Source: Methanopyri archaeon (GTDB lineage Archaea > JAADCQ01 > Methanopyri > Methanopyrales > Methanopyraceae). Taken from it: a DNA stretch of 50,190 bases. Below the pieces are notes generated by a model, which did no database searches, was not told where the DNA came from, and saw nothing but the letters and a program-made list of their open reading frames with translations. Positions within the stretch are counted from its first letter, which is position 1, and each line of letters opens with the position of its first letter. Below, in pieces: positions 1 through 50,190 of this stretch. A program made the position numbers and the translations under genes. Where the stretch lies: contig JAADCQ010000014.1 of NCBI GenBank assembly GCA_013154335.1, positions 1-50,190 on the forward strand, in the 5' to 3' direction.

Positions 1-359
1 CGGATCCTCTCGACTTCCCTGAGCTTGCCGTCGTACGGGGCCCTGTTGACGTGAACGTCCAGGGGAGACATGAACACGGAAACTCCGACGGGGTCGTCGA
101 TGTACGACATCATCTCCTCGTCCGTCATGGGTCCCACGTGCATGACTCTCCCGCCGGCCAGCCGGCCGTCCGCGGGGGAGACGGCGAGGCTGGGGTCTTC
201 CGGGGGTCTCCGATCGGGGTTCCTGTGGAAGAAGAGGAGGAACCCCACGGCGAGGGCGAAAGGGATCGAGGCGAGGGGTTCCAGGTATCCCACCGCTAAC
301 CCGATGGCGGCGGTAGGTAGCGTGGGTTTGTACCAACCCGGGGCCAGCACGGGTTTCAC
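1..359 (-). CDS. asd: Archaetidylserine decarboxylase proenzyme, N-terminal part (runs off the window)
   Basis: The GTG start overlaps the stop of the upstream methyltransferase gene as GTGA. About 119 codons are present and the C-terminus lies beyond base 1. A hydrophobic segment (residues 15-45) is followed by FFHRNPDR, then SPADGR near residue 63, and FMSPLDVHVNRAPYDG near residues 97-112; these are signatures of the phosphatidylserine decarboxylase family. The family is made as a proenzyme that self-cleaves to create a pyruvoyl group, but the cleavage site would be in the missing part. Archaeal members decarboxylate archaetidylserine to archaetidylethanolamine at the membrane. Translational coupling to a lipid-methyltransferase-like gene suggests the two act on the same polar lipids. 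Confidence 0.85.
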   Translation of the reverse strand, partial: MKPVLAPGWYKPTLPTAAIGLAVGYLEPLASIPFALAVGFLLFFHRNPDRRPPEDPSLAVSPADGRLAGGRVMHVGPMTDEEMMSYIDDPVGVSVFMSPLDVHVNRAPYDGKLREVERI

Positions 360-910
360 CCCTCGGGTTCGCAGACGAACACGTACCCGGGCACCACGTG
401 CACCCAGCGGAAGTACCGTTCGGCGATCGTGAAGGGGCTCTTATCCACTATCCTTCGGAAGAACCTGGGCCAGTGGGTGAGTTGGACCAGGGTTCCTGAA
501 GGCTTAAGAACCCGCCAGTACGACCGGAGGAGGCCGACGGGGTCCTCCACGGTGGTCACGGGTACCGTGGATAACACCGCGTCGAACTCGTCGGCGTCGA
601 AGACCTCGTGGAGCCTGGTGGCGTCCGCCCGTAGGAACTCTATCGAATCCTCGACGCCCTCCTCCTCGGCTCTCTTCCTCGCCAACCTCAGCATCTCGGG
701 GTCGACGTCGATGGCCACCACCTCGCAGCCCATCTTGGCCGCCTCGATGGCCACGACCCCGTTCCCCGTCCCCGCGTCCAGGACCCTGTCTCCCCTGCCC
801 GCACCCGACACCTGCACCATGAACCTTGCCGTCCTGGGGGAGGTCGGGGCCGGTGCTCCGACTCTCAGCGGTTCCTTGATGGCCTTCTTGATGAAGCCGA
901 CGACGCTCAT
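356..910 (-). CDS. Class I SAM-dependent methyltransferase, phospholipid N-methyltransferase-like
   Basis: 184 aa from an ATG. Residues 1-35 form a short basic leader, followed by motif I (VLDAGTGNGVVAIEA, about 43-57), motif II acidic VVAIDVDPEM, and the late strand LKPSGTLVQLTHWP. The C-terminal part (RFFRRIVDKSPF, then a Trp/Tyr-rich tail) resembles PmtA-type phosphatidylethanolamine methyltransferases, although the similarity is only by eye. It is the first gene of a pair, with a 4-base overlap into archaetidylserine decarboxylase, so methylation of archaetidylethanolamine is the natural guess. It could instead be a general Rossmann methyltransferase with another substrate. It is divergent from the GTPase gene with only 23 bases between starts. 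Confidence 0.75.
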   Translation of the reverse strand: MSVVGFIKKAIKEPLRVGAPAPTSPRTARFMVQVSGAGRGDRVLDAGTGNGVVAIEAAKMGCEVVAIDVDPEMLRLARKRAEEEGVEDSIEFLRADATRLHEVFDADEFDAVLSTVPVTTVEDPVGLLRSYWRVLKPSGTLVQLTHWPRFFRRIVDKSPFTIAERYFRWVHVVPGYVFVCEPEG

Positions 911-933
911 CCGCCCACCCCAGGGGTGCTACG

Positions 934-1551
934 TTGTCGATACTGGAGAAGCTGATGGGGCTGTTCAGGTCCGGGCCGAAGGAGGTGGATATCGGTGTTT
1001 ACGGTGCCCCCAACGTGGGTAAGACGACGTTAGCGAACAGGATGGCGAGGGACTGGGAAGCCAAGGAGTTCGGCAGGGTCTCGAGGGTTCCTCACGAGAC
1101 CAGGAAGCCGGTGAGGAGAGAAGTTGAGATATCGATCGGCTCCAAGAGCGTAAGATTCAACATAGTCGATACCCCGGGTATAACCACTAAAGTGGATTAT
1201 AGGAAGTTTCTGGAATATGGGTTAAGTGTTGAGGAAGCGAAAAGAAGGGCTAAAGAAGCGACGAGAGGGGTGGTAGAAGCCATCAAGATGCTGAAGAAAA
1301 TACAGGGAGCACTGGTGGTAGTGGACTCGACCAGGGACCCCTACGATCAAGTTAACATAACGCTTATAGGCAATCTGGAAGCCAACGACGTGCCCTTCAT
1401 AGTCGTTGCGAACAAGATCGACCTACCCGAGGCGGATCCCGAAGCCGTCCGCGACGCTTTCTCCGATTACACGGTCGTGCCCGTGTCCGCCAAGACAGGT
1501 CGGAACATGAACAAGCTATATGAAGCGATGGTCAGGGAGTTCGCCCGTTGA
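934..1551 (+). CDS. Era-like small GTPase (OapA-type)
   Basis: 205 aa from TTG, preceded by AGGGGTG. The G motifs are G1 GAPNVGKTT (residues 24-32), G3 DTPG, G4 NKID and G5 VSAK near the C-terminus. There is no KH domain, so this is a bare Era-like G domain. It heads a tightly spaced run (4-base overlap, then 5- and 4-base gaps) with a DUF2073 protein and a zinc-ribbon protein; this trio is a conserved euryarchaeal neighbourhood annotated in some databases as OapA/B/C. The molecular role is unknown. Confidence 0.85.
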   Translation: MSILEKLMGLFRSGPKEVDIGVYGAPNVGKTTLANRMARDWEAKEFGRVSRVPHETRKPVRREVEISIGSKSVRFNIVDTPGITTKVDYRKFLEYGLSVEEAKRRAKEATRGVVEAIKMLKKIQGALVVVDSTRDPYDQVNITLIGNLEANDVPFIVVANKIDLPEADPEAVRDAFSDYTVVPVSAKTGRNMNKLYEAMVREFAR

Positions 1552-1901
1552 GCGGGATAAAATTCGAGGTGATGGCCCGCTCCGCCCTGGAGAGGATGTC
1601 GGAGGACGAGGTCGTCGAGTACGTGATCCGGCGGGCCAAGGAGGGATCCGTCGTCGTGTTCGAGGGGCAATTATCGCCTCAAGTACTCACGAAGATAATA
1701 GAAGAAGCCATGAAAAACGTGGATCTTGAGGAATTCAAAGGAGTGGATATACACGTTGTTCCACCGAAAACAGCGGGTGGGGGTATCATAAAGAAAATAT
1801 TCGGTAGGAAGTTCGATACAGGCATAACAGTGATATCACCAGCAGGGGCGTTGAAGGATCTTAAAAAGGGCGAGGATTATATATCATTAAAGTTGGGGTA
1901 G
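1548..1901 (+). CDS. DUF2073 (OapB-like) protein
   Basis: 117 aa. The TTG start overlaps the GTPase stop as TTGA, so translation is probably coupled. The sequence has a helical N-terminal half (VEYVIRRAKEGSVVVFEGQL), a Gly-rich hinge (TAGGG near residue 80) and a basic stretch IIKKIFGRKF. This matches what I recall of DUF2073, an archaeal family always found beside the Era-like GTPase. GC content falls markedly from the middle of this gene onward. Confidence 0.7.
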   Translation: MSGIKFEVMARSALERMSEDEVVEYVIRRAKEGSVVVFEGQLSPQVLTKIIEEAMKNVDLEEFKGVDIHVVPPKTAGGGIIKKIFGRKFDTGITVISPAGALKDLKKGEDYISLKLG

Positions 1902-1906
1902 AGGTC

Positions 1907-2194
1907 GTGCCCCATAGATGTCTAAGGTGCGGAACGCTGATAGAGTCAAAGGATGACAGTTTAATAAAGGAAGGATGTCCCAGGTGCGGAAGTAGGCTGT
2001 TTATTTACGAGCCCGAACGACGGAGGTCCCGTTCGGAAGATTTCGAATTTGTCGATATAAGGGTCGAAAGAGATGGTGTTTACAGTATTGATTTAGAGAG
2101 TATAACCGATGATGACAATGTTATCGTTGTTTACAAAGATGGTGTTTATCATATACTCTTGTTAAACGAAGAACAACGACCTGACGGGGAGTAA
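1907..2194 (+). CDS. Zinc-ribbon protein (OapC/DUF2072-like)
   Basis: 95 aa from GTG. The N-terminal zinc ribbon has two CxxC knuckles: CLRCG (about residues 5-9) and CPRCG (about 25-29). An Arg/Ser linker follows, then an acidic, beta-rich tail (VYKDGVYHILL). Third in the GTPase-DUF2073-zinc-ribbon run, 5 bases after the previous stop. Probably a nucleic-acid or protein-binding partner of the GTPase (inference). Confidence 0.75.
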   Translation: MPHRCLRCGTLIESKDDSLIKEGCPRCGSRLFIYEPERRRSRSEDFEFVDIRVERDGVYSIDLESITDDDNVIVVYKDGVYHILLLNEEQRPDGE

Positions 2195-2198
2195 AACA

Positions 2199-2834
2199 GT
2201 GGACCCGGAACTCAAAGTAAAACTACTACGGGCCGCGGCGGTCAGGTACGACGAGGAGGAGCCTAACACTTACTGCCTTATAGTATGTAATCCCGATAAC
2301 AGACATGATATCCTATACGAAATAATGAGGCTACATAAGTTCGATATCATAGATGACAAAATATTCGAAACAAGGTATAGTCTAGTGGTTTGGAGGTATG
2401 CAGTAATACTCATAAAAGCAACTTCCGATACCGCTACTATAATCAAGAAAATAGCGTCTGACAGGGATGGGCTGACGTTAATATTCAAGGATGACGATGG
2501 GGATTTCGTTTTAGCTGGGCCTGAAAGTGTCATTAAACGAATCCTTAGTGAGGCTAAAGTTAACGTGTGCGATGTTAATATAGTTAAGATGGTAAAGGAT
2601 ATAGTATTCGTGGAATCCTACACTGTTTTGTTCAAGATACTACCGAGACAATTGAGGCACTTATTGAATATACTGGTTGGAATAGAGGAAGATCTATTTA
2701 GTCTTATGGTTGTTGATACCAGTAATTCTGAAGACTTTAAAAAATATCTCGAAAACTCCGAATACTCGGTGTATTGGAAGGAATTAACCGAGTTGAGAAA
2801 AGGGAACTCGAAGCCGACTAGTGGGAACAAATAG
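2199..2834 (+). CDS. Uncharacterised AT-rich protein upstream of mreB
   Basis: 211 aa from GTG, 4 bases after the zinc-ribbon gene. No family was recognised. It has alternating short hydrophobic strands and helices with no membrane segment, no signal peptide and no nucleotide-binding motif. Base composition is clearly lower in GC than the flanking genes, with many AT-ending codons, which could mean transfer or relaxed constraint. Lying between the OapC-like gene and mreB on the same strand, it is probably co-transcribed with both. Confidence 0.7.
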   Translation: MDPELKVKLLRAAAVRYDEEEPNTYCLIVCNPDNRHDILYEIMRLHKFDIIDDKIFETRYSLVVWRYAVILIKATSDTATIIKKIASDRDGLTLIFKDDDGDFVLAGPESVIKRILSEAKVNVCDVNIVKMVKDIVFVESYTVLFKILPRQLRHLLNILVGIEEDLFSLMVVDTSNSEDFKKYLENSEYSVYWKELTELRKGNSKPTSGNK

Positions 2835-2846
2835 GGGTGTTTTTGA

Positions 2847-4007
2847 ATGCCGTTGAAAATATTCGGTAGGAAAAAGAAAGAGAAGGAGGAGGATAAAAAC
2901 ATGGCGGAAGAGGAGGAAAGGGAGGAAGAAAGGGAGGAAGAACACGAGATCGAGCCCGAGGAGATATCGATCGAGTTCACCGAGAACTCCCTGGGTATCG
3001 ACTTGGGTACCATGAACACCGTCGTGGCCAGACCCATGGAAGAGGAGTTCAAGATAAAGCAGTTCCCCTCCGTCGTAGCCGTCAAGAAGGGCACCAACAA
3101 GGTCCTGGCCATAGGAGAAGAAGCCAGGAAGATGTTGGGTAGAACCCCCGAGGACATCATCGCCGTCAGACCCCTAAGACACGGGGTGATAGAGTCCGTC
3201 GAATACGCCAAGTTCATCGTGCAGCACGCGATCGAGGTCGGTTCGGATAACGATCCCTCTTCGATAGAGAGGGTCGCCGTGGGCGTTCCGGGCGACGCGA
3301 CGGAGGTAGAACGGGAGGCCATCAAGGAGGCCACCGCCGAGGTCGGGATATCCAAGGACAACGTGATAGTCATCAACGAGGCCCTCGCCGCGGCCATAGG
3401 ATCCGGTCTCCCGATAGCCGAGCCGGACGGTACCATGATAGTCGACGCGGGCGCGGGTTCCACCGACGTGGCCGTGATATCGTTGGGAGGTATAACGGAC
3501 CAGGAGACCATGAGGATAGGCGGTGACGACATCGACAGGAACATCGTCGAGCTAGTCGAAGAGGAGTACAACGTGAGGATAGGCATCCACGAGGCGGAAA
3601 AGGCCAAGATAGAGGTCGGTATGGTGTTCACGGAGACCGAGGATATCGAGGTGAAGGAGATCGAGGTGATAGGCAAGGACATGACCACGAACAAGCCCAA
3701 GCAGATAACGATAGATTCGGAGCTCGTCGCGAGGGCGGCCGAGCCCGTCGTCCAGGACATCGTGAGGGCCATCAACAGGATACTGGACAGGATACCGTCG
3801 GAACTCGTCTCCGGTATCTACGAGAACACGGTCCTCGTCGGAGGAACATCCATGATGAGGGGCTTCAGGGCGAGAATAGAGGAGGAGACCGACATCCCGG
3901 CGAGGCTCGCCGACGACCCGTTGACCGTGGTCGCTAAGGGAGCCGCGATAGTGGCGGCCGAGCCGAGGACGCTGGAACCCGAGGTCAGGCTGAGGGCCCT
4001 GAGGTGA
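2847..4007 (+). CDS. mreB: MreB-like actin-family ATPase
   Basis: 386 aa from ATG with GGGGTG upstream. The actin fold begins near residue 50: phosphate-1 LGIDLGTMNTVVA, then FPSVVAVKKGTNKVLAIGEEA and RPLRHGVI, phosphate-2 VDAGAGSTDVAVI, and adenosine motif VLVGGTSMMRG. These are classic MreB blocks. It carries an unusual leader of about 45 residues: a basic amphipathic start (MPLKIFGRKKK) followed by almost pure Glu/Arg/Lys. An internal ATG at 2901 would remove the basic part. MreB polymerises beneath the membrane in bacteria; archaeal homologues are known in pseudomurein-walled methanogens. The downstream PHP gene overlaps the stop. Confidence 0.9.
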   Translation: MPLKIFGRKKKEKEEDKNMAEEEEREEEREEEHEIEPEEISIEFTENSLGIDLGTMNTVVARPMEEEFKIKQFPSVVAVKKGTNKVLAIGEEARKMLGRTPEDIIAVRPLRHGVIESVEYAKFIVQHAIEVGSDNDPSSIERVAVGVPGDATEVEREAIKEATAEVGISKDNVIVINEALAAAIGSGLPIAEPDGTMIVDAGAGSTDVAVISLGGITDQETMRIGGDDIDRNIVELVEEEYNVRIGIHEAEKAKIEVGMVFTETEDIEVKEIEVIGKDMTTNKPKQITIDSELVARAAEPVVQDIVRAINRILDRIPSELVSGIYENTVLVGGTSMMRGFRARIEEETDIPARLADDPLTVVAKGAAIVAAEPRTLEPEVRLRALR

Positions 4008-4720
4008 TGAGGAGGTTCTCTTACGACCTGCACACCCACTCCGTGTACTCCGACGGTACGGGAACCCCCATGGAGAACGTCATGGCGGCCGAGGAGAAAG
4101 GACTGGAACTCGTGGCCATCACGGACCACGGGCCCGCTTCACCCGAGGGTCTCACCGAAGGGTCGTTCAGGAGGCTTCTCGCGGAGGTGAGGGAAGCCGA
4201 GAGGATGTGCTCGGTAAGGGCGCTGGCGGGTGTCGAAGCCAACATAGTATCGCCGGACGGCGGCCTCGACGTCACCCCAGCCATGCTCGAGGAAGCGGAC
4301 GTCGTACTGGCAGGTGTTCACCACCCCCATCTGATCGCGCCCGGAGCGGCCTCCGTGGAGGAGTTGAAAGCCGCCGTGGTGAGGGCCACCATCGAGTGCA
4401 TGGAATCCGGAGAGGCCGACGTGATAGCCCATCCCGTGTGGATACTGGAGGAGTTGAGGTGTCACGTCACCGTCGAAGAGGCCCGGGAGATCGCCGAAAC
4501 CGCGGCCGACACCGGGACCGCGCTCGAGTTGAACGTACGCCACCTCCCCCGTGACTTCACCCTGTACCAAATCGCGGTCCAGGTGGGAGCCCCCATCACA
4601 GTGGGAAGTGACGCTCACTCACCCTGGGAAGTGGGCGAGTTCAAACCCGTCAGCAAGGTGTTGCGACGTGTCGGGCTCACGCCGGAGGACGTCGATCCGA
4701 GGGCGTTGGGTCTGATTTGA
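4004..4720 (+). CDS. PHP-domain phosphoesterase
   Basis: 238 aa; starts at GTG 4004 (or ATG 4007), overlapping the mreB stop. PHP metal-binding motifs are in order: DLHTHSVYSDGT (residues 8-19), ITDHG (about 41), HHPH (about 107), AHPVW (about 145) and SDAH (about 204). Together they give the trinuclear metal site of this fold. Closest in style to YcdX/histidinol-phosphatase-like PHP proteins; substrate not predictable. Co-transcribed with mreB and a methyltransferase. Confidence 0.85.
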   Translation: MMRRFSYDLHTHSVYSDGTGTPMENVMAAEEKGLELVAITDHGPASPEGLTEGSFRRLLAEVREAERMCSVRALAGVEANIVSPDGGLDVTPAMLEEADVVLAGVHHPHLIAPGAASVEELKAAVVRATIECMESGEADVIAHPVWILEELRCHVTVEEAREIAETAADTGTALELNVRHLPRDFTLYQIAVQVGAPITVGSDAHSPWEVGEFKPVSKVLRRVGLTPEDVDPRALGLI

Positions 4721-5865
4721 GGACCCTCGTGTTGAACTGGAACGATATCAAGGAAGTCCTATCGGAAAACCCGAGACCGGAGGACATCCTATCGGAACTA
4801 GACTCCAAAGAGGCGGCCGTGGCCCTCTCGTACGTCGGTGTAGAAAACCCCATCGACGAACTGAAGATGTCACCTCGACACTCGGTGGACCCCCTCTGCG
4901 TGGCACTGGTCGAAATACACCGTAAGGTCGCCGGGAAGGTATTCGAGTGGAAACCGTTGGCGTGCCCCGACGTGAAGGCCGCTTCCGAATTCACCAGGGA
5001 ACCGGTCGCCCTGGCCAAGGCCGAGTTCTTAAGCGACAGGGCGGGGGGAAAGTCCGCCCTCGACATGTGCGCGGGGATCGGGGCGGACACCCTAGCGCTA
5101 TCGCGTTTCTACGGAGAGGTCACGGCCGTCGAGAAGGATCCCGCCAGATCCCGTGCCGTATCCATCAACACCGAAATGCACTCCGAGGGACGCGTCGACG
5201 TGGTCGAGGGGAACGCTCTCGGTGTCGACGTCTCCGCGTACGACGTCGTGCACGCCGATCCGTCTCGAGGTCGTGCCAAGGATCCGGAACGCACCGAGCC
5301 ACCTGTGCCGGAGATCTTGAACGCGATAGGGGACGTCCCCTACCTGGTAGAGGTCCCCCACGCCGTGGACGTCCGTGAGGGGATGGCGGTGTTCTCTCAT
5401 TCCGGCGGCGTCAAGGCCGTGTGCGTCACGAACGTTACCGATGGCGTTGTGGCCACGGTCGTCGACACCGGATTCGAGATCGAAGGACCTCCCCGATGTC
5501 CACGTGGTGGTGTGAGGGACGTCAGAGAGGTGGGTTGGATACTGGAGCAGGATCCCGCCGTCAGGAAGTCCAAGTTATCATGGCTGTTGGCCCGCGAGTT
5601 GGGCGTTCGACCCACGGTGTCCGATGGGGTAGAGACTGTGATGTGGGCGCCCTCGGGGGAAGAAGTCCCGAAGGATCATCCGGCCTTGGTCAGGGTGGTT
5701 AAGGCGTGGGAAAAAGGTGAAGGCCCCCCTTCCGTGATATCCGTTGGTGTTAAAATCGGGAGGGATCAGATCCGGACACTGAGGAGGAGGTACGGCGTGT
5801 ACGACGTCGTTTACGTGACCCCTTCGGGGGTCGTACCGGGCAGGTTGGTGGGAGGAAGGGGGTGA
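4717..5865 (+). CDS. SAM-dependent methyltransferase, THUMP-like type (probable RNA methyltransferase)
   Basis: 382 aa; TTG overlaps the PHP stop as TTGA. The central Rossmann domain has ALDMCAGIGADTLALSRF (about 109-126), acidic AVEKDP (about 138) and a DPSRGR motif (about 188), which fits the DPARR-type motif of THUMP-like methyltransferases. The N-terminal third is helical. The C-terminal 90 residues end in a small beta-rich domain with GVKIGRDQIRTLRRRYG. Function as an RNA-modifying enzyme is inference from family resemblance. Confidence 0.75.
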   Translation: MRTLVLNWNDIKEVLSENPRPEDILSELDSKEAAVALSYVGVENPIDELKMSPRHSVDPLCVALVEIHRKVAGKVFEWKPLACPDVKAASEFTREPVALAKAEFLSDRAGGKSALDMCAGIGADTLALSRFYGEVTAVEKDPARSRAVSINTEMHSEGRVDVVEGNALGVDVSAYDVVHADPSRGRAKDPERTEPPVPEILNAIGDVPYLVEVPHAVDVREGMAVFSHSGGVKAVCVTNVTDGVVATVVDTGFEIEGPPRCPRGGVRDVREVGWILEQDPAVRKSKLSWLLARELGVRPTVSDGVETVMWAPSGEEVPKDHPALVRVVKAWEKGEGPPSVISVGVKIGRDQIRTLRRRYGVYDVVYVTPSGVVPGRLVGGRG

Positions 5866-5871
5866 ACGCCC

Positions 5872-6882
5872 TTGGGCGTGATATCCGCCGCTTTAGCATC
5901 TCACTTGGCCTCCAACGCCGCGGCCGGGACGGGTGCCCTGGTCCTAGCCCTGGGATCCTTGGGTCTGGCGGTCATCACCAAGCCTTTCAGCGGTAAGACG
6001 GCCCTCACACTCAGGACTTTGGCCCTCCTCGGGTTCATGACGGGACTGACCGCTTTCGTGGTGACGCTGGTTACGGGGAGCGCGATCGTCGGTCTCCTGT
6101 TAGGACTCGGGTCCGCGGCCATCCAGTTGGTCTTCGCGGACAAACTGGTGTTGTGGTCCGTGGGGGCGGTGCCGGCCGAGGAGTTCGTGTCTTTCAGACC
6201 GGACCTGGCCGAGAAGGTCGAAACGGCCTGGTACATAGCCCACGAGTTGGCCGGGAGGGCAGGAGTCGGCGAACCCAGGCTCGTGGTGGTTCCCGAGGAT
6301 GGGTCTCCGTTCGGGTCCGTCCCCAACGCGTTCGCGACCGGGAGGAGGTCTAAGCCCGTGGTCGGGGTCACGGAGGCGCTGTTGAAGACCCTCGACGACC
6401 GGGAGTTGATGGGGGTTCTGAGCCACGAGATCGCGCACGTGAAGAACAGGGACGTGATCGTGGCCACCGTAGCGGCAGGTATGGGGGCGGCCTTGGGTTA
6501 CGCTTTGGACCCGTTCCTGAACTCGATGTTCGGGGACACGGACGAGGAGGATCTGCTGATACTGATGCTGGCCTCGTTGGTGGCCTCCTTGGTCGCCATG
6601 GCGGTGACGGCGGCGATAAGCAGGGCGAGGGAATACCTGGCGGACGAGACCGGGGCCAAGCTGTGCGGGGACCCCCTCGCGTTGGCGTCCGCGTTGGAGA
6701 AGATCGAGGAGATCGCCTCCAAGGGGTTGAAGCCCTCGGGCACGTCCGAGCTCTCCACCGCGCACCTGTGGATAGTGAACCCGTTCAAGGGGTTCCTGGT
6801 GAGATTGTTCAGCACTCACCCTCCGACCGAGAAGAGGATCGAACGGCTGATGAGGCTGGCTAGGGAGTTAGGAGGCGCCTGA
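5872..6882 (+). CDS. htpX: HtpX-family membrane metalloprotease (M48)
   Basis: 336 aa from TTG after GGAGGAAGGGGGTG. Two N-terminal membrane helices (about residues 20-90), then zinc motif HEIAH at 185-189 and a second hydrophobic pair (about 195-250). The third ligand Glu is in SRAREYLADE (about 255), and the conserved STHPPTEKRI is near the C-terminus. HtpX degrades misfolded membrane proteins. Its end runs 23 bases into the convergent HELAH protein gene. Confidence 0.92.
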   Translation: MGVISAALASHLASNAAAGTGALVLALGSLGLAVITKPFSGKTALTLRTLALLGFMTGLTAFVVTLVTGSAIVGLLLGLGSAAIQLVFADKLVLWSVGAVPAEEFVSFRPDLAEKVETAWYIAHELAGRAGVGEPRLVVVPEDGSPFGSVPNAFATGRRSKPVVGVTEALLKTLDDRELMGVLSHEIAHVKNRDVIVATVAAGMGAALGYALDPFLNSMFGDTDEEDLLILMLASLVASLVAMAVTAAISRAREYLADETGAKLCGDPLALASALEKIEEIASKGLKPSGTSELSTAHLWIVNPFKGFLVRLFSTHPPTEKRIERLMRLARELGGA

Positions 6883-7489
6883 CGACGGATTTAGCCTTGA
6901 GCAGGTACTCCCGTAGGGCCATGGGATCCAGCGGGTCGGTTTTTCGGGCTTCCCTTACCAACTCCTTCTTCGCCGATTCAACCTCGGGGTAGAGGGCTCC
7001 GATCGTGGGGACGTCCAGTCTAGATCCTATCCTCTCGGCGGCTATGCGTAGCGGTTCCAGCACGAGGGACCTTTCTAGGTCTTGTATCAGGTTCCTCACG
7101 GGATGTGGGTCTACGAGGACCTTCTCACCGATCCTCAATCTCTTGACGGCTATGTCCGGGGCTTCCCTGAGGACTAGTTCTTCCGCGTAGATCTCCAACG
7201 GTAGCGACAAAGCCCGGAGTCGGAGGGCCTCCCTGGGGGGAGGAACGACCTCGAAGTGCTTCACGTGTGCCAACTCGTGCGCGAGCGTGGCCTTCACGTC
7301 CGTTATGCTCCCGGTGGGGGATAGCGTTACCGAGGCCGTGTCCCCTTCCAGCACGAGCTTCGGAGGACCCGGTGCGCCTCTCACGGCGAGGAACGTGACG
7401 TCGTCGGGTTTGAGGCCCGGTGGGATCTCGCCGTAGGCTTCCATCACGACGTGGGCGTGGTACCTGGGGTACAGGAGAAGGACTTTCAT
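6860..7489 (-). CDS. Putative zinc-dependent protease-like protein (HELAH motif)
   Basis: 209 aa. HELAH at residues 71-75 sits at the end of a helix ([17 protein letters not shown]), typical of zincin metalloproteases. A possible third ligand is Glu in [11 protein letters not shown] about 25 residues later. No membrane segment or signal peptide, so probably cytoplasmic. The ATG start overlaps the hisF stop as ATGA, suggesting co-transcription. Catalytic activity is unproven, and the specific family was not identified. Confidence 0.75.
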
Positions 7490-8313
7490 AGCCTTACCCT
7501 TACGCCTCGGTCGGCCAGGTACTTCTTTACCTCGATTATATCGTATTCATCGTAGTGGAATATGGAGGCGGCGAGGGCGGCGTCGGCCCCCACCTCGAAC
7601 ACCTCCAGCATGTGCCTCGGGTGACCGCAACCCCCCGAGGCTATCACCGGTATGTTGACAGCGTCGCACACGGCCCCCGTCAGGGTTAGATCGTAACCCT
7701 CGCAGGTCCCGTCCGCGTCGATGCTCGTCAGTAGGATCTCGCCCGCCCCGAGTTCCTCCACCCGCTTCGCCCACGTGATAGCGTCCAAATCGACCGGGTC
7801 TCTACCTCCCCTCACGTACACACGGAACCAGAACTCCCGACCGTCCTCCTCGAACACGTGATCGGCCAGGTGCTCGTTCTCGGGTGTCAGGGGTTCCCTT
7901 TTGGCGTCGATGGCCACGACCACGCACTGCGACCCGAACACGTCGGCGGCCTCGGAGACGAGCTCCGGGTTCTCGACGGCCGCCGTGTTCACGGAGACCT
8001 TGTCGGCGCCGGCCGTGAGGGCCTCCCTGAAGTCCTCGACGCTGGAGATACCGCCTCCCACGGTCATCGGGATGAACACGGTCTCGGCGGCCCTTCTCAC
8101 CACGTCCACCATCAGTTTCCTGCCCTCCGGGGAGGCCGATATGTCGAGGAACACTATCTCGTCGGCCCCGCGCCTGTAGTAGTGGTCGGCCAGCTCCGCG
8201 GGGTCGCCCGCGTCCCTGAGGCCTCGGAACTTCACGCCCTTGACCACGCGTCCGTCCTTGACGTCGAGGCACGGGATGATGCGCTTGGCTAGGGGCAAGG
8301 TCTCCGCCCTCAC
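7486..8313 (-). CDS. hisF: Imidazole glycerol phosphate synthase cyclase subunit HisF
   Basis: 275 aa from GTG. (beta/alpha)8 barrel with [20 protein letters not shown] (catalytic Asp at residue 17), phosphate-binding MTVGGGI, second catalytic Asp in [18 protein letters not shown], and the final ASGGCGHP and AASIFHY. HisF takes ammonia from HisH and makes imidazole glycerol phosphate plus AICAR in histidine synthesis. Length is about 20 residues above typical, partly from the insert [13 protein letters not shown]. No other his gene is adjacent. Confidence 0.95.
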
Positions 8314-8390
8314 CCCGGTTCCTCGTCACGGCCTCGGGGCTCCGCGTGGGGTAGCGTCGTCATCGACCGGAGTTGAGGGAGGAGGGGGCG

Positions 8391-9380
8391 TTAGAACCAG
8401 AGGTGTAGGTAGTGGTGGTACATTATGGTCTCCCACAGCAGGGCTATGAAGCCGCCGTACAGTGCCAGGTTGAGGGCGCCGTACGGCCTCCCCAGTTTGC
8501 CCAGTCTAGCCGGTATCGCCAGGATCGCGGTTATCACTATCATGTACAGGATGAGGGTCGGGTCCCAGGGTTTGGCCTGTACTTTACCCGTTATTATGGC
8601 CGGCACACCGAGACCCATCAGGATGTTGAAGTTGTTGCTGCCGGTTATGTTCGTGACAGCCAGGTCTCCCATGCCCCTCCTGGCGGCGTTCAGCGTGGTG
8701 AAGGTCTCCGGGAGCGACGTGGCGATGGCCAACAGCGTGTATCCCAGGAGCGCCGCCGGGTACCCTATGGCTTTGGCCAAGTCTATCGTTCCGTCCACCA
8801 GGCACCACTTGATAGCCACGACGAAGAGACCTATACCGCAGACGACCTTGGCGTACGTCTTCCACGTGGTCTCGTAGACCTTCTTGGCTTCCCCCTCTCC
8901 CTCGGCCTCCTGCGGCGCTTCCTCCTCCCTTTTCGTCAGCGAGTAAGCGTATATGGCGTACAGGACCAGTAGGAATATCGCTTCGTACCATTCCAACCCG
9001 AGTCCGTGCATCACCAAGAGTAGCAAGAGTATTCCTATACCCACGGCGATCAGGGTGTCCCTGAACGGGTACTTACCCACCGTGAAGGGTACCAAGAGCG
9101 CGGTGATTCCGATTATGCCGCAGATGTTGTAGACGTTGGATCCGACGACGCAGCCGACTCCGACCTCGGAGTAGCCTTCCAGGCTCGATACGATGGCGGA
9201 GCCGAACTCGGGGAGGGAGGTTCCCGGGGCCGATATAAGGACGCCGAGGACGCTCTCTGGAACGCCTTTCGCCCTGGCGATGGTCTCCAGACCGTCAACG
9301 AGCCAGTCGGATCCTATCCAGCAGAGTCCCGTTCCGACGACGACCCTGGCGATGGCCGACGCCAACAATTCGACGTTCAA
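8391..9380 (-). CDS. CaCA-family Ca2+/cation antiporter (YrbG-like)
   Basis: 329 aa with the TTG start at 9380, chosen because GGGGGAGGCGAG lies just upstream and because longer frames lack a membrane-like N-terminus. About ten membrane helices. The two family repeats are visible: APGTSLPEFGSAIVSS with GSNVYN in the first half, and AIATSLPETFTTL with GSNNFNILMGLG in the second. An acidic Glu-rich loop (EEEAPQEAEGEGE) separates the halves. Predicted role is exchange of calcium or another cation for protons or sodium at the membrane. Confidence 0.9.
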   Translation of the reverse strand: MNVELLASAIARVVVGTGLCWIGSDWLVDGLETIARAKGVPESVLGVLISAPGTSLPEFGSAIVSSLEGYSEVGVGCVVGSNVYNICGIIGITALLVPFTVGKYPFRDTLIAVGIGILLLLLVMHGLGLEWYEAIFLLVLYAIYAYSLTKREEEAPQEAEGEGEAKKVYETTWKTYAKVVCGIGLFVVAIKWCLVDGTIDLAKAIGYPAALLGYTLLAIATSLPETFTTLNAARRGMGDLAVTNITGSNNFNILMGLGVPAIITGKVQAKPWDPTLILYMIVITAILAIPARLGKLGRPYGALNLALYGGFIALLWETIMYHHYLHLWF

Positions 9381-9480
9381 ATCCCGGCTCGCCTCCCCCT
9401 CGTTGTGGGGGACACACCCGTTGTCGGGGTTCCGGAGGCTGATCGCCTCGGTCGAGAAATACGTTGTGCCCGTGAGAACG

Positions 9481-10128
9481 ATGGTGGAGTCGGGGTTACC
9501 GAAGGACAAGGCGCTGGACGTGGCCCAGTCCACCTGGGGTCTTACCTCGGAGGAGAAGGCGGCGCTGTACAGGGTGGTGTGGTCCAGGTGGGAGGCGTTG
9601 GAGAGGGCGGGGAAGAGGGTTCCCTCGGGTTTCCTCGAGGGTAGTCGACTCCTGCTGGACGGTTACAACGTGCTCACGGGTCTAAGGTCCCTCCTCGACG
9701 GTGAGGCGGTGCTGTGTGATGACGATGTGGTAAGGGACCTGAAGATGGGGAGGAAGGCCGTGGACCCCGAGGACGTCGAGGACGTTCTCGACGTGTTGAT
9801 ACCCGTCCTGGACGAGGTTCGTCCGTCGGAGGTGGTCGTTTGGTTCGACGCGCCGGTGAGCGGGAGTGGCGAGCTGGCTTCTTTCGTCCGGAGGAGGTTG
9901 TCCGGTGGGCTCGACGGGGTTAAGGTAAAATGCGAGGCGGTTAAGGGCGTCGATGGAATGTTGGTGAACGCGGAAGGGGTGCCGGTTACCGCGGACTCCG
10001 GTGTCATCGACAGGGTCGGCGCGTTCTTCGACGTGGTCAGAGAGGTGGCGGTCAGGGAATCGCTGGAGGTTTGGATACCCCCTTCGGTCTCCTCCCCGAG
10101 GTTCGTCAGGTCGGTGGTTCCCGGATGA
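9481..10128 (+). CDS. DUF434-domain protein
   Basis: About 215 aa from ATG 9481; GTG at 9466 or 9472 and TTG at 9421 are in-frame alternatives, and the region 9381-9480 must hold promoters for this gene and the divergent antiporter. The sequence has GLPKDKALDVAQSTWGLTSEE then LYRVVW, and RLLLDGYNVLTGL, the pattern of archaeal DUF434 proteins. LLLDGYNVL, with later VVVWFDAPVSGSG, resembles a PIN/NYN-like acidic nuclease core, but this is only a resemblance. No membrane segments. Confidence 0.7.
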   Translation: MVESGLPKDKALDVAQSTWGLTSEEKAALYRVVWSRWEALERAGKRVPSGFLEGSRLLLDGYNVLTGLRSLLDGEAVLCDDDVVRDLKMGRKAVDPEDVEDVLDVLIPVLDEVRPSEVVVWFDAPVSGSGELASFVRRRLSGGLDGVKVKCEAVKGVDGMLVNAEGVPVTADSGVIDRVGAFFDVVREVAVRESLEVWIPPSVSSPRFVRSVVPG

Positions 10129-10194
10129 TGAGTACGGGACCGGCCTCGAGGCGGTGCCGATGAGAGAAAGCGGCCACCCCTGAAGGGGATACGG

Positions 10195-10626
10195 TTGAAG
10201 ATGTCGGAGCTCTCGTCCAGGATGGAGGATTACCTGGAGGCTATCTACGTGCTGTCGCGGGAGCGTGGGTTCACGACGATATCGGAGTTGAGCGAGTTCC
10301 TAGGGGTTTCGAAACCCACGGTCCTGGAGATGGTGAGGAAGTTGAGCGCGATGGGGTACGTCGTGTACGGAGGGGGTAGGGTGGAGCCTACCGAGGAGGG
10401 TGAGAGGATCGGGCGGAAGGTTTGGGAGAGGCACAGGGAGATAGCCTCGTTCCTCAAGTTCTTGGGGGTGGAGCCCGAGAAGGCGGAGTTGGACGCGTGT
10501 CGGATGGAGCACGCTATGGACGAGGAATCGTACGATAAGATACGTAGGCTGTTCAGGATGTTGAAGGAGAGGTACGGGTCTGGTGGCTGTGTCGATGAGA
10601 TCATCGACGAGATCAGGAGGGGGTGA
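10195..10626 (+). CDS. DtxR/MntR-family metal-dependent transcription regulator
   Basis: 143 aa; TTG 10195 or ATG 10201, after AAGGGG. N-terminal wHTH: MEDYLEAIYVLSRERG, ISELSEFLGVSKPTVLEMVRKL, then a wing GYVVYGGGRVEPTEEG. The metal-binding/dimerisation helix has HREIASFLKFLGVEPEKAELDACRMEH, where Cys, Glu and His are the usual ligands. Lacks the SH3 domain, so closer to MntR. Probably senses Mn, Fe or Ni. The next gene overlaps its stop (GTGA). Confidence 0.88.
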   Translation: MKMSELSSRMEDYLEAIYVLSRERGFTTISELSEFLGVSKPTVLEMVRKLSAMGYVVYGGGRVEPTEEGERIGRKVWERHREIASFLKFLGVEPEKAELDACRMEHAMDEESYDKIRRLFRMLKERYGSGGCVDEIIDEIRRG

Positions 10627-11234
10627 TCGCCTCGGCGGACGCCTTGAGGAGGGCGCTGAAGAAGTTGCGTTCGTTGACGAGGATAAAGATAGAGTTGGCC
10701 GAGGATCACGGGACCGAGGAGGTGGATGTTTCGCCCTTGCCGTTGGTTGAGAGGTATTTCGGTGAGAGGATCGAGACCGTGGAGGATGCTTGGGATTTCT
10801 ACGAGGAGTATGTGGTGGACATGCCGGATGTTCGGGACGTCGGGGAGGTTGCCCGTCTGGTGATGGCGTGTTTCGACGTGATAGAGGGCGTGAAACACGA
10901 GTTCGAGCCGCCGGAGTTGGTCTACCTGTCGCCCGATGTATCCGACGTGGAGGGTGTGGTGTTGGAGGTTATGACGGACGATCCGGAGCCGGGGGTGTTT
11001 TACGTGGGCGAGCCGCCGGAGGGTGTCGAGGTCAGGCACGTGGGTCGTGTGGTTTCGACGTTGGCCAGGTTCCTGCCTGAGGCGGAGGAGGCGGGGTTGT
11101 TGGACGTGGAGGATCTGTCGGGCGTGGAGGCCAGGTTCGGGAGGTTCACGTTGTTGTCCTACGCGACGGCCGTGGCGTTGAGGGGGTTGGGTGCCGTCGT
11201 GAAAACACCGTGGGGCGTGGAGGAGGGCGTCTAG
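10623..11234 (+). CDS. Uncharacterised acidic protein downstream of the metal regulator
   Basis: 203 aa; GTG overlaps the regulator stop, so the two are translationally coupled. Very rich in Glu, Asp and Val. A helical N-terminus (DALRRALKKLRSLTRIKIEL) is followed by alternating beta and acidic loops (VYLSPDVSDVEGVVLEV). No known motif, Cys pair, membrane span or signal peptide. Coupling with a DtxR-type regulator hints at a role in the same metal response, which is inference. Confidence 0.7.
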   Translation: MIASADALRRALKKLRSLTRIKIELAEDHGTEEVDVSPLPLVERYFGERIETVEDAWDFYEEYVVDMPDVRDVGEVARLVMACFDVIEGVKHEFEPPELVYLSPDVSDVEGVVLEVMTDDPEPGVFYVGEPPEGVEVRHVGRVVSTLARFLPEAEEAGLLDVEDLSGVEARFGRFTLLSYATAVALRGLGAVVKTPWGVEEGV

Positions 11235-11374
11235 TGCTCGCGCTTGGACTTCCTCAGTTTGATGGGTTTCTTGTGTCGGGGTGGGAAGTAGGCGCCGAAC
11301 GGGTCCCTGCTACAGATCCTATAGTCGCGGGGGATCTCCCCTTCGTGGCGCTTCTTGTCCTTCATGTCTAGCAT
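11231..11374 (-). CDS. Possible small basic protein (47 aa)
   Basis: ATG at 11374 is preceded on the minus strand by GGGGGTGAGA at good spacing. The 47 aa are highly basic (KDKKRHEGE near the start, RHKKPIKLRKSKREH at the end) with one Cys. The stop overlaps the convergent acidic-protein gene by 4 bases. No family recognised. The ribosome-binding site and charge make it plausible; the short length leaves doubt. Confidence 0.45.
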   Translation of the reverse strand: MLDMKDKKRHEGEIPRDYRICSRDPFGAYFPPRHKKPIKLRKSKREH

Positions 11375-11476
11375 CGGGGTCTCACCCCCGGCGGGTGTGC
11401 GGTGGGGTGCGGGTATCATAACGCTAATAGGAAGCGTGGAGGTACATATTTGTTATGTGATTCGTTACAAACCGTT

Positions 11477-11492
11477 AACCACCGCGGTGGTT
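11477..11492. repeat. Perfect 16-bp palindrome upstream of tRNA-Gln
   Basis: AACCACCGCGGTGGTT reads identically on both strands. It lies in the noncoding gap between the small basic ORF and the tRNA promoter, 14 bases before the TATA-like box. Candidate operator or hairpin. Confidence 0.6.
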
Positions 11493-11505
11493 TTGGGCGA
11501 AACGA

Positions 11506-11513
11506 TTATATAG
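11506..11513 (+). promoter_or_regulatory. Predicted TATA box of the tRNA-Gln gene
   Basis: TTATATAG preceded by the purine-rich CGAAACG (BRE-like) lies 33-40 bases upstream of the mature tRNA 5' end. This matches archaeal promoters, which place the box about 25 bases before transcription start, with a short leader. It is the clearest TATA-like element in the neighbourhood. Confidence 0.6.
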
Positions 11514-11545
11514 TCCCGGTGGGTGGGGTGATGACGGAGGGAGGC

Positions 11546-11621
11546 AGGGCCGTGGGGTAGCGGTCTATCCTGCGGGGCTTTGGACCCCGCGACCCCGGTT
11601 CAAATCCGGGCGGCCCTACCA
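11546..11621 (+). tRNA. tRNA-Gln, anticodon TTG
   Basis: The acceptor arms AGGGCCG and CGGCCCT pair over all seven positions. The anticodon stem CGGGG/CCCCG encloses loop CTTTGGA with anticodon TTG. The T arm is CCCGG-TTCAAAT-CCGGG. Discriminator A and a genomically encoded CCA complete the 3' end. No intron is visible. Confidence 0.95.
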
Positions 11622-11628
11622 AATCGCT

Positions 11629-11653
11629 AATCGTTACGAGAATCATAACGATT
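11629..11653. repeat. Inverted repeat after tRNA-Gln
   Basis: Arms AATCGTTA (11629-11636) and TAACGATT (11646-11653) are perfect complements around a 9-base spacer. AT-rich against a GC-rich background. It sits 7 bases after the tRNA and 15 bases before the next ORF, so it may be an operator for that ORF or a processing/termination hairpin. The spacer overlaps a 10-mer (CGTTACGAGA) also found at 28060-28069. Confidence 0.5.
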
Positions 11654-11668
11654 GGGGACAAGCCGACC

Positions 11669-11983
11669 TTGGACCCGAGGACGGCGGTGTGCGTGTTCAA
11701 CTCGGTGGCGGTGGTCGCGTTCGGGGCCATAGTGGCCGTGTCCAGGAGGTACTCGGACGTCATGGGGCCCTGGAGGCACGTCGGGATCATGGCCGCCTTG
11801 ACGGCGCTGGCGGGGTCGATCATGGTGGACGTGGCCATGATAGGCTCGGGGTTCTACAGGTTCCCCATCGAGACCGTGATCGCGGGCGCGAGCGTGGGAA
11901 CGGGGTGGGTGTTGGGGTCCCGCCGTCGGACCCGGGGTCCCGGTTCGGGTTCCCCCGGGCCTTCATCCGGCGGGGGGCGTTGA
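11669..11983 (+). CDS. Small membrane protein of unknown function
   Basis: 104 aa from TTG, with GGGG upstream. Three hydrophobic stretches (about residues 7-24, 37-60 and 68-84) suggest a small integral membrane protein. The last 20 residues are Arg/Gly/Ser/Pro only, because this part lies antisense to the vhuU SECIS hairpin (11931-11959). The stop falls 2 bases from the end of vhuU on the other strand. No family recognised; the tail may not be under protein-level selection. Confidence 0.5.
   Translation: MDPRTAVCVFNSVAVVAFGAIVAVSRRYSDVMGPWRHVGIMAALTALAGSIMVDVAMIGSGFYRFPIETVIAGASVGTGWVLGSRRRTRGPGSGSPGPSSGGGR
11931..11959 (-). promoter_or_regulatory. Archaeal SECIS element in the vhuU 3' UTR
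   Basis: Read on the minus strand: lower stem CCCGGGG, internal loop GAA, upper stem CCC, loop GAACC, upper stem GGG, single A, lower stem CCCCGGG. All ten pairs are Watson-Crick. This is exactly the archaeal SECIS consensus (GAA opposite a lone A, then a three-pair GC stem and a small loop). It lies 25 bases after the vhuU stop, in the 3' UTR as is usual in archaea, and directs selenocysteine insertion at UGA. Confidence 0.9.
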
Positions 11984-11984
11984 T

Positions 11985-12119
11985 TCACTCGTCCTCGTCC
12001 CTACGGACGACGCGGACACGCACGTTCTCCAGGGCGTGCGCCGCGCACGACAGTCATATGTCGTAGCTCCTGATCACCATCTCCAGGTAGTTCAGCACGT
12101 CTCTCTTCTCCTCCGCCAA
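11985..12119 (-). CDS. vhuU: Selenoprotein VhuU, C-terminal fragment subunit of the F420-non-reducing [NiFe] hydrogenase
   Basis: A 44-codon frame containing an in-frame TGA at 12056-12054, read as selenocysteine (residue 22), followed by LSCAAH. The context YDI-Sec-LSCAAH is the C-terminal nickel-binding motif (normally DPCxxC...H) that is missing from VhuA. A peptidase should cleave after the His, removing the acidic tail. Start: TTG at 12119 has GGGGGG nine bases upstream; TTG at 12128 would add three residues. Mature length of about 28 aa resembles the tiny VhuU of Methanococcus. Lies 38 bases after vhuA. An ordinary gene caller would split or miss it. Confidence 0.9.
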
Positions 12120-12157
12120 CTCGACCAACCCCCCGTGCAGGGGTTATCCGGGAGGGT

Positions 12158-13462
12158 CTATTCGGCCAAGTCCACGAGGTACTTTTCGAGCTTCTTGGCC
12201 GTGTCCTTCAGGGCGAGTTCTATCGCGGGCACGTTGTGGGTCGTGGCCACTATCAGGTTGGCCTTCTTCACGAGGCCTTCTTCGTCCGTCTCGTAGTGGT
12301 GTATCAGCGTGCCCCTCGGGGCCTCGACTATGCCGACTCCTCTACCCTCCTTGGGTTCGTAGTCTTCCTTGCACTCGTCCTCCTCCGTTATCACGTCGTC
12401 CTCGAGGAGTTCCTTGGCCTCCTCGCACGCGGCCACCAGCTCGATCAGCCTGGCCCAGTTGATGGTCAGCGAGTAGTTGACGCACTCGCCGAACTCGTCC
12501 ACGTACTCCTCGTAGAGTTCCTGAGCCCTGTCCGTCTTCATGGACTCCACCACGTTCAGCCTGGCGCCCGGACCGACCCTGTACACACCGTCCGGGTAGC
12601 CGACCTCCTTGAGGTACGGGTGCTTGACGTAGCAGTGCGGTACGGCCCTCTCCGCGATCACCTGATCGTACTCGTCGGGCTCGAACCTCACGAACTCGTT
12701 ACCCTCGGGGTCGACCACCTTGACCTCACCGTCGTAGAACTCGTGCTTGTCCCCGTCCGTGACCAGACCCATGTGGTAGGTCGGGATGTTACCGAGGGTC
12801 TCCAGCAGGTCCAAGCCCTTGCTCTCGTACTCTTCCAGCGTCCGCTTGATGGCCTCGATGCCGACCTTGGCGCCCTCGTAAGCCATTTCGACCATCTCTT
12901 CCGCCCTGGAGAGGAGTTCGTCACGCTTCTCCGGGTCGACGGGCGCTGACACGCCGCCCGGGATGCCGGTAACCGGGTGTATGGCCTTGCCTCCGGTAGC
13001 CTCGACTATGTCCTGACCGTACTTCCTCAGTTCTATCGCTATCTTGCCGACCTCGGGCTCGTCCTGGATGATCTTGATGACGTTCCTCTGGAGCGGGTCC
13101 GCGTCGGGACCGACCACGTAGTCCGGGGCCGCCAGGAAGTAGAAGTGCAGCGCGTGGCTGTGGATCATGTTACCGATGTGCATGAGCCACCTGATCTTGT
13201 GGCCTCCCTCCGGGGGCTCGACGTCGAAGCAACCGTCGGTCGCCTTGCACGCCGCCAGGTGGTGCGCGGTTTGGCATATACCGCAGATCCTGGAGACGAT
13301 GTAGGGGACTTCCTCGACGGGTCTTCCTTGGACGAACTTCTCGAAACCTCTGACGGCCAGGACCACGAACTTGACGTCTTTCACTTCACCGCCTTCGACC
13401 TCGACCACTACCTCACCGTGTCCCTCGACCCTGGTAAGCGGGTGGATCTTTATCTCGGCCAT
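12158..13462 (-). CDS. vhuA: F420-non-reducing hydrogenase large subunit VhuA/MvhA, lacking its C-terminal motif
   Basis: 434 aa. N-terminal THPLTRVEGHGE-like block (IHPLTRVEGHGE), then RICGIC with C60 and C63, two of the four NiFe ligands, followed by QTAHHLAA. The usual second CxxC near the C-terminus is absent; the protein stops at YLVDLAE, and the missing motif is encoded by vhuU downstream. In the Mvh/Vhu complex, the enzyme oxidises H2 and passes electrons to heterodisulfide reductase. Transcribed after vhuG with a 13-base gap. Confidence 0.93.
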   Translation of the reverse strand: MAEIKIHPLTRVEGHGEVVVEVEGGEVKDVKFVVLAVRGFEKFVQGRPVEEVPYIVSRICGICQTAHHLAACKATDGCFDVEPPEGGHKIRWLMHIGNMIHSHALHFYFLAAPDYVVGPDADPLQRNVIKIIQDEPEVGKIAIELRKYGQDIVEATGGKAIHPVTGIPGGVSAPVDPEKRDELLSRAEEMVEMAYEGAKVGIEAIKRTLEEYESKGLDLLETLGNIPTYHMGLVTDGDKHEFYDGEVKVVDPEGNEFVRFEPDEYDQVIAERAVPHCYVKHPYLKEVGYPDGVYRVGPGARLNVVESMKTDRAQELYEEYVDEFGECVNYSLTINWARLIELVAACEEAKELLEDDVITEEDECKEDYEPKEGRGVGIVEAPRGTLIHHYETDEEGLVKKANLIVATTHNVPAIELALKDTAKKLEKYLVDLAE

Positions 13463-13475
13463 CGGTTACTCCCCC

Positions 13476-14387
13476 TTAGTCTCCCTTGATAGCCCTCCTA
13501 TGTCCCTTCAGCAGGGAGCTGGCCAGCGTGAACATGTAGATCTTCCCGACGAGGTCCGGGATCCCGCTCAGGAGTTCGTCCAGGTCGACGTCGGCCTCGT
13601 ACGATAGGGACGCCAGCGCGTCTAGGTACTCGGCGCCCTGGTCGAGCGCGTTCCTGGTCGGCCCGTTGCATCCCCTGCACGGTAGGCCCCTGGAGGGACA
13701 GGCCGCGCCGCACCCGGAGGACGTGGCGGGTCCGAGACACGGGTAGCCCTGCTCGAGGAGGCACTTCTCGGGGTCGGGCTTGCCCTGTCCCGTCCTGAAC
13801 TTGATCTCCTCGATGGGTTTGTCCTCCTTCTCGCGCGGGCACTCCTCGCACAGGTTCGTCGTGGGTAGTTCGGGCTCCCTGTCCTCGAGGATCGCGGCGA
13901 TGACCTCGGCTATCACCTCGGACTTGGGTGGGCAGCCCGGGATCATGTAGTCGACCTCGATCACGTCTGGCAACGGTCTCACGTACGGGAACAGCTCTGG
14001 CACGTGTTCGGACGGGATGTCGGACTCGTCGTCGTTCGTGGGCGCTTCCTTGTACACGTACTCGAGGAGCTCGTCCCTCGGGTACAGGTTGGCCAGCCCG
14101 TGGACGCCACCGAAGCAGGCGCAGGTACCGACCGCGATGACCACGTCCGCGGCCTCCCTGAGTTCCTTCGCCACCTCCTCGTCTTCCTCGTTCCTGATGC
14201 TACCCTCGATGTAGGCTACATCCACGTGCTCCGGGATCTCTTTGGCATCGAGCAGAACGTAGCAGTACTCTATGTCGATGGCCTCCTCGAGGAGGTCCAC
14301 GAGCTTCTCGTGGAGGTCGAGGAGGGACACGTGACAGCCCACGCAGGACGACAATTGGGCCGTGGCCAACGTTGCCTTCTCGGTCAT
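13476..14387 (-). CDS. vhuG: F420-non-reducing hydrogenase small subunit VhuG/MvhG
   Basis: 303 aa from the ATG of MTEKATLATA; the frame is open further upstream but without similarity. Proximal-cluster ligands: CVGCH (about residue 16), GTCACFGG (about 90), PGCPPK (about 150). The C-terminal part adds further Cys motifs (CEECP, CLLEQGYPCLGP, CPSRGLPCRGC) for medial and distal clusters. Carries electrons from the NiFe site toward VhuD/HdrA. No vhuD is seen in the window. Confidence 0.93.
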   Translation of the reverse strand: MTEKATLATAQLSSCVGCHVSLLDLHEKLVDLLEEAIDIEYCYVLLDAKEIPEHVDVAYIEGSIRNEEDEEVAKELREAADVVIAVGTCACFGGVHGLANLYPRDELLEYVYKEAPTNDDESDIPSEHVPELFPYVRPLPDVIEVDYMIPGCPPKSEVIAEVIAAILEDREPELPTTNLCEECPREKEDKPIEEIKFRTGQGKPDPEKCLLEQGYPCLGPATSSGCGAACPSRGLPCRGCNGPTRNALDQGAEYLDALASLSYEADVDLDELLSGIPDLVGKIYMFTLASSLLKGHRRAIKGD

Positions 14388-14402
14388 CCGGACCGTATCC
14401 CC

Positions 14403-14432
14403 CTTGTGTCGGGCACAACGTTGACGATTAAT
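14403..14432 (-). promoter_or_regulatory. Probable vhuG promoter region with inverted repeat
   Basis: On the minus strand an AT-rich TATTAAT-type element (plus positions 14427-14432) lies about 40 bases before the vhuG ATG. Between it and the start is an inverted repeat, TTGTG-TCGGG-CACAA (14404-14418), where transcription should begin. The same 100-base gap must also serve the divergent cbiM. A shared metal- or redox-responsive operator is possible but unproven. Confidence 0.35.
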
Positions 14433-14489
14433 ACCGCCCGGGGATTGACCGAAAGGATGATGGCTATCGACGTGTAGAGGCTGCCCGCC

Positions 14490-15095
14490 ATGGCGCATGT
14501 ACACCTTCCGGACGGGGTTATACCGCTAAAGTGGTGCCTCCTCGGGTTCGCGACGTACTCGGTGCCGCTGGCGCTCGGGTTGAAAAGGTTAGTCGAAAGG
14601 CCCTCCACGATCCCGCTGGTCGGGACCCTGGCGGCGGTCTCCTTCGCGGCGATGCAGGTGCCCGTGGTGTGCGCCCACCTGATGTTGACCCCGTTGACCG
14701 GGATCGTCCTGGGTCCCAGACTGTCCGCGGTCTCGGTGTTCGTCGTCGATACGGCGTGCGCGTTGATGGGCCACGGTGGCGTGACGGTGGTCGGGATAAA
14801 CTCGATCCTGAACTGGTCGGAGGCCGCGGGAGGATGGTTACTCTACAGACTCCTCACGGGTGCGGGATTGAAGCCCGGTAGAGCGGCCCTCGTGGCCACC
14901 GGGACGGTGCTCTCGTGCACGGCCTTCGTGCCCCCGTTCGTGATGGCCGTGGCCCTGAACACGTCGCCGTACCCCTTCCTGTTCACGCTCACGCCGTTCT
15001 GGATCTTGACCGCGTGGTTGGAGGCCCTGGTGACGTCGAAGACCGTGGGTGCGCTCGTGAGGATGAACGTCGAGTGGGTGTCACCGGGATCATGA
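14490..15095 (+). CDS. cbiM: ECF-type cobalt/nickel transporter substrate-binding subunit CbiM/NikM
   Basis: 201 aa from ATG. N-terminal metal-binding segment MAHVHLPDGVIP with the conserved His residues, six to seven membrane helices, and conserved GHGGVTVVGIN (about residues 92-102). This is the substrate-capture component. It overlaps cbiQ as ATGA. No separate CbiN is seen between M and Q. Divergent from the [NiFe] hydrogenase genes, which makes nickel the likely substrate, although cobalt for corrinoids is equally possible. Confidence 0.9.
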   Translation: MAHVHLPDGVIPLKWCLLGFATYSVPLALGLKRLVERPSTIPLVGTLAAVSFAAMQVPVVCAHLMLTPLTGIVLGPRLSAVSVFVVDTACALMGHGGVTVVGINSILNWSEAAGGWLLYRLLTGAGLKPGRAALVATGTVLSCTAFVPPFVMAVALNTSPYPFLFTLTPFWILTAWLEALVTSKTVGALVRMNVEWVSPGS

Positions 15096-15817
15096 GGTTG
15101 GAGAGGATCGATTCCCTCGTGGAATGGTCCTTGGAAGCGGATACGCCCGCGCACTCGCTCAACCCGGTGGTGAAGTGGGGGTCCACCCTCGTCACGGTGC
15201 TCGTGGCGTTCGCGGTGCGTAGGATTGAGGTTCTACCAGCTTTGGCCCTCCCTTACGTCGTGTTGGCCGTGTTGTCCAGGCCCCCGAGGGAGGCCCTCCT
15301 CGTGATGGCCGTTCCGCCCTCCGTGTTCCTGGCGGTGACCCTGGCGGCGATGTCCCCTTGGGAGTACCTCAAACACGGTACCGAGGGTCTCAGGCACGTG
15401 GCCCTTTACTCGGTGCGTGGGTTCACGGATCTAACGGCCCTGGTGGTGACGGCGGTCACCACGCCGATAAACGCGACCTGGGAGACCGCGGCCGCGCTCG
15501 CTCCCCCGGGTTTGGCTCAGGCTTTCCTGGTGTTTCACGGCTCGTTGTACGGGGTCATGAGGGCCTTCAGGGGGATACTCGTGGCCCTGACCGTGAGAGG
15601 GAGGCCGAAACCCTCGCTGGAGGCCTTCGGTGCGGCGTTGGCCACGGTGCTGGCCAGGTCCGTGTCGTCGGCGGAGAGGATGGAGGCGGCCATAGAGGTG
15701 AGGGGAGGGGCTAGACCTAGACCGAGGGTGTCGCTCAGGTTCGGCGTCTCGGACGTCGTCTGGACGATCGTGGTGGCGTCCTCCTGCGTCGTCGCCCTGA
15801 CGTTGGGAAGGGGGTGA
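15092..15817 (+). CDS. cbiQ: ECF transporter transmembrane subunit CbiQ
   Basis: 241 aa. The N-terminus (MRLERIDSLVEWS, then HSLNPVVKWG) and the C-terminal coupling motif AIEVRGGARPR correspond to the conserved T-component helix that docks on the ATPase. About five membrane helices. ATG overlaps the cbiM stop and its own stop overlaps cbiO, so the three are made together. Confidence 0.88.
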   Translation: MRLERIDSLVEWSLEADTPAHSLNPVVKWGSTLVTVLVAFAVRRIEVLPALALPYVVLAVLSRPPREALLVMAVPPSVFLAVTLAAMSPWEYLKHGTEGLRHVALYSVRGFTDLTALVVTAVTTPINATWETAAALAPPGLAQAFLVFHGSLYGVMRAFRGILVALTVRGRPKPSLEAFGAALATVLARSVSSAERMEAAIEVRGGARPRPRVSLRFGVSDVVWTIVVASSCVVALTLGRG

Positions 15818-16644
15818 GCGGGCTGGAACCGGCCGTGGAGATAAACTGCGTCACGCACGAGTACCCGGGCGGTGTCTGCGCGGTCTGTGGGTTGTCGTTG
15901 AGGATCGAAAGGGGCGAGACCGTGGTCATCTTGGGTCCCAACGGCAGCGGTAAGACGACCCTGTTGCACCACATCTTGGGGTTGCTGAAGCCGAAGGAGG
16001 GCGTGATCAGGGTACTCGGGTACGAGATGCCGGAGGAGGCGGAGAAGGCCAGGGAGGCCATGGGGGTCGTGCTGCAGGACGTCGACGATCAACTGATCAT
16101 GCCGACGGTCCTCGAAGACGTGGCGTTCGGTCTCGTGGCTAGGGGGGTCCCGAGGAAGGAGGCGGAGCGGAGGGCCAGGGAGGTTTTGCGGGAACTGGGG
16201 TTGGAGGATCTCGAGGATAGGCCGCCGCAGTTCCTCAGCGGTGGTCAGAAGAGGATGGTGGCGTTGGCGGGCGCCGTGGTCATCGATCCGGAGTTGTTGA
16301 TCCTGGACGAGCCGACGACGGGGTTGGACCACCTGGCCGCGGAGAGGTTCGTCGAGGTGCTCTCGGGGTTGAAGGAGGATAGGCCCAACCTCACGGTGAT
16401 CTTGACGACGTTCGACGTGGATGTAGCGGCCACCCTAGCGGATAGGGTCGTGTTGATAAGGGATGGAACCGTGTCGGTGGAGGGTCCTCCGGACGAGATC
16501 CTCACCGACCCCGGTTTACTCAGGGAGCACGGGATAAAGCCCCCGAAGCACGTCGAGTTGCTCCACGAACTCGGTATCGACAGTCCCCCGTTGGACGTCG
16601 AAGAAGCCGTCGAGATGTTGAGGTCGATGGGGTTGCACGGATGA
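15814..16644 (+). CDS. cbiO: ECF transporter ATPase CbiO, with Phe in place of the switch His
   Basis: 276 aa from GTG, overlapping cbiQ. Walker A GPNGSGKTT (41-49), Q-loop VVLQDVDDQ, signature LSGGQK (about 144), Walker B LLILDEPT and D-loop TTGLD are all intact. The H-loop, normally THD, reads TTFDVD with Phe at residue 200 (TTC at 16411). The C-terminal extension (about 225-276) is usual for CbiO. Powers metal uptake by CbiMQ. Loss of the switch His would normally slow hydrolysis. Confidence 0.9.
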   Translation: MSGLEPAVEINCVTHEYPGGVCAVCGLSLRIERGETVVILGPNGSGKTTLLHHILGLLKPKEGVIRVLGYEMPEEAEKAREAMGVVLQDVDDQLIMPTVLEDVAFGLVARGVPRKEAERRAREVLRELGLEDLEDRPPQFLSGGQKRMVALAGAVVIDPELLILDEPTTGLDHLAAERFVEVLSGLKEDRPNLTVILTTFDVDVAATLADRVVLIRDGTVSVEGPPDEILTDPGLLREHGIKPPKHVELLHELGIDSPPLDVEEAVEMLRSMGLHG

Positions 16645-17240
16645 GTTTCCTCCTGGGGCTCGCCCTGGGTGTGGCGGGCGGTTTGGCCCCGGGTCCTTTA
16701 CAGGCGATGATAGTGGCGGAGACCTTGAGGAAGGGGTTGCGTCACGGTCTGGCGGTGGCAGTGGTTCCCCCGATCACCGACGGGCCGTTGGTGGTGGCCG
16801 CGGCCCTGGTAGCCCTCGAGTTGCCCGGCTACGTGTTGAGGGTAGTGGGACTCGTCGGTTCCGCGGTGCTGGCGTACATGGGGATCGGTATCCTCAAGGG
16901 CGATGGCGTCGAGGAGATCGATAGGGAGGAGGGCGCCGCCAAGACGACCCTCGGGAAGGCCGTGTTGGTCAACCTGGTCAACCCGCATCCCTATCTGTTC
17001 TGGCTGACTGTCGGTCCGGCGGTCATGGCGGAAGCGAGGTCCTTCCTGGGAAAGGTGACGTTCCCGATCGGTTTCTTCGCGGGTATAGTGGGCACGCAGG
17101 CGGGGATAGCGTGGGCGGTTCACAGGGCGGCGTCCATGGCGCCGGCGGAGAAAATAGCGGCGGCGAGGCGTTACTGCGGGTTGCTGTTGTTGGGGGCGGC
17201 GGGGTACCTGGCGTTCGATTCCCTCACCCGCCTCCCTTGA
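16641..17240 (+). CDS. LysE-family transporter
   Basis: 199 aa; ATG overlaps the cbiO stop. Six predicted helices and the LysE/RhtB landmarks: GVAGGLAPGPLQAMIV near the N-terminus, and VNLVNPHPYLFWLTVGP (about residues 112-128). The family exports amino acids or small cations such as cadmium. Its place as the fourth gene of a metal-import operon suggests export of surplus metal or a metal ligand (inference). The 3' end overlaps the convergent RND gene by 17 bases. Confidence 0.82.
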   Translation: MSFLLGLALGVAGGLAPGPLQAMIVAETLRKGLRHGLAVAVVPPITDGPLVVAAALVALELPGYVLRVVGLVGSAVLAYMGIGILKGDGVEEIDREEGAAKTTLGKAVLVNLVNPHPYLFWLTVGPAVMAEARSFLGKVTFPIGFFAGIVGTQAGIAWAVHRAASMAPAEKIAAARRYCGLLLLGAAGYLAFDSLTRLP

Positions 17241-19398
17241 CCCGCTTGACGATCCCCTTGAGGATGCCCACGTACAGGGCCGGGAAGCCCGTGAGGACCA
17301 CGGATAGCACCGACAGGACTCCTATCCCCTGGTAGAGCCCCATGTTCTTGATGATGCCGACGTGAGCGAGTAGAAGTCCCAGGAAACCCGCCGCGGACGT
17401 GAGCCCGCTGAACAGGACGCCCGGGCCCGTTCTCTCCATGGTCGTGATCCACGATTCGACGATGCCCTTCTCCTTCCGCCTGCGTTCCTCCACGTACCTC
17501 GAGGCCAGGAACACGCAGTAGTCCATCCCGATACCCAAGAGAACGCACGTCATCGTCTGCATGGTGATGAACGAGGGTACCACCTTGAAGACGCCACCGA
17601 TCAGTCCCAGTGCCCACGTTATACCGGCGCCGATGGCCGTGAGCCCGAAGACCGCGGGCACCGGGTTCTTGAACGCCACCGTAGGTACTGTCAGCACGCC
17701 GGCGGCCGACACGGCCGTCGATCTCCTCATGTCCTTCATCATGGTCCGGTGCATCTCGGAGTACGCTATGGGTGTGCCCGTCGCGCCCACCTTGACGCCC
17801 GCGGGCGGCCTGTGGTGCCTGAGCACTTTCAGGATCTTATCGCCCTCGATCCTCGGATCCCCGGGTTTGAGTTGAACCCGGATGGCGGCGACGTGGTGGT
17901 CTTTCGACACGAACCCTTTCTCCATCGACTTAACGATGGGCTCGAGTCTCTCCCTGATGGGGTAGGGCAGCTCGGACACCGTTTTCTCCATCCTGATGAC
18001 GTCCGGGGCCCCGAACACGTGGGCCGCCACGCCGGAGTTCTTCAGGGCTTTCTCTAGGTTCTCCTCGTACCTGAGCGTTTCGGTGCTGGTCACGTCCTTG
18101 GACTCCACGACCACCGTGACGAATTGATCGCCCGTCTTCATGTGCTTCTTGAGGATGTCCTTGGCCTTGAGCGAGGGTAGCGAGTGGCCCAGGAACTTCT
18201 CGATGTTGACCTCGGGCTTGACTCCGGCGGCCGCGTATCCTAGGAAGCCCGTGAGAACGACCAGGGCCAGGATGAAGGGTAGGGGCTTCTTGGCCGGGAT
18301 CGCCAGGAACGACCACTTCTCGTGACTCTTGGCGGCGGTCGGGTGTCTTCTAGTCGGGGTGACGGCCAGCAGGCTCGGTAGTACGAAGATGGTGAGGGTC
18401 ATCGCGGCGAGGATACCGGCCACTATCGTCGCGCCTATCTGGGCTATCATGCCGAACTTCGACGTGCACAGGGCGGCGAAGCCCGCGGTGGCCGTGAACC
18501 CGGTTATGGCGACGGCCTTGCCGGCCCTCGAGAACGCCCGCTTGATGGCTTCCCCCTTGGAGCGACCCTCGACGTCGTATTCCTCCTTGAACCTCGTGAG
18601 GCAGAAGATGACGTAGTCGATACCCACTCCCAGTACCAGGACCACCGTCAGCAGTACGGCTCCGTAGAACGGGGTGACGCCGAGCCAGTACATGCCGCCG
18701 AGAACCCACGCGACGGCGGACAGGATGACGGTGAGCCCCAGTACCGGCGCCCACCATCTCCTGAAGTCGATGGCCAGTATCACGGCGACCGCCGCGGCCA
18801 CGACGGCCGTTATCAGCGGGAGGTCTCCTAGGAACGCCCTGTAAAAGTCGTAGTTCACGGCGGGGGGTCCGGTGACGTCGGCGAACTTGACGTCGTGCGG
18901 CTCGTTCCGGTGCAGGACCTTCCTGACCTCGGGGACCACCTTCTTGTAATCGGCGTTGCCCTTCAGCTGGACGGTTATCAGGGCCACCTTGTGGTCGGGG
19001 CTGACGAACATCGACTCCATCGACTTCTTCGCCTCGAGGATCTCCCTTATCCCGGGCTGGAGTAGCAGGAGTTGGGGCGGCACCTGGGGACCTTGTTTCA
19101 GTACGTCGGGCGCTCCTCTGACGGATTTGACGTAGGGCTTCTTCTTGAGGTCCTTCTCGACCTTGTTCATGTAGTTGAGGACGTCCTTCTTCGTCACGTC
19201 GTTCGCTTCGACCACGACTATCAACGTCTTGGTGGATCCTCCGAGCTCCTTCTCCACGACCTTCTTCCACTTGACCGACTCGAAGTCGGACGGGAGGTAT
19301 TTCGTCTGGTCGACTTCGACCTTGAGGTGAAAAGCCCCGTACGCCATGAGGGCCGTGAGCACGAAGAAGACCACGAGGGTTCCCGTCTTGAACCTCAA
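17224..19398 (-). CDS. RND-superfamily exporter (MmpL/HpnN-like)
   Basis: 724 aa from TTG. Duplicated architecture: one N-terminal helix, a large external domain (about 35-200), five or six helices, then the same again. Both halves carry the family motif GIDYVIFCLTRFKEE (about 255) and GMDYCVFLASRYVEER (about 635), with the Asp used for proton coupling. Archaeal members are thought to move lipids or hydrophobic compounds. A perfect GC hairpin lies 4 bases before the start. Confidence 0.88.
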   Translation of the reverse strand: MRFKTGTLVVFFVLTALMAYGAFHLKVEVDQTKYLPSDFESVKWKKVVEKELGGSTKTLIVVVEANDVTKKDVLNYMNKVEKDLKKKPYVKSVRGAPDVLKQGPQVPPQLLLLQPGIREILEAKKSMESMFVSPDHKVALITVQLKGNADYKKVVPEVRKVLHRNEPHDVKFADVTGPPAVNYDFYRAFLGDLPLITAVVAAAVAVILAIDFRRWWAPVLGLTVILSAVAWVLGGMYWLGVTPFYGAVLLTVVLVLGVGIDYVIFCLTRFKEEYDVEGRSKGEAIKRAFSRAGKAVAITGFTATAGFAALCTSKFGMIAQIGATIVAGILAAMTLTIFVLPSLLAVTPTRRHPTAAKSHEKWSFLAIPAKKPLPFILALVVLTGFLGYAAAGVKPEVNIEKFLGHSLPSLKAKDILKKHMKTGDQFVTVVVESKDVTSTETLRYEENLEKALKNSGVAAHVFGAPDVIRMEKTVSELPYPIRERLEPIVKSMEKGFVSKDHHVAAIRVQLKPGDPRIEGDKILKVLRHHRPPAGVKVGATGTPIAYSEMHRTMMKDMRRSTAVSAAGVLTVPTVAFKNPVPAVFGLTAIGAGITWALGLIGGVFKVVPSFITMQTMTCVLLGIGMDYCVFLASRYVEERRRKEKGIVESWITTMERTGPGVLFSGLTSAAGFLGLLLAHVGIIKNMGLYQGIGVLSVLSVVLTGFPALYVGILKGIVKRVKGGG

Positions 19399-19402
19399 CC
19401 TC

Positions 19403-19431
19403 GGGCGCCCCGCGCGGGCTACGGGGCGCCC
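19403..19431 (-). promoter_or_regulatory. Perfect 10-bp GC hairpin in the leader of the RND gene
   Basis: Arms GGGCGCCCCG (19403-19412) and CGGGGCGCCC (19422-19431) around a 9-base loop. On the minus strand the 3' arm ends 4 bases before the TTG start at 19398, so folding should limit ribosome access. It also lies in the only gap before the divergent creatininase gene, so a protein operator is possible. Confidence 0.55.
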
Positions 19432-19490
19432 TTATTCGTCCCCTTCACCCGACGTGTACCGCTCAACCCGGCGTACACGGGGGTCTCAGT

Positions 19491-20168
19491 GTGAAGGCTT
19501 GGGAACTACCGTACCCCGAGGTCGACGTCGAGGGTGACGTCGTGCTCGTTCCGGTGGGAAGCACGGAGCAGCACGGGCCCCACCTCCCTCTGGGTACCGA
19601 CCACATGATAGCGACCGAGATAGCCCTGCGGGTCTCGGAGGAGACGGGTGCCCCGCTGTACCCGGCGGTTCCGTACGGGGTCTCCAAACACCACATGGGA
19701 TTCCCCGCCACCGTGAGCCTGAGGACGGAGACCATGATCGAACTGCTGAGGGATATCCACAGATCGTTGCTGTATCACGGAGCCCTCTGCACGTTCGTGG
19801 TGAACGGTCACGGCGGGAACGAACCCGCCCTCGGTGCTGTGACCGAGGAAGAGGAGAGGTTCCACTGGGTCAGCTGGTGGAAGTTGGCTCCTACCGACGT
19901 GTTGGAAACGGACTGGGGAGGCCACGCGGACGAGCTGGAAACGTCCGTCGCGATGTACCTGTTCCCGGAACTCGTCAAGGAGGGAGAAGTCGTGAGGGAC
20001 GGGAGGCCGACCGAGGTGTGGGAGTACCCCGATTTCCACGAGATATCCGAGACAGGGGTCAAGGGCGACGCTACCGTGGCCAGCCCGGAGAAAGGGAAGA
20101 AGATCGTCGAGAGCGTGGTGGAGAAGATCTCTGGGATCGTGGAAGAGCTTCGGGAGCGCTACGGTTGA
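19491..20168 (+). CDS. Creatininase-family amidohydrolase
   Basis: 225 aa from GTG after GGGGGTC. Metal ligands of the family are visible: VGSTEQHGPHLPLGTD (about residues 22-37; Glu, His, Asp), FVVNGHGGNE (about 104) and the Glu of GGHADELETS (about 143). Relatives include creatininase, ArfB formylase of F420/riboflavin synthesis and MftE peptidase. The longer C-terminal part favours general creatininase type over ArfB. The substrate cannot be named. Ends 10 bases inside the convergent secreted-protein gene. Confidence 0.85.
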   Translation: MKAWELPYPEVDVEGDVVLVPVGSTEQHGPHLPLGTDHMIATEIALRVSEETGAPLYPAVPYGVSKHHMGFPATVSLRTETMIELLRDIHRSLLYHGALCTFVVNGHGGNEPALGAVTEEEERFHWVSWWKLAPTDVLETDWGGHADELETSVAMYLFPELVKEGEVVRDGRPTEVWEYPDFHEISETGVKGDATVASPEKGKKIVESVVEKISGIVEELRERYG

Positions 20169-20974
20169 CGCCTCGCCATCGCGGCCGCCCCTAGCAGGGC
20201 CATCCCCGCCAGCACGACCCCGAGGCTCACCGGGACGCCGTACCCACCGTGTCCCCCCTGTGGTGCCGGCTTCGCACTCCCCACCGTCGTCTTCGCCCCC
20301 TGGATCCCGACGGCGTTGAGGACGAGCTTGGCGGCCGTCGGATCGACGTTACCCTGTGGGTCGTGACAGTGGGGTCCTATGGCGACGGCGGTCCCGTTGC
20401 CGACCTTCTGCACGAGCACGGCGTCGCCCTGACCGATCTTGCCTCCGGCGTACACGGCTACGGTTTCCGCGCCCTTGGATTTCATAACGGGACCGTTGAG
20501 GTACCACATGGTGAACGTGCGCGGTAATCCCTTGGTGATCGGTGAGTTCTCATCGACCACTTTGACGGTCACCTTCCCTATCCCTTTGCCCAGCTCCACT
20601 ACCTCCCCCTTCACGATCCCCGACTTCACGAGGACCACGGCGCCGGCGCAGATACCCACCACCCGACCTCCCGCTTCGAGGTACCTCTTGAGGGCGTCGA
20701 TGAAGTGGATCCTGGCCAGCATCCTGTCGGCGTACGATCCGCCCGGCATGATGAAGGCATCGAACGCCGGCTTACCACCCTTCATCAGGGCGCCGTTGCT
20801 GACGTCCTTGCCTTTCACCTCCACCACCTGTACGCCGTTACGCTTGAGAAGGTCCTCGATGACTTTGACGCACGTGGGTTCGGCGTCCCTCGGTGCGAAG
20901 ACGGCCACTTTGATCGCGGCTATGGGCTCCAGGAGCACGGCGAGCGCCGTGAGGAGTGCCATCCACCTCTTCAA
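20159..20974 (-). CDS. Secreted class I glutamine-amidotransferase-like (BPL_N-type) protein with C-terminal anchor
   Basis: 271 aa from TTG. Residues 1-20 form a signal peptide ending IAAIK. The core is a Rossmann-like GATase/DJ-1 fold: IKVAVFAPRDAEPTC, FIMPGGSYADRM, and the nucleophile elbow GICAGAVVL with Cys near residue 108. A Gly/Pro linker leads to a C-terminal membrane helix (about 247-265) and basic tail RRQP, so the domain is probably displayed outside the cell. It resembles the biotin-protein-ligase N-terminal-domain group. Function unknown. Confidence 0.75.
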   Translation of the reverse strand: MKRWMALLTALAVLLEPIAAIKVAVFAPRDAEPTCVKVIEDLLKRNGVQVVEVKGKDVSNGALMKGGKPAFDAFIMPGGSYADRMLARIHFIDALKRYLEAGGRVVGICAGAVVLVKSGIVKGEVVELGKGIGKVTVKVVDENSPITKGLPRTFTMWYLNGPVMKSKGAETVAVYAGGKIGQGDAVLVQKVGNGTAVAIGPHCHDPQGNVDPTAAKLVLNAVGIQGAKTTVGSAKPAPQGGHGGYGVPVSLGVVLAGMALLGAAAMARRQP

Positions 20975-20976
20975 CG

Positions 20977-21004
20977 GGTCACCCCCGGCGTTTCGGGGGT
21001 GACC
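20977..21004 (-). promoter_or_regulatory. Perfect 10-bp hairpin enclosing the ribosome-binding site
   Basis: Arms GGTCACCCCC (20977-20986) and GGGGGTGACC (20995-21004) with an 8-base loop. On the minus strand the 3' arm contains GGGGGTGACC, which would be the Shine-Dalgarno site for the TTG start at 20974 two bases later. The hairpin could block translation of the secreted-protein gene, or end transcription of the TPP-enzyme gene upstream. Confidence 0.55.
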
Positions 21005-21014
21005 GGCTTTTACG

Positions 21015-21497
21015 TCATAGGAAACCGATCTTTTCGCACCTGAGTTCGATCACGGCGGGCGGGTCGACCTCTGATACGGCGTTCGGGAGATCGTCCGGGT
21101 CCTCCACGACCTCCGAGTCCAATCCCATGGAGGCGGCGACGTCGGCCGGGGAAACCTTGGAGGCCGGGTTGGGTTGCCCTCCGGTCATCCCCCACGAGGA
21201 GTCGGTGATCACGAGTATCACGAGGTTGTCGAACTTCTCCACGTTTTGAGCCACGGTCGCCAGGGTGTGAAGATGCATGAAGAACCCGCCGTCCCCGATC
21301 ACGCAGTAAACGGTTCCATCGGACTTGACGCAGTGGCCCAGCGCTATCGCCATCGCGCCTCCGAGGGCTCCGGTCCCGCCGTGGGTGTCGAGGCCGGCCC
21401 TGGCCACGGCGATCGTGTTGTCGCCTAGATCTACGACGATCTTGTCGTCGTCTTCGATCACGTCGTGAAGGCGGAGGAGGGCCTCATCGGCCCTCAT
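21015..21497 (-). CDS. TPP-dependent enzyme subunit, ComE-like (sulfopyruvate decarboxylase beta-like)
   Basis: 160 aa from ATG 21497, chosen because AGGAAT lies 7-8 bases upstream. The TPP-binding C-terminal domain of decarboxylases is clear: GALGGAMAIALGH, then GDGGFFMHLHTLATVAQ and, after about 28 residues, TDSSWGMTGGQPN. The usual Asn of the Mg/TPP motif is Ser here. Length and the TGGQ motif match ComE of coenzyme M synthesis, which needs ComD. No comD is adjacent; instead a swivelling-domain protein precedes it, so a different reaction is possible. Confidence 0.65.
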   Translation of the reverse strand: MRADEALLRLHDVIEDDDKIVVDLGDNTIAVARAGLDTHGGTGALGGAMAIALGHCVKSDGTVYCVIGDGGFFMHLHTLATVAQNVEKFDNLVILVITDSSWGMTGGQPNPASKVSPADVAASMGLDSEVVEDPDDLPNAVSEVDPPAVIELRCEKIGFL

Positions 21498-21501
21498 GGT
21501 T

Positions 21502-21972
21502 TCATTCCTCCAGTAGATAGACCACACCTTCGTCGAGGTTGACCCTGACCTTGGATCCTTCGGGAGGCATCAGGTGTTCGGATTCTTCTCCATGATGTGG
21601 AGCGCCAGGTGGTATCTCGGGTTCCACGAGGTATTCCTTAGCCTTCTCGTCGATGGGTTTGGCTTCGGCGATCACCGGGATTTCAGCGTCTTCATTGAGG
21701 GTTCTCACTTCACCCGTGCATACTATAGCGACGGCTCCCATCACGTCCGGGTACGTGTCGTATCCTCCTCCGAGGTCTTGAGTGAAGACGACGTGTCCTT
21801 CCTGTATTTCGGTGATACGATCGGGATGCGTTACGTGGATTACCTCTCCTTCTACCTCTCCCTCGCCTCGTACGGTCCTTCCCTTCAGTACGGGTACCGC
21901 CACGGGGCCGTTCCCTCGGGTGTCGGGGATCGTGGGGTTTATTTCCGACTCGATCGGGTGGATCCAGGGCAT
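21502..21972 (-). CDS. Swivelling (PEP-utiliser mobile domain-like) protein without the catalytic His
   Basis: 156 aa from ATG, ending 4 bases before the TPP-enzyme start. The middle matches the PEP-utilising-enzyme mobile domain in layout: VRGEGEVEGEVIHV, then EGHVVFTQDLGG, MGAVAIVCTGEV, and EIPVIAEAK; the end DEGVVYLLEE resembles the closing strand of that fold. The SHAAI segment with the phosphoryl-carrying His is absent. Acidic overall, no membrane span. Fold assignment is by eye, moderate certainty. Confidence 0.6.
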   Translation of the reverse strand: MPWIHPIESEINPTIPDTRGNGPVAVPVLKGRTVRGEGEVEGEVIHVTHPDRITEIQEGHVVFTQDLGGGYDTYPDVMGAVAIVCTGEVRTLNEDAEIPVIAEAKPIDEKAKEYLVEPEIPPGAPHHGEESEHLMPPEGSKVRVNLDEGVVYLLEE

Positions 21973-21998
21973 CCCTTTCCGAGGGGTGTTCCGATCGA

Positions 21999-22514
21999 AT
22001 GAGCGAGCGCTGCGAAATCTGCGGTAGGCCCATCGAGGGTGGAGGAAAGACCGTGGTGGTAGAGGGTTCCAAGCTCCGCGTGTGTGAGGAGTGCGCCAAG
22101 TTCGGTAAGGAGGTCACGACCCCGAGTCGTGAGAGGCCCTCGGGCGTCCGGCGGAGACCGGGGCGTGCTCCGAGGCGTGGTTCAGCGAGACCCGCCAGGA
22201 GGGGAGCGCCCTCGGGTTTCGATCCGTTCAAGGAGGAGTGGGAGCTCGTCCCCGACTACCCGGATAGGGTTAGGGAAGCCCGTGAGCGGTTGGGGATGTC
22301 CAGGGAGGATCTAGCCAGGGAGTTGGGTGAGAAGGTGTCCGTGGTCAGGAGGATAGAGACCGGGAGGATGGAGCCTGATCTTAGGTTGGCCAGGAAGCTC
22401 GAAAGGATCTTGGACGTGAAGCTACTCGAGAGGGTGGAAGCGGAGGATTTCGGTGGTGGATCGTCCTCGGGAGGTCTCACCCTCGGTGACGTTATCGAGG
22501 TGAGGAAAGGCTGA
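21999..22514 (+). CDS. Archaeal MBF1 (zinc ribbon plus HTH)
   Basis: 171 aa from ATG after GAGGGGTG. The zinc ribbon has CEICG (5-9) and CEEC (about 30-33). It is followed by a basic, Pro/Arg-rich linker (about 40-70) and a Cro/C1-type HTH: VREARERLGMSREDLARELG with VSVVRRIETGRMEPD. This is the order of archaeal multiprotein bridging factor 1, which in archaea is linked to ribosomes and transcription. 26 bases from the divergent swivelling-domain gene. Confidence 0.9.
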   Translation: MSERCEICGRPIEGGGKTVVVEGSKLRVCEECAKFGKEVTTPSRERPSGVRRRPGRAPRRGSARPARRGAPSGFDPFKEEWELVPDYPDRVREARERLGMSREDLARELGEKVSVVRRIETGRMEPDLRLARKLERILDVKLLERVEAEDFGGGSSSGGLTLGDVIEVRKG

Positions 22515-23127
22515 ACGGGACGTGGAGTACCACCAAGACTGCGGCCAGCGTCGCCACGGCCACCACGGCTAGGAAGATCTTGACGCGGTTCTTCTTCAGT
22601 TCCTTCCTCTTCCTAACGGTCTCCTCCAGGACTTCCACGCAGAACTTGATCACGTCCTCATCGTTCCTATGGGCCCTGGACGCGTATACCTTGAGCCTGT
22701 CTTCGTCCACCACCACGTAGAGCTTTGCCTTGATGCCTCTTTCGAACTCGCGGACGCTCTTGAAGTAGTCGTCGAGCCTCTTCATGACTTCTTCGGCCGT
22801 TTCGGAGTCCACGGGCACGTCCACGAGCATGTCGACGTTGGGGGGAGGGGTGTCCTCGTACATGATGGCCACGTCGCACTTGCCCGATGGTTTTTGAAAC
22901 TCTTCTGTTTCGAATTTTTCGGTTATCTCAAATTTGGATACATATTCTTCCCCGAACAGGACGTACTTTCCTAGCCGTCTACACAGTTCGTCTATCACCT
23001 TCTTGTTGGTTTCATCTATGTCTCCTATTATGATTATGACGTCGTTACGTGCCCTCTTGACCAGCCTGATCACTTCCGGTATCGTCCAGCCCTCCCTCAA
23101 CGCCACCAACGTCGCCTGCCGTTTCAC
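22492..23127 (-). CDS. Tail-anchored protein of unknown function, partner of the FtsA-like ATPase
   Basis: 211 aa from GTG with GGTGGAG upstream. The soluble N-terminal region has DVIIIIGDIDETNKKVIDEL (about 29-48), like a Rossmann or Toprim-like strand-helix, then beta-rich parts. A basic stretch KRKELKKNR precedes one C-terminal membrane helix (about 185-205), so it is probably anchored facing the cytoplasm. Its first 83 bases overlap the end of the FtsA-like gene. No family recognised. Confidence 0.75.
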   Translation of the reverse strand: MKRQATLVALREGWTIPEVIRLVKRARNDVIIIIGDIDETNKKVIDELCRRLGKYVLFGEEYVSKFEITEKFETEEFQKPSGKCDVAIMYEDTPPPNVDMLVDVPVDSETAEEVMKRLDDYFKSVREFERGIKAKLYVVVDEDRLKVYASRAHRNDEDVIKFCVEVLEETVRKRKELKKNRVKIFLAVVAVATLAAVLVVLHVPFSLSSPR

Positions 23128-24679
23128 TTACTCCACCCTCGACGGCCTGGAACTCGTCGACGGGGAGCAGTATCGGCCCCATCTCCTTGACTTGAAGTAT
23201 CTTGTACTCCTTCGGGAACCTGTCCACGTCGTCGAACGTCCTCGATCCTTCCACCGTTATCCTCACGCCGTCCACGTTGGCCGTGTCCATGCCTTCGAAG
23301 TCCAGCTTAACGGTGCCCGCGTAGGCCTCCGCGGTGAGTTCCACGACGCTGCCCGCGGATTCCATCAGGAGTATCTCCTTGAGGAAGTTGATGAGGGTCT
23401 CCTTCAGGTTACCCCGCTGCGGTATCCTGGCCACGTCCTCCACGACGCCGCTCGCCTCGAGGACGTACCGGCCCTCGGGGGCTCTCAGTTCGTCTATTTC
23501 CACCCTCACCTTCTTCCCGCCGCAGTGCACGGATAGCAGGGTGTCCTTGAGCACCGATATCGATACCACGCGCATCGGGCCGGTGAGCTGCTTCCCGATG
23601 TGGGGTATCCTGTTGGCTTCCAGCATCTCGACGTGGGGGATCATACCGAGGTAATCCCTGTAAGCGTCCATGACGGCCTCCCTGATGGCGGTCTCGGCTT
23701 GATCTAGGAGCGTGTTGCCACCGTAGAGTTCAACGCGCTCAGGGGCCTCGATGTTCATCTCTCTTATTATCCCTTTTATCGCGGATCTAACTATATCTTT
23801 CACGTAATCGGCAACCTCTTCTATGCATTCTAAAACTTGTTCTCTAGTTAATCCAAATCTGTTTAAGACTTTATCAGCGATCGGAGAGTTTATCTTTTTC
23901 TTAACTTCTTCTGCCTCGTCGTACGTTAATCCCAAGTCGTTAGCTATGCTAAGCGTGAAGTCGCGACCTCCAACCTTTATCGACTCGCAGGTTTCGACGA
24001 ACGAGTTCTGAACCACCGAGATATCGGTGGTTCCTCCTCCGGAGTCTATGAGCAGGCAGTCCTCTATCTTGTATTCTCTCAGGGCTTTGGCCACGGCCAG
24101 GGGCTCCACGGATATCGTGATGAGTCTGGAGTTTAGTAGTCGGGCTATCCTCTCCAGGTTGTTGTGGATGCCGAGTTTCGTGTAGGAAATGACGGCCCTT
24201 ATGTTCAGGGAGGATACCCTGGCCCCGAGGAGACCTTCCGGGTAGGGGAGGCCCAGTTCCCTGGGATCCACGCTGGTGCCGTCCACCTCGACATCGAGGA
24301 CGTCTACGCTGACGGGCCAGTTGTCGGGTTCGGGGTTTATGAAGTCGGCCAGCGCGTACCCTATGTCGTCGACGCTGAGTTCATCGGATGAGCCTATTTG
24401 AACTTCTGTTTCCACCATGTTAAACTTATCTCCAGTCATTGATAAACCTACGCCTTTCACTTGGTCCATCGTTAACTTAGCCTCAGATAGCGCTCTTTTG
24501 ACGGTACTTTTTAAGACATTACTCACTCCTTTTACGTACTTCACGTTACCTCTATCCATTATCGTCGGATCCATTATGTAAGATTCAGCGTGACCCTTAA
24601 CTACCATATCGTTACCTTTAAGTTTACCAACGACTACCGATATGACCTCGGTCCCCAAATCTATTGCCATCACGTTCAT
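23045..24679 (-). CDS. FtsA/PilM-like actin-family ATPase
   Basis: 544 aa from ATG with GGTGAGG upstream. Actin motifs: phosphate-1 MAIDLGTEVISVVVGKL (4-20), phosphate-2 LLIDSGGGTTDISVV (about 208), connect/adenosine region VELYGGNTLL (about 318). The region between (about 85-190) fits an SHS2-like insertion as in FtsA/PilM. About 150 residues beyond the actin core are beta-rich and end in a Gly/Asp/Glu tail. GC content dips over 23.75-24.0 and 24.4-24.65 kb. Likely assembles with the overlapping tail-anchored protein (inference). Confidence 0.8.
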   Translation of the reverse strand: MNVMAIDLGTEVISVVVGKLKGNDMVVKGHAESYIMDPTIMDRGNVKYVKGVSNVLKSTVKRALSEAKLTMDQVKGVGLSMTGDKFNMVETEVQIGSSDELSVDDIGYALADFINPEPDNWPVSVDVLDVEVDGTSVDPRELGLPYPEGLLGARVSSLNIRAVISYTKLGIHNNLERIARLLNSRLITISVEPLAVAKALREYKIEDCLLIDSGGGTTDISVVQNSFVETCESIKVGGRDFTLSIANDLGLTYDEAEEVKKKINSPIADKVLNRFGLTREQVLECIEEVADYVKDIVRSAIKGIIREMNIEAPERVELYGGNTLLDQAETAIREAVMDAYRDYLGMIPHVEMLEANRIPHIGKQLTGPMRVVSISVLKDTLLSVHCGGKKVRVEIDELRAPEGRYVLEASGVVEDVARIPQRGNLKETLINFLKEILLMESAGSVVELTAEAYAGTVKLDFEGMDTANVDGVRITVEGSRTFDDVDRFPKEYKILQVKEMGPILLPVDEFQAVEGGVSETAGDVGGVEGGLDDTGSDQAGQEGT

Positions 24680-24680
24680 G

Positions 24681-24989
24681 TTACCTCACCTGACCTAGTT
24701 CCTTCTGTTTCCTTTTCTGTATCTCGATAACATCCTCGGGATCGATACCGTGGGCAGTCATGAACGCCTCAATCTCGATCAGCAGGTCGCCGAGTTCCTC
24801 GAGTAGATGATCGCGATCGCCCTCGCGCACGGCGTCCCTCACCTCCAGGGCCTCCTCGACGAGTTTGGCGCCCGAGGCCACCTCGACTGCTCTGTCGTGT
24901 CTGGGTTCGAGCGGGGGTAACGGGATGAGCTTGGGTGTGATCTCATCGCTTCTCTTGAACCGCTCCACCGCCTCCAACAGCAGCCTCAT
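24681..24989 (-). CDS. MazG-like all-alpha NTP pyrophosphohydrolase
   Basis: 102 aa. Core motif KLVEEALEVRDAV followed by HLLEELGDLLIEIEAF, i.e. the acidic ExxE...ELGD pattern that binds Mg-NTP in MazG/HisE-type enzymes. The C-terminal KRKQKELGQVR is also family-like. Probably removes pyrophosphate from a nucleotide. TAA stop is 1 base before the FtsA-like ATG. Confidence 0.82.
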   Translation of the reverse strand: MRLLLEAVERFKRSDEITPKLIPLPPLEPRHDRAVEVASGAKLVEEALEVRDAVREGDRDHLLEELGDLLIEIEAFMTAHGIDPEDVIEIQKRKQKELGQVR

Positions 24990-24993
24990 CCGG

Positions 24994-25533
24994 TCATCCC
25001 CGCAGATCGTATACGTAAGCTTTCCTGAACTCGTCGAGCCTTATCTCGCGATCGGCGCGGAGCCCGGGTACCGGGAACAGGTTCGATATCACCAGGGCGT
25101 CGGCCTTCAGTAGATCGTCCCTGATCTCCGCTAACAGGGAAGGCATGAGGTACATGTACACGACGTCCGGGTTGAGGTCTTCAGGGTTCACGTTCCTCAC
25201 GTCCTCTTCGATGAATTCCACCCTGTCGCCGACCCCCAGCTCCTCGGCCTTGTTCCTGGCTACCTTCAGCACGTCGGGCCTGATATCCACCCCCACCCCG
25301 GTACACCCGTACAGGTACGCGGCGGCGATGACGAACCTCCCGTCCCCGCACCCGAGGTCAACGACGTTGAACGTCGGCTCCGGGTCGATCTCCTTCAGGA
25401 TCCTAACCACCGCTCGGATGGGTGTGGGAACGAGAATCCTCTCCGTGGGTGTCGTGATCACCGTGGGATCGTCCCTGTGGTACTCGACCTCGTCGGGGAA
25501 CGCCCTGGCGAGGGCCCGCGGAACCCCGGTCAT
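24994..25533 (-). CDS. Class I SAM-dependent methyltransferase
   Basis: 179 aa from ATG. The N-terminal segment VPTPIRAVVRILKEID precedes motif I VVDLGCGDGRFVIAAA (about 57-72) and VGVDIRPD (about 80). VYMYLMPSLL replaces the NPPY-type motif, a pattern seen in small protein-lysine methyltransferases. The substrate is a guess. Four-base overlap with the DUF356-like gene upstream. Confidence 0.8.
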   Translation of the reverse strand: MTGVPRALARAFPDEVEYHRDDPTVITTPTERILVPTPIRAVVRILKEIDPEPTFNVVDLGCGDGRFVIAAAYLYGCTGVGVDIRPDVLKVARNKAEELGVGDRVEFIEEDVRNVNPEDLNPDVVYMYLMPSLLAEIRDDLLKADALVISNLFPVPGLRADREIRLDEFRKAYVYDLRG

Positions 25534-25898
25534 TCGGATTCCTCCGCCGTTTTGGGGGAGTGGTACCCTCGGAGCTCCCCCAGCTTGGGGAACCTCCTCT
25601 TCAACCCGTGGTAAACGTCACCGTGTCTAGGTGTGACCACTATCACGTGGGCCGGAGGGTGTATCTCGGAGATCCTGGATATAACCTCCGGTGGTTCCCC
25701 ATCCACCTGCGCTACGGCGGCCGCTCTGTATCTTTTCTTCGGTGGTTCCTCCATCACTTCCTCCACTATCCTATCCGCGACCTCAGGGTCGAGTACACGG
25801 GGTTTACCCAGGATTTTAATACCGGCGTATCTCTCGACGTCGGCGAGAGCCGTGAGGATTTTATCGTACGAATCGGATCTCACCACGAGGTAGAGCAA
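25530..25898 (-). CDS. DUF356-like methanogen protein
   Basis: 122 aa with TTG 25898 as start: GGTGGGGAGG lies 5 bases upstream, and the length then fits the family. An ATG at 25946 would leave only 4 bases to the divergent gene. Features: LVVRSDSYDKILTALADVERYAG, GKPRVLDPEVADRI, and PPAHVIVVTPRHG. These agree with my memory of DUF356, a methanogen-specific family of unknown function. Confidence 0.7.
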   Translation of the reverse strand: MLYLVVRSDSYDKILTALADVERYAGIKILGKPRVLDPEVADRIVEEVMEEPPKKRYRAAAVAQVDGEPPEVISRISEIHPPAHVIVVTPRHGDVYHGLKRRFPKLGELRGYHSPKTAEESE

Positions 25899-25950
25899 CG
25901 GTCCCTCCCCACCGTCGGATGGGGGGACTAATCTGGAGTCCCGCATAAAC

Positions 25951-26364
25951 GTGGTCGGTGTGGATATGTCCGGCCGTCACGCGGAGGAGGACGGTTACTA
26001 CAACCGCGTGACGGCCTGCGTCTCGGCTGAAGTCGATGGTTTCAACGTTTTCTCCATCCTCGATGTGAACGTGTCCGTGGTTAGGACGGAGGAACCGCCG
26101 AGGTTCCATACCGTGGTGGAAGAGGTGTCCCGGGCCCTCAACGGGGTCAAAACGCGGGACGAGTTCGTGGTGGTGGCGGAGAAGGGAGAGTTCTTCGGGG
26201 AACCCGAGTGGAAGGTGGAGGCTCTGTTGGGCGCGCCGTTCCGCTACGCGGAGACCGTGGCGGAGCGGGAACTCGTGGACATGGCGCACAAGTTGGCGTA
26301 CAACGTGTACAGAGGGGTAATGCAGGGGCTTGGCTCGGCGACGCCGACGTGCGGTCCTGGTTGA
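25951..26364 (+). CDS. DUF2209-like protein
   Basis: 137 aa from GTG (VVGVDMSGRH). An N-terminal acidic strand VDMSG and later VVAEKGEFFG resemble the RNase H-like layout proposed for small archaeal DUF2209 proteins. The last 35 bases overlap hflX in another frame. No membrane segment. Function unknown. Confidence 0.6.
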   Translation: MVGVDMSGRHAEEDGYYNRVTACVSAEVDGFNVFSILDVNVSVVRTEEPPRFHTVVEEVSRALNGVKTRDEFVVVAEKGEFFGEPEWKVEALLGAPFRYAETVAERELVDMAHKLAYNVYRGVMQGLGSATPTCGPG

Positions 26365-27607
26365 GAGGGTCGACCCCGGTGAACCGGTTAGAACGGACGA
26401 GCTCGAGGAGTTGGCGGTGTCGGCCGGGTACGAGGTAGTGGATACCGTTGTTCAGGCCAGGAGGGAGGATCCCAGGTACCACATAGGTAGGGGTAAGGTC
26501 GAGGAGGTAGCGAGGAGGGTAAAGGATGGGAAGGCCGAGGTCGTCGTCTTCGGGAACGAACTCACGCCCGTCCAGGCGTTCAACCTCGCGGGTGAGTTAG
26601 GGGTCCCCGTGATCGACAGGTTCAAGTTGATACTCGAGATATTCGCGAGGCGGGCCAGGACCAGGGAGGCCAAGCTTCAGGTCAAGTTGGCGGAGCTGAG
26701 GTATCTGCTCCCCAAGGCGAGGGAGATGGTGAACCTGGCGAAGAAGGAGGAGAGGCCCGGTTTCAGGGGATTGGGTAAGTACGAGGCCCACAAGTACGAG
26801 GAGATGATCAGGAGGAAGATCGCGAGGATAGAGAGGAAGCTCGAGAAGATCTCCAAGGATAGGGAGCTCAAGCGTAAGCACCGTCACAGGCTGGGGTTCG
26901 AGCTGATCACCCTGGCGGGGTACACCTGCGCCGGTAAGAGCACGCTGATGAACGCCCTCTCCGACGCCGAGGTTCCCGTGGATGAGATGATGTTCTCCAC
27001 GTTGGACACTAAAACGAAGGCCGTGGACCTGGACGGGCACAAGGTCCTCCTCACTGACACGGTCGGGTTCGTCGATGACCTGCCGCCCTGGCTCATAGAG
27101 TCGTTCAAGTCGACCCTGGAGGAGACCTCCGAGGCGGATCTCGTGCTCCTGGTCGTGGACGTGAGCGATCCGCTGGACGAGATAGAGAGGAAGATCACGG
27201 TGTGCCACAGGGTGCTCGAGGAGATAGGCGCGGACGGGCCCACGGTGACGGCGTTGAACAAGGCGGATCTAGTGGGGTTCGAGAGGGCGAGGGAGCTGGC
27301 CGAGGAGTTGGAGGGGTACGTGTCCAACCCCGTGGTGGTCTCGGCCAAGACGGGGGAGGGCTTGGAGGATCTCAAGGACGTGTTGAGGTCGGAGCTGTCC
27401 AGGTACTGGAGGAACGTCAGGGTGTACCTGCCCGTCACGGAGCCCGAGTCCATGCGCCTCAGGTCTTTCCTCCACGAGGTGGGTAAGGTGTTGGATGAGA
27501 CCTGGAGGGAGGATGGCGTCGAGATGTACGTCGAGGTCAGCGAGAGGGTCGTGGGTCCGTTGCGCGGTAGGGTGGAGAGGATAGGGGACATCGAGGTATT
27601 GGGCTAG
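26330..27607 (+). CDS. hflX: HflX-family GTPase
   Basis: 425 aa from TTG after GCAGGGG. N-terminal HflX domain: RREDPRYHIGRGKVEEV and VVFGNELTPVQAFNLAGELGVPVIDRFKLILEIF-type block ending in RAR. A basic coiled helical hairpin (about 115-185) leads to the G domain: G1 GYTCAGKST (197-205), G2/G3 region with DTVGFVDDLP, G4 NKAD, G5 VSAKTG. HflX binds the 50S subunit and rescues or splits stalled ribosomes. Confidence 0.93.
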   Translation: MARRRRRAVLVERVDPGEPVRTDELEELAVSAGYEVVDTVVQARREDPRYHIGRGKVEEVARRVKDGKAEVVVFGNELTPVQAFNLAGELGVPVIDRFKLILEIFARRARTREAKLQVKLAELRYLLPKAREMVNLAKKEERPGFRGLGKYEAHKYEEMIRRKIARIERKLEKISKDRELKRKHRHRLGFELITLAGYTCAGKSTLMNALSDAEVPVDEMMFSTLDTKTKAVDLDGHKVLLTDTVGFVDDLPPWLIESFKSTLEETSEADLVLLVVDVSDPLDEIERKITVCHRVLEEIGADGPTVTALNKADLVGFERARELAEELEGYVSNPVVVSAKTGEGLEDLKDVLRSELSRYWRNVRVYLPVTEPESMRLRSFLHEVGKVLDETWREDGVEMYVEVSERVVGPLRGRVERIGDIEVLG

Positions 27608-28038
27608 ATGCCCTCGCTCTTGCGGTACCAATCTGGAACCTGGACCAGGGCGTATCCTCCATCGGGCCCGGGTTTCCCGTCTATCTTGAACCCGAGCTTC
27701 CTGAGATCGTTTATCCTGTTGTGCACGGCGACGCGGCTCTCACGGTTTATGTACTCCTTCAGGAGCTCACCGCTCACGTAGTTGCCCGTTTTGGTGTAGA
27801 TGCCGGCTTCCTTGAGGATCTGCTTGGCCCTTTTCTCACCCACGGTCTTCGACAGCTGCTCCAGGAGCCTGTTGGCCTCCTCGAGTACCGATAGGATTAT
27901 CAGGTGGCCCGCGTCGACCTTGACGCCCTTCTCGTACGCTCTCTTGAGGAACTCCCACAGATCCCCCCTGGGTCTGCTTCTGGCCACCCTATCGAGCCTC
28001 GACTGCGTGAGGACGGCGATGTCCTCCTCCAACTCCAT
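27604..28038 (-). CDS. Winged-helix protein (BirA-type HTH at the C-terminus)
   Basis: 144 aa from ATG. The first 90 residues are helical (AGHLIILSVLEEANRLLEQL). The C-terminal part NRESRVAVHNRINDLRKLG then FKIDGKPGPDGGYAL matches the HTH_11/BirA winged helix, with SR-aVhnRi in the recognition helix and a Gly-rich wing. Its upstream gap carries operator-like GTTAC repeats, so it may regulate itself. Convergent 4-base overlap with hflX. Confidence 0.7.
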   Translation of the reverse strand: MELEEDIAVLTQSRLDRVARSRPRGDLWEFLKRAYEKGVKVDAGHLIILSVLEEANRLLEQLSKTVGEKRAKQILKEAGIYTKTGNYVSGELLKEYINRESRVAVHNRINDLRKLGFKIDGKPGPDGGYALVQVPDWYRKSEGI

Positions 28039-28042
28039 CCCC

Positions 28043-28066
28043 CGTTACAGGAACCGTAACGTTACG
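28043..28066. promoter_or_regulatory. Operator-like repeats in front of the winged-helix gene
   Basis: CGTTAC (28043-28048) and GTAACG (28056-28061) are inverted around 7 bases, and CGTAACGTTACG (28055-28066) is a perfect 12-bp palindrome. They lie between the start codon (28038) and an AT-rich, TATA-like stretch at about 28067-28081 on the minus strand. A bound protein would cover the transcription start. Confidence 0.5.
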
Positions 28067-28092
28067 AGATTTTTAACTTTTGATAGGGGGCG

Positions 28093-28734
28093 TCAGCCGG
28101 AGGAACCCCTGAACTCCCTCCTCCTCTTCGCGACCCTTCTCGCGACCACGGTTTCCCCCAGCTTGAACAGGTAAACGAACAGGTTCTCTATCCCACCCAG
28201 GAGCCACAACACGTAACCGAACGTCCTGTCCTTCAGCTTGCTCTCGAACTCCTCCGGGGTCTCGTTACGCCCGGTTTGTCTGTTGAACACGTCCGCGGCG
28301 GCTTCGATGAACTCCTCCCAGGTTATCCCCGGGACGCTCTCCTGGATCGTCCTGAGGAGATCCTCCACGGGCGTGTCGTACAGGTCGGACATCAACTTCA
28401 CTATCGTCCTAAGCGTCACCGCGCCGATCACCTTTCCCTCCTCCACGACAGGGAGGAGCGTCAGCTCGCTGTTCATGAGGAGCCTGACGGCCTCGGTGAT
28501 GGGATCGTCCCGTCGCACGTACTCCGGGTCGCGGGATACCTCCACCACGGACCCTATCCCACGGATGAGACCGTTGGCCACGTCCAGCGCCGTGGCGAGG
28601 CCTACCAGCGTGCCATCATCCTCCACAACAACGGTGTATTCGGAGTACCTCCCCATTTCTCTCACGGCTTCCTCCAAGGAATCATCAGGGTGAACCGAAG
28701 GGTACTCCCTGGTACACCACATTTCAACCCTCAA
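28093..28734 (-). CDS. Two-CBS-domain protein at the end of the eha operon
   Basis: 213 aa; TTG overlaps the polyferredoxin stop as TTGA (ATG about 10 bases later is an alternative). Two CBS repeats: SVHPDDSLEEAVREM with TVVVEDDGTLVGLATALDVA, and YVRRDDPITEAVRLLM with LLPVVEEGKVIGAVTLRTIV. The C-terminal 90 residues are helical with one hydrophobic stretch (YVLWLLGGIENLFVYLF) and a basic end. CBS pairs bind adenine nucleotides; here it may tune Eha by energy state (inference). Confidence 0.82.
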   Translation of the reverse strand: MRVEMWCTREYPSVHPDDSLEEAVREMGRYSEYTVVVEDDGTLVGLATALDVANGLIRGIGSVVEVSRDPEYVRRDDPITEAVRLLMNSELTLLPVVEEGKVIGAVTLRTIVKLMSDLYDTPVEDLLRTIQESVPGITWEEFIEAAADVFNRQTGRNETPEEFESKLKDRTFGYVLWLLGGIENLFVYLFKLGETVVARRVAKRRREFRGSSG

Positions 28735-29480
28735 TCCTCACCCTCCCTAACCTCTATAGCCGCCGTCGGGCAGTTCCTGCCGCACTCACCACATCTTATG
28801 CAAACACCGTAATCTATCACCGCAACGTCTTCCTTCATCTCGATGGCGTTCACGGGACACACCTCCTTACAGACACCGCATCCAATGCACTTCTCCGGAT
28901 CCACCTCGACCTCTCTCTCGAACTCCGGGGGTGAGAGGCTTCTCTCGATGGTGATCGCGTCCACCGGACACGCGTGCTCGCAGGCCTTGCACCCTATGCA
29001 CCTATCTTCGTCGATCTTCAGCTCGTCAACGTTTGGAGCGTCGACGGGACACACCTGTTCGCACAACCTGCAGGCGACGCACTTTTCCCCGTCCATGTAA
29101 GCGCTCCTGAGGACGAACTTCCTACGCACCACGTCCACCTCTTCCAGCTCCACCTCGATACCGTCGGGGGAGGGTTTGGCCACCGCCTTCACGATGTGGA
29201 TCGCGTCCACGGGACAGGACTTGGCGCAGATCCTACACCAGACACACGCGTCATCGTCGACATCGGGGGCCTGCAGGTGGGAAGGTTCGGAGAGCGCGTT
29301 CACGGGGCACTCTTCGTAGCACGTTTTGCATCCGACGCATCTGTCCGGGTCGATGACCACGAACTCCCTCTCGAGTTCGGGTAATTCACGGACCGCTTCG
29401 AGGACATCCTTCTCCTCCGCGTCGGGGACCCTCCGGAGGACTTCATCCACGATCTCCTCGACGTCCAACTCGAGCTTCAA
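28731..29480 (-). CDS. Polyferredoxin with six [4Fe-4S] motifs
   Basis: 249 aa from TTG after GGGGTGATC. Six complete CxxCxxCxxxCP motifs: CVGCKTC, CVWCRIC, CVACRLC, CIGCKAC, CIGCGVC and CIRCGEC. The N-terminal 45 residues are an acidic helical leader. Last of four consecutive polyferredoxins in the eha operon; probably carries electrons between Eha and soluble ferredoxin-dependent enzymes. Confidence 0.88.
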   Translation of the reverse strand: MKLELDVEEIVDEVLRRVPDAEEKDVLEAVRELPELEREFVVIDPDRCVGCKTCYEECPVNALSEPSHLQAPDVDDDACVWCRICAKSCPVDAIHIVKAVAKPSPDGIEVELEEVDVVRRKFVLRSAYMDGEKCVACRLCEQVCPVDAPNVDELKIDEDRCIGCKACEHACPVDAITIERSLSPPEFEREVEVDPEKCIGCGVCKEVCPVNAIEMKEDVAVIDYGVCIRCGECGRNCPTAAIEVREGED

Positions 29481-29486
29481 CCGAGA

Positions 29487-29918
29487 TCACCCCCTTTCGA
29501 CCATGCGGATGGCTCGAGCGGGACAGACACGGGAACACGCGCCGCACCCTATGCAGGAATCCTCCTCGAGTACTGGCGGTGAACCTTTGTTCCCGGAGAG
29601 GGCGTCCACCGGGCATTCCGAGGCGCAGGCTAGGCATCCCACGCACTTGGACTCGTCTATCCGCGGTATCAGATCCAACCTACCCGTGTGGACCGTTGGA
29701 CCGTCCTTCCACCTCGAGATCCCGAACAGCACGGCGTCGAACGGACAGACCTCGGCGCATCTACCGCAGAACACGCAGCGTTCCTCCGATATCTCGGCGA
29801 CGTCGTCGATCGTGATGGCGTCCACGGGACATTCACGCGCGCAAACGCCGCATCCGGTGCAGAGCCTACCCACGACCCTGACGACCCTTACCTCCTCCCA
29901 GCACGAGGTCTTCGGCAA
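29487..29918 (-). CDS. Polyferredoxin with four [4Fe-4S] motifs
   Basis: 143 aa from TTG 29918, preceded by GAGGTGAGGGAAG. It overlaps the previous gene by 53 bases; a GTG close to the first Cys motif is an alternative start. Motifs: CTGCGVC, CVFCGRC, CVGCLAC and CIGCGAC, each completed by xxxCP. A 35-residue loop with DLIPRIDESK separates pairs two and three. Confidence 0.85.
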   Translation of the reverse strand: MPKTSCWEEVRVVRVVGRLCTGCGVCARECPVDAITIDDVAEISEERCVFCGRCAEVCPFDAVLFGISRWKDGPTVHTGRLDLIPRIDESKCVGCLACASECPVDALSGNKGSPPVLEEDSCIGCGACSRVCPARAIRMVERG

Positions 29919-31038
29919 CTTCCCTCACCTCCTTGAGGAGCTCCGTGAGCGCGTCCCGCGTCTCAACCTCGACGAGGCGTCGGATCCTCTCGGCCTCGAG
30001 GGCCTCCTCCAGCGCCTCTTCCATGGCCTCGATCCTGGCGCGCGCCTTCCTCTCGGTCAGCGGGACCTTCAGGGCGGCCTCGTAGGCCCTGTCCCACACG
30101 ACCCCTAGGAGCGCGTCCACGACCTCTATCCTCCTACCGAGGGCCTCGGCCTCCTCGGTCGGTACCTCCTCTATCGCCTCCACGGGACACGCCTCGGCGC
30201 ATATCCCGCACCTAACGCAGGCGGACGGTGAGATGACGGGCATCTTGCTGATCTCCTCTATCACGATCGCGTCGACGGGACACGCCTCGGCGCAGACCCT
30301 GCACCCGATGCACCTGTCCGGGTCTATCTGGTAGACGAGCTCGGTCTCCCTGGGTTGGGGACCCACGTCGGGTCGCTTGAGGGCCTCCGTTGGACAGTAG
30401 GCCACGCAGGTGTAGCACCCGAGGCACCCGGTGCCCGCTTCGCCCCGTCTGAGTAGGCCCTCCACGGCCCCGGTCGGGCACCTCCTCCTGCACTCGTCGC
30501 ACCCGACGCAGAGTTCCTCCCTGAACCTCGGGGGCTCCCGTCGGGTCACCCCCACGGGCTCGAGCTCTATGTCGACGGCACCGTACGGGCAGACCCGTAA
30601 GCACTCGAGGCATCCCGTGCAGTCCTCGATTCTGATCCTCCTCTCCTCGACGATACCCTTCATGACGCCGGAGGGGCAGGCCTCCACGCAGGGCTTCTCG
30701 TCGCACGTTTCGCACGTTTTGATGTCGACCCCGATGTACCTGACGTCCAGCTCCGCCTTCGGAACGTACACAGGGGAGAGGACGGGCTCTCCCTCCTCGA
30801 ACCTGACCTCGTAGAACCTCAGGACGTCTCTGGGGCAGACCTGTACGCAGGTGGAGCACCCGACGCAGACGATCTCGTCGACCTCGACGCCTTCGTCCGT
30901 GACCTCGATGGCGCCTACCGGACAGGATTCCTCGCAGAGCCCGCAACCGACACACTCGTCCGGGTTCTCGACGACGCTCACGTTGAAGCGTAGGTTCCTG
31001 AGCCTGTCGTCGAACCTGAAGTGGAGGCTTTCGTTCAT
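29866..31038 (-). CDS. ehaQ: Polyferredoxin, EhaQ-like, eight [4Fe-4S] motifs
   Basis: 390 aa from ATG 31038 (ATGA overlap with the preceding gene; GGAGGTAGG upstream). Seven regular motifs (CVGCGLC, CVGCSTC, CTGCLEC, CVGCDEC, CLGCYTC, CIGCRVC, CVRCGIC) plus an irregular third, CETCDEKPCVEACP, with four residues between the second and third Cys. The last 110 residues are an acidic/basic helical coil without Cys, an unusual tail for a ferredoxin that may dock on the hydrogenase. Confidence 0.85.
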   Translation of the reverse strand: MNESLHFRFDDRLRNLRFNVSVVENPDECVGCGLCEESCPVGAIEVTDEGVEVDEIVCVGCSTCVQVCPRDVLRFYEVRFEEGEPVLSPVYVPKAELDVRYIGVDIKTCETCDEKPCVEACPSGVMKGIVEERRIRIEDCTGCLECLRVCPYGAVDIELEPVGVTRREPPRFREELCVGCDECRRRCPTGAVEGLLRRGEAGTGCLGCYTCVAYCPTEALKRPDVGPQPRETELVYQIDPDRCIGCRVCAEACPVDAIVIEEISKMPVISPSACVRCGICAEACPVEAIEEVPTEEAEALGRRIEVVDALLGVVWDRAYEAALKVPLTERKARARIEAMEEALEEALEAERIRRLVEVETRDALTELLKEVREVAEDLVLGGGKGRQGRG

Positions 31039-31631
31039 CGGGATCCTACCTCCCTCCTCTTGGTGTCGACTATCTTGGTCCAGCACCTACGCAGTTCCTC
31101 CACGTCCATCGGGAGCAGTTTGATGGCCCCGGCCACCGGGCACGCGTCGATGCAGGCCTCGCACAGTACGCACGATTCGCGGTCGACCTCCGCGGTCCCG
31201 TCGATGACGTGGATGGCGTCGGATGGACAGACCCGCTCGCACCTGCCGCATCCTATGCAAAGGTCCGGGTCGACGGCGATCTCGGCGGGCTTCGGGGGTT
31301 TGACGACCTCCTCTCTCTCCTCGTGGAGCGTCCCCACCTGTATCGCGGAGACGGGGCATACCTCGGCGCATAGCCCGCACCTGATGCATCTATCCTCGTG
31401 GAGAACGGGGCCTTTGTCGGTCATTTCGAGCGCGGGTGGTTTCCCGTCGGAGGGGCCGACGGGGCAGGCGTCGGCGCAGGCTCCGCACACGACGCACTTC
31501 TCCAGGTCTATGGTGGGGAAGTTCCTGAACCGTCTCGGTTTGACCGTGTATTTCTTCGAAGAATGAGCGTCCAAGAGTCTTCGAACGCCTTCCCTCGAAA
31601 GGATGTGGTTCAGGAAGTCTTGGAACGACAT
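31035..31631 (-). CDS. ehaP: Ferredoxin-type subunit, EhaP-like, four [4Fe-4S] motifs
   Basis: 198 aa from ATG 31631 with GGAGGTG upstream; 22-base overlap with ehaO. Helical N-terminus FQDFLNHILSREGVRRLL, then CVVCGAC, CIRCGLC, CIGCGRC and CVLCEAC motifs. The spacing after the first motif (CPVGPSDGK) and the basic linker around residue 120 set it apart from the other three. Likely the ferredoxin subunit closest to EhaN/EhaO. Confidence 0.82.
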   Translation of the reverse strand: MSFQDFLNHILSREGVRRLLDAHSSKKYTVKPRRFRNFPTIDLEKCVVCGACADACPVGPSDGKPPALEMTDKGPVLHEDRCIRCGLCAEVCPVSAIQVGTLHEEREEVVKPPKPAEIAVDPDLCIGCGRCERVCPSDAIHVIDGTAEVDRESCVLCEACIDACPVAGAIKLLPMDVEELRRCWTKIVDTKRREVGSR

Positions 31632-32833
31632 GCCCGGAGCACCTCCCGGGCCTTGCCTGAGAACACGATCTCGTCCTTGTCCCGATCGATGACGATGAAC
31701 CTCTCGTTGCAGGCCACGCACGGATCGAGGCTGGCGTACGCGGCCACGGCGTCCGCCACGCTGGGGGCGCCCGGCGCTATGGCCTCCAGGACCCTGATGT
31801 TGGGGACGGAGGGCGTTCGGATGGTCGCCTTCTTGACGACCCCTCCCCTCGAGATCTCCATATCGTAGACCAGCTCGCCCCTGGGGGCTTCCGTCCTGTT
31901 CACGACGTGGCCTCCCTCGACCTTCATCTCGACCCTGTGATCGCCCCTGGGTAGCTCCTCCACCATCCTTTCGATGAGTTCCACGGACTGGAGGACCTCG
32001 TCGTACCTCACGAGGATCCTGTCCAGGTTGTCGCCGTGGTCGCGCGTTATCGGCCTGAAGCCCACCTCCGGGTACACGGGCTCGATCGTTCTGATGTCCT
32101 GGGCCACGCCCGAGGCTCTAGCCTGGGGCCCCACGACCCTGTACCTGCGGATCATGTCTTCCGTGATCACGCCGACGCCTCTGGACCTCATCTTGATGAA
32201 GGGATCGTTGGACGCGATCTTCCTGTAGGTCTCGACGTCGGGCACGACCTTCTCCTCGAGGACCTCGATCACCTCGTTGAGCGTGTCCTCGTCGACGTCG
32301 AGTCTGACCCCGCCGACGACGTTCCAGCCCGTGAGGATCCTGTTGCCCGTTATCTTCTCGATGCAGTCCAGGACGCGTTCCCTGGTGTTCATGTTCCACA
32401 CGAACATGGTCTCGTGCTCGATCGAGTAGAAGTAGGCGGCGTTGGCTATGAGGTGGGATTGAATCCTATCGAGCTCCTGGACGATGTAGCGGAGGAAAAG
32501 GCCTCTCCTGGCCGGTTCGCCCTCGGACACGGATTCGACGGCTCCGATGAAGCACATGTTGTGGGCGTGGGAGCATATACCGCAGACGCGTTCGGCGAGG
32601 AACGCGGCCTTCTGCCACGGCATGCCCTCCATTATCTTCTCGATGCCACGGTGGCAGTAGCCCATCTCGACCTTGCAGTCGACGACTTCCTCGCCTCGGA
32701 TGGCCAGCTTGATCCTGAGTGGCTCCTTCAGGATCGGGTGGTGGGGGCCGACGGGAACGTGGTGGGAGATGGGCTTCTCCTCGCCCGTGTCCAGGTCTAT
32801 CACGGTGACGCCGCGCGGGGCTTTATCGGCCAT
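31610..32833 (-). CDS. ehaO: Energy-converting hydrogenase A large subunit EhaO
   Basis: 407 aa from ATG 32833 with AGGGGTGGGGG upstream. NiFe ligands are complete: ERVCGICSH (C84, C87) and DPCVACNE about 33 residues from the end. Also PVGPHHPILKEP and GYCHRGIEKIMEG, typical of group 4 membrane-bound [NiFe] hydrogenases and complex I NuoD. No long C-terminal extension for protease removal, as usual in this group. In contrast to VhuA, the second motif is in the same chain and uses Cys, not Sec. Confidence 0.93.
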   Translation of the reverse strand: MADKAPRGVTVIDLDTGEEKPISHHVPVGPHHPILKEPLRIKLAIRGEEVVDCKVEMGYCHRGIEKIMEGMPWQKAAFLAERVCGICSHAHNMCFIGAVESVSEGEPARRGLFLRYIVQELDRIQSHLIANAAYFYSIEHETMFVWNMNTRERVLDCIEKITGNRILTGWNVVGGVRLDVDEDTLNEVIEVLEEKVVPDVETYRKIASNDPFIKMRSRGVGVITEDMIRRYRVVGPQARASGVAQDIRTIEPVYPEVGFRPITRDHGDNLDRILVRYDEVLQSVELIERMVEELPRGDHRVEMKVEGGHVVNRTEAPRGELVYDMEISRGGVVKKATIRTPSVPNIRVLEAIAPGAPSVADAVAAYASLDPCVACNERFIVIDRDKDEIVFSGKAREVLRACRSKTS

Positions 32834-33299
32834 CGCCCCCACCCCTCTCGAACTCCCAGCGCCTGAAGAAGGTCGGGAGGACCTCCACCACGGCCTTCAC
32901 TATCTCGTCGGGTCTCGGGGGACACCCGGGGACCTCAGCGTCCACGGGGATGAACTCGGCGGCGCCTCCCCCCACGCGGCCCCCGTCCTGGTTGAATATC
33001 CCGCCCGAACACGCGCACGATCCGACGGCCACCACGGCCTTCGGTTCGGGTACCTTGTCGTAGAGTTTCGGTAGCTTGTCCTTCCACTGCTCCGTCACGG
33101 GACCCGTAACTATGAGCACATCCGTTTTCCTGGGATTGTTGTGGTAGTATATCCCATATTGCTCTAGGTCGTATCTGTATGTGAAGCATGCTAATATCTC
33201 TATATCACATCCATTGCATCCTCCAGTGTTCACTACGGATACGTGAATGGACCTAGATCTTATCAGTCCTTTTAACTTCTTGAGGAGACAGCAAACCAA
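32823..33299 (-). CDS. ehaN: Energy-converting hydrogenase A small subunit EhaN
   Basis: 158 aa; TTG 33299, 3 bases after the ehaM stop. IHVSVVNTGGCNGCDIEIL holds the first two Cys of the proximal cluster, VGSCACSGG the third and EVPGCPPRPDEIV the fourth, as in NuoB-like subunits. Hands electrons from EhaO toward the polyferredoxins. The first 50 codons are distinctly AT-rich compared with the rest of the operon. Confidence 0.92.
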   Translation of the reverse strand: MVCCLLKKLKGLIRSRSIHVSVVNTGGCNGCDIEILACFTYRYDLEQYGIYYHNNPRKTDVLIVTGPVTEQWKDKLPKLYDKVPEPKAVVAVGSCACSGGIFNQDGGRVGGGAAEFIPVDAEVPGCPPRPDEIVKAVVEVLPTFFRRWEFERGGGDGR

Positions 33300-33302
33300 A
33301 GC

Positions 33303-33743
33303 TCAGATCACACCCTTCCTTTGGAGGCGGTTGAGGAATCTGATCAGGAACTCCCTATCGATCTCGATGGGACCGCGGTCCCTGAGGTCGAGGAGTTCCA
33401 CGCCGAGGATCCTGGATAGCTCACCCTCCGATATCACGTCGAGGAGGACCAGGGCCTTCAGGACGTCGTCGTCGAACGCGTCCACGATGCGTCTCGCCTG
33501 CTCCACCTCGCAGTGAAGACCGTAGAGGGCCGTGCACGATCTGGCTTTGGACAGCGCCGTGAGGACCCTGTCCTCGTCCACGTCTAGGAGATCGGCCAGG
33601 TAGCGGACGATGTCGCGGTCGTAAGCGTAGCTCTTGAGGATCCATCTCTTGACCTTGAGGACGACCTCGGGGTCCTCGGCGTACATCTCTTGTAGGTCTT
33701 CCTCGGTGATGTCCTTCCTGCGGGTCAGGGGGCGGAGTATCAA
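33303..33743 (-). CDS. ehaM: Energy-converting hydrogenase A subunit EhaM
   Basis: 146 aa; TTG overlaps the ehaL stop as TTGA. Soluble, strongly helical and charged (EEDLQEMYAEDPEVVLKVKRW; FDDDVLKALVLLD). No Cys cluster or membrane helix. Assigned by its position directly before ehaN and by length; no motif independently proves it. Confidence 0.75.
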   Translation of the reverse strand: MILRPLTRRKDITEEDLQEMYAEDPEVVLKVKRWILKSYAYDRDIVRYLADLLDVDEDRVLTALSKARSCTALYGLHCEVEQARRIVDAFDDDVLKALVLLDVISEGELSRILGVELLDLRDRGPIEIDREFLIRFLNRLQRKGVI

Positions 33744-34084
33744 CGGAGGACCCCCGTGGTGACGAGGTAAGCGAGTACTGCGGCGGCTATCCCGAGGGCC
33801 GTTTCGATCCTCCCGTAACCGGGCCTCATGTTGAGGGCGAAGCCGGCCATGAAGGCGCCGACGAGTGCGGGCCCCGCCTCCGCCTTGGCGGCCGCGTATC
33901 CGATCAGGGCCCATCCCAGGACGGACACGGGGAGGGCTATCGGGTCGATGACCCTCTCCCTGTACGGGGCGGGGTACGCCTTGTAACTGTACTCCAGGCC
34001 CAAGATGGAGCCGAGGATGAACGTCGTGAACACCCCTGTTATCGTGCAGTCCAGGAAGAACCTCCATCCGGCCTCCGCTATCAT
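33740..34084 (-). CDS. ehaL: Energy-converting hydrogenase A membrane subunit EhaL
   Basis: 114 aa from ATG overlapping the ehaK stop (ATGA). Three or four membrane helices; a basic loop YKAYPAPYRERVIDP (about 34-48) separates the first from the rest. Placed by order and size. Confidence 0.75.
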   Translation of the reverse strand: MIAEAGWRFFLDCTITGVFTTFILGSILGLEYSYKAYPAPYRERVIDPIALPVSVLGWALIGYAAAKAEAGPALVGAFMAGFALNMRPGYGRIETALGIAAAVLAYLVTTGVLR

Positions 34085-34302
34085 GGGTGACCCGCCCTGG
34101 CGAGTAGGAGCCAGGTGGCGAATAGGAGGAGGATCGCGGCGGGTACCAGGGTCTCCTCGGTCACGTGGAGGGCTTTCTCGCACTTCCAGCACGCCGTCAC
34201 CAGTCCGGCCACTATCACGACGATGGCTCCCCCGATCTCCGCGGGGGTGGCGTGTTCCAGGAGGAACATGACGCCCAGGGCGCACACCGAGGCGCCGATC
34301 AC
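34081..34302 (-). CDS. ehaK: Energy-converting hydrogenase A membrane subunit EhaK
   Basis: 73 aa from GTG 34302 with two or three membrane helices around a short Cys/Lys/Glu loop (CWKCEKALH). The strong GGGGGAAGGAG is 22 bases upstream of this GTG but only 3 bases before an in-frame CTG at 34320, which would add six residues. The true start may be CTG. Placed by operon order. Confidence 0.7.
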   Translation of the reverse strand: MIGASVCALGVMFLLEHATPAEIGGAIVVIVAGLVTACWKCEKALHVTEETLVPAAILLLFATWLLLARAGHP

Positions 34303-34333
34303 GAGGGTGTGGGGCCTCAGGGTCTCCTTCCCC

Positions 34334-35194
34334 CTAGATCCAGGGTTTGGGGACGAGCGTGTCCAAGAACATCAATCCCGCTACAGTTACGTGTACTCCT
34401 ACCGCCTGATATGGGGTTAATATCGGCGTTAAGGCGCATAATGTAGCCAGTATAGCGGTTAGTCCTCCCATTACGAACATGTGCACTACTGGATCAGATA
34501 TCCCGAGGAACACGGCTTGGAATACCCACAGTTCGCAGAAGTACTTGATTGCTTCTGAGGTGTACATGAGGGATCTGAGGAAGCCGGGGTACTCCGTGAG
34601 GTATCCCTCCACTATGTCGTAGCCTTTGGATGGGTCGAGGGGCGAGTGGGGTGAGTCTATCCATAGGAGGGTGAAGAACGCCAGGGTGGAGAACGGGATG
34701 TACCTCCACAGGGCCCCGTGTGTTTTCTCCCAGGCGAGGATCCCGGACACGTCCATGTGACCGGTGACGAAGTACGCGGAGATGAGGGAGCACGCGAGGG
34801 CTAGTTCTCCGGCCGGCATGATGGCGTGCCTGACACCGCCTATCTTGGTGTACGTGGATCCCGAGGACACACCGGCACCGTGGGAGAGTACCTTGTACGC
34901 GGCGTAGAACGCGAAGAACGGGAGGAGGTTACCCCTGTACACGGCGGCTATGGTCACGGCGGAGGACCACACTATCACGTTGAACACGGGTACCATCCAG
35001 TAGAGGAACTCCGCCGACGTGATCGGGGCGTAGCCCTCCTTGAACAGGAACTTGAGGGTGTGGAGGAGTTCTTGGATGATGGGGGGACCGGGCCTCCTCT
35101 GTATCCTGGCCATTATCTTCCTGTGCAGACCGAGGTAGATCGAGCCCACGAGGAAGGCCTCGGTCACTCCTACGAACGTGTCGATCACGATCAA
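34334..35194 (-). CDS. ehaJ: Energy-converting hydrogenase A subunit EhaJ (NuoH-like)
   Basis: 286 aa from TTG. Eight membrane helices. The NuoH signature region is evident: KIMARIQRRPGPP then LLHTLKFLFKEG near the N-terminus, and a loop with EGYLTEYPGFLRSLMYTSEAIKYF (Glu-rich, at the quinone-site equivalent) about residues 196-219. Thought to form part of the ion path next to the hydrogenase module. AT-richer near its 3' end. Confidence 0.9.
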   Translation of the reverse strand: MIVIDTFVGVTEAFLVGSIYLGLHRKIMARIQRRPGPPIIQELLHTLKFLFKEGYAPITSAEFLYWMVPVFNVIVWSSAVTIAAVYRGNLLPFFAFYAAYKVLSHGAGVSSGSTYTKIGGVRHAIMPAGELALACSLISAYFVTGHMDVSGILAWEKTHGALWRYIPFSTLAFFTLLWIDSPHSPLDPSKGYDIVEGYLTEYPGFLRSLMYTSEAIKYFCELWVFQAVFLGISDPVVHMFVMGGLTAILATLCALTPILTPYQAVGVHVTVAGLMFLDTLVPKPWI

Positions 35195-35197
35195 GGC

Positions 35198-35416
35198 TCA
35201 GTACCCCAGGAAGGGGGCCCTGTTCCTGCGCTCGGAGCGTGGGGACGCGGCCCATCCTATCGCGAAGATCGTGTAGGCTATCGCGAGGATCGTTAGGGTC
35301 GAGAAGAGGCCGTAGTGAGCGTCAACGACCGCCGGGTACGTCTCATCCACCCATGTGAGGGCGGCGTCCCAGGCGACGGCCAGGGCGACGGCGGTCACCT
35401 TCAGCGCCTTGCCCAC
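35198..35416 (-). CDS. ehaI: Energy-converting hydrogenase A membrane subunit EhaI
   Basis: 72 aa from GTG after GGGGGTAAC. Two membrane helices with WDAALTWVDETYPAVVD between them and a basic tail SPRSERRNR. Placed by order and size. Confidence 0.75.
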   Translation of the reverse strand: MGKALKVTAVALAVAWDAALTWVDETYPAVVDAHYGLFSTLTILAIAYTIFAIGWAASPRSERRNRAPFLGY

Positions 35417-35428
35417 GGAAGTTACCCC

Positions 35429-36100
35429 CTAGGGTAAGGAGGCGAGTATCTCGAGGTACCTGGAGAAGGTGAGTAGCGTGGTGAGGTGGATCACGAAGGC
35501 GTACCTGCCCCATATCCGTCTGAACGAGTCCACCTTGACCGCGTAGAAGGGTCCGACGCCGGCCTCGCCCACGACCCCGGCGGTGAGTAGGATCTTACCG
35601 TACTCCATCGCCCAACCGCCGGCCCCGGGTGGCATGTGCATGAGTTGGTGGAGGCTGAGGGTGCCCGTCCCCGCCAGGATGAGGGCGGCGCCACCGAAGA
35701 GGGGTAATCCGGCTATCAGGCACATGAGACCGTAGTTGAACGCGCACTCGAGGGCGAACTCGTCTCCCACGGTGGTGCCGATAAGGCCCATGTTGCAGAT
35801 GCCGAGGAGGGATAGGAACAGGGTGAAGTTGAACACGTCTCCCGTTGTGACCACGCCGGCGGCGGCCATGGTGGAGCCGAGGGCCAGAGCGGCCTTGATC
35901 TTGTCCTCCCTGGGCATGACTATCTTGGCCTTGATCCTGGGGATCTTGTGGTCGACCTCGACGTAGATGTCGGTGTTGCTGAATATGGGGAGGGCTAGGA
36001 CGGCGAGGAGGAGGGCCAGGATGACCGCGTTGATGGTGCTGATGTACGGGACGATGTCGCCCAGGGGGATGTAGTACAGGATCTGACCGCTGGGGTACAC
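35429..36100 (-). CDS. ehaH: Energy-converting hydrogenase A membrane subunit EhaH
   Basis: 223 aa from GTG, 1 base after the ehaG stop. About six helices, including FSNTDIYVEVDHKIPRIKAK as a charged loop and GILLTAGVVGEAGVGPFYAVK-like block. It resembles a shortened NuoL/M/N-type antiporter half, so it is a candidate for the ion-translocating unit. Glu in VVGEAGVG is membrane-embedded. Confidence 0.8.
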   Translation of the reverse strand: MYPSGQILYYIPLGDIVPYISTINAVILALLLAVLALPIFSNTDIYVEVDHKIPRIKAKIVMPREDKIKAALALGSTMAAAGVVTTGDVFNFTLFLSLLGICNMGLIGTTVGDEFALECAFNYGLMCLIAGLPLFGGAALILAGTGTLSLHQLMHMPPGAGGWAMEYGKILLTAGVVGEAGVGPFYAVKVDSFRRIWGRYAFVIHLTTLLTFSRYLEILASLP

Positions 36101-36101
36101 C

Positions 36102-36770
36102 TCAGCGTTCCCCCTTGACCTGCACGTCGTAACCTATCGCGTAACCCAGGAGGGTCAGCTTCGGTCCCACCTTGACCAGTATGCCCCCGGTGCCCGACAG
36201 GATCAAGGCCAGCAGCCAGTCCCTGGGGGACAGGAAGAACGTGGAGAACCCGACGACCCATAGGGCCCAACCTATGCCCGAGATCGATTCCATGCCCTTC
36301 CAGTCCTCGTACCTGGGCCTGACGTACCTGCACATGAGGTAGAACGCGGCCCCCGTTCCCGCGACGGCTCCTCCCGTGAACCCTGTGAGGATGGCGCCGT
36401 AGACCACCAGGCCTATCATCACGGCCTTGGGGGCCGTCCTCAGGACCTCCATGTCTAGGGGTTCGAAGGTGGGTCTCTTCGGCCCCGCGTACCTCGCTAT
36501 GATGGCCTCGGAAGTGGCCATCAGCTCCGCGAGTCCGACCACGAGTCCGGGTAGGATGAGGCACTCGGCTAGGTCGGTTCCGACCGAGGCGAGCAGGGCG
36601 AGGGCCCCTATCTCGACGGCATCGGTCATCGTCAGCCTGTTCAGGGGACGCCTGTCCGCCAGTATGTCGGCCAGCGCTATCAGGCCCGTGGCTACGCCCG
36701 CGGCCACGGCTATCTTGTAGAGGTGTACCGTTATCAGGGGGACGAGTTTCGGGACGAGGATCTCGGTCAT
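36102..36770 (-). CDS. ehaG: Energy-converting hydrogenase A membrane subunit EhaG
   Basis: 222 aa from ATG. About seven helices; PKLVPLITVHLYKIAVAAGVATG at the N-terminus (about 7-29) and conserved acidic residues in TMTDAVEIGALALLASVGTDLAE. Spaced 6 bases after ehaF. Placed by operon order and size. Confidence 0.78.
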   Translation of the reverse strand: MTEILVPKLVPLITVHLYKIAVAAGVATGLIALADILADRRPLNRLTMTDAVEIGALALLASVGTDLAECLILPGLVVGLAELMATSEAIIARYAGPKRPTFEPLDMEVLRTAPKAVMIGLVVYGAILTGFTGGAVAGTGAAFYLMCRYVRPRYEDWKGMESISGIGWALWVVGFSTFFLSPRDWLLALILSGTGGILVKVGPKLTLLGYAIGYDVQVKGER

Positions 36771-36776
36771 AGGGCG

Positions 36777-37283
36777 TTACTCCCTCTCCCGTTCCATGTT
36801 GTCCTCGCCGATCGTCTTCATGCGGACGATCCAGGAGAACACGACGAACGCGGCGAACATGATGGATGACTCGAGGATGGTATCCAACCCTCTCGTGTAG
36901 TACAGGATCTCATCGAGTATGCCTCCCGGGTGGGAGACGATCGTGGTGCCGCAGTGCTTCGAGTGTTTAGCCAGCCACCTCGTGAACGGCGTGAGGTAGG
37001 ACGTGATCCATCCCCTGACGGGCTCGAACCGCGGGTACTGGGACACGACTATGCCGGGGTGTTTGAGCGGGACGCCTCCTCTGTCGTAGGGGGCGAGGGG
37101 GTCCCCGGCCTTCATCTGCTCCTGTGGGGCGGGCCTCGGGTAGAGTTGCTTCCTGTCGTAGTTGTAGTGGTGGAAGAGCCCTATCGCGGATATGATCACC
37201 ATCATGAGGCAAAACGCGGACACCATGCTATCGGGGCGTCTGATCGCGTTGTACGCCCTCGATATTCTCTCTATCACGCCCAC
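36777..37283 (-). CDS. ehaF: Energy-converting hydrogenase A subunit EhaF
   Basis: 168 aa from GTG with GGGTGGAGG upstream, 56 bases inside the end of ehaE. One helix near residues 20-36, a large polar segment (about 40-120) with YPRPAPQEQMKAGDPLAPYD that is likely outside the membrane, and a second helix near 140-158. Consistent in order, size and topology with EhaF. Confidence 0.78.
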   Translation of the reverse strand: MGVIERISRAYNAIRRPDSMVSAFCLMMVIISAIGLFHHYNYDRKQLYPRPAPQEQMKAGDPLAPYDRGGVPLKHPGIVVSQYPRFEPVRGWITSYLTPFTRWLAKHSKHCGTTIVSHPGGILDEILYYTRGLDTILESSIMFAAFVVFSWIVRMKTIGEDNMERERE

Positions 37284-37533
37284 TTGCCTCCACCCTCAGT
37301 ATTGCCCTTAGTAGGATGGGCGTCGCGAAGGCTCCTACGGCCACGTAGGTGAGTAGTGCGAGCATGTGGTTGAACGCCAGGAACAGGAGGCAGATCCCCA
37401 CCCCGGCGACCTCGAGGTTCAGGGATTTCACCACGGGATCGTGCCGCTTGGGTCCGACGGCGGCCCCGAGGGTTCCTAGGACGCATAGGGCCCCTCCGAC
37501 GCACGCTATGACCTCAGGGTCTGGGACGCTCAC
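37228..37533 (-). CDS. ehaE: Energy-converting hydrogenase A membrane subunit EhaE
   Basis: 101 aa from GTG after GAGGTGAGACGAG. Three helices with NuoK-like layout. The last 19 residues (GRDRENIEGVQRDQTPR) are polar and lie wholly within the 56-base overlap with ehaF, so they may be a local addition. The N-terminus overlaps ehaD by 20 bases. Confidence 0.75.
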   Translation of the reverse strand: MSVPDPEVIACVGGALCVLGTLGAAVGPKRHDPVVKSLNLEVAGVGICLLFLAFNHMLALLTYVAVGAFATPILLRAILRVEASGRDRENIEGVQRDQTPR

Positions 37534-37768
37534 CTCGTCTCACCTCCTCGATCCTGATCAGGTAGACGCAGAACATGATCGTGCCGACGGCCTCCAGCAC
37601 GACCGCCGCGGCAGCCACGTCGAGGTATCCCTCGGCCGCCACCGCGCCTATCAGGCCGGATTTCATGAGCCCTATCGGTGGTAACTTGTCCAGAGGGTCC
37701 CTTCGTAGGACCGTGGCCACAGCCCCTATCCCGCATATCGTGAGGGAGGCCGTCAGGAGCCAGTTCAT
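37514..37768 (-). CDS. ehaD: Energy-converting hydrogenase A membrane subunit EhaD
   Basis: 84 aa from ATG overlapping the ehaC stop (ATGA). Two to three helices; conserved-looking LPPIGLMKSGLIGAVAAEGYLDVA around the middle. Ends in a charged tail EEVRRGERPRP. Placed by order and size. Confidence 0.75.
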   Translation of the reverse strand: MNWLLTASLTICGIGAVATVLRRDPLDKLPPIGLMKSGLIGAVAAEGYLDVAAAAVVLEAVGTIMFCVYLIRIEEVRRGERPRP

Positions 37769-38028
37769 GTTCCGGACTCCCGCCGTATCTTCCTGACCTT
37801 GTCCAGCGTGTAGGCAATAGCGTTGGATTCGAGGGTAGAGAACACGAAGGTGCAGAGGGCCGCCACGAGGCCCATGTCCGTCCTCCAGGTGAGACCTATG
37901 AGGCCGGAGATCCCGAAGCCGACGACGTTCAGGTAGAGCATCTGTGCGTAGACGTCCCTCGCCACTAAAAGCCGGAGCGCCGCGAAGATAACGATGGCCG
38001 CTATCACCGCTTCGGCGGCCACGCTCAC
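37765..38028 (-). CDS. ehaC: Energy-converting hydrogenase A membrane subunit EhaC
   Basis: 87 aa from GTG overlapping the ehaB stop as GTGA. Three helices in MrpC/NuoK-like arrangement, with [20 protein letters not shown] and a basic C-terminus [11 protein letters not shown]. Placed by order and size. Confidence 0.75.
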
Positions 38029-38489
38029 GTTTTCGGCCCCCGGTTGAGCCTACGTGCCATATCGCCCAGCAGTCTGGAGGCCCTGGGGTGGTCCAGCCCG
38101 TGGAGGGTGGTGATGGCTATCACCATGCCCGCCACGAAGCAGGTGGGGTCCATACCTAGGACCTTGTCGTACAGGGTTACGAGGGCCGTGGCCGTGAGGG
38201 ATCCCGTCGTACCGGCGTACCCGGGGTCCGCGCACAGTCTGTTTCCGATGTACACGCCGAGCGCCGCTAGGATCCCTCCGGGGATGCCCATGCAGACGTA
38301 GCCGACGGAGGCGAGGAGGGTGCCGGCGGAGGCGTCGGGTGAACAGACTATGTTGCCCATGAAGTAGCCGCCGGAGATGTCGCCTCCGCGCTCCTCGACG
38401 GATTCGGCGATCGCACGGGCTCCCTCGACGCCCGGGCCCTCCGGGAGTCCCATAAGTATATCTATAAGAACGAAATTGAGCCACGCCAT
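38025..38489 (-). CDS. ehaB: Energy-converting hydrogenase A membrane subunit EhaB
   Basis: 154 aa from ATG 38489, but no ribosome-binding site precedes it. An in-frame CTG at 38537, 4 bases after GGTGAGG, would add 16 residues ([16 protein letters not shown]) that complete the first membrane helix. The CTG may be the real start, giving 170 aa. Further helices near [23 protein letters not shown] and [11 protein letters not shown]. The second of the operon's membrane subunits. Confidence 0.78.
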
Positions 38490-38543
38490 GACGGCGGCGA
38501 CGCCGATTTCCAGCGCCGTGAAAGCTGCCGTCGGCAGCGTTCC

Positions 38544-38828
38544 TCACCCCTGATCCGGTCGGGGGAACACCTTCTCGATGTTCTTGACGAACACCGCCGC
38601 GAACACCCCCGACACCACGCCGAGCACGGGCCAGTACGCTCCTATCAGCCTATCCAACACCACGGCGACCCCCGCCCCGATCACGGGCGTGGGGAACAGG
38701 GCCGAGACCTCCCAGGAGTTCCTCCTCGGTTTCTCCGTCTGGACCGGCGGTAGGCCCACGGCCAACCCCGTACCGAAGGCCACCACCGCGGCCACGCCGG
38801 CCGCGGCCAACGTCCACCACGCTTTCAA
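38544..38828 (-). CDS. ehaA: Energy-converting hydrogenase A membrane subunit EhaA
   Basis: 94 aa with TTG 38828 as start, supported by GGGGGA at 9 bases; ATG 38852 adds eight residues but lacks a binding site and leaves only 29 bases to the divergent moxR. Three helices (about 3-22, 45-63, 66-83). First gene of the operon, so the eha promoter must lie in or just before 38829-38881, where no clear TATA box was seen. Confidence 0.75.
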   Translation of the reverse strand: MKAWWTLAAAGVAAVVAFGTGLAVGLPPVQTEKPRRNSWEVSALFPTPVIGAGVAVVLDRLIGAYWPVLGVVSGVFAAVFVKNIEKVFPRPDQG

Positions 38829-38881
38829 TTTAAGGATTCCCCCGAAGACCATTCGGCTTTTCCCGAAGGGGGCGACGATCC

Positions 38882-39922
38882 GTGAGCAAGATCGTTATGA
38901 AACCTAAGGTCAGCATCGAGGACGATTGGATAGTCTTCGAGGGCGAGGAGGACTACGTCAAGCTCCCCAAGGACCCCAACCGCGTCATCCGGGACTTCGA
39001 GGAGCGCGGGTACTTCTTCGACGACCAACACAGGCGCGACTTCGCGGCCATGTACATGACGCTGGTCGTGGAACGCACCCCCGTCCTCCTGGTGGGTCCC
39101 CCGGGCACGGGTAAAACGAAGCTCGTCAGGCTCCTGGGCGACATCTACGACGTCCCCGTCATCGTGATGAGGGGTCACCAGGAGGCGAGGGAGCAGGAGT
39201 TCATAGGAGGCGTCGACGTGGCGGCACTCCCGGTCGCGGACAAGATCGCGGAGGAGTTCACGGAGTTCGAGGGCATGGAGTACGAGGAAGCCGTGGAGGC
39301 CCTGAAGGAGATTATTTACGTCGGTGGCTACCTGAAGGACGTGGTGAACGAGGCTCGACGCAGGGGAGCGTGTCTGTTCTTCATCGACGAGGTGAACAGG
39401 TTCCCGGGCTACATGATACCAACGCTCATCCATATCTTCGAGAAGGACATCGACACGATCTACATCCCCCACTCCCCGATAGACTTCGGGGAGACGGGGG
39501 CCATCCTGAGGATAGGCGCCCTTAACCCCGAGGGCAAGGGAACCACCAACTTCGACGAGGCCCTCCTCAGGAGGGTCGAGCTAGTACCCTGGGGCGAATA
39601 CGACGTTTCCATCTACAAGCGCATCGCCCTCGAGTCCGCCTCCCGGATAGTCGACCTGAACAGGGTCCTGGAGGACGTGCTGAAGGACCTGGCCGTCCTG
39701 GTCAAGGACATGGGCAAGGGCGTCGACGTGGCCAAGGATGTGGCCCAAACCGTCGCCCTCGGGGTCAAGATGGGGTACGACGTCGAGACCGTCGCCCGCA
39801 ACATAGCGAACAAGATCCTGTCCGACCTGCTCCTGGATTCCGAGAACATGGACGAGTTCGAAACCCGTCGTAACGCCCTCGAGAGAAAGATCGCCGAGAA
39901 ACTCAAGCCCGTCCTCGGGTGA
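38882..39922 (+). CDS. MoxR-type AAA+ ATPase
   Basis: 346 aa from GTG. Walker A GPPGTGKT (72-79), Walker B CLFFIDEVNRF (about 162-172), sensor-1 IGALNPEGKG, and arginine finger region FDEALLRRVE. An insertion of about 45 residues (GGVDVAALPVADKIAEEF onward) separates Walker A and B. The long helical C-terminal lid has VDVAKDVAQTVALGVKMG. MoxR ATPases act as chaperones with VWA-domain partners; the partner gene follows 6 bases later. Confidence 0.88.
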   Translation: MSKIVMKPKVSIEDDWIVFEGEEDYVKLPKDPNRVIRDFEERGYFFDDQHRRDFAAMYMTLVVERTPVLLVGPPGTGKTKLVRLLGDIYDVPVIVMRGHQEAREQEFIGGVDVAALPVADKIAEEFTEFEGMEYEEAVEALKEIIYVGGYLKDVVNEARRRGACLFFIDEVNRFPGYMIPTLIHIFEKDIDTIYIPHSPIDFGETGAILRIGALNPEGKGTTNFDEALLRRVELVPWGEYDVSIYKRIALESASRIVDLNRVLEDVLKDLAVLVKDMGKGVDVAKDVAQTVALGVKMGYDVETVARNIANKILSDLLLDSENMDEFETRRNALERKIAEKLKPVLG

Positions 39923-39928
39923 CGGGCC

Positions 39929-42310
39929 TTGACCGACAAACCCGACATCTCCCTGGACGAAGCCCGACACGTGGTAGGCGAACTCATGGAACGCCTCAAG
40001 CGTAGGGGGGACGTGTACGCTCCTCCCGACCTAGCCGAGGGTTTCTTCCGCAAGATGGTGGTCCTGGCCGACGAGGACAGGATAGACCTCGAAACCTTCG
40101 TGGACATGGCCATCAGACACTTCGCGAGGCACGGCGTGAACAAACCCCTCGACGAGTACGAACGCGTGATGATAGCGCGCGCCATAGTCGCTGAGGAACT
40201 CCAAAGGATACTATCCAAGACGGACGTCGACGAGGAAGCCCTCCGCTCCCTCGCCAAGTTCTACCCACACGTAGGGGACGACGTCAAGGAGGAACTGGAG
40301 CAGTACATCGAGGGCGAGGAGGTACCGGACGAGCCACCGACGAGGGAGGACATGGAGCGCGTCCTGGAGGAGTTCGGCGGCGTCCTATCCGAGGAAGCCC
40401 TCATGGACATAATCAAGACCGCCGTGTTCGGTCCCGAGAAGAAACGCATGCTCGAGAACATCACGGACGAATCCATGATAGGCTCCCTCCTCAGCCAGCA
40501 CGTACCCAGATCCGTCGTGGACAAGCTCACCCAACACGGTAGGCTCGACGTCATGAACAAGATCGGCTCGCCCATGAAGAACAGGATCGAGGCCATGACA
40601 TCTCCTCAGGCCCCGGACTCCTACGCCGCGGACTCGGAAGAACTGCAGAAGACATTCTCCGATCCTCAGTTCCAGAACAAGGTGAGGGAGTTCCTGTCCG
40701 AACTAGCCGAGGGACTCAACAGGCTGGCCGAGGAACAGGGTATCGACCAAGCCCTCGACAGGGCTCACCAGGTCTCCAAGGCGCTCCAAGAGGCGGACGA
40801 GAGGTGGGAGACGGCGGCCCAGACCTTCGAGAAAGCCCTCGAGAAGCAGCTGACGCAGGAGGGCCCCGCCTCGGACCCGGTGGAAGCCTACAAGCGAGGC
40901 GCCCCGATGGATCCCCATCACGTCGAGGAGAAGACGGGAGAGGATGTTTCCGATTACACGGCCAGCCTCGAACAGGCCCAGTTCGTGGTCGAAGGCATAG
41001 AGAGGAGGTCCAACTTCAGGAACCCACTGTTGGCCACCGTTCAGGCCAACGTGATGGCCTCGACGGTGACCAAGGGCCTCCCCAAGAACGATCAGGCCGT
41101 CGAGCAACTGAAGAAGCAGCACGTTAACAGGCTCTTGAAGACCGTCAAGCAGTCCCTCCGCGACTGGGCGGAGAAGGTGGGTCGTAACGTCGTCGAGCGC
41201 GTGATAGAGGAGCTCGAGAGGGCGGAAGAGCAGAACTACCACGTCCCGAAGGACCTGAAGGAGGAACTCCGGAGGATAGCGAGGGAACTGCCGGCCGAGT
41301 CCGAGGGCGAGGAAAGCGAGGCCGGCGGGGCGGAAGGCACCTCGGCCGAAGGCCAGACCTCCGGCGTGGCGGACGAGGCTGGGACGTTGAGCGTAGGCGC
41401 CGGTGAGGAACCGCAGGGTGCCCCGGACGAGGGCGAGATGCCCCCGACGGGTTCCGAAGTGACGGCCTCCGGTGTCGGTAAGGGGGAAGACCCGAAGTTC
41501 ATCATCGACAGGTCGTTCCCGAGTAGGAAGAAGTTCCTGCGGATACTGCAGAGCGAGTCGATGAAGATACTGGACGAGGGTCACGACATCTCGAGGGAGT
41601 TCGAGGAGATCGAGAGGGGAGAGGCGAAGGCCCACTTCGGATGGCTGGAGGGCTTCGACAAGGCCGACTTCCTCATGGACGTCGACTGGGAGAGGAGCCT
41701 GGAGGAGGGTGTGTTCAAGAACGTCCCCCTCACCCTGTACAGGAGGGAGTACAGGAACAAGGACGAGCCGAAGGTGGCCATCCTACTGGACGCCAGCGGG
41801 TCCATGAGCGGTGAGAAGATGGAGGTGGCGGCGACCCTGGCGGCGGCGTTGTTCGAGACCGTTGGCATGGAAAACGTGGGCGTCTGGGCGTTCAGGTCGG
41901 ACGTCCACGAGCTCAAGGACTTCGAGGAGGTGAAGAACAAGAGAGAACTCATCGAGAAGATAATCAACATCCCGGCCGGCGGAGGTACCGATCCAGTGAA
42001 ACCACTGGTCAAAGCCTTGGACTCGCTGGAGGGCCTCGATTACAGCACGTGCAAGGTCATCTACATCACGGACGCTATCTTCATGCACGACGACTTCATC
42101 AAGATAAGGAGCCTGCTGAAGGACAGGGACGACGTGGAGCTCTACGCGCTGCTCATCGAGGACGAGTTCGAGCACACGGGACCGGTGATATTCAAGAGAC
42201 TGACCGAGGACGTCGGGGGAGGCGTCGTAACGGTCAACCCGTACAGGAAGAAGGAAGTGAGGGAGAAGCTCAAGAAACTCGTGGAGATGATCTCGGAGTC
42301 CGCCGGCTAA
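39929..42310 (+). CDS. Large VWA-domain protein, partner of the MoxR ATPase
   Basis: 793 aa from TTG. The first 430 residues are helical and acidic, with coiled-coil-like stretches. About 80 low-complexity Glu/Gly/Ser/Ala residues follow (around 455-520). The C-terminal VWA domain carries a complete MIDAS: DASGSMS (about 620), Thr in GGGTDP (about 687) and Asp in YITDAI (about 713). No signal peptide or membrane helix, so the pair works in the cytoplasm. Layout is like CobT and other MoxR/VWA partners. The target is unknown. Confidence 0.85.
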   Translation: MTDKPDISLDEARHVVGELMERLKRRGDVYAPPDLAEGFFRKMVVLADEDRIDLETFVDMAIRHFARHGVNKPLDEYERVMIARAIVAEELQRILSKTDVDEEALRSLAKFYPHVGDDVKEELEQYIEGEEVPDEPPTREDMERVLEEFGGVLSEEALMDIIKTAVFGPEKKRMLENITDESMIGSLLSQHVPRSVVDKLTQHGRLDVMNKIGSPMKNRIEAMTSPQAPDSYAADSEELQKTFSDPQFQNKVREFLSELAEGLNRLAEEQGIDQALDRAHQVSKALQEADERWETAAQTFEKALEKQLTQEGPASDPVEAYKRGAPMDPHHVEEKTGEDVSDYTASLEQAQFVVEGIERRSNFRNPLLATVQANVMASTVTKGLPKNDQAVEQLKKQHVNRLLKTVKQSLRDWAEKVGRNVVERVIEELERAEEQNYHVPKDLKEELRRIARELPAESEGEESEAGGAEGTSAEGQTSGVADEAGTLSVGAGEEPQGAPDEGEMPPTGSEVTASGVGKGEDPKFIIDRSFPSRKKFLRILQSESMKILDEGHDISREFEEIERGEAKAHFGWLEGFDKADFLMDVDWERSLEEGVFKNVPLTLYRREYRNKDEPKVAILLDASGSMSGEKMEVAATLAAALFETVGMENVGVWAFRSDVHELKDFEEVKNKRELIEKIINIPAGGGTDPVKPLVKALDSLEGLDYSTCKVIYITDAIFMHDDFIKIRSLLKDRDDVELYALLIEDEFEHTGPVIFKRLTEDVGGGVVTVNPYRKKEVREKLKKLVEMISESAG

Positions 42311-43269
42311 CGCCTCCTCCTGTCCACGAGTTCCCTCTCCACCTTTTCCATCGCCGAAAACATATCCTCCCTGATATCGTCGTACCACACGGTGCTCTCC
42401 TTCCTTGTCGTCTTGACGACCATCCTATCGCTCCGGAGTATCACCGTCAGGAGGCCCCTAACGTCCATCCCGATGCTCTTCAGGAACTCGTGCGCCATCA
42501 GTATGTCGTCCACGTGCTCGTCCGACAATTCACCTAGCGGGGATTTGTAAGCTATCTTATCCCTCTCCCACCGCTTTCTAAATTCGTTATGGAACTCCCT
42601 AAACACGTACTTGGAATAATTATGCTCCAGTAACAGTACATCGGTGAGACCCGCTTCCATGAGCGCCGAAGCAGCCTTAACGCTGTGCCATCCCCTTAGC
42701 AACGCATCGATACTCTTCGGGAAGAACGCCTCCAACCCCAGTTTGTTCAGCCATCCGACGGCACAACTCAAACCTAACTCATCCAGTCTACTAACGTATT
42801 CTTCATACATTTCATAGTGTTTATCATCCACGAAGCTGACGGTAGCTACACCATTTGATATCTTTCTAGTCATGAACGCCTTGTGCGTTACCTTGAACTT
42901 TTTGATCCCTTTCCTGCTCGCCAAGAGCGAGATGAGCCTCACGGGTAGGGTGGTCTCGGAGAGCGCGGTCACGGACATCGATCCCATCGTGCCCTTGAAC
43001 CTGAGGGAGAGGAGGTTGTCCTCCTCCCTAACGAGCTCGAAGCTCTCGAGTCCGGAGAGCTGTTCATCGGCCACGCGGGCGAGCCTGGCCAACGACTTCA
43101 AAAACGGTTTCATGAAGATGCCCTTTTTGAGACAGAACTCCACCTTTTCCTCGGGGATAGAAACTCTAACAGTTTCCTTCTCCTCAACCACGGGGACGGG
43201 TTCGAACATGCCCCCGAACTCCCGTGATAACAGCGTCAGGAGGGACTCTATGCTCCTACCCGTGTACAT
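42307..43269 (-). CDS. Uncharacterised protein interlocked with its neighbours
   Basis: 320 aa from ATG with GGGGAGT upstream. No family recognised. Mixed alpha/beta, soluble, Lys/Arg-rich (RKGIKKFKVTHKAFMTRK) and with lower GC over 42.55-42.87 kb. The start codon overlaps the divergent ATPase gene's ATG in CATG, and the stop overlaps the VWA gene's stop in CTAA, so there is no noncoding DNA at either end. Confidence 0.7.
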   Translation of the reverse strand: MYTGRSIESLLTLLSREFGGMFEPVPVVEEKETVRVSIPEEKVEFCLKKGIFMKPFLKSLARLARVADEQLSGLESFELVREEDNLLSLRFKGTMGSMSVTALSETTLPVRLISLLASRKGIKKFKVTHKAFMTRKISNGVATVSFVDDKHYEMYEEYVSRLDELGLSCAVGWLNKLGLEAFFPKSIDALLRGWHSVKAASALMEAGLTDVLLLEHNYSKYVFREFHNEFRKRWERDKIAYKSPLGELSDEHVDDILMAHEFLKSIGMDVRGLLTVILRSDRMVVKTTRKESTVWYDDIREDMFSAMEKVERELVDRRRR

Positions 43270-43924
43270 GGTACGGGTACTCCCCAGACTCGTCGATATG
43301 ATCGTGGACGAGGTGAATTCCGACGAGGATCACGAGGAGGAGTACCGAACCGAGCCCTGGGAACCCCCCGATCATCCCGTGGTCGAGACGGAGTACGTGA
43401 GGAGGGTCAGGGAACTCGTGAAGGGGGGCGAGAACGTCCTCCTCGTCGGTGAACCCGGGGCGGGCAAATCGACGACCGCCCTGGCGGCGGTCGACGTTCC
43501 GTACGTCATCGTGTTAACCTTCGATAAAAACTTACCAGTTTCCAGCATCAAGACCGTGATCAGGACGCTGAAACGGTCGGGAGGTCTCCGATCGGTGCTA
43601 AGAGCGGATGCCCTACTTATAGGGGACGCCCTCATGCTCTCCGAACTTCGCAGGATCCCGATCGTCGATGAGTTCACCGTCCTAATCGCCGCTCTAGGAC
43701 TCACGCTCGTCAACGTGCTCCTCCGGACGCCCGTGATCGCGATGCTGGCCTCGGACAAGTCGTACTACCCGCTGATGCGGAGGCTCATGGAAGCGGCGGG
43801 GTACGAGGTCGTGGAGATCGAACCCGACGAAGAGACCGTCCGGACCATAATGAAGGCCCACGGGTTCGACGGAGAACCCACCGTGGACAACCCGAGAAGG
43901 GCACTCACGGAAGCCGACGACTAA
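43268..43924 (+). CDS. P-loop ATPase of unknown function
   Basis: 218 aa from ATG 43268; GTG 43262 is in frame too, and ATG 43298 is a later option. An acidic leader (EVNSDEDHEEEYRTEP) precedes Walker A VGEPGAGKSTT (about 60-70). A candidate Walker B is ADALLIGDAL. The C-terminal part has a sensor-like IAMLASDKSYYP. It looks like a small AAA/KAP-type domain without the usual helicase or protease motifs. Shares CATG with the divergent neighbour and CTAA with the radical SAM gene. Confidence 0.72.
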   Translation: MVRVLPRLVDMIVDEVNSDEDHEEEYRTEPWEPPDHPVVETEYVRRVRELVKGGENVLLVGEPGAGKSTTALAAVDVPYVIVLTFDKNLPVSSIKTVIRTLKRSGGLRSVLRADALLIGDALMLSELRRIPIVDEFTVLIAALGLTLVNVLLRTPVIAMLASDKSYYPLMRRLMEAAGYEVVEIEPDEETVRTIMKAHGFDGEPTVDNPRRALTEADD

Positions 43925-45165
43925 CGGAGTCTCCAACCCTCCTCCGTCCTCTCAACTACACCCCTCCTCTCCAAGGACCTGAGCCTCTTGCTCAACTTCG
44001 CTCGACCTATACCCGTCCTCCTTGCCAACTCCCTGACGCTCAGCGGGGAACCGCTCGAGTGAAGCACGTTGAGTATCTTCTGCTCCAGCACCCTCCCCGT
44101 GAACGGACACCCGTGGTACTCGCGACACTCCCTTCCGAGCATGCAAACGACCTTGTCGACCAACCCTCCCAACGCTTCAAAGACAGTCATCGACGCGGGG
44201 GTCACGCAACAGGACTTCAGGAACACCTCACCCTTCACGCGCCTTCTCACACCTTCGTACACGGTCCTGAGTACACCCGGGCCGGAAAAAGGACCCTTCA
44301 CGGGATCCTGAGCGGGATTGAACTGGATCACGCTCTTCCCCGGGTTGAGGTCCTTTATCGCGGCGACCCTCTCGGCGTCGGCTTCCGGTGGGATCCCCGG
44401 AAGACCGACGACGCCACCCACGAAGGAAACCTCGAGGCCGTTCGCCAAACACCACGCCACGGCCTCCCAAAGCTCCTCGAAGCCCTTCCGTCTCCCGGTC
44501 ACGGCCTTCCATTCCTCCGGGGTTCTACCGGAGAGGCTGAACTTCACGTAGTCCAGCCCGGCGAGTTTGAGGTCCTCGAGGAGGTCGACGGGGATCGTCG
44601 GCCCTGTTCCGACCGCCACGTCGACGGAGAGTTCCTCCTTGATCATGGAGACGGCCTCGACCAGGTCCCCGTCCAGTAAGTGAGGCGACGCACCCTGTAG
44701 TACGATCTCCCTGTTACCCGCCCTCACCCTTCTCTCCGCTTCCTCCAGCGTCTCCTCGGGCTCCAGATCCACGTGTTCCTTCACGAGGTTGTAGTAACAG
44801 AACTTACACCTCATGTCACACCTCGTGGTCACGACGATGCTACCCGTCCTGCTCTTCGATTCACCCTTGATGACGCGCAGGAATTCCTCGAGGTTCTCCC
44901 CTTCCCGGGACAACTCGATCCTCTCGTCCCGGTACTCGAACCGTCGCTCCGGTTCGACCAGGGCCTTGAGACCCTCGGGGGTGAGTGCGAAGCCCCGGTC
45001 CGTCGGTTCTATCAGCCCCTCGTCCCTGAGCTCGTTGACCGTCTTGCTGACGAGACCCCTGTTCCCCCGTACCCTCTCCATCAGTCGTTTCCTGGGTAAG
45101 GGGCCCTTGGTGAGGGCCCTAAGGACCTCCTTCCTCACCCGACCAGCATCCGAGGAAGACGTCAT
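43921..45165 (-). CDS. Radical SAM protein flanked by two winged-helix domains
   Basis: 414 aa from ATG. N-terminal wHTH (about 7-72: RKEVLRALTKGPLPRKRLME, VSKTVNELRDEGLIEPTDRG). Radical SAM core from about 108, with the cluster motif CDMRCKFCYYN (CxxxCxxC) and later SAM-barrel strands (VLQGASPHLLDGD, VKFSLSG, VVGLPGIPP). A Cys-rich segment follows (SCC, then CMLGRECREYHGC), possibly a second cluster. It ends in a second wHTH (about 355-414: SVRELARRTGIGRAKLSKRLRSL). It suggests a DNA-binding radical enzyme or sensor. The first 47 bases overlap the lysA end. Confidence 0.82.
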   Translation of the reverse strand: MTSSSDAGRVRKEVLRALTKGPLPRKRLMERVRGNRGLVSKTVNELRDEGLIEPTDRGFALTPEGLKALVEPERRFEYRDERIELSREGENLEEFLRVIKGESKSRTGSIVVTTRCDMRCKFCYYNLVKEHVDLEPEETLEEAERRVRAGNREIVLQGASPHLLDGDLVEAVSMIKEELSVDVAVGTGPTIPVDLLEDLKLAGLDYVKFSLSGRTPEEWKAVTGRRKGFEELWEAVAWCLANGLEVSFVGGVVGLPGIPPEADAERVAAIKDLNPGKSVIQFNPAQDPVKGPFSGPGVLRTVYEGVRRRVKGEVFLKSCCVTPASMTVFEALGGLVDKVVCMLGRECREYHGCPFTGRVLEQKILNVLHSSGSPLSVRELARRTGIGRAKLSKRLRSLERRGVVERTEEGWRLR

Positions 45166-46357
45166 AAGCCTGTACCCTTCTGACGTGGACCGGACGGCCC
45201 GACTTGACCGTTATCGAGGCCGGTAAGGGCTGACAGTTGTAGTTGGAAGCCATCGACTCGCAGTAAGCCCCCGCGGTCATGAACACGGCCTTGTCCCCGG
45301 GTTCCAGCCCCTCGGGTGCGGGTACGTCTTCGGCGAGGACGTCGCCGCTCTCGCACAGGGGGCCGGCCACCGAGGCCTCCACGGTGTCCCCTTCCGCCCC
45401 CGGGAACACCACCCTGTGTTCCGCGTCGTAGAGCACGGGTCTTATCAGGGCGTTCATCCCCGCGTCCACGAAGATCCACGTCCTACCCCCTGATCTCTTC
45501 ACCAGCCTGACCTCGGTGACGAGCATCCCGGCCTCCGCGACCACGCTCCGCCCGGGTTCCAGGTACAGGTCGAAGCCGGACGACTCGTCGTAGAGTTCCC
45601 TCAAGACGGGAGAAAGCGTCTCGAGTAACTCGCCCGGCGAAGGTGGGTCCTCGTCGGTGTACCTGACACCCAACCCTCCGCCGACGTTCAAGTACGATAT
45701 CTCCTCGAGGAGACCGGTATCCCTGAGGAAGTCGGCCACCGACTCGAGGGCTTGGACGAAGGGATCGAGGTCGGTTATCTGGGACCCGATGTGGTAGTGG
45801 AGACCTAGGAACTCGATATGCTCGGATTCGATCATGCGCCGGCACACGTCCTCCGCCTCGTCCAGGGGTACCCCGAACTTCGATCCTTTGACGGCCGTGG
45901 CTATGTGAGGGTGTGTCTCCGGGTCCACCTCGGGGTTGACCCTCAGGGCGGCTTTGGCCTCGGTGTCCTCCCTCCGTGCGATCCTTTCGAGCGTGTCCAG
46001 TTCCTCGGCCGAGTCGACGTTGATGATCCATCCTTCGCGCACCGCCGTACTGAGTTCCTCCCGTGATTTGGCGTTACCGTTCAGGACGATGGTCTCGGCG
46101 CCGAGTGACCCGGCCAGCTTGGCTTCCCACAGGGAGACGGCGTCCGCCGCCCGGGTGACTTCCAGGACGGTCTCGAGCACCCCGGGGTTGAAGTTGGCCT
46201 TAACGGCGTAGCAGACCACGGAGCGCCCCGGGAACGCTTTCGATGCCGCTTCGACGTACTCCTCGGCCCTCTCGGCAATGGCGTCCCCGTCGTACACGTA
46301 ACAGGGCGTCCCCGTACCCACGTCTTCCACGACATCGACGGCTTCCTCAGGCTTCAT
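45119..46357 (-). CDS. lysA: Diaminopimelate decarboxylase LysA
   Basis: 412 aa. PLP lysine in CYAVKANFNPG (Lys 53), HYHIGSQI (about 195), phosphate-binding NVGGGLGV (about 226), EPGRSVVAEAG (about 276) and catalytic CESGDVLAE. Converts meso-diaminopimelate to lysine. 11-base overlap with the preceding orphan gene. Confidence 0.95.
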   Translation of the reverse strand: MKPEEAVDVVEDVGTGTPCYVYDGDAIAERAEEYVEAASKAFPGRSVVCYAVKANFNPGVLETVLEVTRAADAVSLWEAKLAGSLGAETIVLNGNAKSREELSTAVREGWIINVDSAEELDTLERIARREDTEAKAALRVNPEVDPETHPHIATAVKGSKFGVPLDEAEDVCRRMIESEHIEFLGLHYHIGSQITDLDPFVQALESVADFLRDTGLLEEISYLNVGGGLGVRYTDEDPPSPGELLETLSPVLRELYDESSGFDLYLEPGRSVVAEAGMLVTEVRLVKRSGGRTWIFVDAGMNALIRPVLYDAEHRVVFPGAEGDTVEASVAGPLCESGDVLAEDVPAPEGLEPGDKAVFMTAGAYCESMASNYNCQPLPASITVKSGRPVHVRRVQAYDVFLGCWSGEEGGP

Positions 46358-46904
46358 CCGAGGATTCTCCCCTTACCATGGCGAGGTTGGCGACGACGAG
46401 TTCCACGGACTTCGGTCCGACGCCGCTCCTGTCCCCCCAGGCGGCCAGGAACACCCCTATGTCGTCCTTGGTCTCGCCTATGGCGACGCCGACCTCGCAC
46501 CCCATGTCCCGTAGGGTCTTCATCATCCCTTTGACGCCCAGCGGGTCGATCACTATGGCCCCCTCGGCCACGGCCCTCTCGACCTCGTCCGGTCCCACGA
46601 CGGGGGCCAAGGGTTCGGATTCCGCGTAGCTGGCCTGGATCCTCTCCGCCACGAACTCACCCATCTCCTCGAGCAGCTTCAGTCCCTCTTCCGAGTCTAT
46701 CGGGACGGTCTTCACGCCGACGTCCTCCAGCACGTCCTCGAGGAAGGATTGGAGGTTCTCCATGTCCCAGTCCTCGCCCCTGGACATGCCCCGCACGATC
46801 AGCGCGTCGATGTCGTCCAGGAGGGGTCTGGAGCCTTCGAACGCGCCCAGTCTCGTCATTATCTCGCGGGCTATCCTGTGCAGGTGCGTCGGCGTGCCCT
46901 GCAA
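46347..46904 (-). CDS. Uncharacterised protein between mptA and lysA
   Basis: 185 aa from TTG, with GGAGGTG eight bases upstream formed by the end of mptA. Acidic, soluble; contains GVKGMMKTLRDMGCEVGVAIGETKDDIGVFLAAWGD-type strands ending in a helix, with a possible ligand-binding Rossmann-like half. No family recognised. Co-transcribed with mptA and lysA. Confidence 0.72.
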   Translation of the reverse strand: MQGTPTHLHRIAREIMTRLGAFEGSRPLLDDIDALIVRGMSRGEDWDMENLQSFLEDVLEDVGVKTVPIDSEEGLKLLEEMGEFVAERIQASYAESEPLAPVVGPDEVERAVAEGAIVIDPLGVKGMMKTLRDMGCEVGVAIGETKDDIGVFLAAWGDRSGVGPKSVELVVANLAMVRGESSDEA

Positions 46905-46907
46905 CCT

Positions 46908-47888
46908 TCAACCACCTCCCAGCTCCTCCCGGAGCTCCCCCATCGTCGTGACGCGCTCCGCGAAGGCGTCGTGCTTGTGGATGGATTCCTTGTTGACCTG
47001 ACGGACCACGACCACGGTGTCGTCCGGTAGGTGATCGAACCTCTCGACGACCCTCTTCATCATCTCCCTGACGCAGTCCTCCACGAACTTCGGGTTCTCG
47101 CACGCCTTCTTCGTAACCGCGAGCTCGTCCGGCCTCTTCAGGAGCTCGTAGGTACCGGCGCTCATGGATTCCTCTATTATCTCGATGATGTCGTTGATAC
47201 TCACCATCTCGGACTCGGGCACCTCGATCATCAGGGTACCGACGCCGCGCTGGTTGTGGGTCATGGGGTGGACGTCCTCACGTACTATGACCTCGGCCAG
47301 CTCGTCCGCTTCCTCGGGGTCCATGTCGAGTTCCTCGACCAGGCGCCTCGCTATCCTCTCCCTGCAGTCCTCCCTCATCATCTCGAGGGCGCAGGGACAT
47401 GCGGTCATACCGACGACTTCCGCTCCGACCATCTTCCTGGTGGAGATGCCGTCCTCGGACCTGCGGGAGACTGCCCTACCTATGATCTTGTACGGTTCCT
47501 GCGTTTTCAACCCCGTGACGGGGGTCTCCCGCTGTAGGATGAGCTCGCCCGTCATCTGAACCTCGGAGCGCGTGGCGTACTCGTGTCTCTCGAGCAGGCG
47601 GCGGGATATGCAGGCGCAGAGATCCTCGATGACGACCCTTCTCTTCTCGACGGACTCCTCGAGCTCCTCCAACACGTCGGATAGGACCTCGTGGCTCCTC
47701 GACATGTGGATGCCCTTCTGGTGCGCGGGGAGGTCCACGAAGAGGTTGAACGTTGAGACGAGGATTATCGGGCGTTTGCCGGGCCTGGGGATCTTCACGA
47801 GCTTCTTAACGCCGGTTATCCCGACCCGGGTGATGTGGGCCGGGATGTGAGGGGAGGCGCTCTGGACGTCGGGGAAGCACCGGCGCAA
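46908..47888 (-). CDS. mptA: GTP cyclohydrolase MptA (type IV)
   Basis: 326 aa from TTG after GGGGTAG. Family blocks: LPDVQ-like [39 protein letters not shown] with the conserved His, CPCALEMM (metal Cys about 171), and THNQRG. MptA is an Fe(II)-dependent enzyme that turns GTP into 7,8-dihydroneopterin 2',3'-cyclic phosphate, the first step to tetrahydromethanopterin. Its presence supports a methanogen. Confidence 0.93.
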
Positions 47889-47920
47889 GGCGGCTACCCC
47901 ACGGATCTAACCTATTTTAA

Positions 47921-50190
<2,270 letters not shown>

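Follow-up and report, generated by a model that had tools for sequence, protein, structure and literature searches.

A separate vhuU gene with its own SECIS element appears to complete the hydrogenase large subunit VhuA in a further Methanopyrus species

The window, the whole stretch of 50,190 nucleotides that we analysed, carries vhuG, vhuA, vhuU and a SECIS element on its minus strand, in that order. The hydrogenase small-subunit gene vhuG (13476–14387) matches the NCBIfam VhuG model with an E value of 6.1e-98. Its longest open reading frame (ORF) opens at 14504 and the alignment begins at residue 40; the start is probably the ATG at 14387. The large-subunit gene vhuA (12158–13462) encodes 434 amino acids that match NCBIfam VhuA (E 1.1e-166) and PDB 9sfi_g (E 3.4e-144). 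Its product terminates in ...KYLVDLAE* (...KKLEKYLVDLAE*) with no CxxC there, and the translated ORF (13462–12158, minus strand) thus bears out the claim of an earlier note on this DNA that VhuA ends without its C-terminal metal-binding motif. The vhuU gene follows after a spacing of 38 nt.

Read on the minus strand, positions 11985–12128 encode LVELAEEKRDVLNYLEMVIRSYDI-U-LSCAAHALENVRVRVVRRDEDE-stop, and translation of the same interval on the plus strand gives no VhuU. The earlier note had recognized an in-frame YDI-TGA-LSCAAH in this interval without naming a strand; the motif and its frame stand, the strand is minus, and the start is probably at 12119 rather than at 12128. The frame from the TTG at 12128, itself a possible start, comprises 47 sense codons and a stop. 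We prefer the second TTG, at 12119, because it aligns with the ATG GCC GAG start of vhuU in all four relatives and because a G-rich stretch (GGGGGG, 12129–12134), a likely ribosome binding site, lies at the right distance, 9 nt ahead; the relatives also have G-rich stretches just 5′ of their ATG. The probable coding sequence (11985–12119) therefore specifies a VhuU of 44 amino acids, MAEEKRDVLNYLEMVIRSYDI-U-LSCAAH-ALENVRVRVVRRDEDE, with one in-frame TGA and a TGA stop at 11987–11985. The in-frame TGA (12054–12056) is the predicted selenocysteine (Sec) codon, UGA, and specifies the first residue of U-L-S-C. From the start at 12119, the Sec-bearing part up to the conserved His comes to 28 residues, in agreement with the Sec peptide of roughly 28 residues that had been predicted, and it is followed by a 16-residue C-terminal tail (11988–12035) whose position we assign by analogy with NiFe hydrogenases.

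We searched the VhuU protein against 41 genomes with stop codons read through, among them the genome studied (G000) and the four other Methanopyrus genomes compared (G001–G004, of which G002 is a single contig of 1,694,969 bases). VhuU with one TGA was found in each of the other four genomes of the genus, with E values of 7.5e-16 or better, and alignment places the UGA at the same codon in all five. The orthologues, including that of G002, are 76–81% identical within the genus and share the same SECIS. The LSCAAH that follows the UGA is invariant across the five genomes, and the C-terminal tail varies between species. In each, the UGA is the first position of UxxCxxH, and here the ORF is a separate, short one directly 3′ of a vhuA that lacks the CxxC. 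Relative to the other Methanopyrus proteins, the gene here differs in its TTG rather than ATG start, a slightly longer tail and a changed SECIS apical loop. VhuU matches the NCBIfam model NF041786 over profile positions 2–44 of 45 (E 1.1e-17) with 63.6 bits, below the curated cut-off of 70, and VhuA scores 554.6 bits against a cut-off of 800; such scores might be expected for a divergent genus in which U is read as C. The existence of this model means that the statement that normal gene calling would lose vhuU is only partly true.

The 70 bases after the vhuU stop fold into a long hairpin (−40.6 kcal/mol, z −2.2). Within it, in the 3′ untranslated region of vhuU, lies the SECIS (11922–11971), with a 9-bp basal stem, the GAA (11952–11950) opposite a single A (11938) and a G+C apical stem. 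Archaeal SECIS elements are defined by a GAA opposite a single A with flanking G+C pairs (PMC11881835, PMC11227280), and the element here has that loop, G+C clamps on both sides and a position in the untranslated region. The GAA is 104 nt downstream of the Sec codon, within the 80–1,300 nt given for the distance from Sec codon to SECIS (PMC2933860). All five vhuU SECIS elements share this GAA_A without change. Below it is an AUGA_GA motif, as reported for the Methanopyrus frhA SECIS (PMC11227280). We had considered the basal GAUGAA of the SECIS as a kink-turn, for which the GAUGAG of the relatives would break the rule in PMC11881835; this assignment was rejected, as the true GAA_A is higher in the stem and the lower GAUGAA corresponds instead to the AUGA_GA of Methanopyrus (PMC11227280). 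A strict scan for the SECIS pattern, covering both strands of the 50-kb window, gave a single match, where 300 random sequences of matched dinucleotide composition had 0.003 on average. A covariance model trained on the SECIS of vhuD, fruA and selD only, with vhuU excluded (13 pairs, both partners changed in five of them, and 100% of cells paired), matches the SECIS behind vhuU in all five genomes with E < 1e-8, and in the window with 50.3 bits and an E value of 3.1e-10. As the ORF with its TGA is kept in five genomes and the SECIS pattern is found once against 0.003 expected, we conclude from the sequences that the vhuU ORF is not a chance one. On the plus strand, a convergent ORF (11669–11983) runs antisense through the SECIS with its 3′ end; in the four relatives its TAG stop lies inside the SECIS, and here, with this TAG lost, the ORF extends to 11983.

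The genome also encodes a complete MvhA of the Cys type, preceded by MvhD (contig C53, 14517–15942 and 13166–13534), a likely selenium-free counterpart of Vhu. This MvhA is a complete single-chain Cys protein that ends in ...LNRLEMVIRAYDPCLSCASH (DPCLSCASH and a tail). Like MvhA of PDB 5odc, it has the same motif at the same protein position as VhuU, but on one chain, with Cys rather than Sec and no need of a SECIS. Its presence would allow the UGA of vhuU to be a true stop and the ORF a decayed remnant in a cell that relies on the Cys hydrogenase. We consider this very unlikely, given that the codons past the UGA stay in frame with an invariant LSCAAH, that the SECIS has been kept in all five genomes, and that VhuA is intact and 84–85% identical to its relatives. 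We found no free CxxC partner for VhuA in the genome, the other Mvh-type large subunit, that on C53, having its own C terminus; the earlier note had looked to a complete NiFe C-terminal motif elsewhere, paired with this VhuA, as the finding that would speak against it.

VhuU is an established Sec subunit in Methanococcus (PMC2933860, PMC11097638) and, according to PMC5424206, Methanopyrus has it too; the family is counted among those that all or almost all archaea using Sec possess (PMC9312934, PMC13188914). The earlier note likewise gives the split and the Sec as known in Methanococcus and reported for M. kandleri. As in Methanococcus, VhuU here is a separate, tiny subunit encoded after VhuA, with UxxCxxH, a C-terminal tail and, as predicted here, a UGA-encoded Sec. 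The two differ in gene arrangement: vhuGAU here is apart from vhuD, which is on contig C1, whereas in Methanococcus hdrA-vhuDGAUB is one operon (PMC11097638). The motif reads YDI-U here and YDP-U in a homologue from outside Methanopyrus. In the split F420-non-reducing hydrogenase of PDB 9sfi and 9t1s, a large subunit without the C-terminal motif is accompanied by a 27-residue chain with SCAAH. The 418-residue large subunit of 9sfi is the best match to VhuA. The small chain, although diverged in sequence from VhuU here, aligns with VLNYLEMVIRSYDIULSCAAH and ends one residue past the His; its shortness fits removal of a tail. That two chains are seen in the solved homologue also bears on whether VhuA and VhuU might be made as a single chain, through frameshifting or read-through of the vhuA stop. 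In favour of this, only 38 nt separate the genes and the Cys homologue is a single polypeptide; but the frames differ (vhuA stops at 12160–12158 and vhuU starts at 12119 or 12128), the spacer varies between species and each species has a proper vhuU start, and we regard a single chain as extremely improbable.

The genome encodes a tRNA-Sec with anticodon UCA, SelB and SepSecS above their cut-offs, and SelD, whose gene has its own in-frame TGA. A PSTK-like gene is a clear match (E 1e-42) yet falls below the curated cut-off. By its gene content, then, and with that reservation on PSTK, the organism has the set expected of a Sec-decoding organism (tRNA-Sec, SelB, SepSecS, SelD and PSTK). A hydrogenase maturation protease, TIGR00072, is above cut-off on contig C46. 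Decoding of the UGA mainly as cysteine or another residue would be compatible with the vhuU sequence alone, but with tRNA-Sec (UCA), SelB, SepSecS and the SECIS all present there is hardly any chance of it. The earlier note had named the absence of SelB, tRNA-Sec and SPS genes, beside a complete partner for VhuA, as what would overturn its interpretation; the genes are all present and no such partner was found, and its interpretation is therefore supported.

Taken as a whole, vhuU almost certainly encodes the C-terminal, Sec-containing part of Vhu, the F420-non-reducing [NiFeSe] hydrogenase. The split, the conserved UGA, the SECIS and the machinery genes are seen in the sequences; for this Methanopyrus species we infer Sec insertion, complex formation, cleavage and a role in H2 activation, as follows. 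The NiFe site would have its N-terminal half on VhuA, which ends early, and VhuU would be translated separately from its own start. The UGA would be decoded as Sec by SelB and tRNA-Sec, directed by the SECIS about 100 nt downstream, and the U-x-x-C of VhuU would provide the two nickel ligands that VhuA lacks. Cleavage after His-28 by a maturation protease would presumably follow, and the 16-residue tail is, by analogy, probably removed at this stage, leaving a VhuU peptide of about 28 residues in the complex with VhuA and VhuG. The VhuU described here is a new orthologue of a known selenoprotein family, and as such of low surprise. It would add a further Methanopyrus species in which the catalytic selenium of a main methanogenic hydrogenase is encoded on a 44-codon gene of its own, and it provides the correct strand, start and SECIS for annotation.

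Across the genome studied, the SECIS covariance model matches fruA, selD, vhuD, vhuU and fwuB, as well as one site on contig C49 (741–692; 44.7 bits, E 2e-7). Directly 5′ of this site is a candidate gene (C49, 1131–733, minus strand) with two in-frame TGAs, ...VNGRVVESSV-TGA-G-TGA-NGLAYFDVRGV...GKPVPL-TGA, whose predicted product combines an Ig-like domain with a hydrophobic stretch at the N terminus. Immediately after the stop comes a perfectly paired 10-bp stem with GAA_A (fold z −5.9). G002 (C1, 1183612–1184004, minus strand) and G001 (C1, 1397752–1398081, plus strand) hold orthologues that are 45 and 44% identical to it, the one in G001 with its N-terminal part out of frame. Both have TGA-GGG-TGA at the same place and end at the same VPL, after which a hairpin resembling a SECIS carries GAA_A in G002; in G001 it has AAA_A, a weaker but active SECIS form (PMC11881835). 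The frame is conserved past both TGAs, with an alignment score of 105, where shuffled sequences averaged −20 (sd 9.6), and the neighbouring genes in the genome studied differ from those in G001 and G002. The gene was not found in G003 or G004 and is known from three Methanopyrus genomes, a small sample. Pfam yields only weak matches to Big_1 and CarboxypepD_reg. The homologues that lack TGA occur as Ig-like repeats in large archaeal proteins, probably surface proteins, and have T, N, S or D at both positions and no Cys, which would explain why screens based on Cys-to-Sec homology missed the family. None of the 11 archaeal selenoprotein families counted in PMC13188914 corresponds to this protein, and we found no description of it in the literature searched, although older papers could hold one. 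On these sequence grounds we think it likely that an unreported family of small, membrane-anchored, Ig-like selenoproteins with two Sec residues (U-G-U) at a turn exists in Methanopyrus, M. kandleri AV19 apparently included. If this is true, a list of selenoproteins regarded as complete for a well-studied archaeon may be one family short, given that the SECIS model of the genus picks up the known selenoprotein genes plus one that belongs to no known selenoprotein family.

VhuD of the genome studied (C1, 15373–15741) keeps one Sec and has Cys at the second site (VAGCKKGEC), where G001 and G002 have TGA; VhuD of G003 has two TGAs. The four relatives have a Sec FdhA with the SECIS upstream of the UGA, on its 5′ side, and the genome studied shows only an FdhA-like protein with Cys (contig C90) and no SECIS there. 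We rejected a Sec-to-Cys swap in this case, since the protein is 56–58% identical to those of the four relatives, which share 80–91% among themselves, and it is thus a different gene copy rather than a swapped orthologue; the genome being 94.7% complete, a Sec fdhA copy may be missing from the assembly. G001 carries two fwdB-type genes (C1, 155331–156599 and 553203–554471) with equal scores and one TGA each, possibly through gene conversion of a Cys copy, and G002 has one such gene with a TGA and one without. Near vhuG in the window, genes for a CbiM-type transporter (14490–16644, plus strand) are divergent from it, placing a cobalt/nickel uptake cluster beside the genes of a nickel enzyme, and a DtxR/MntR-type regulator is encoded at 10195–10626.
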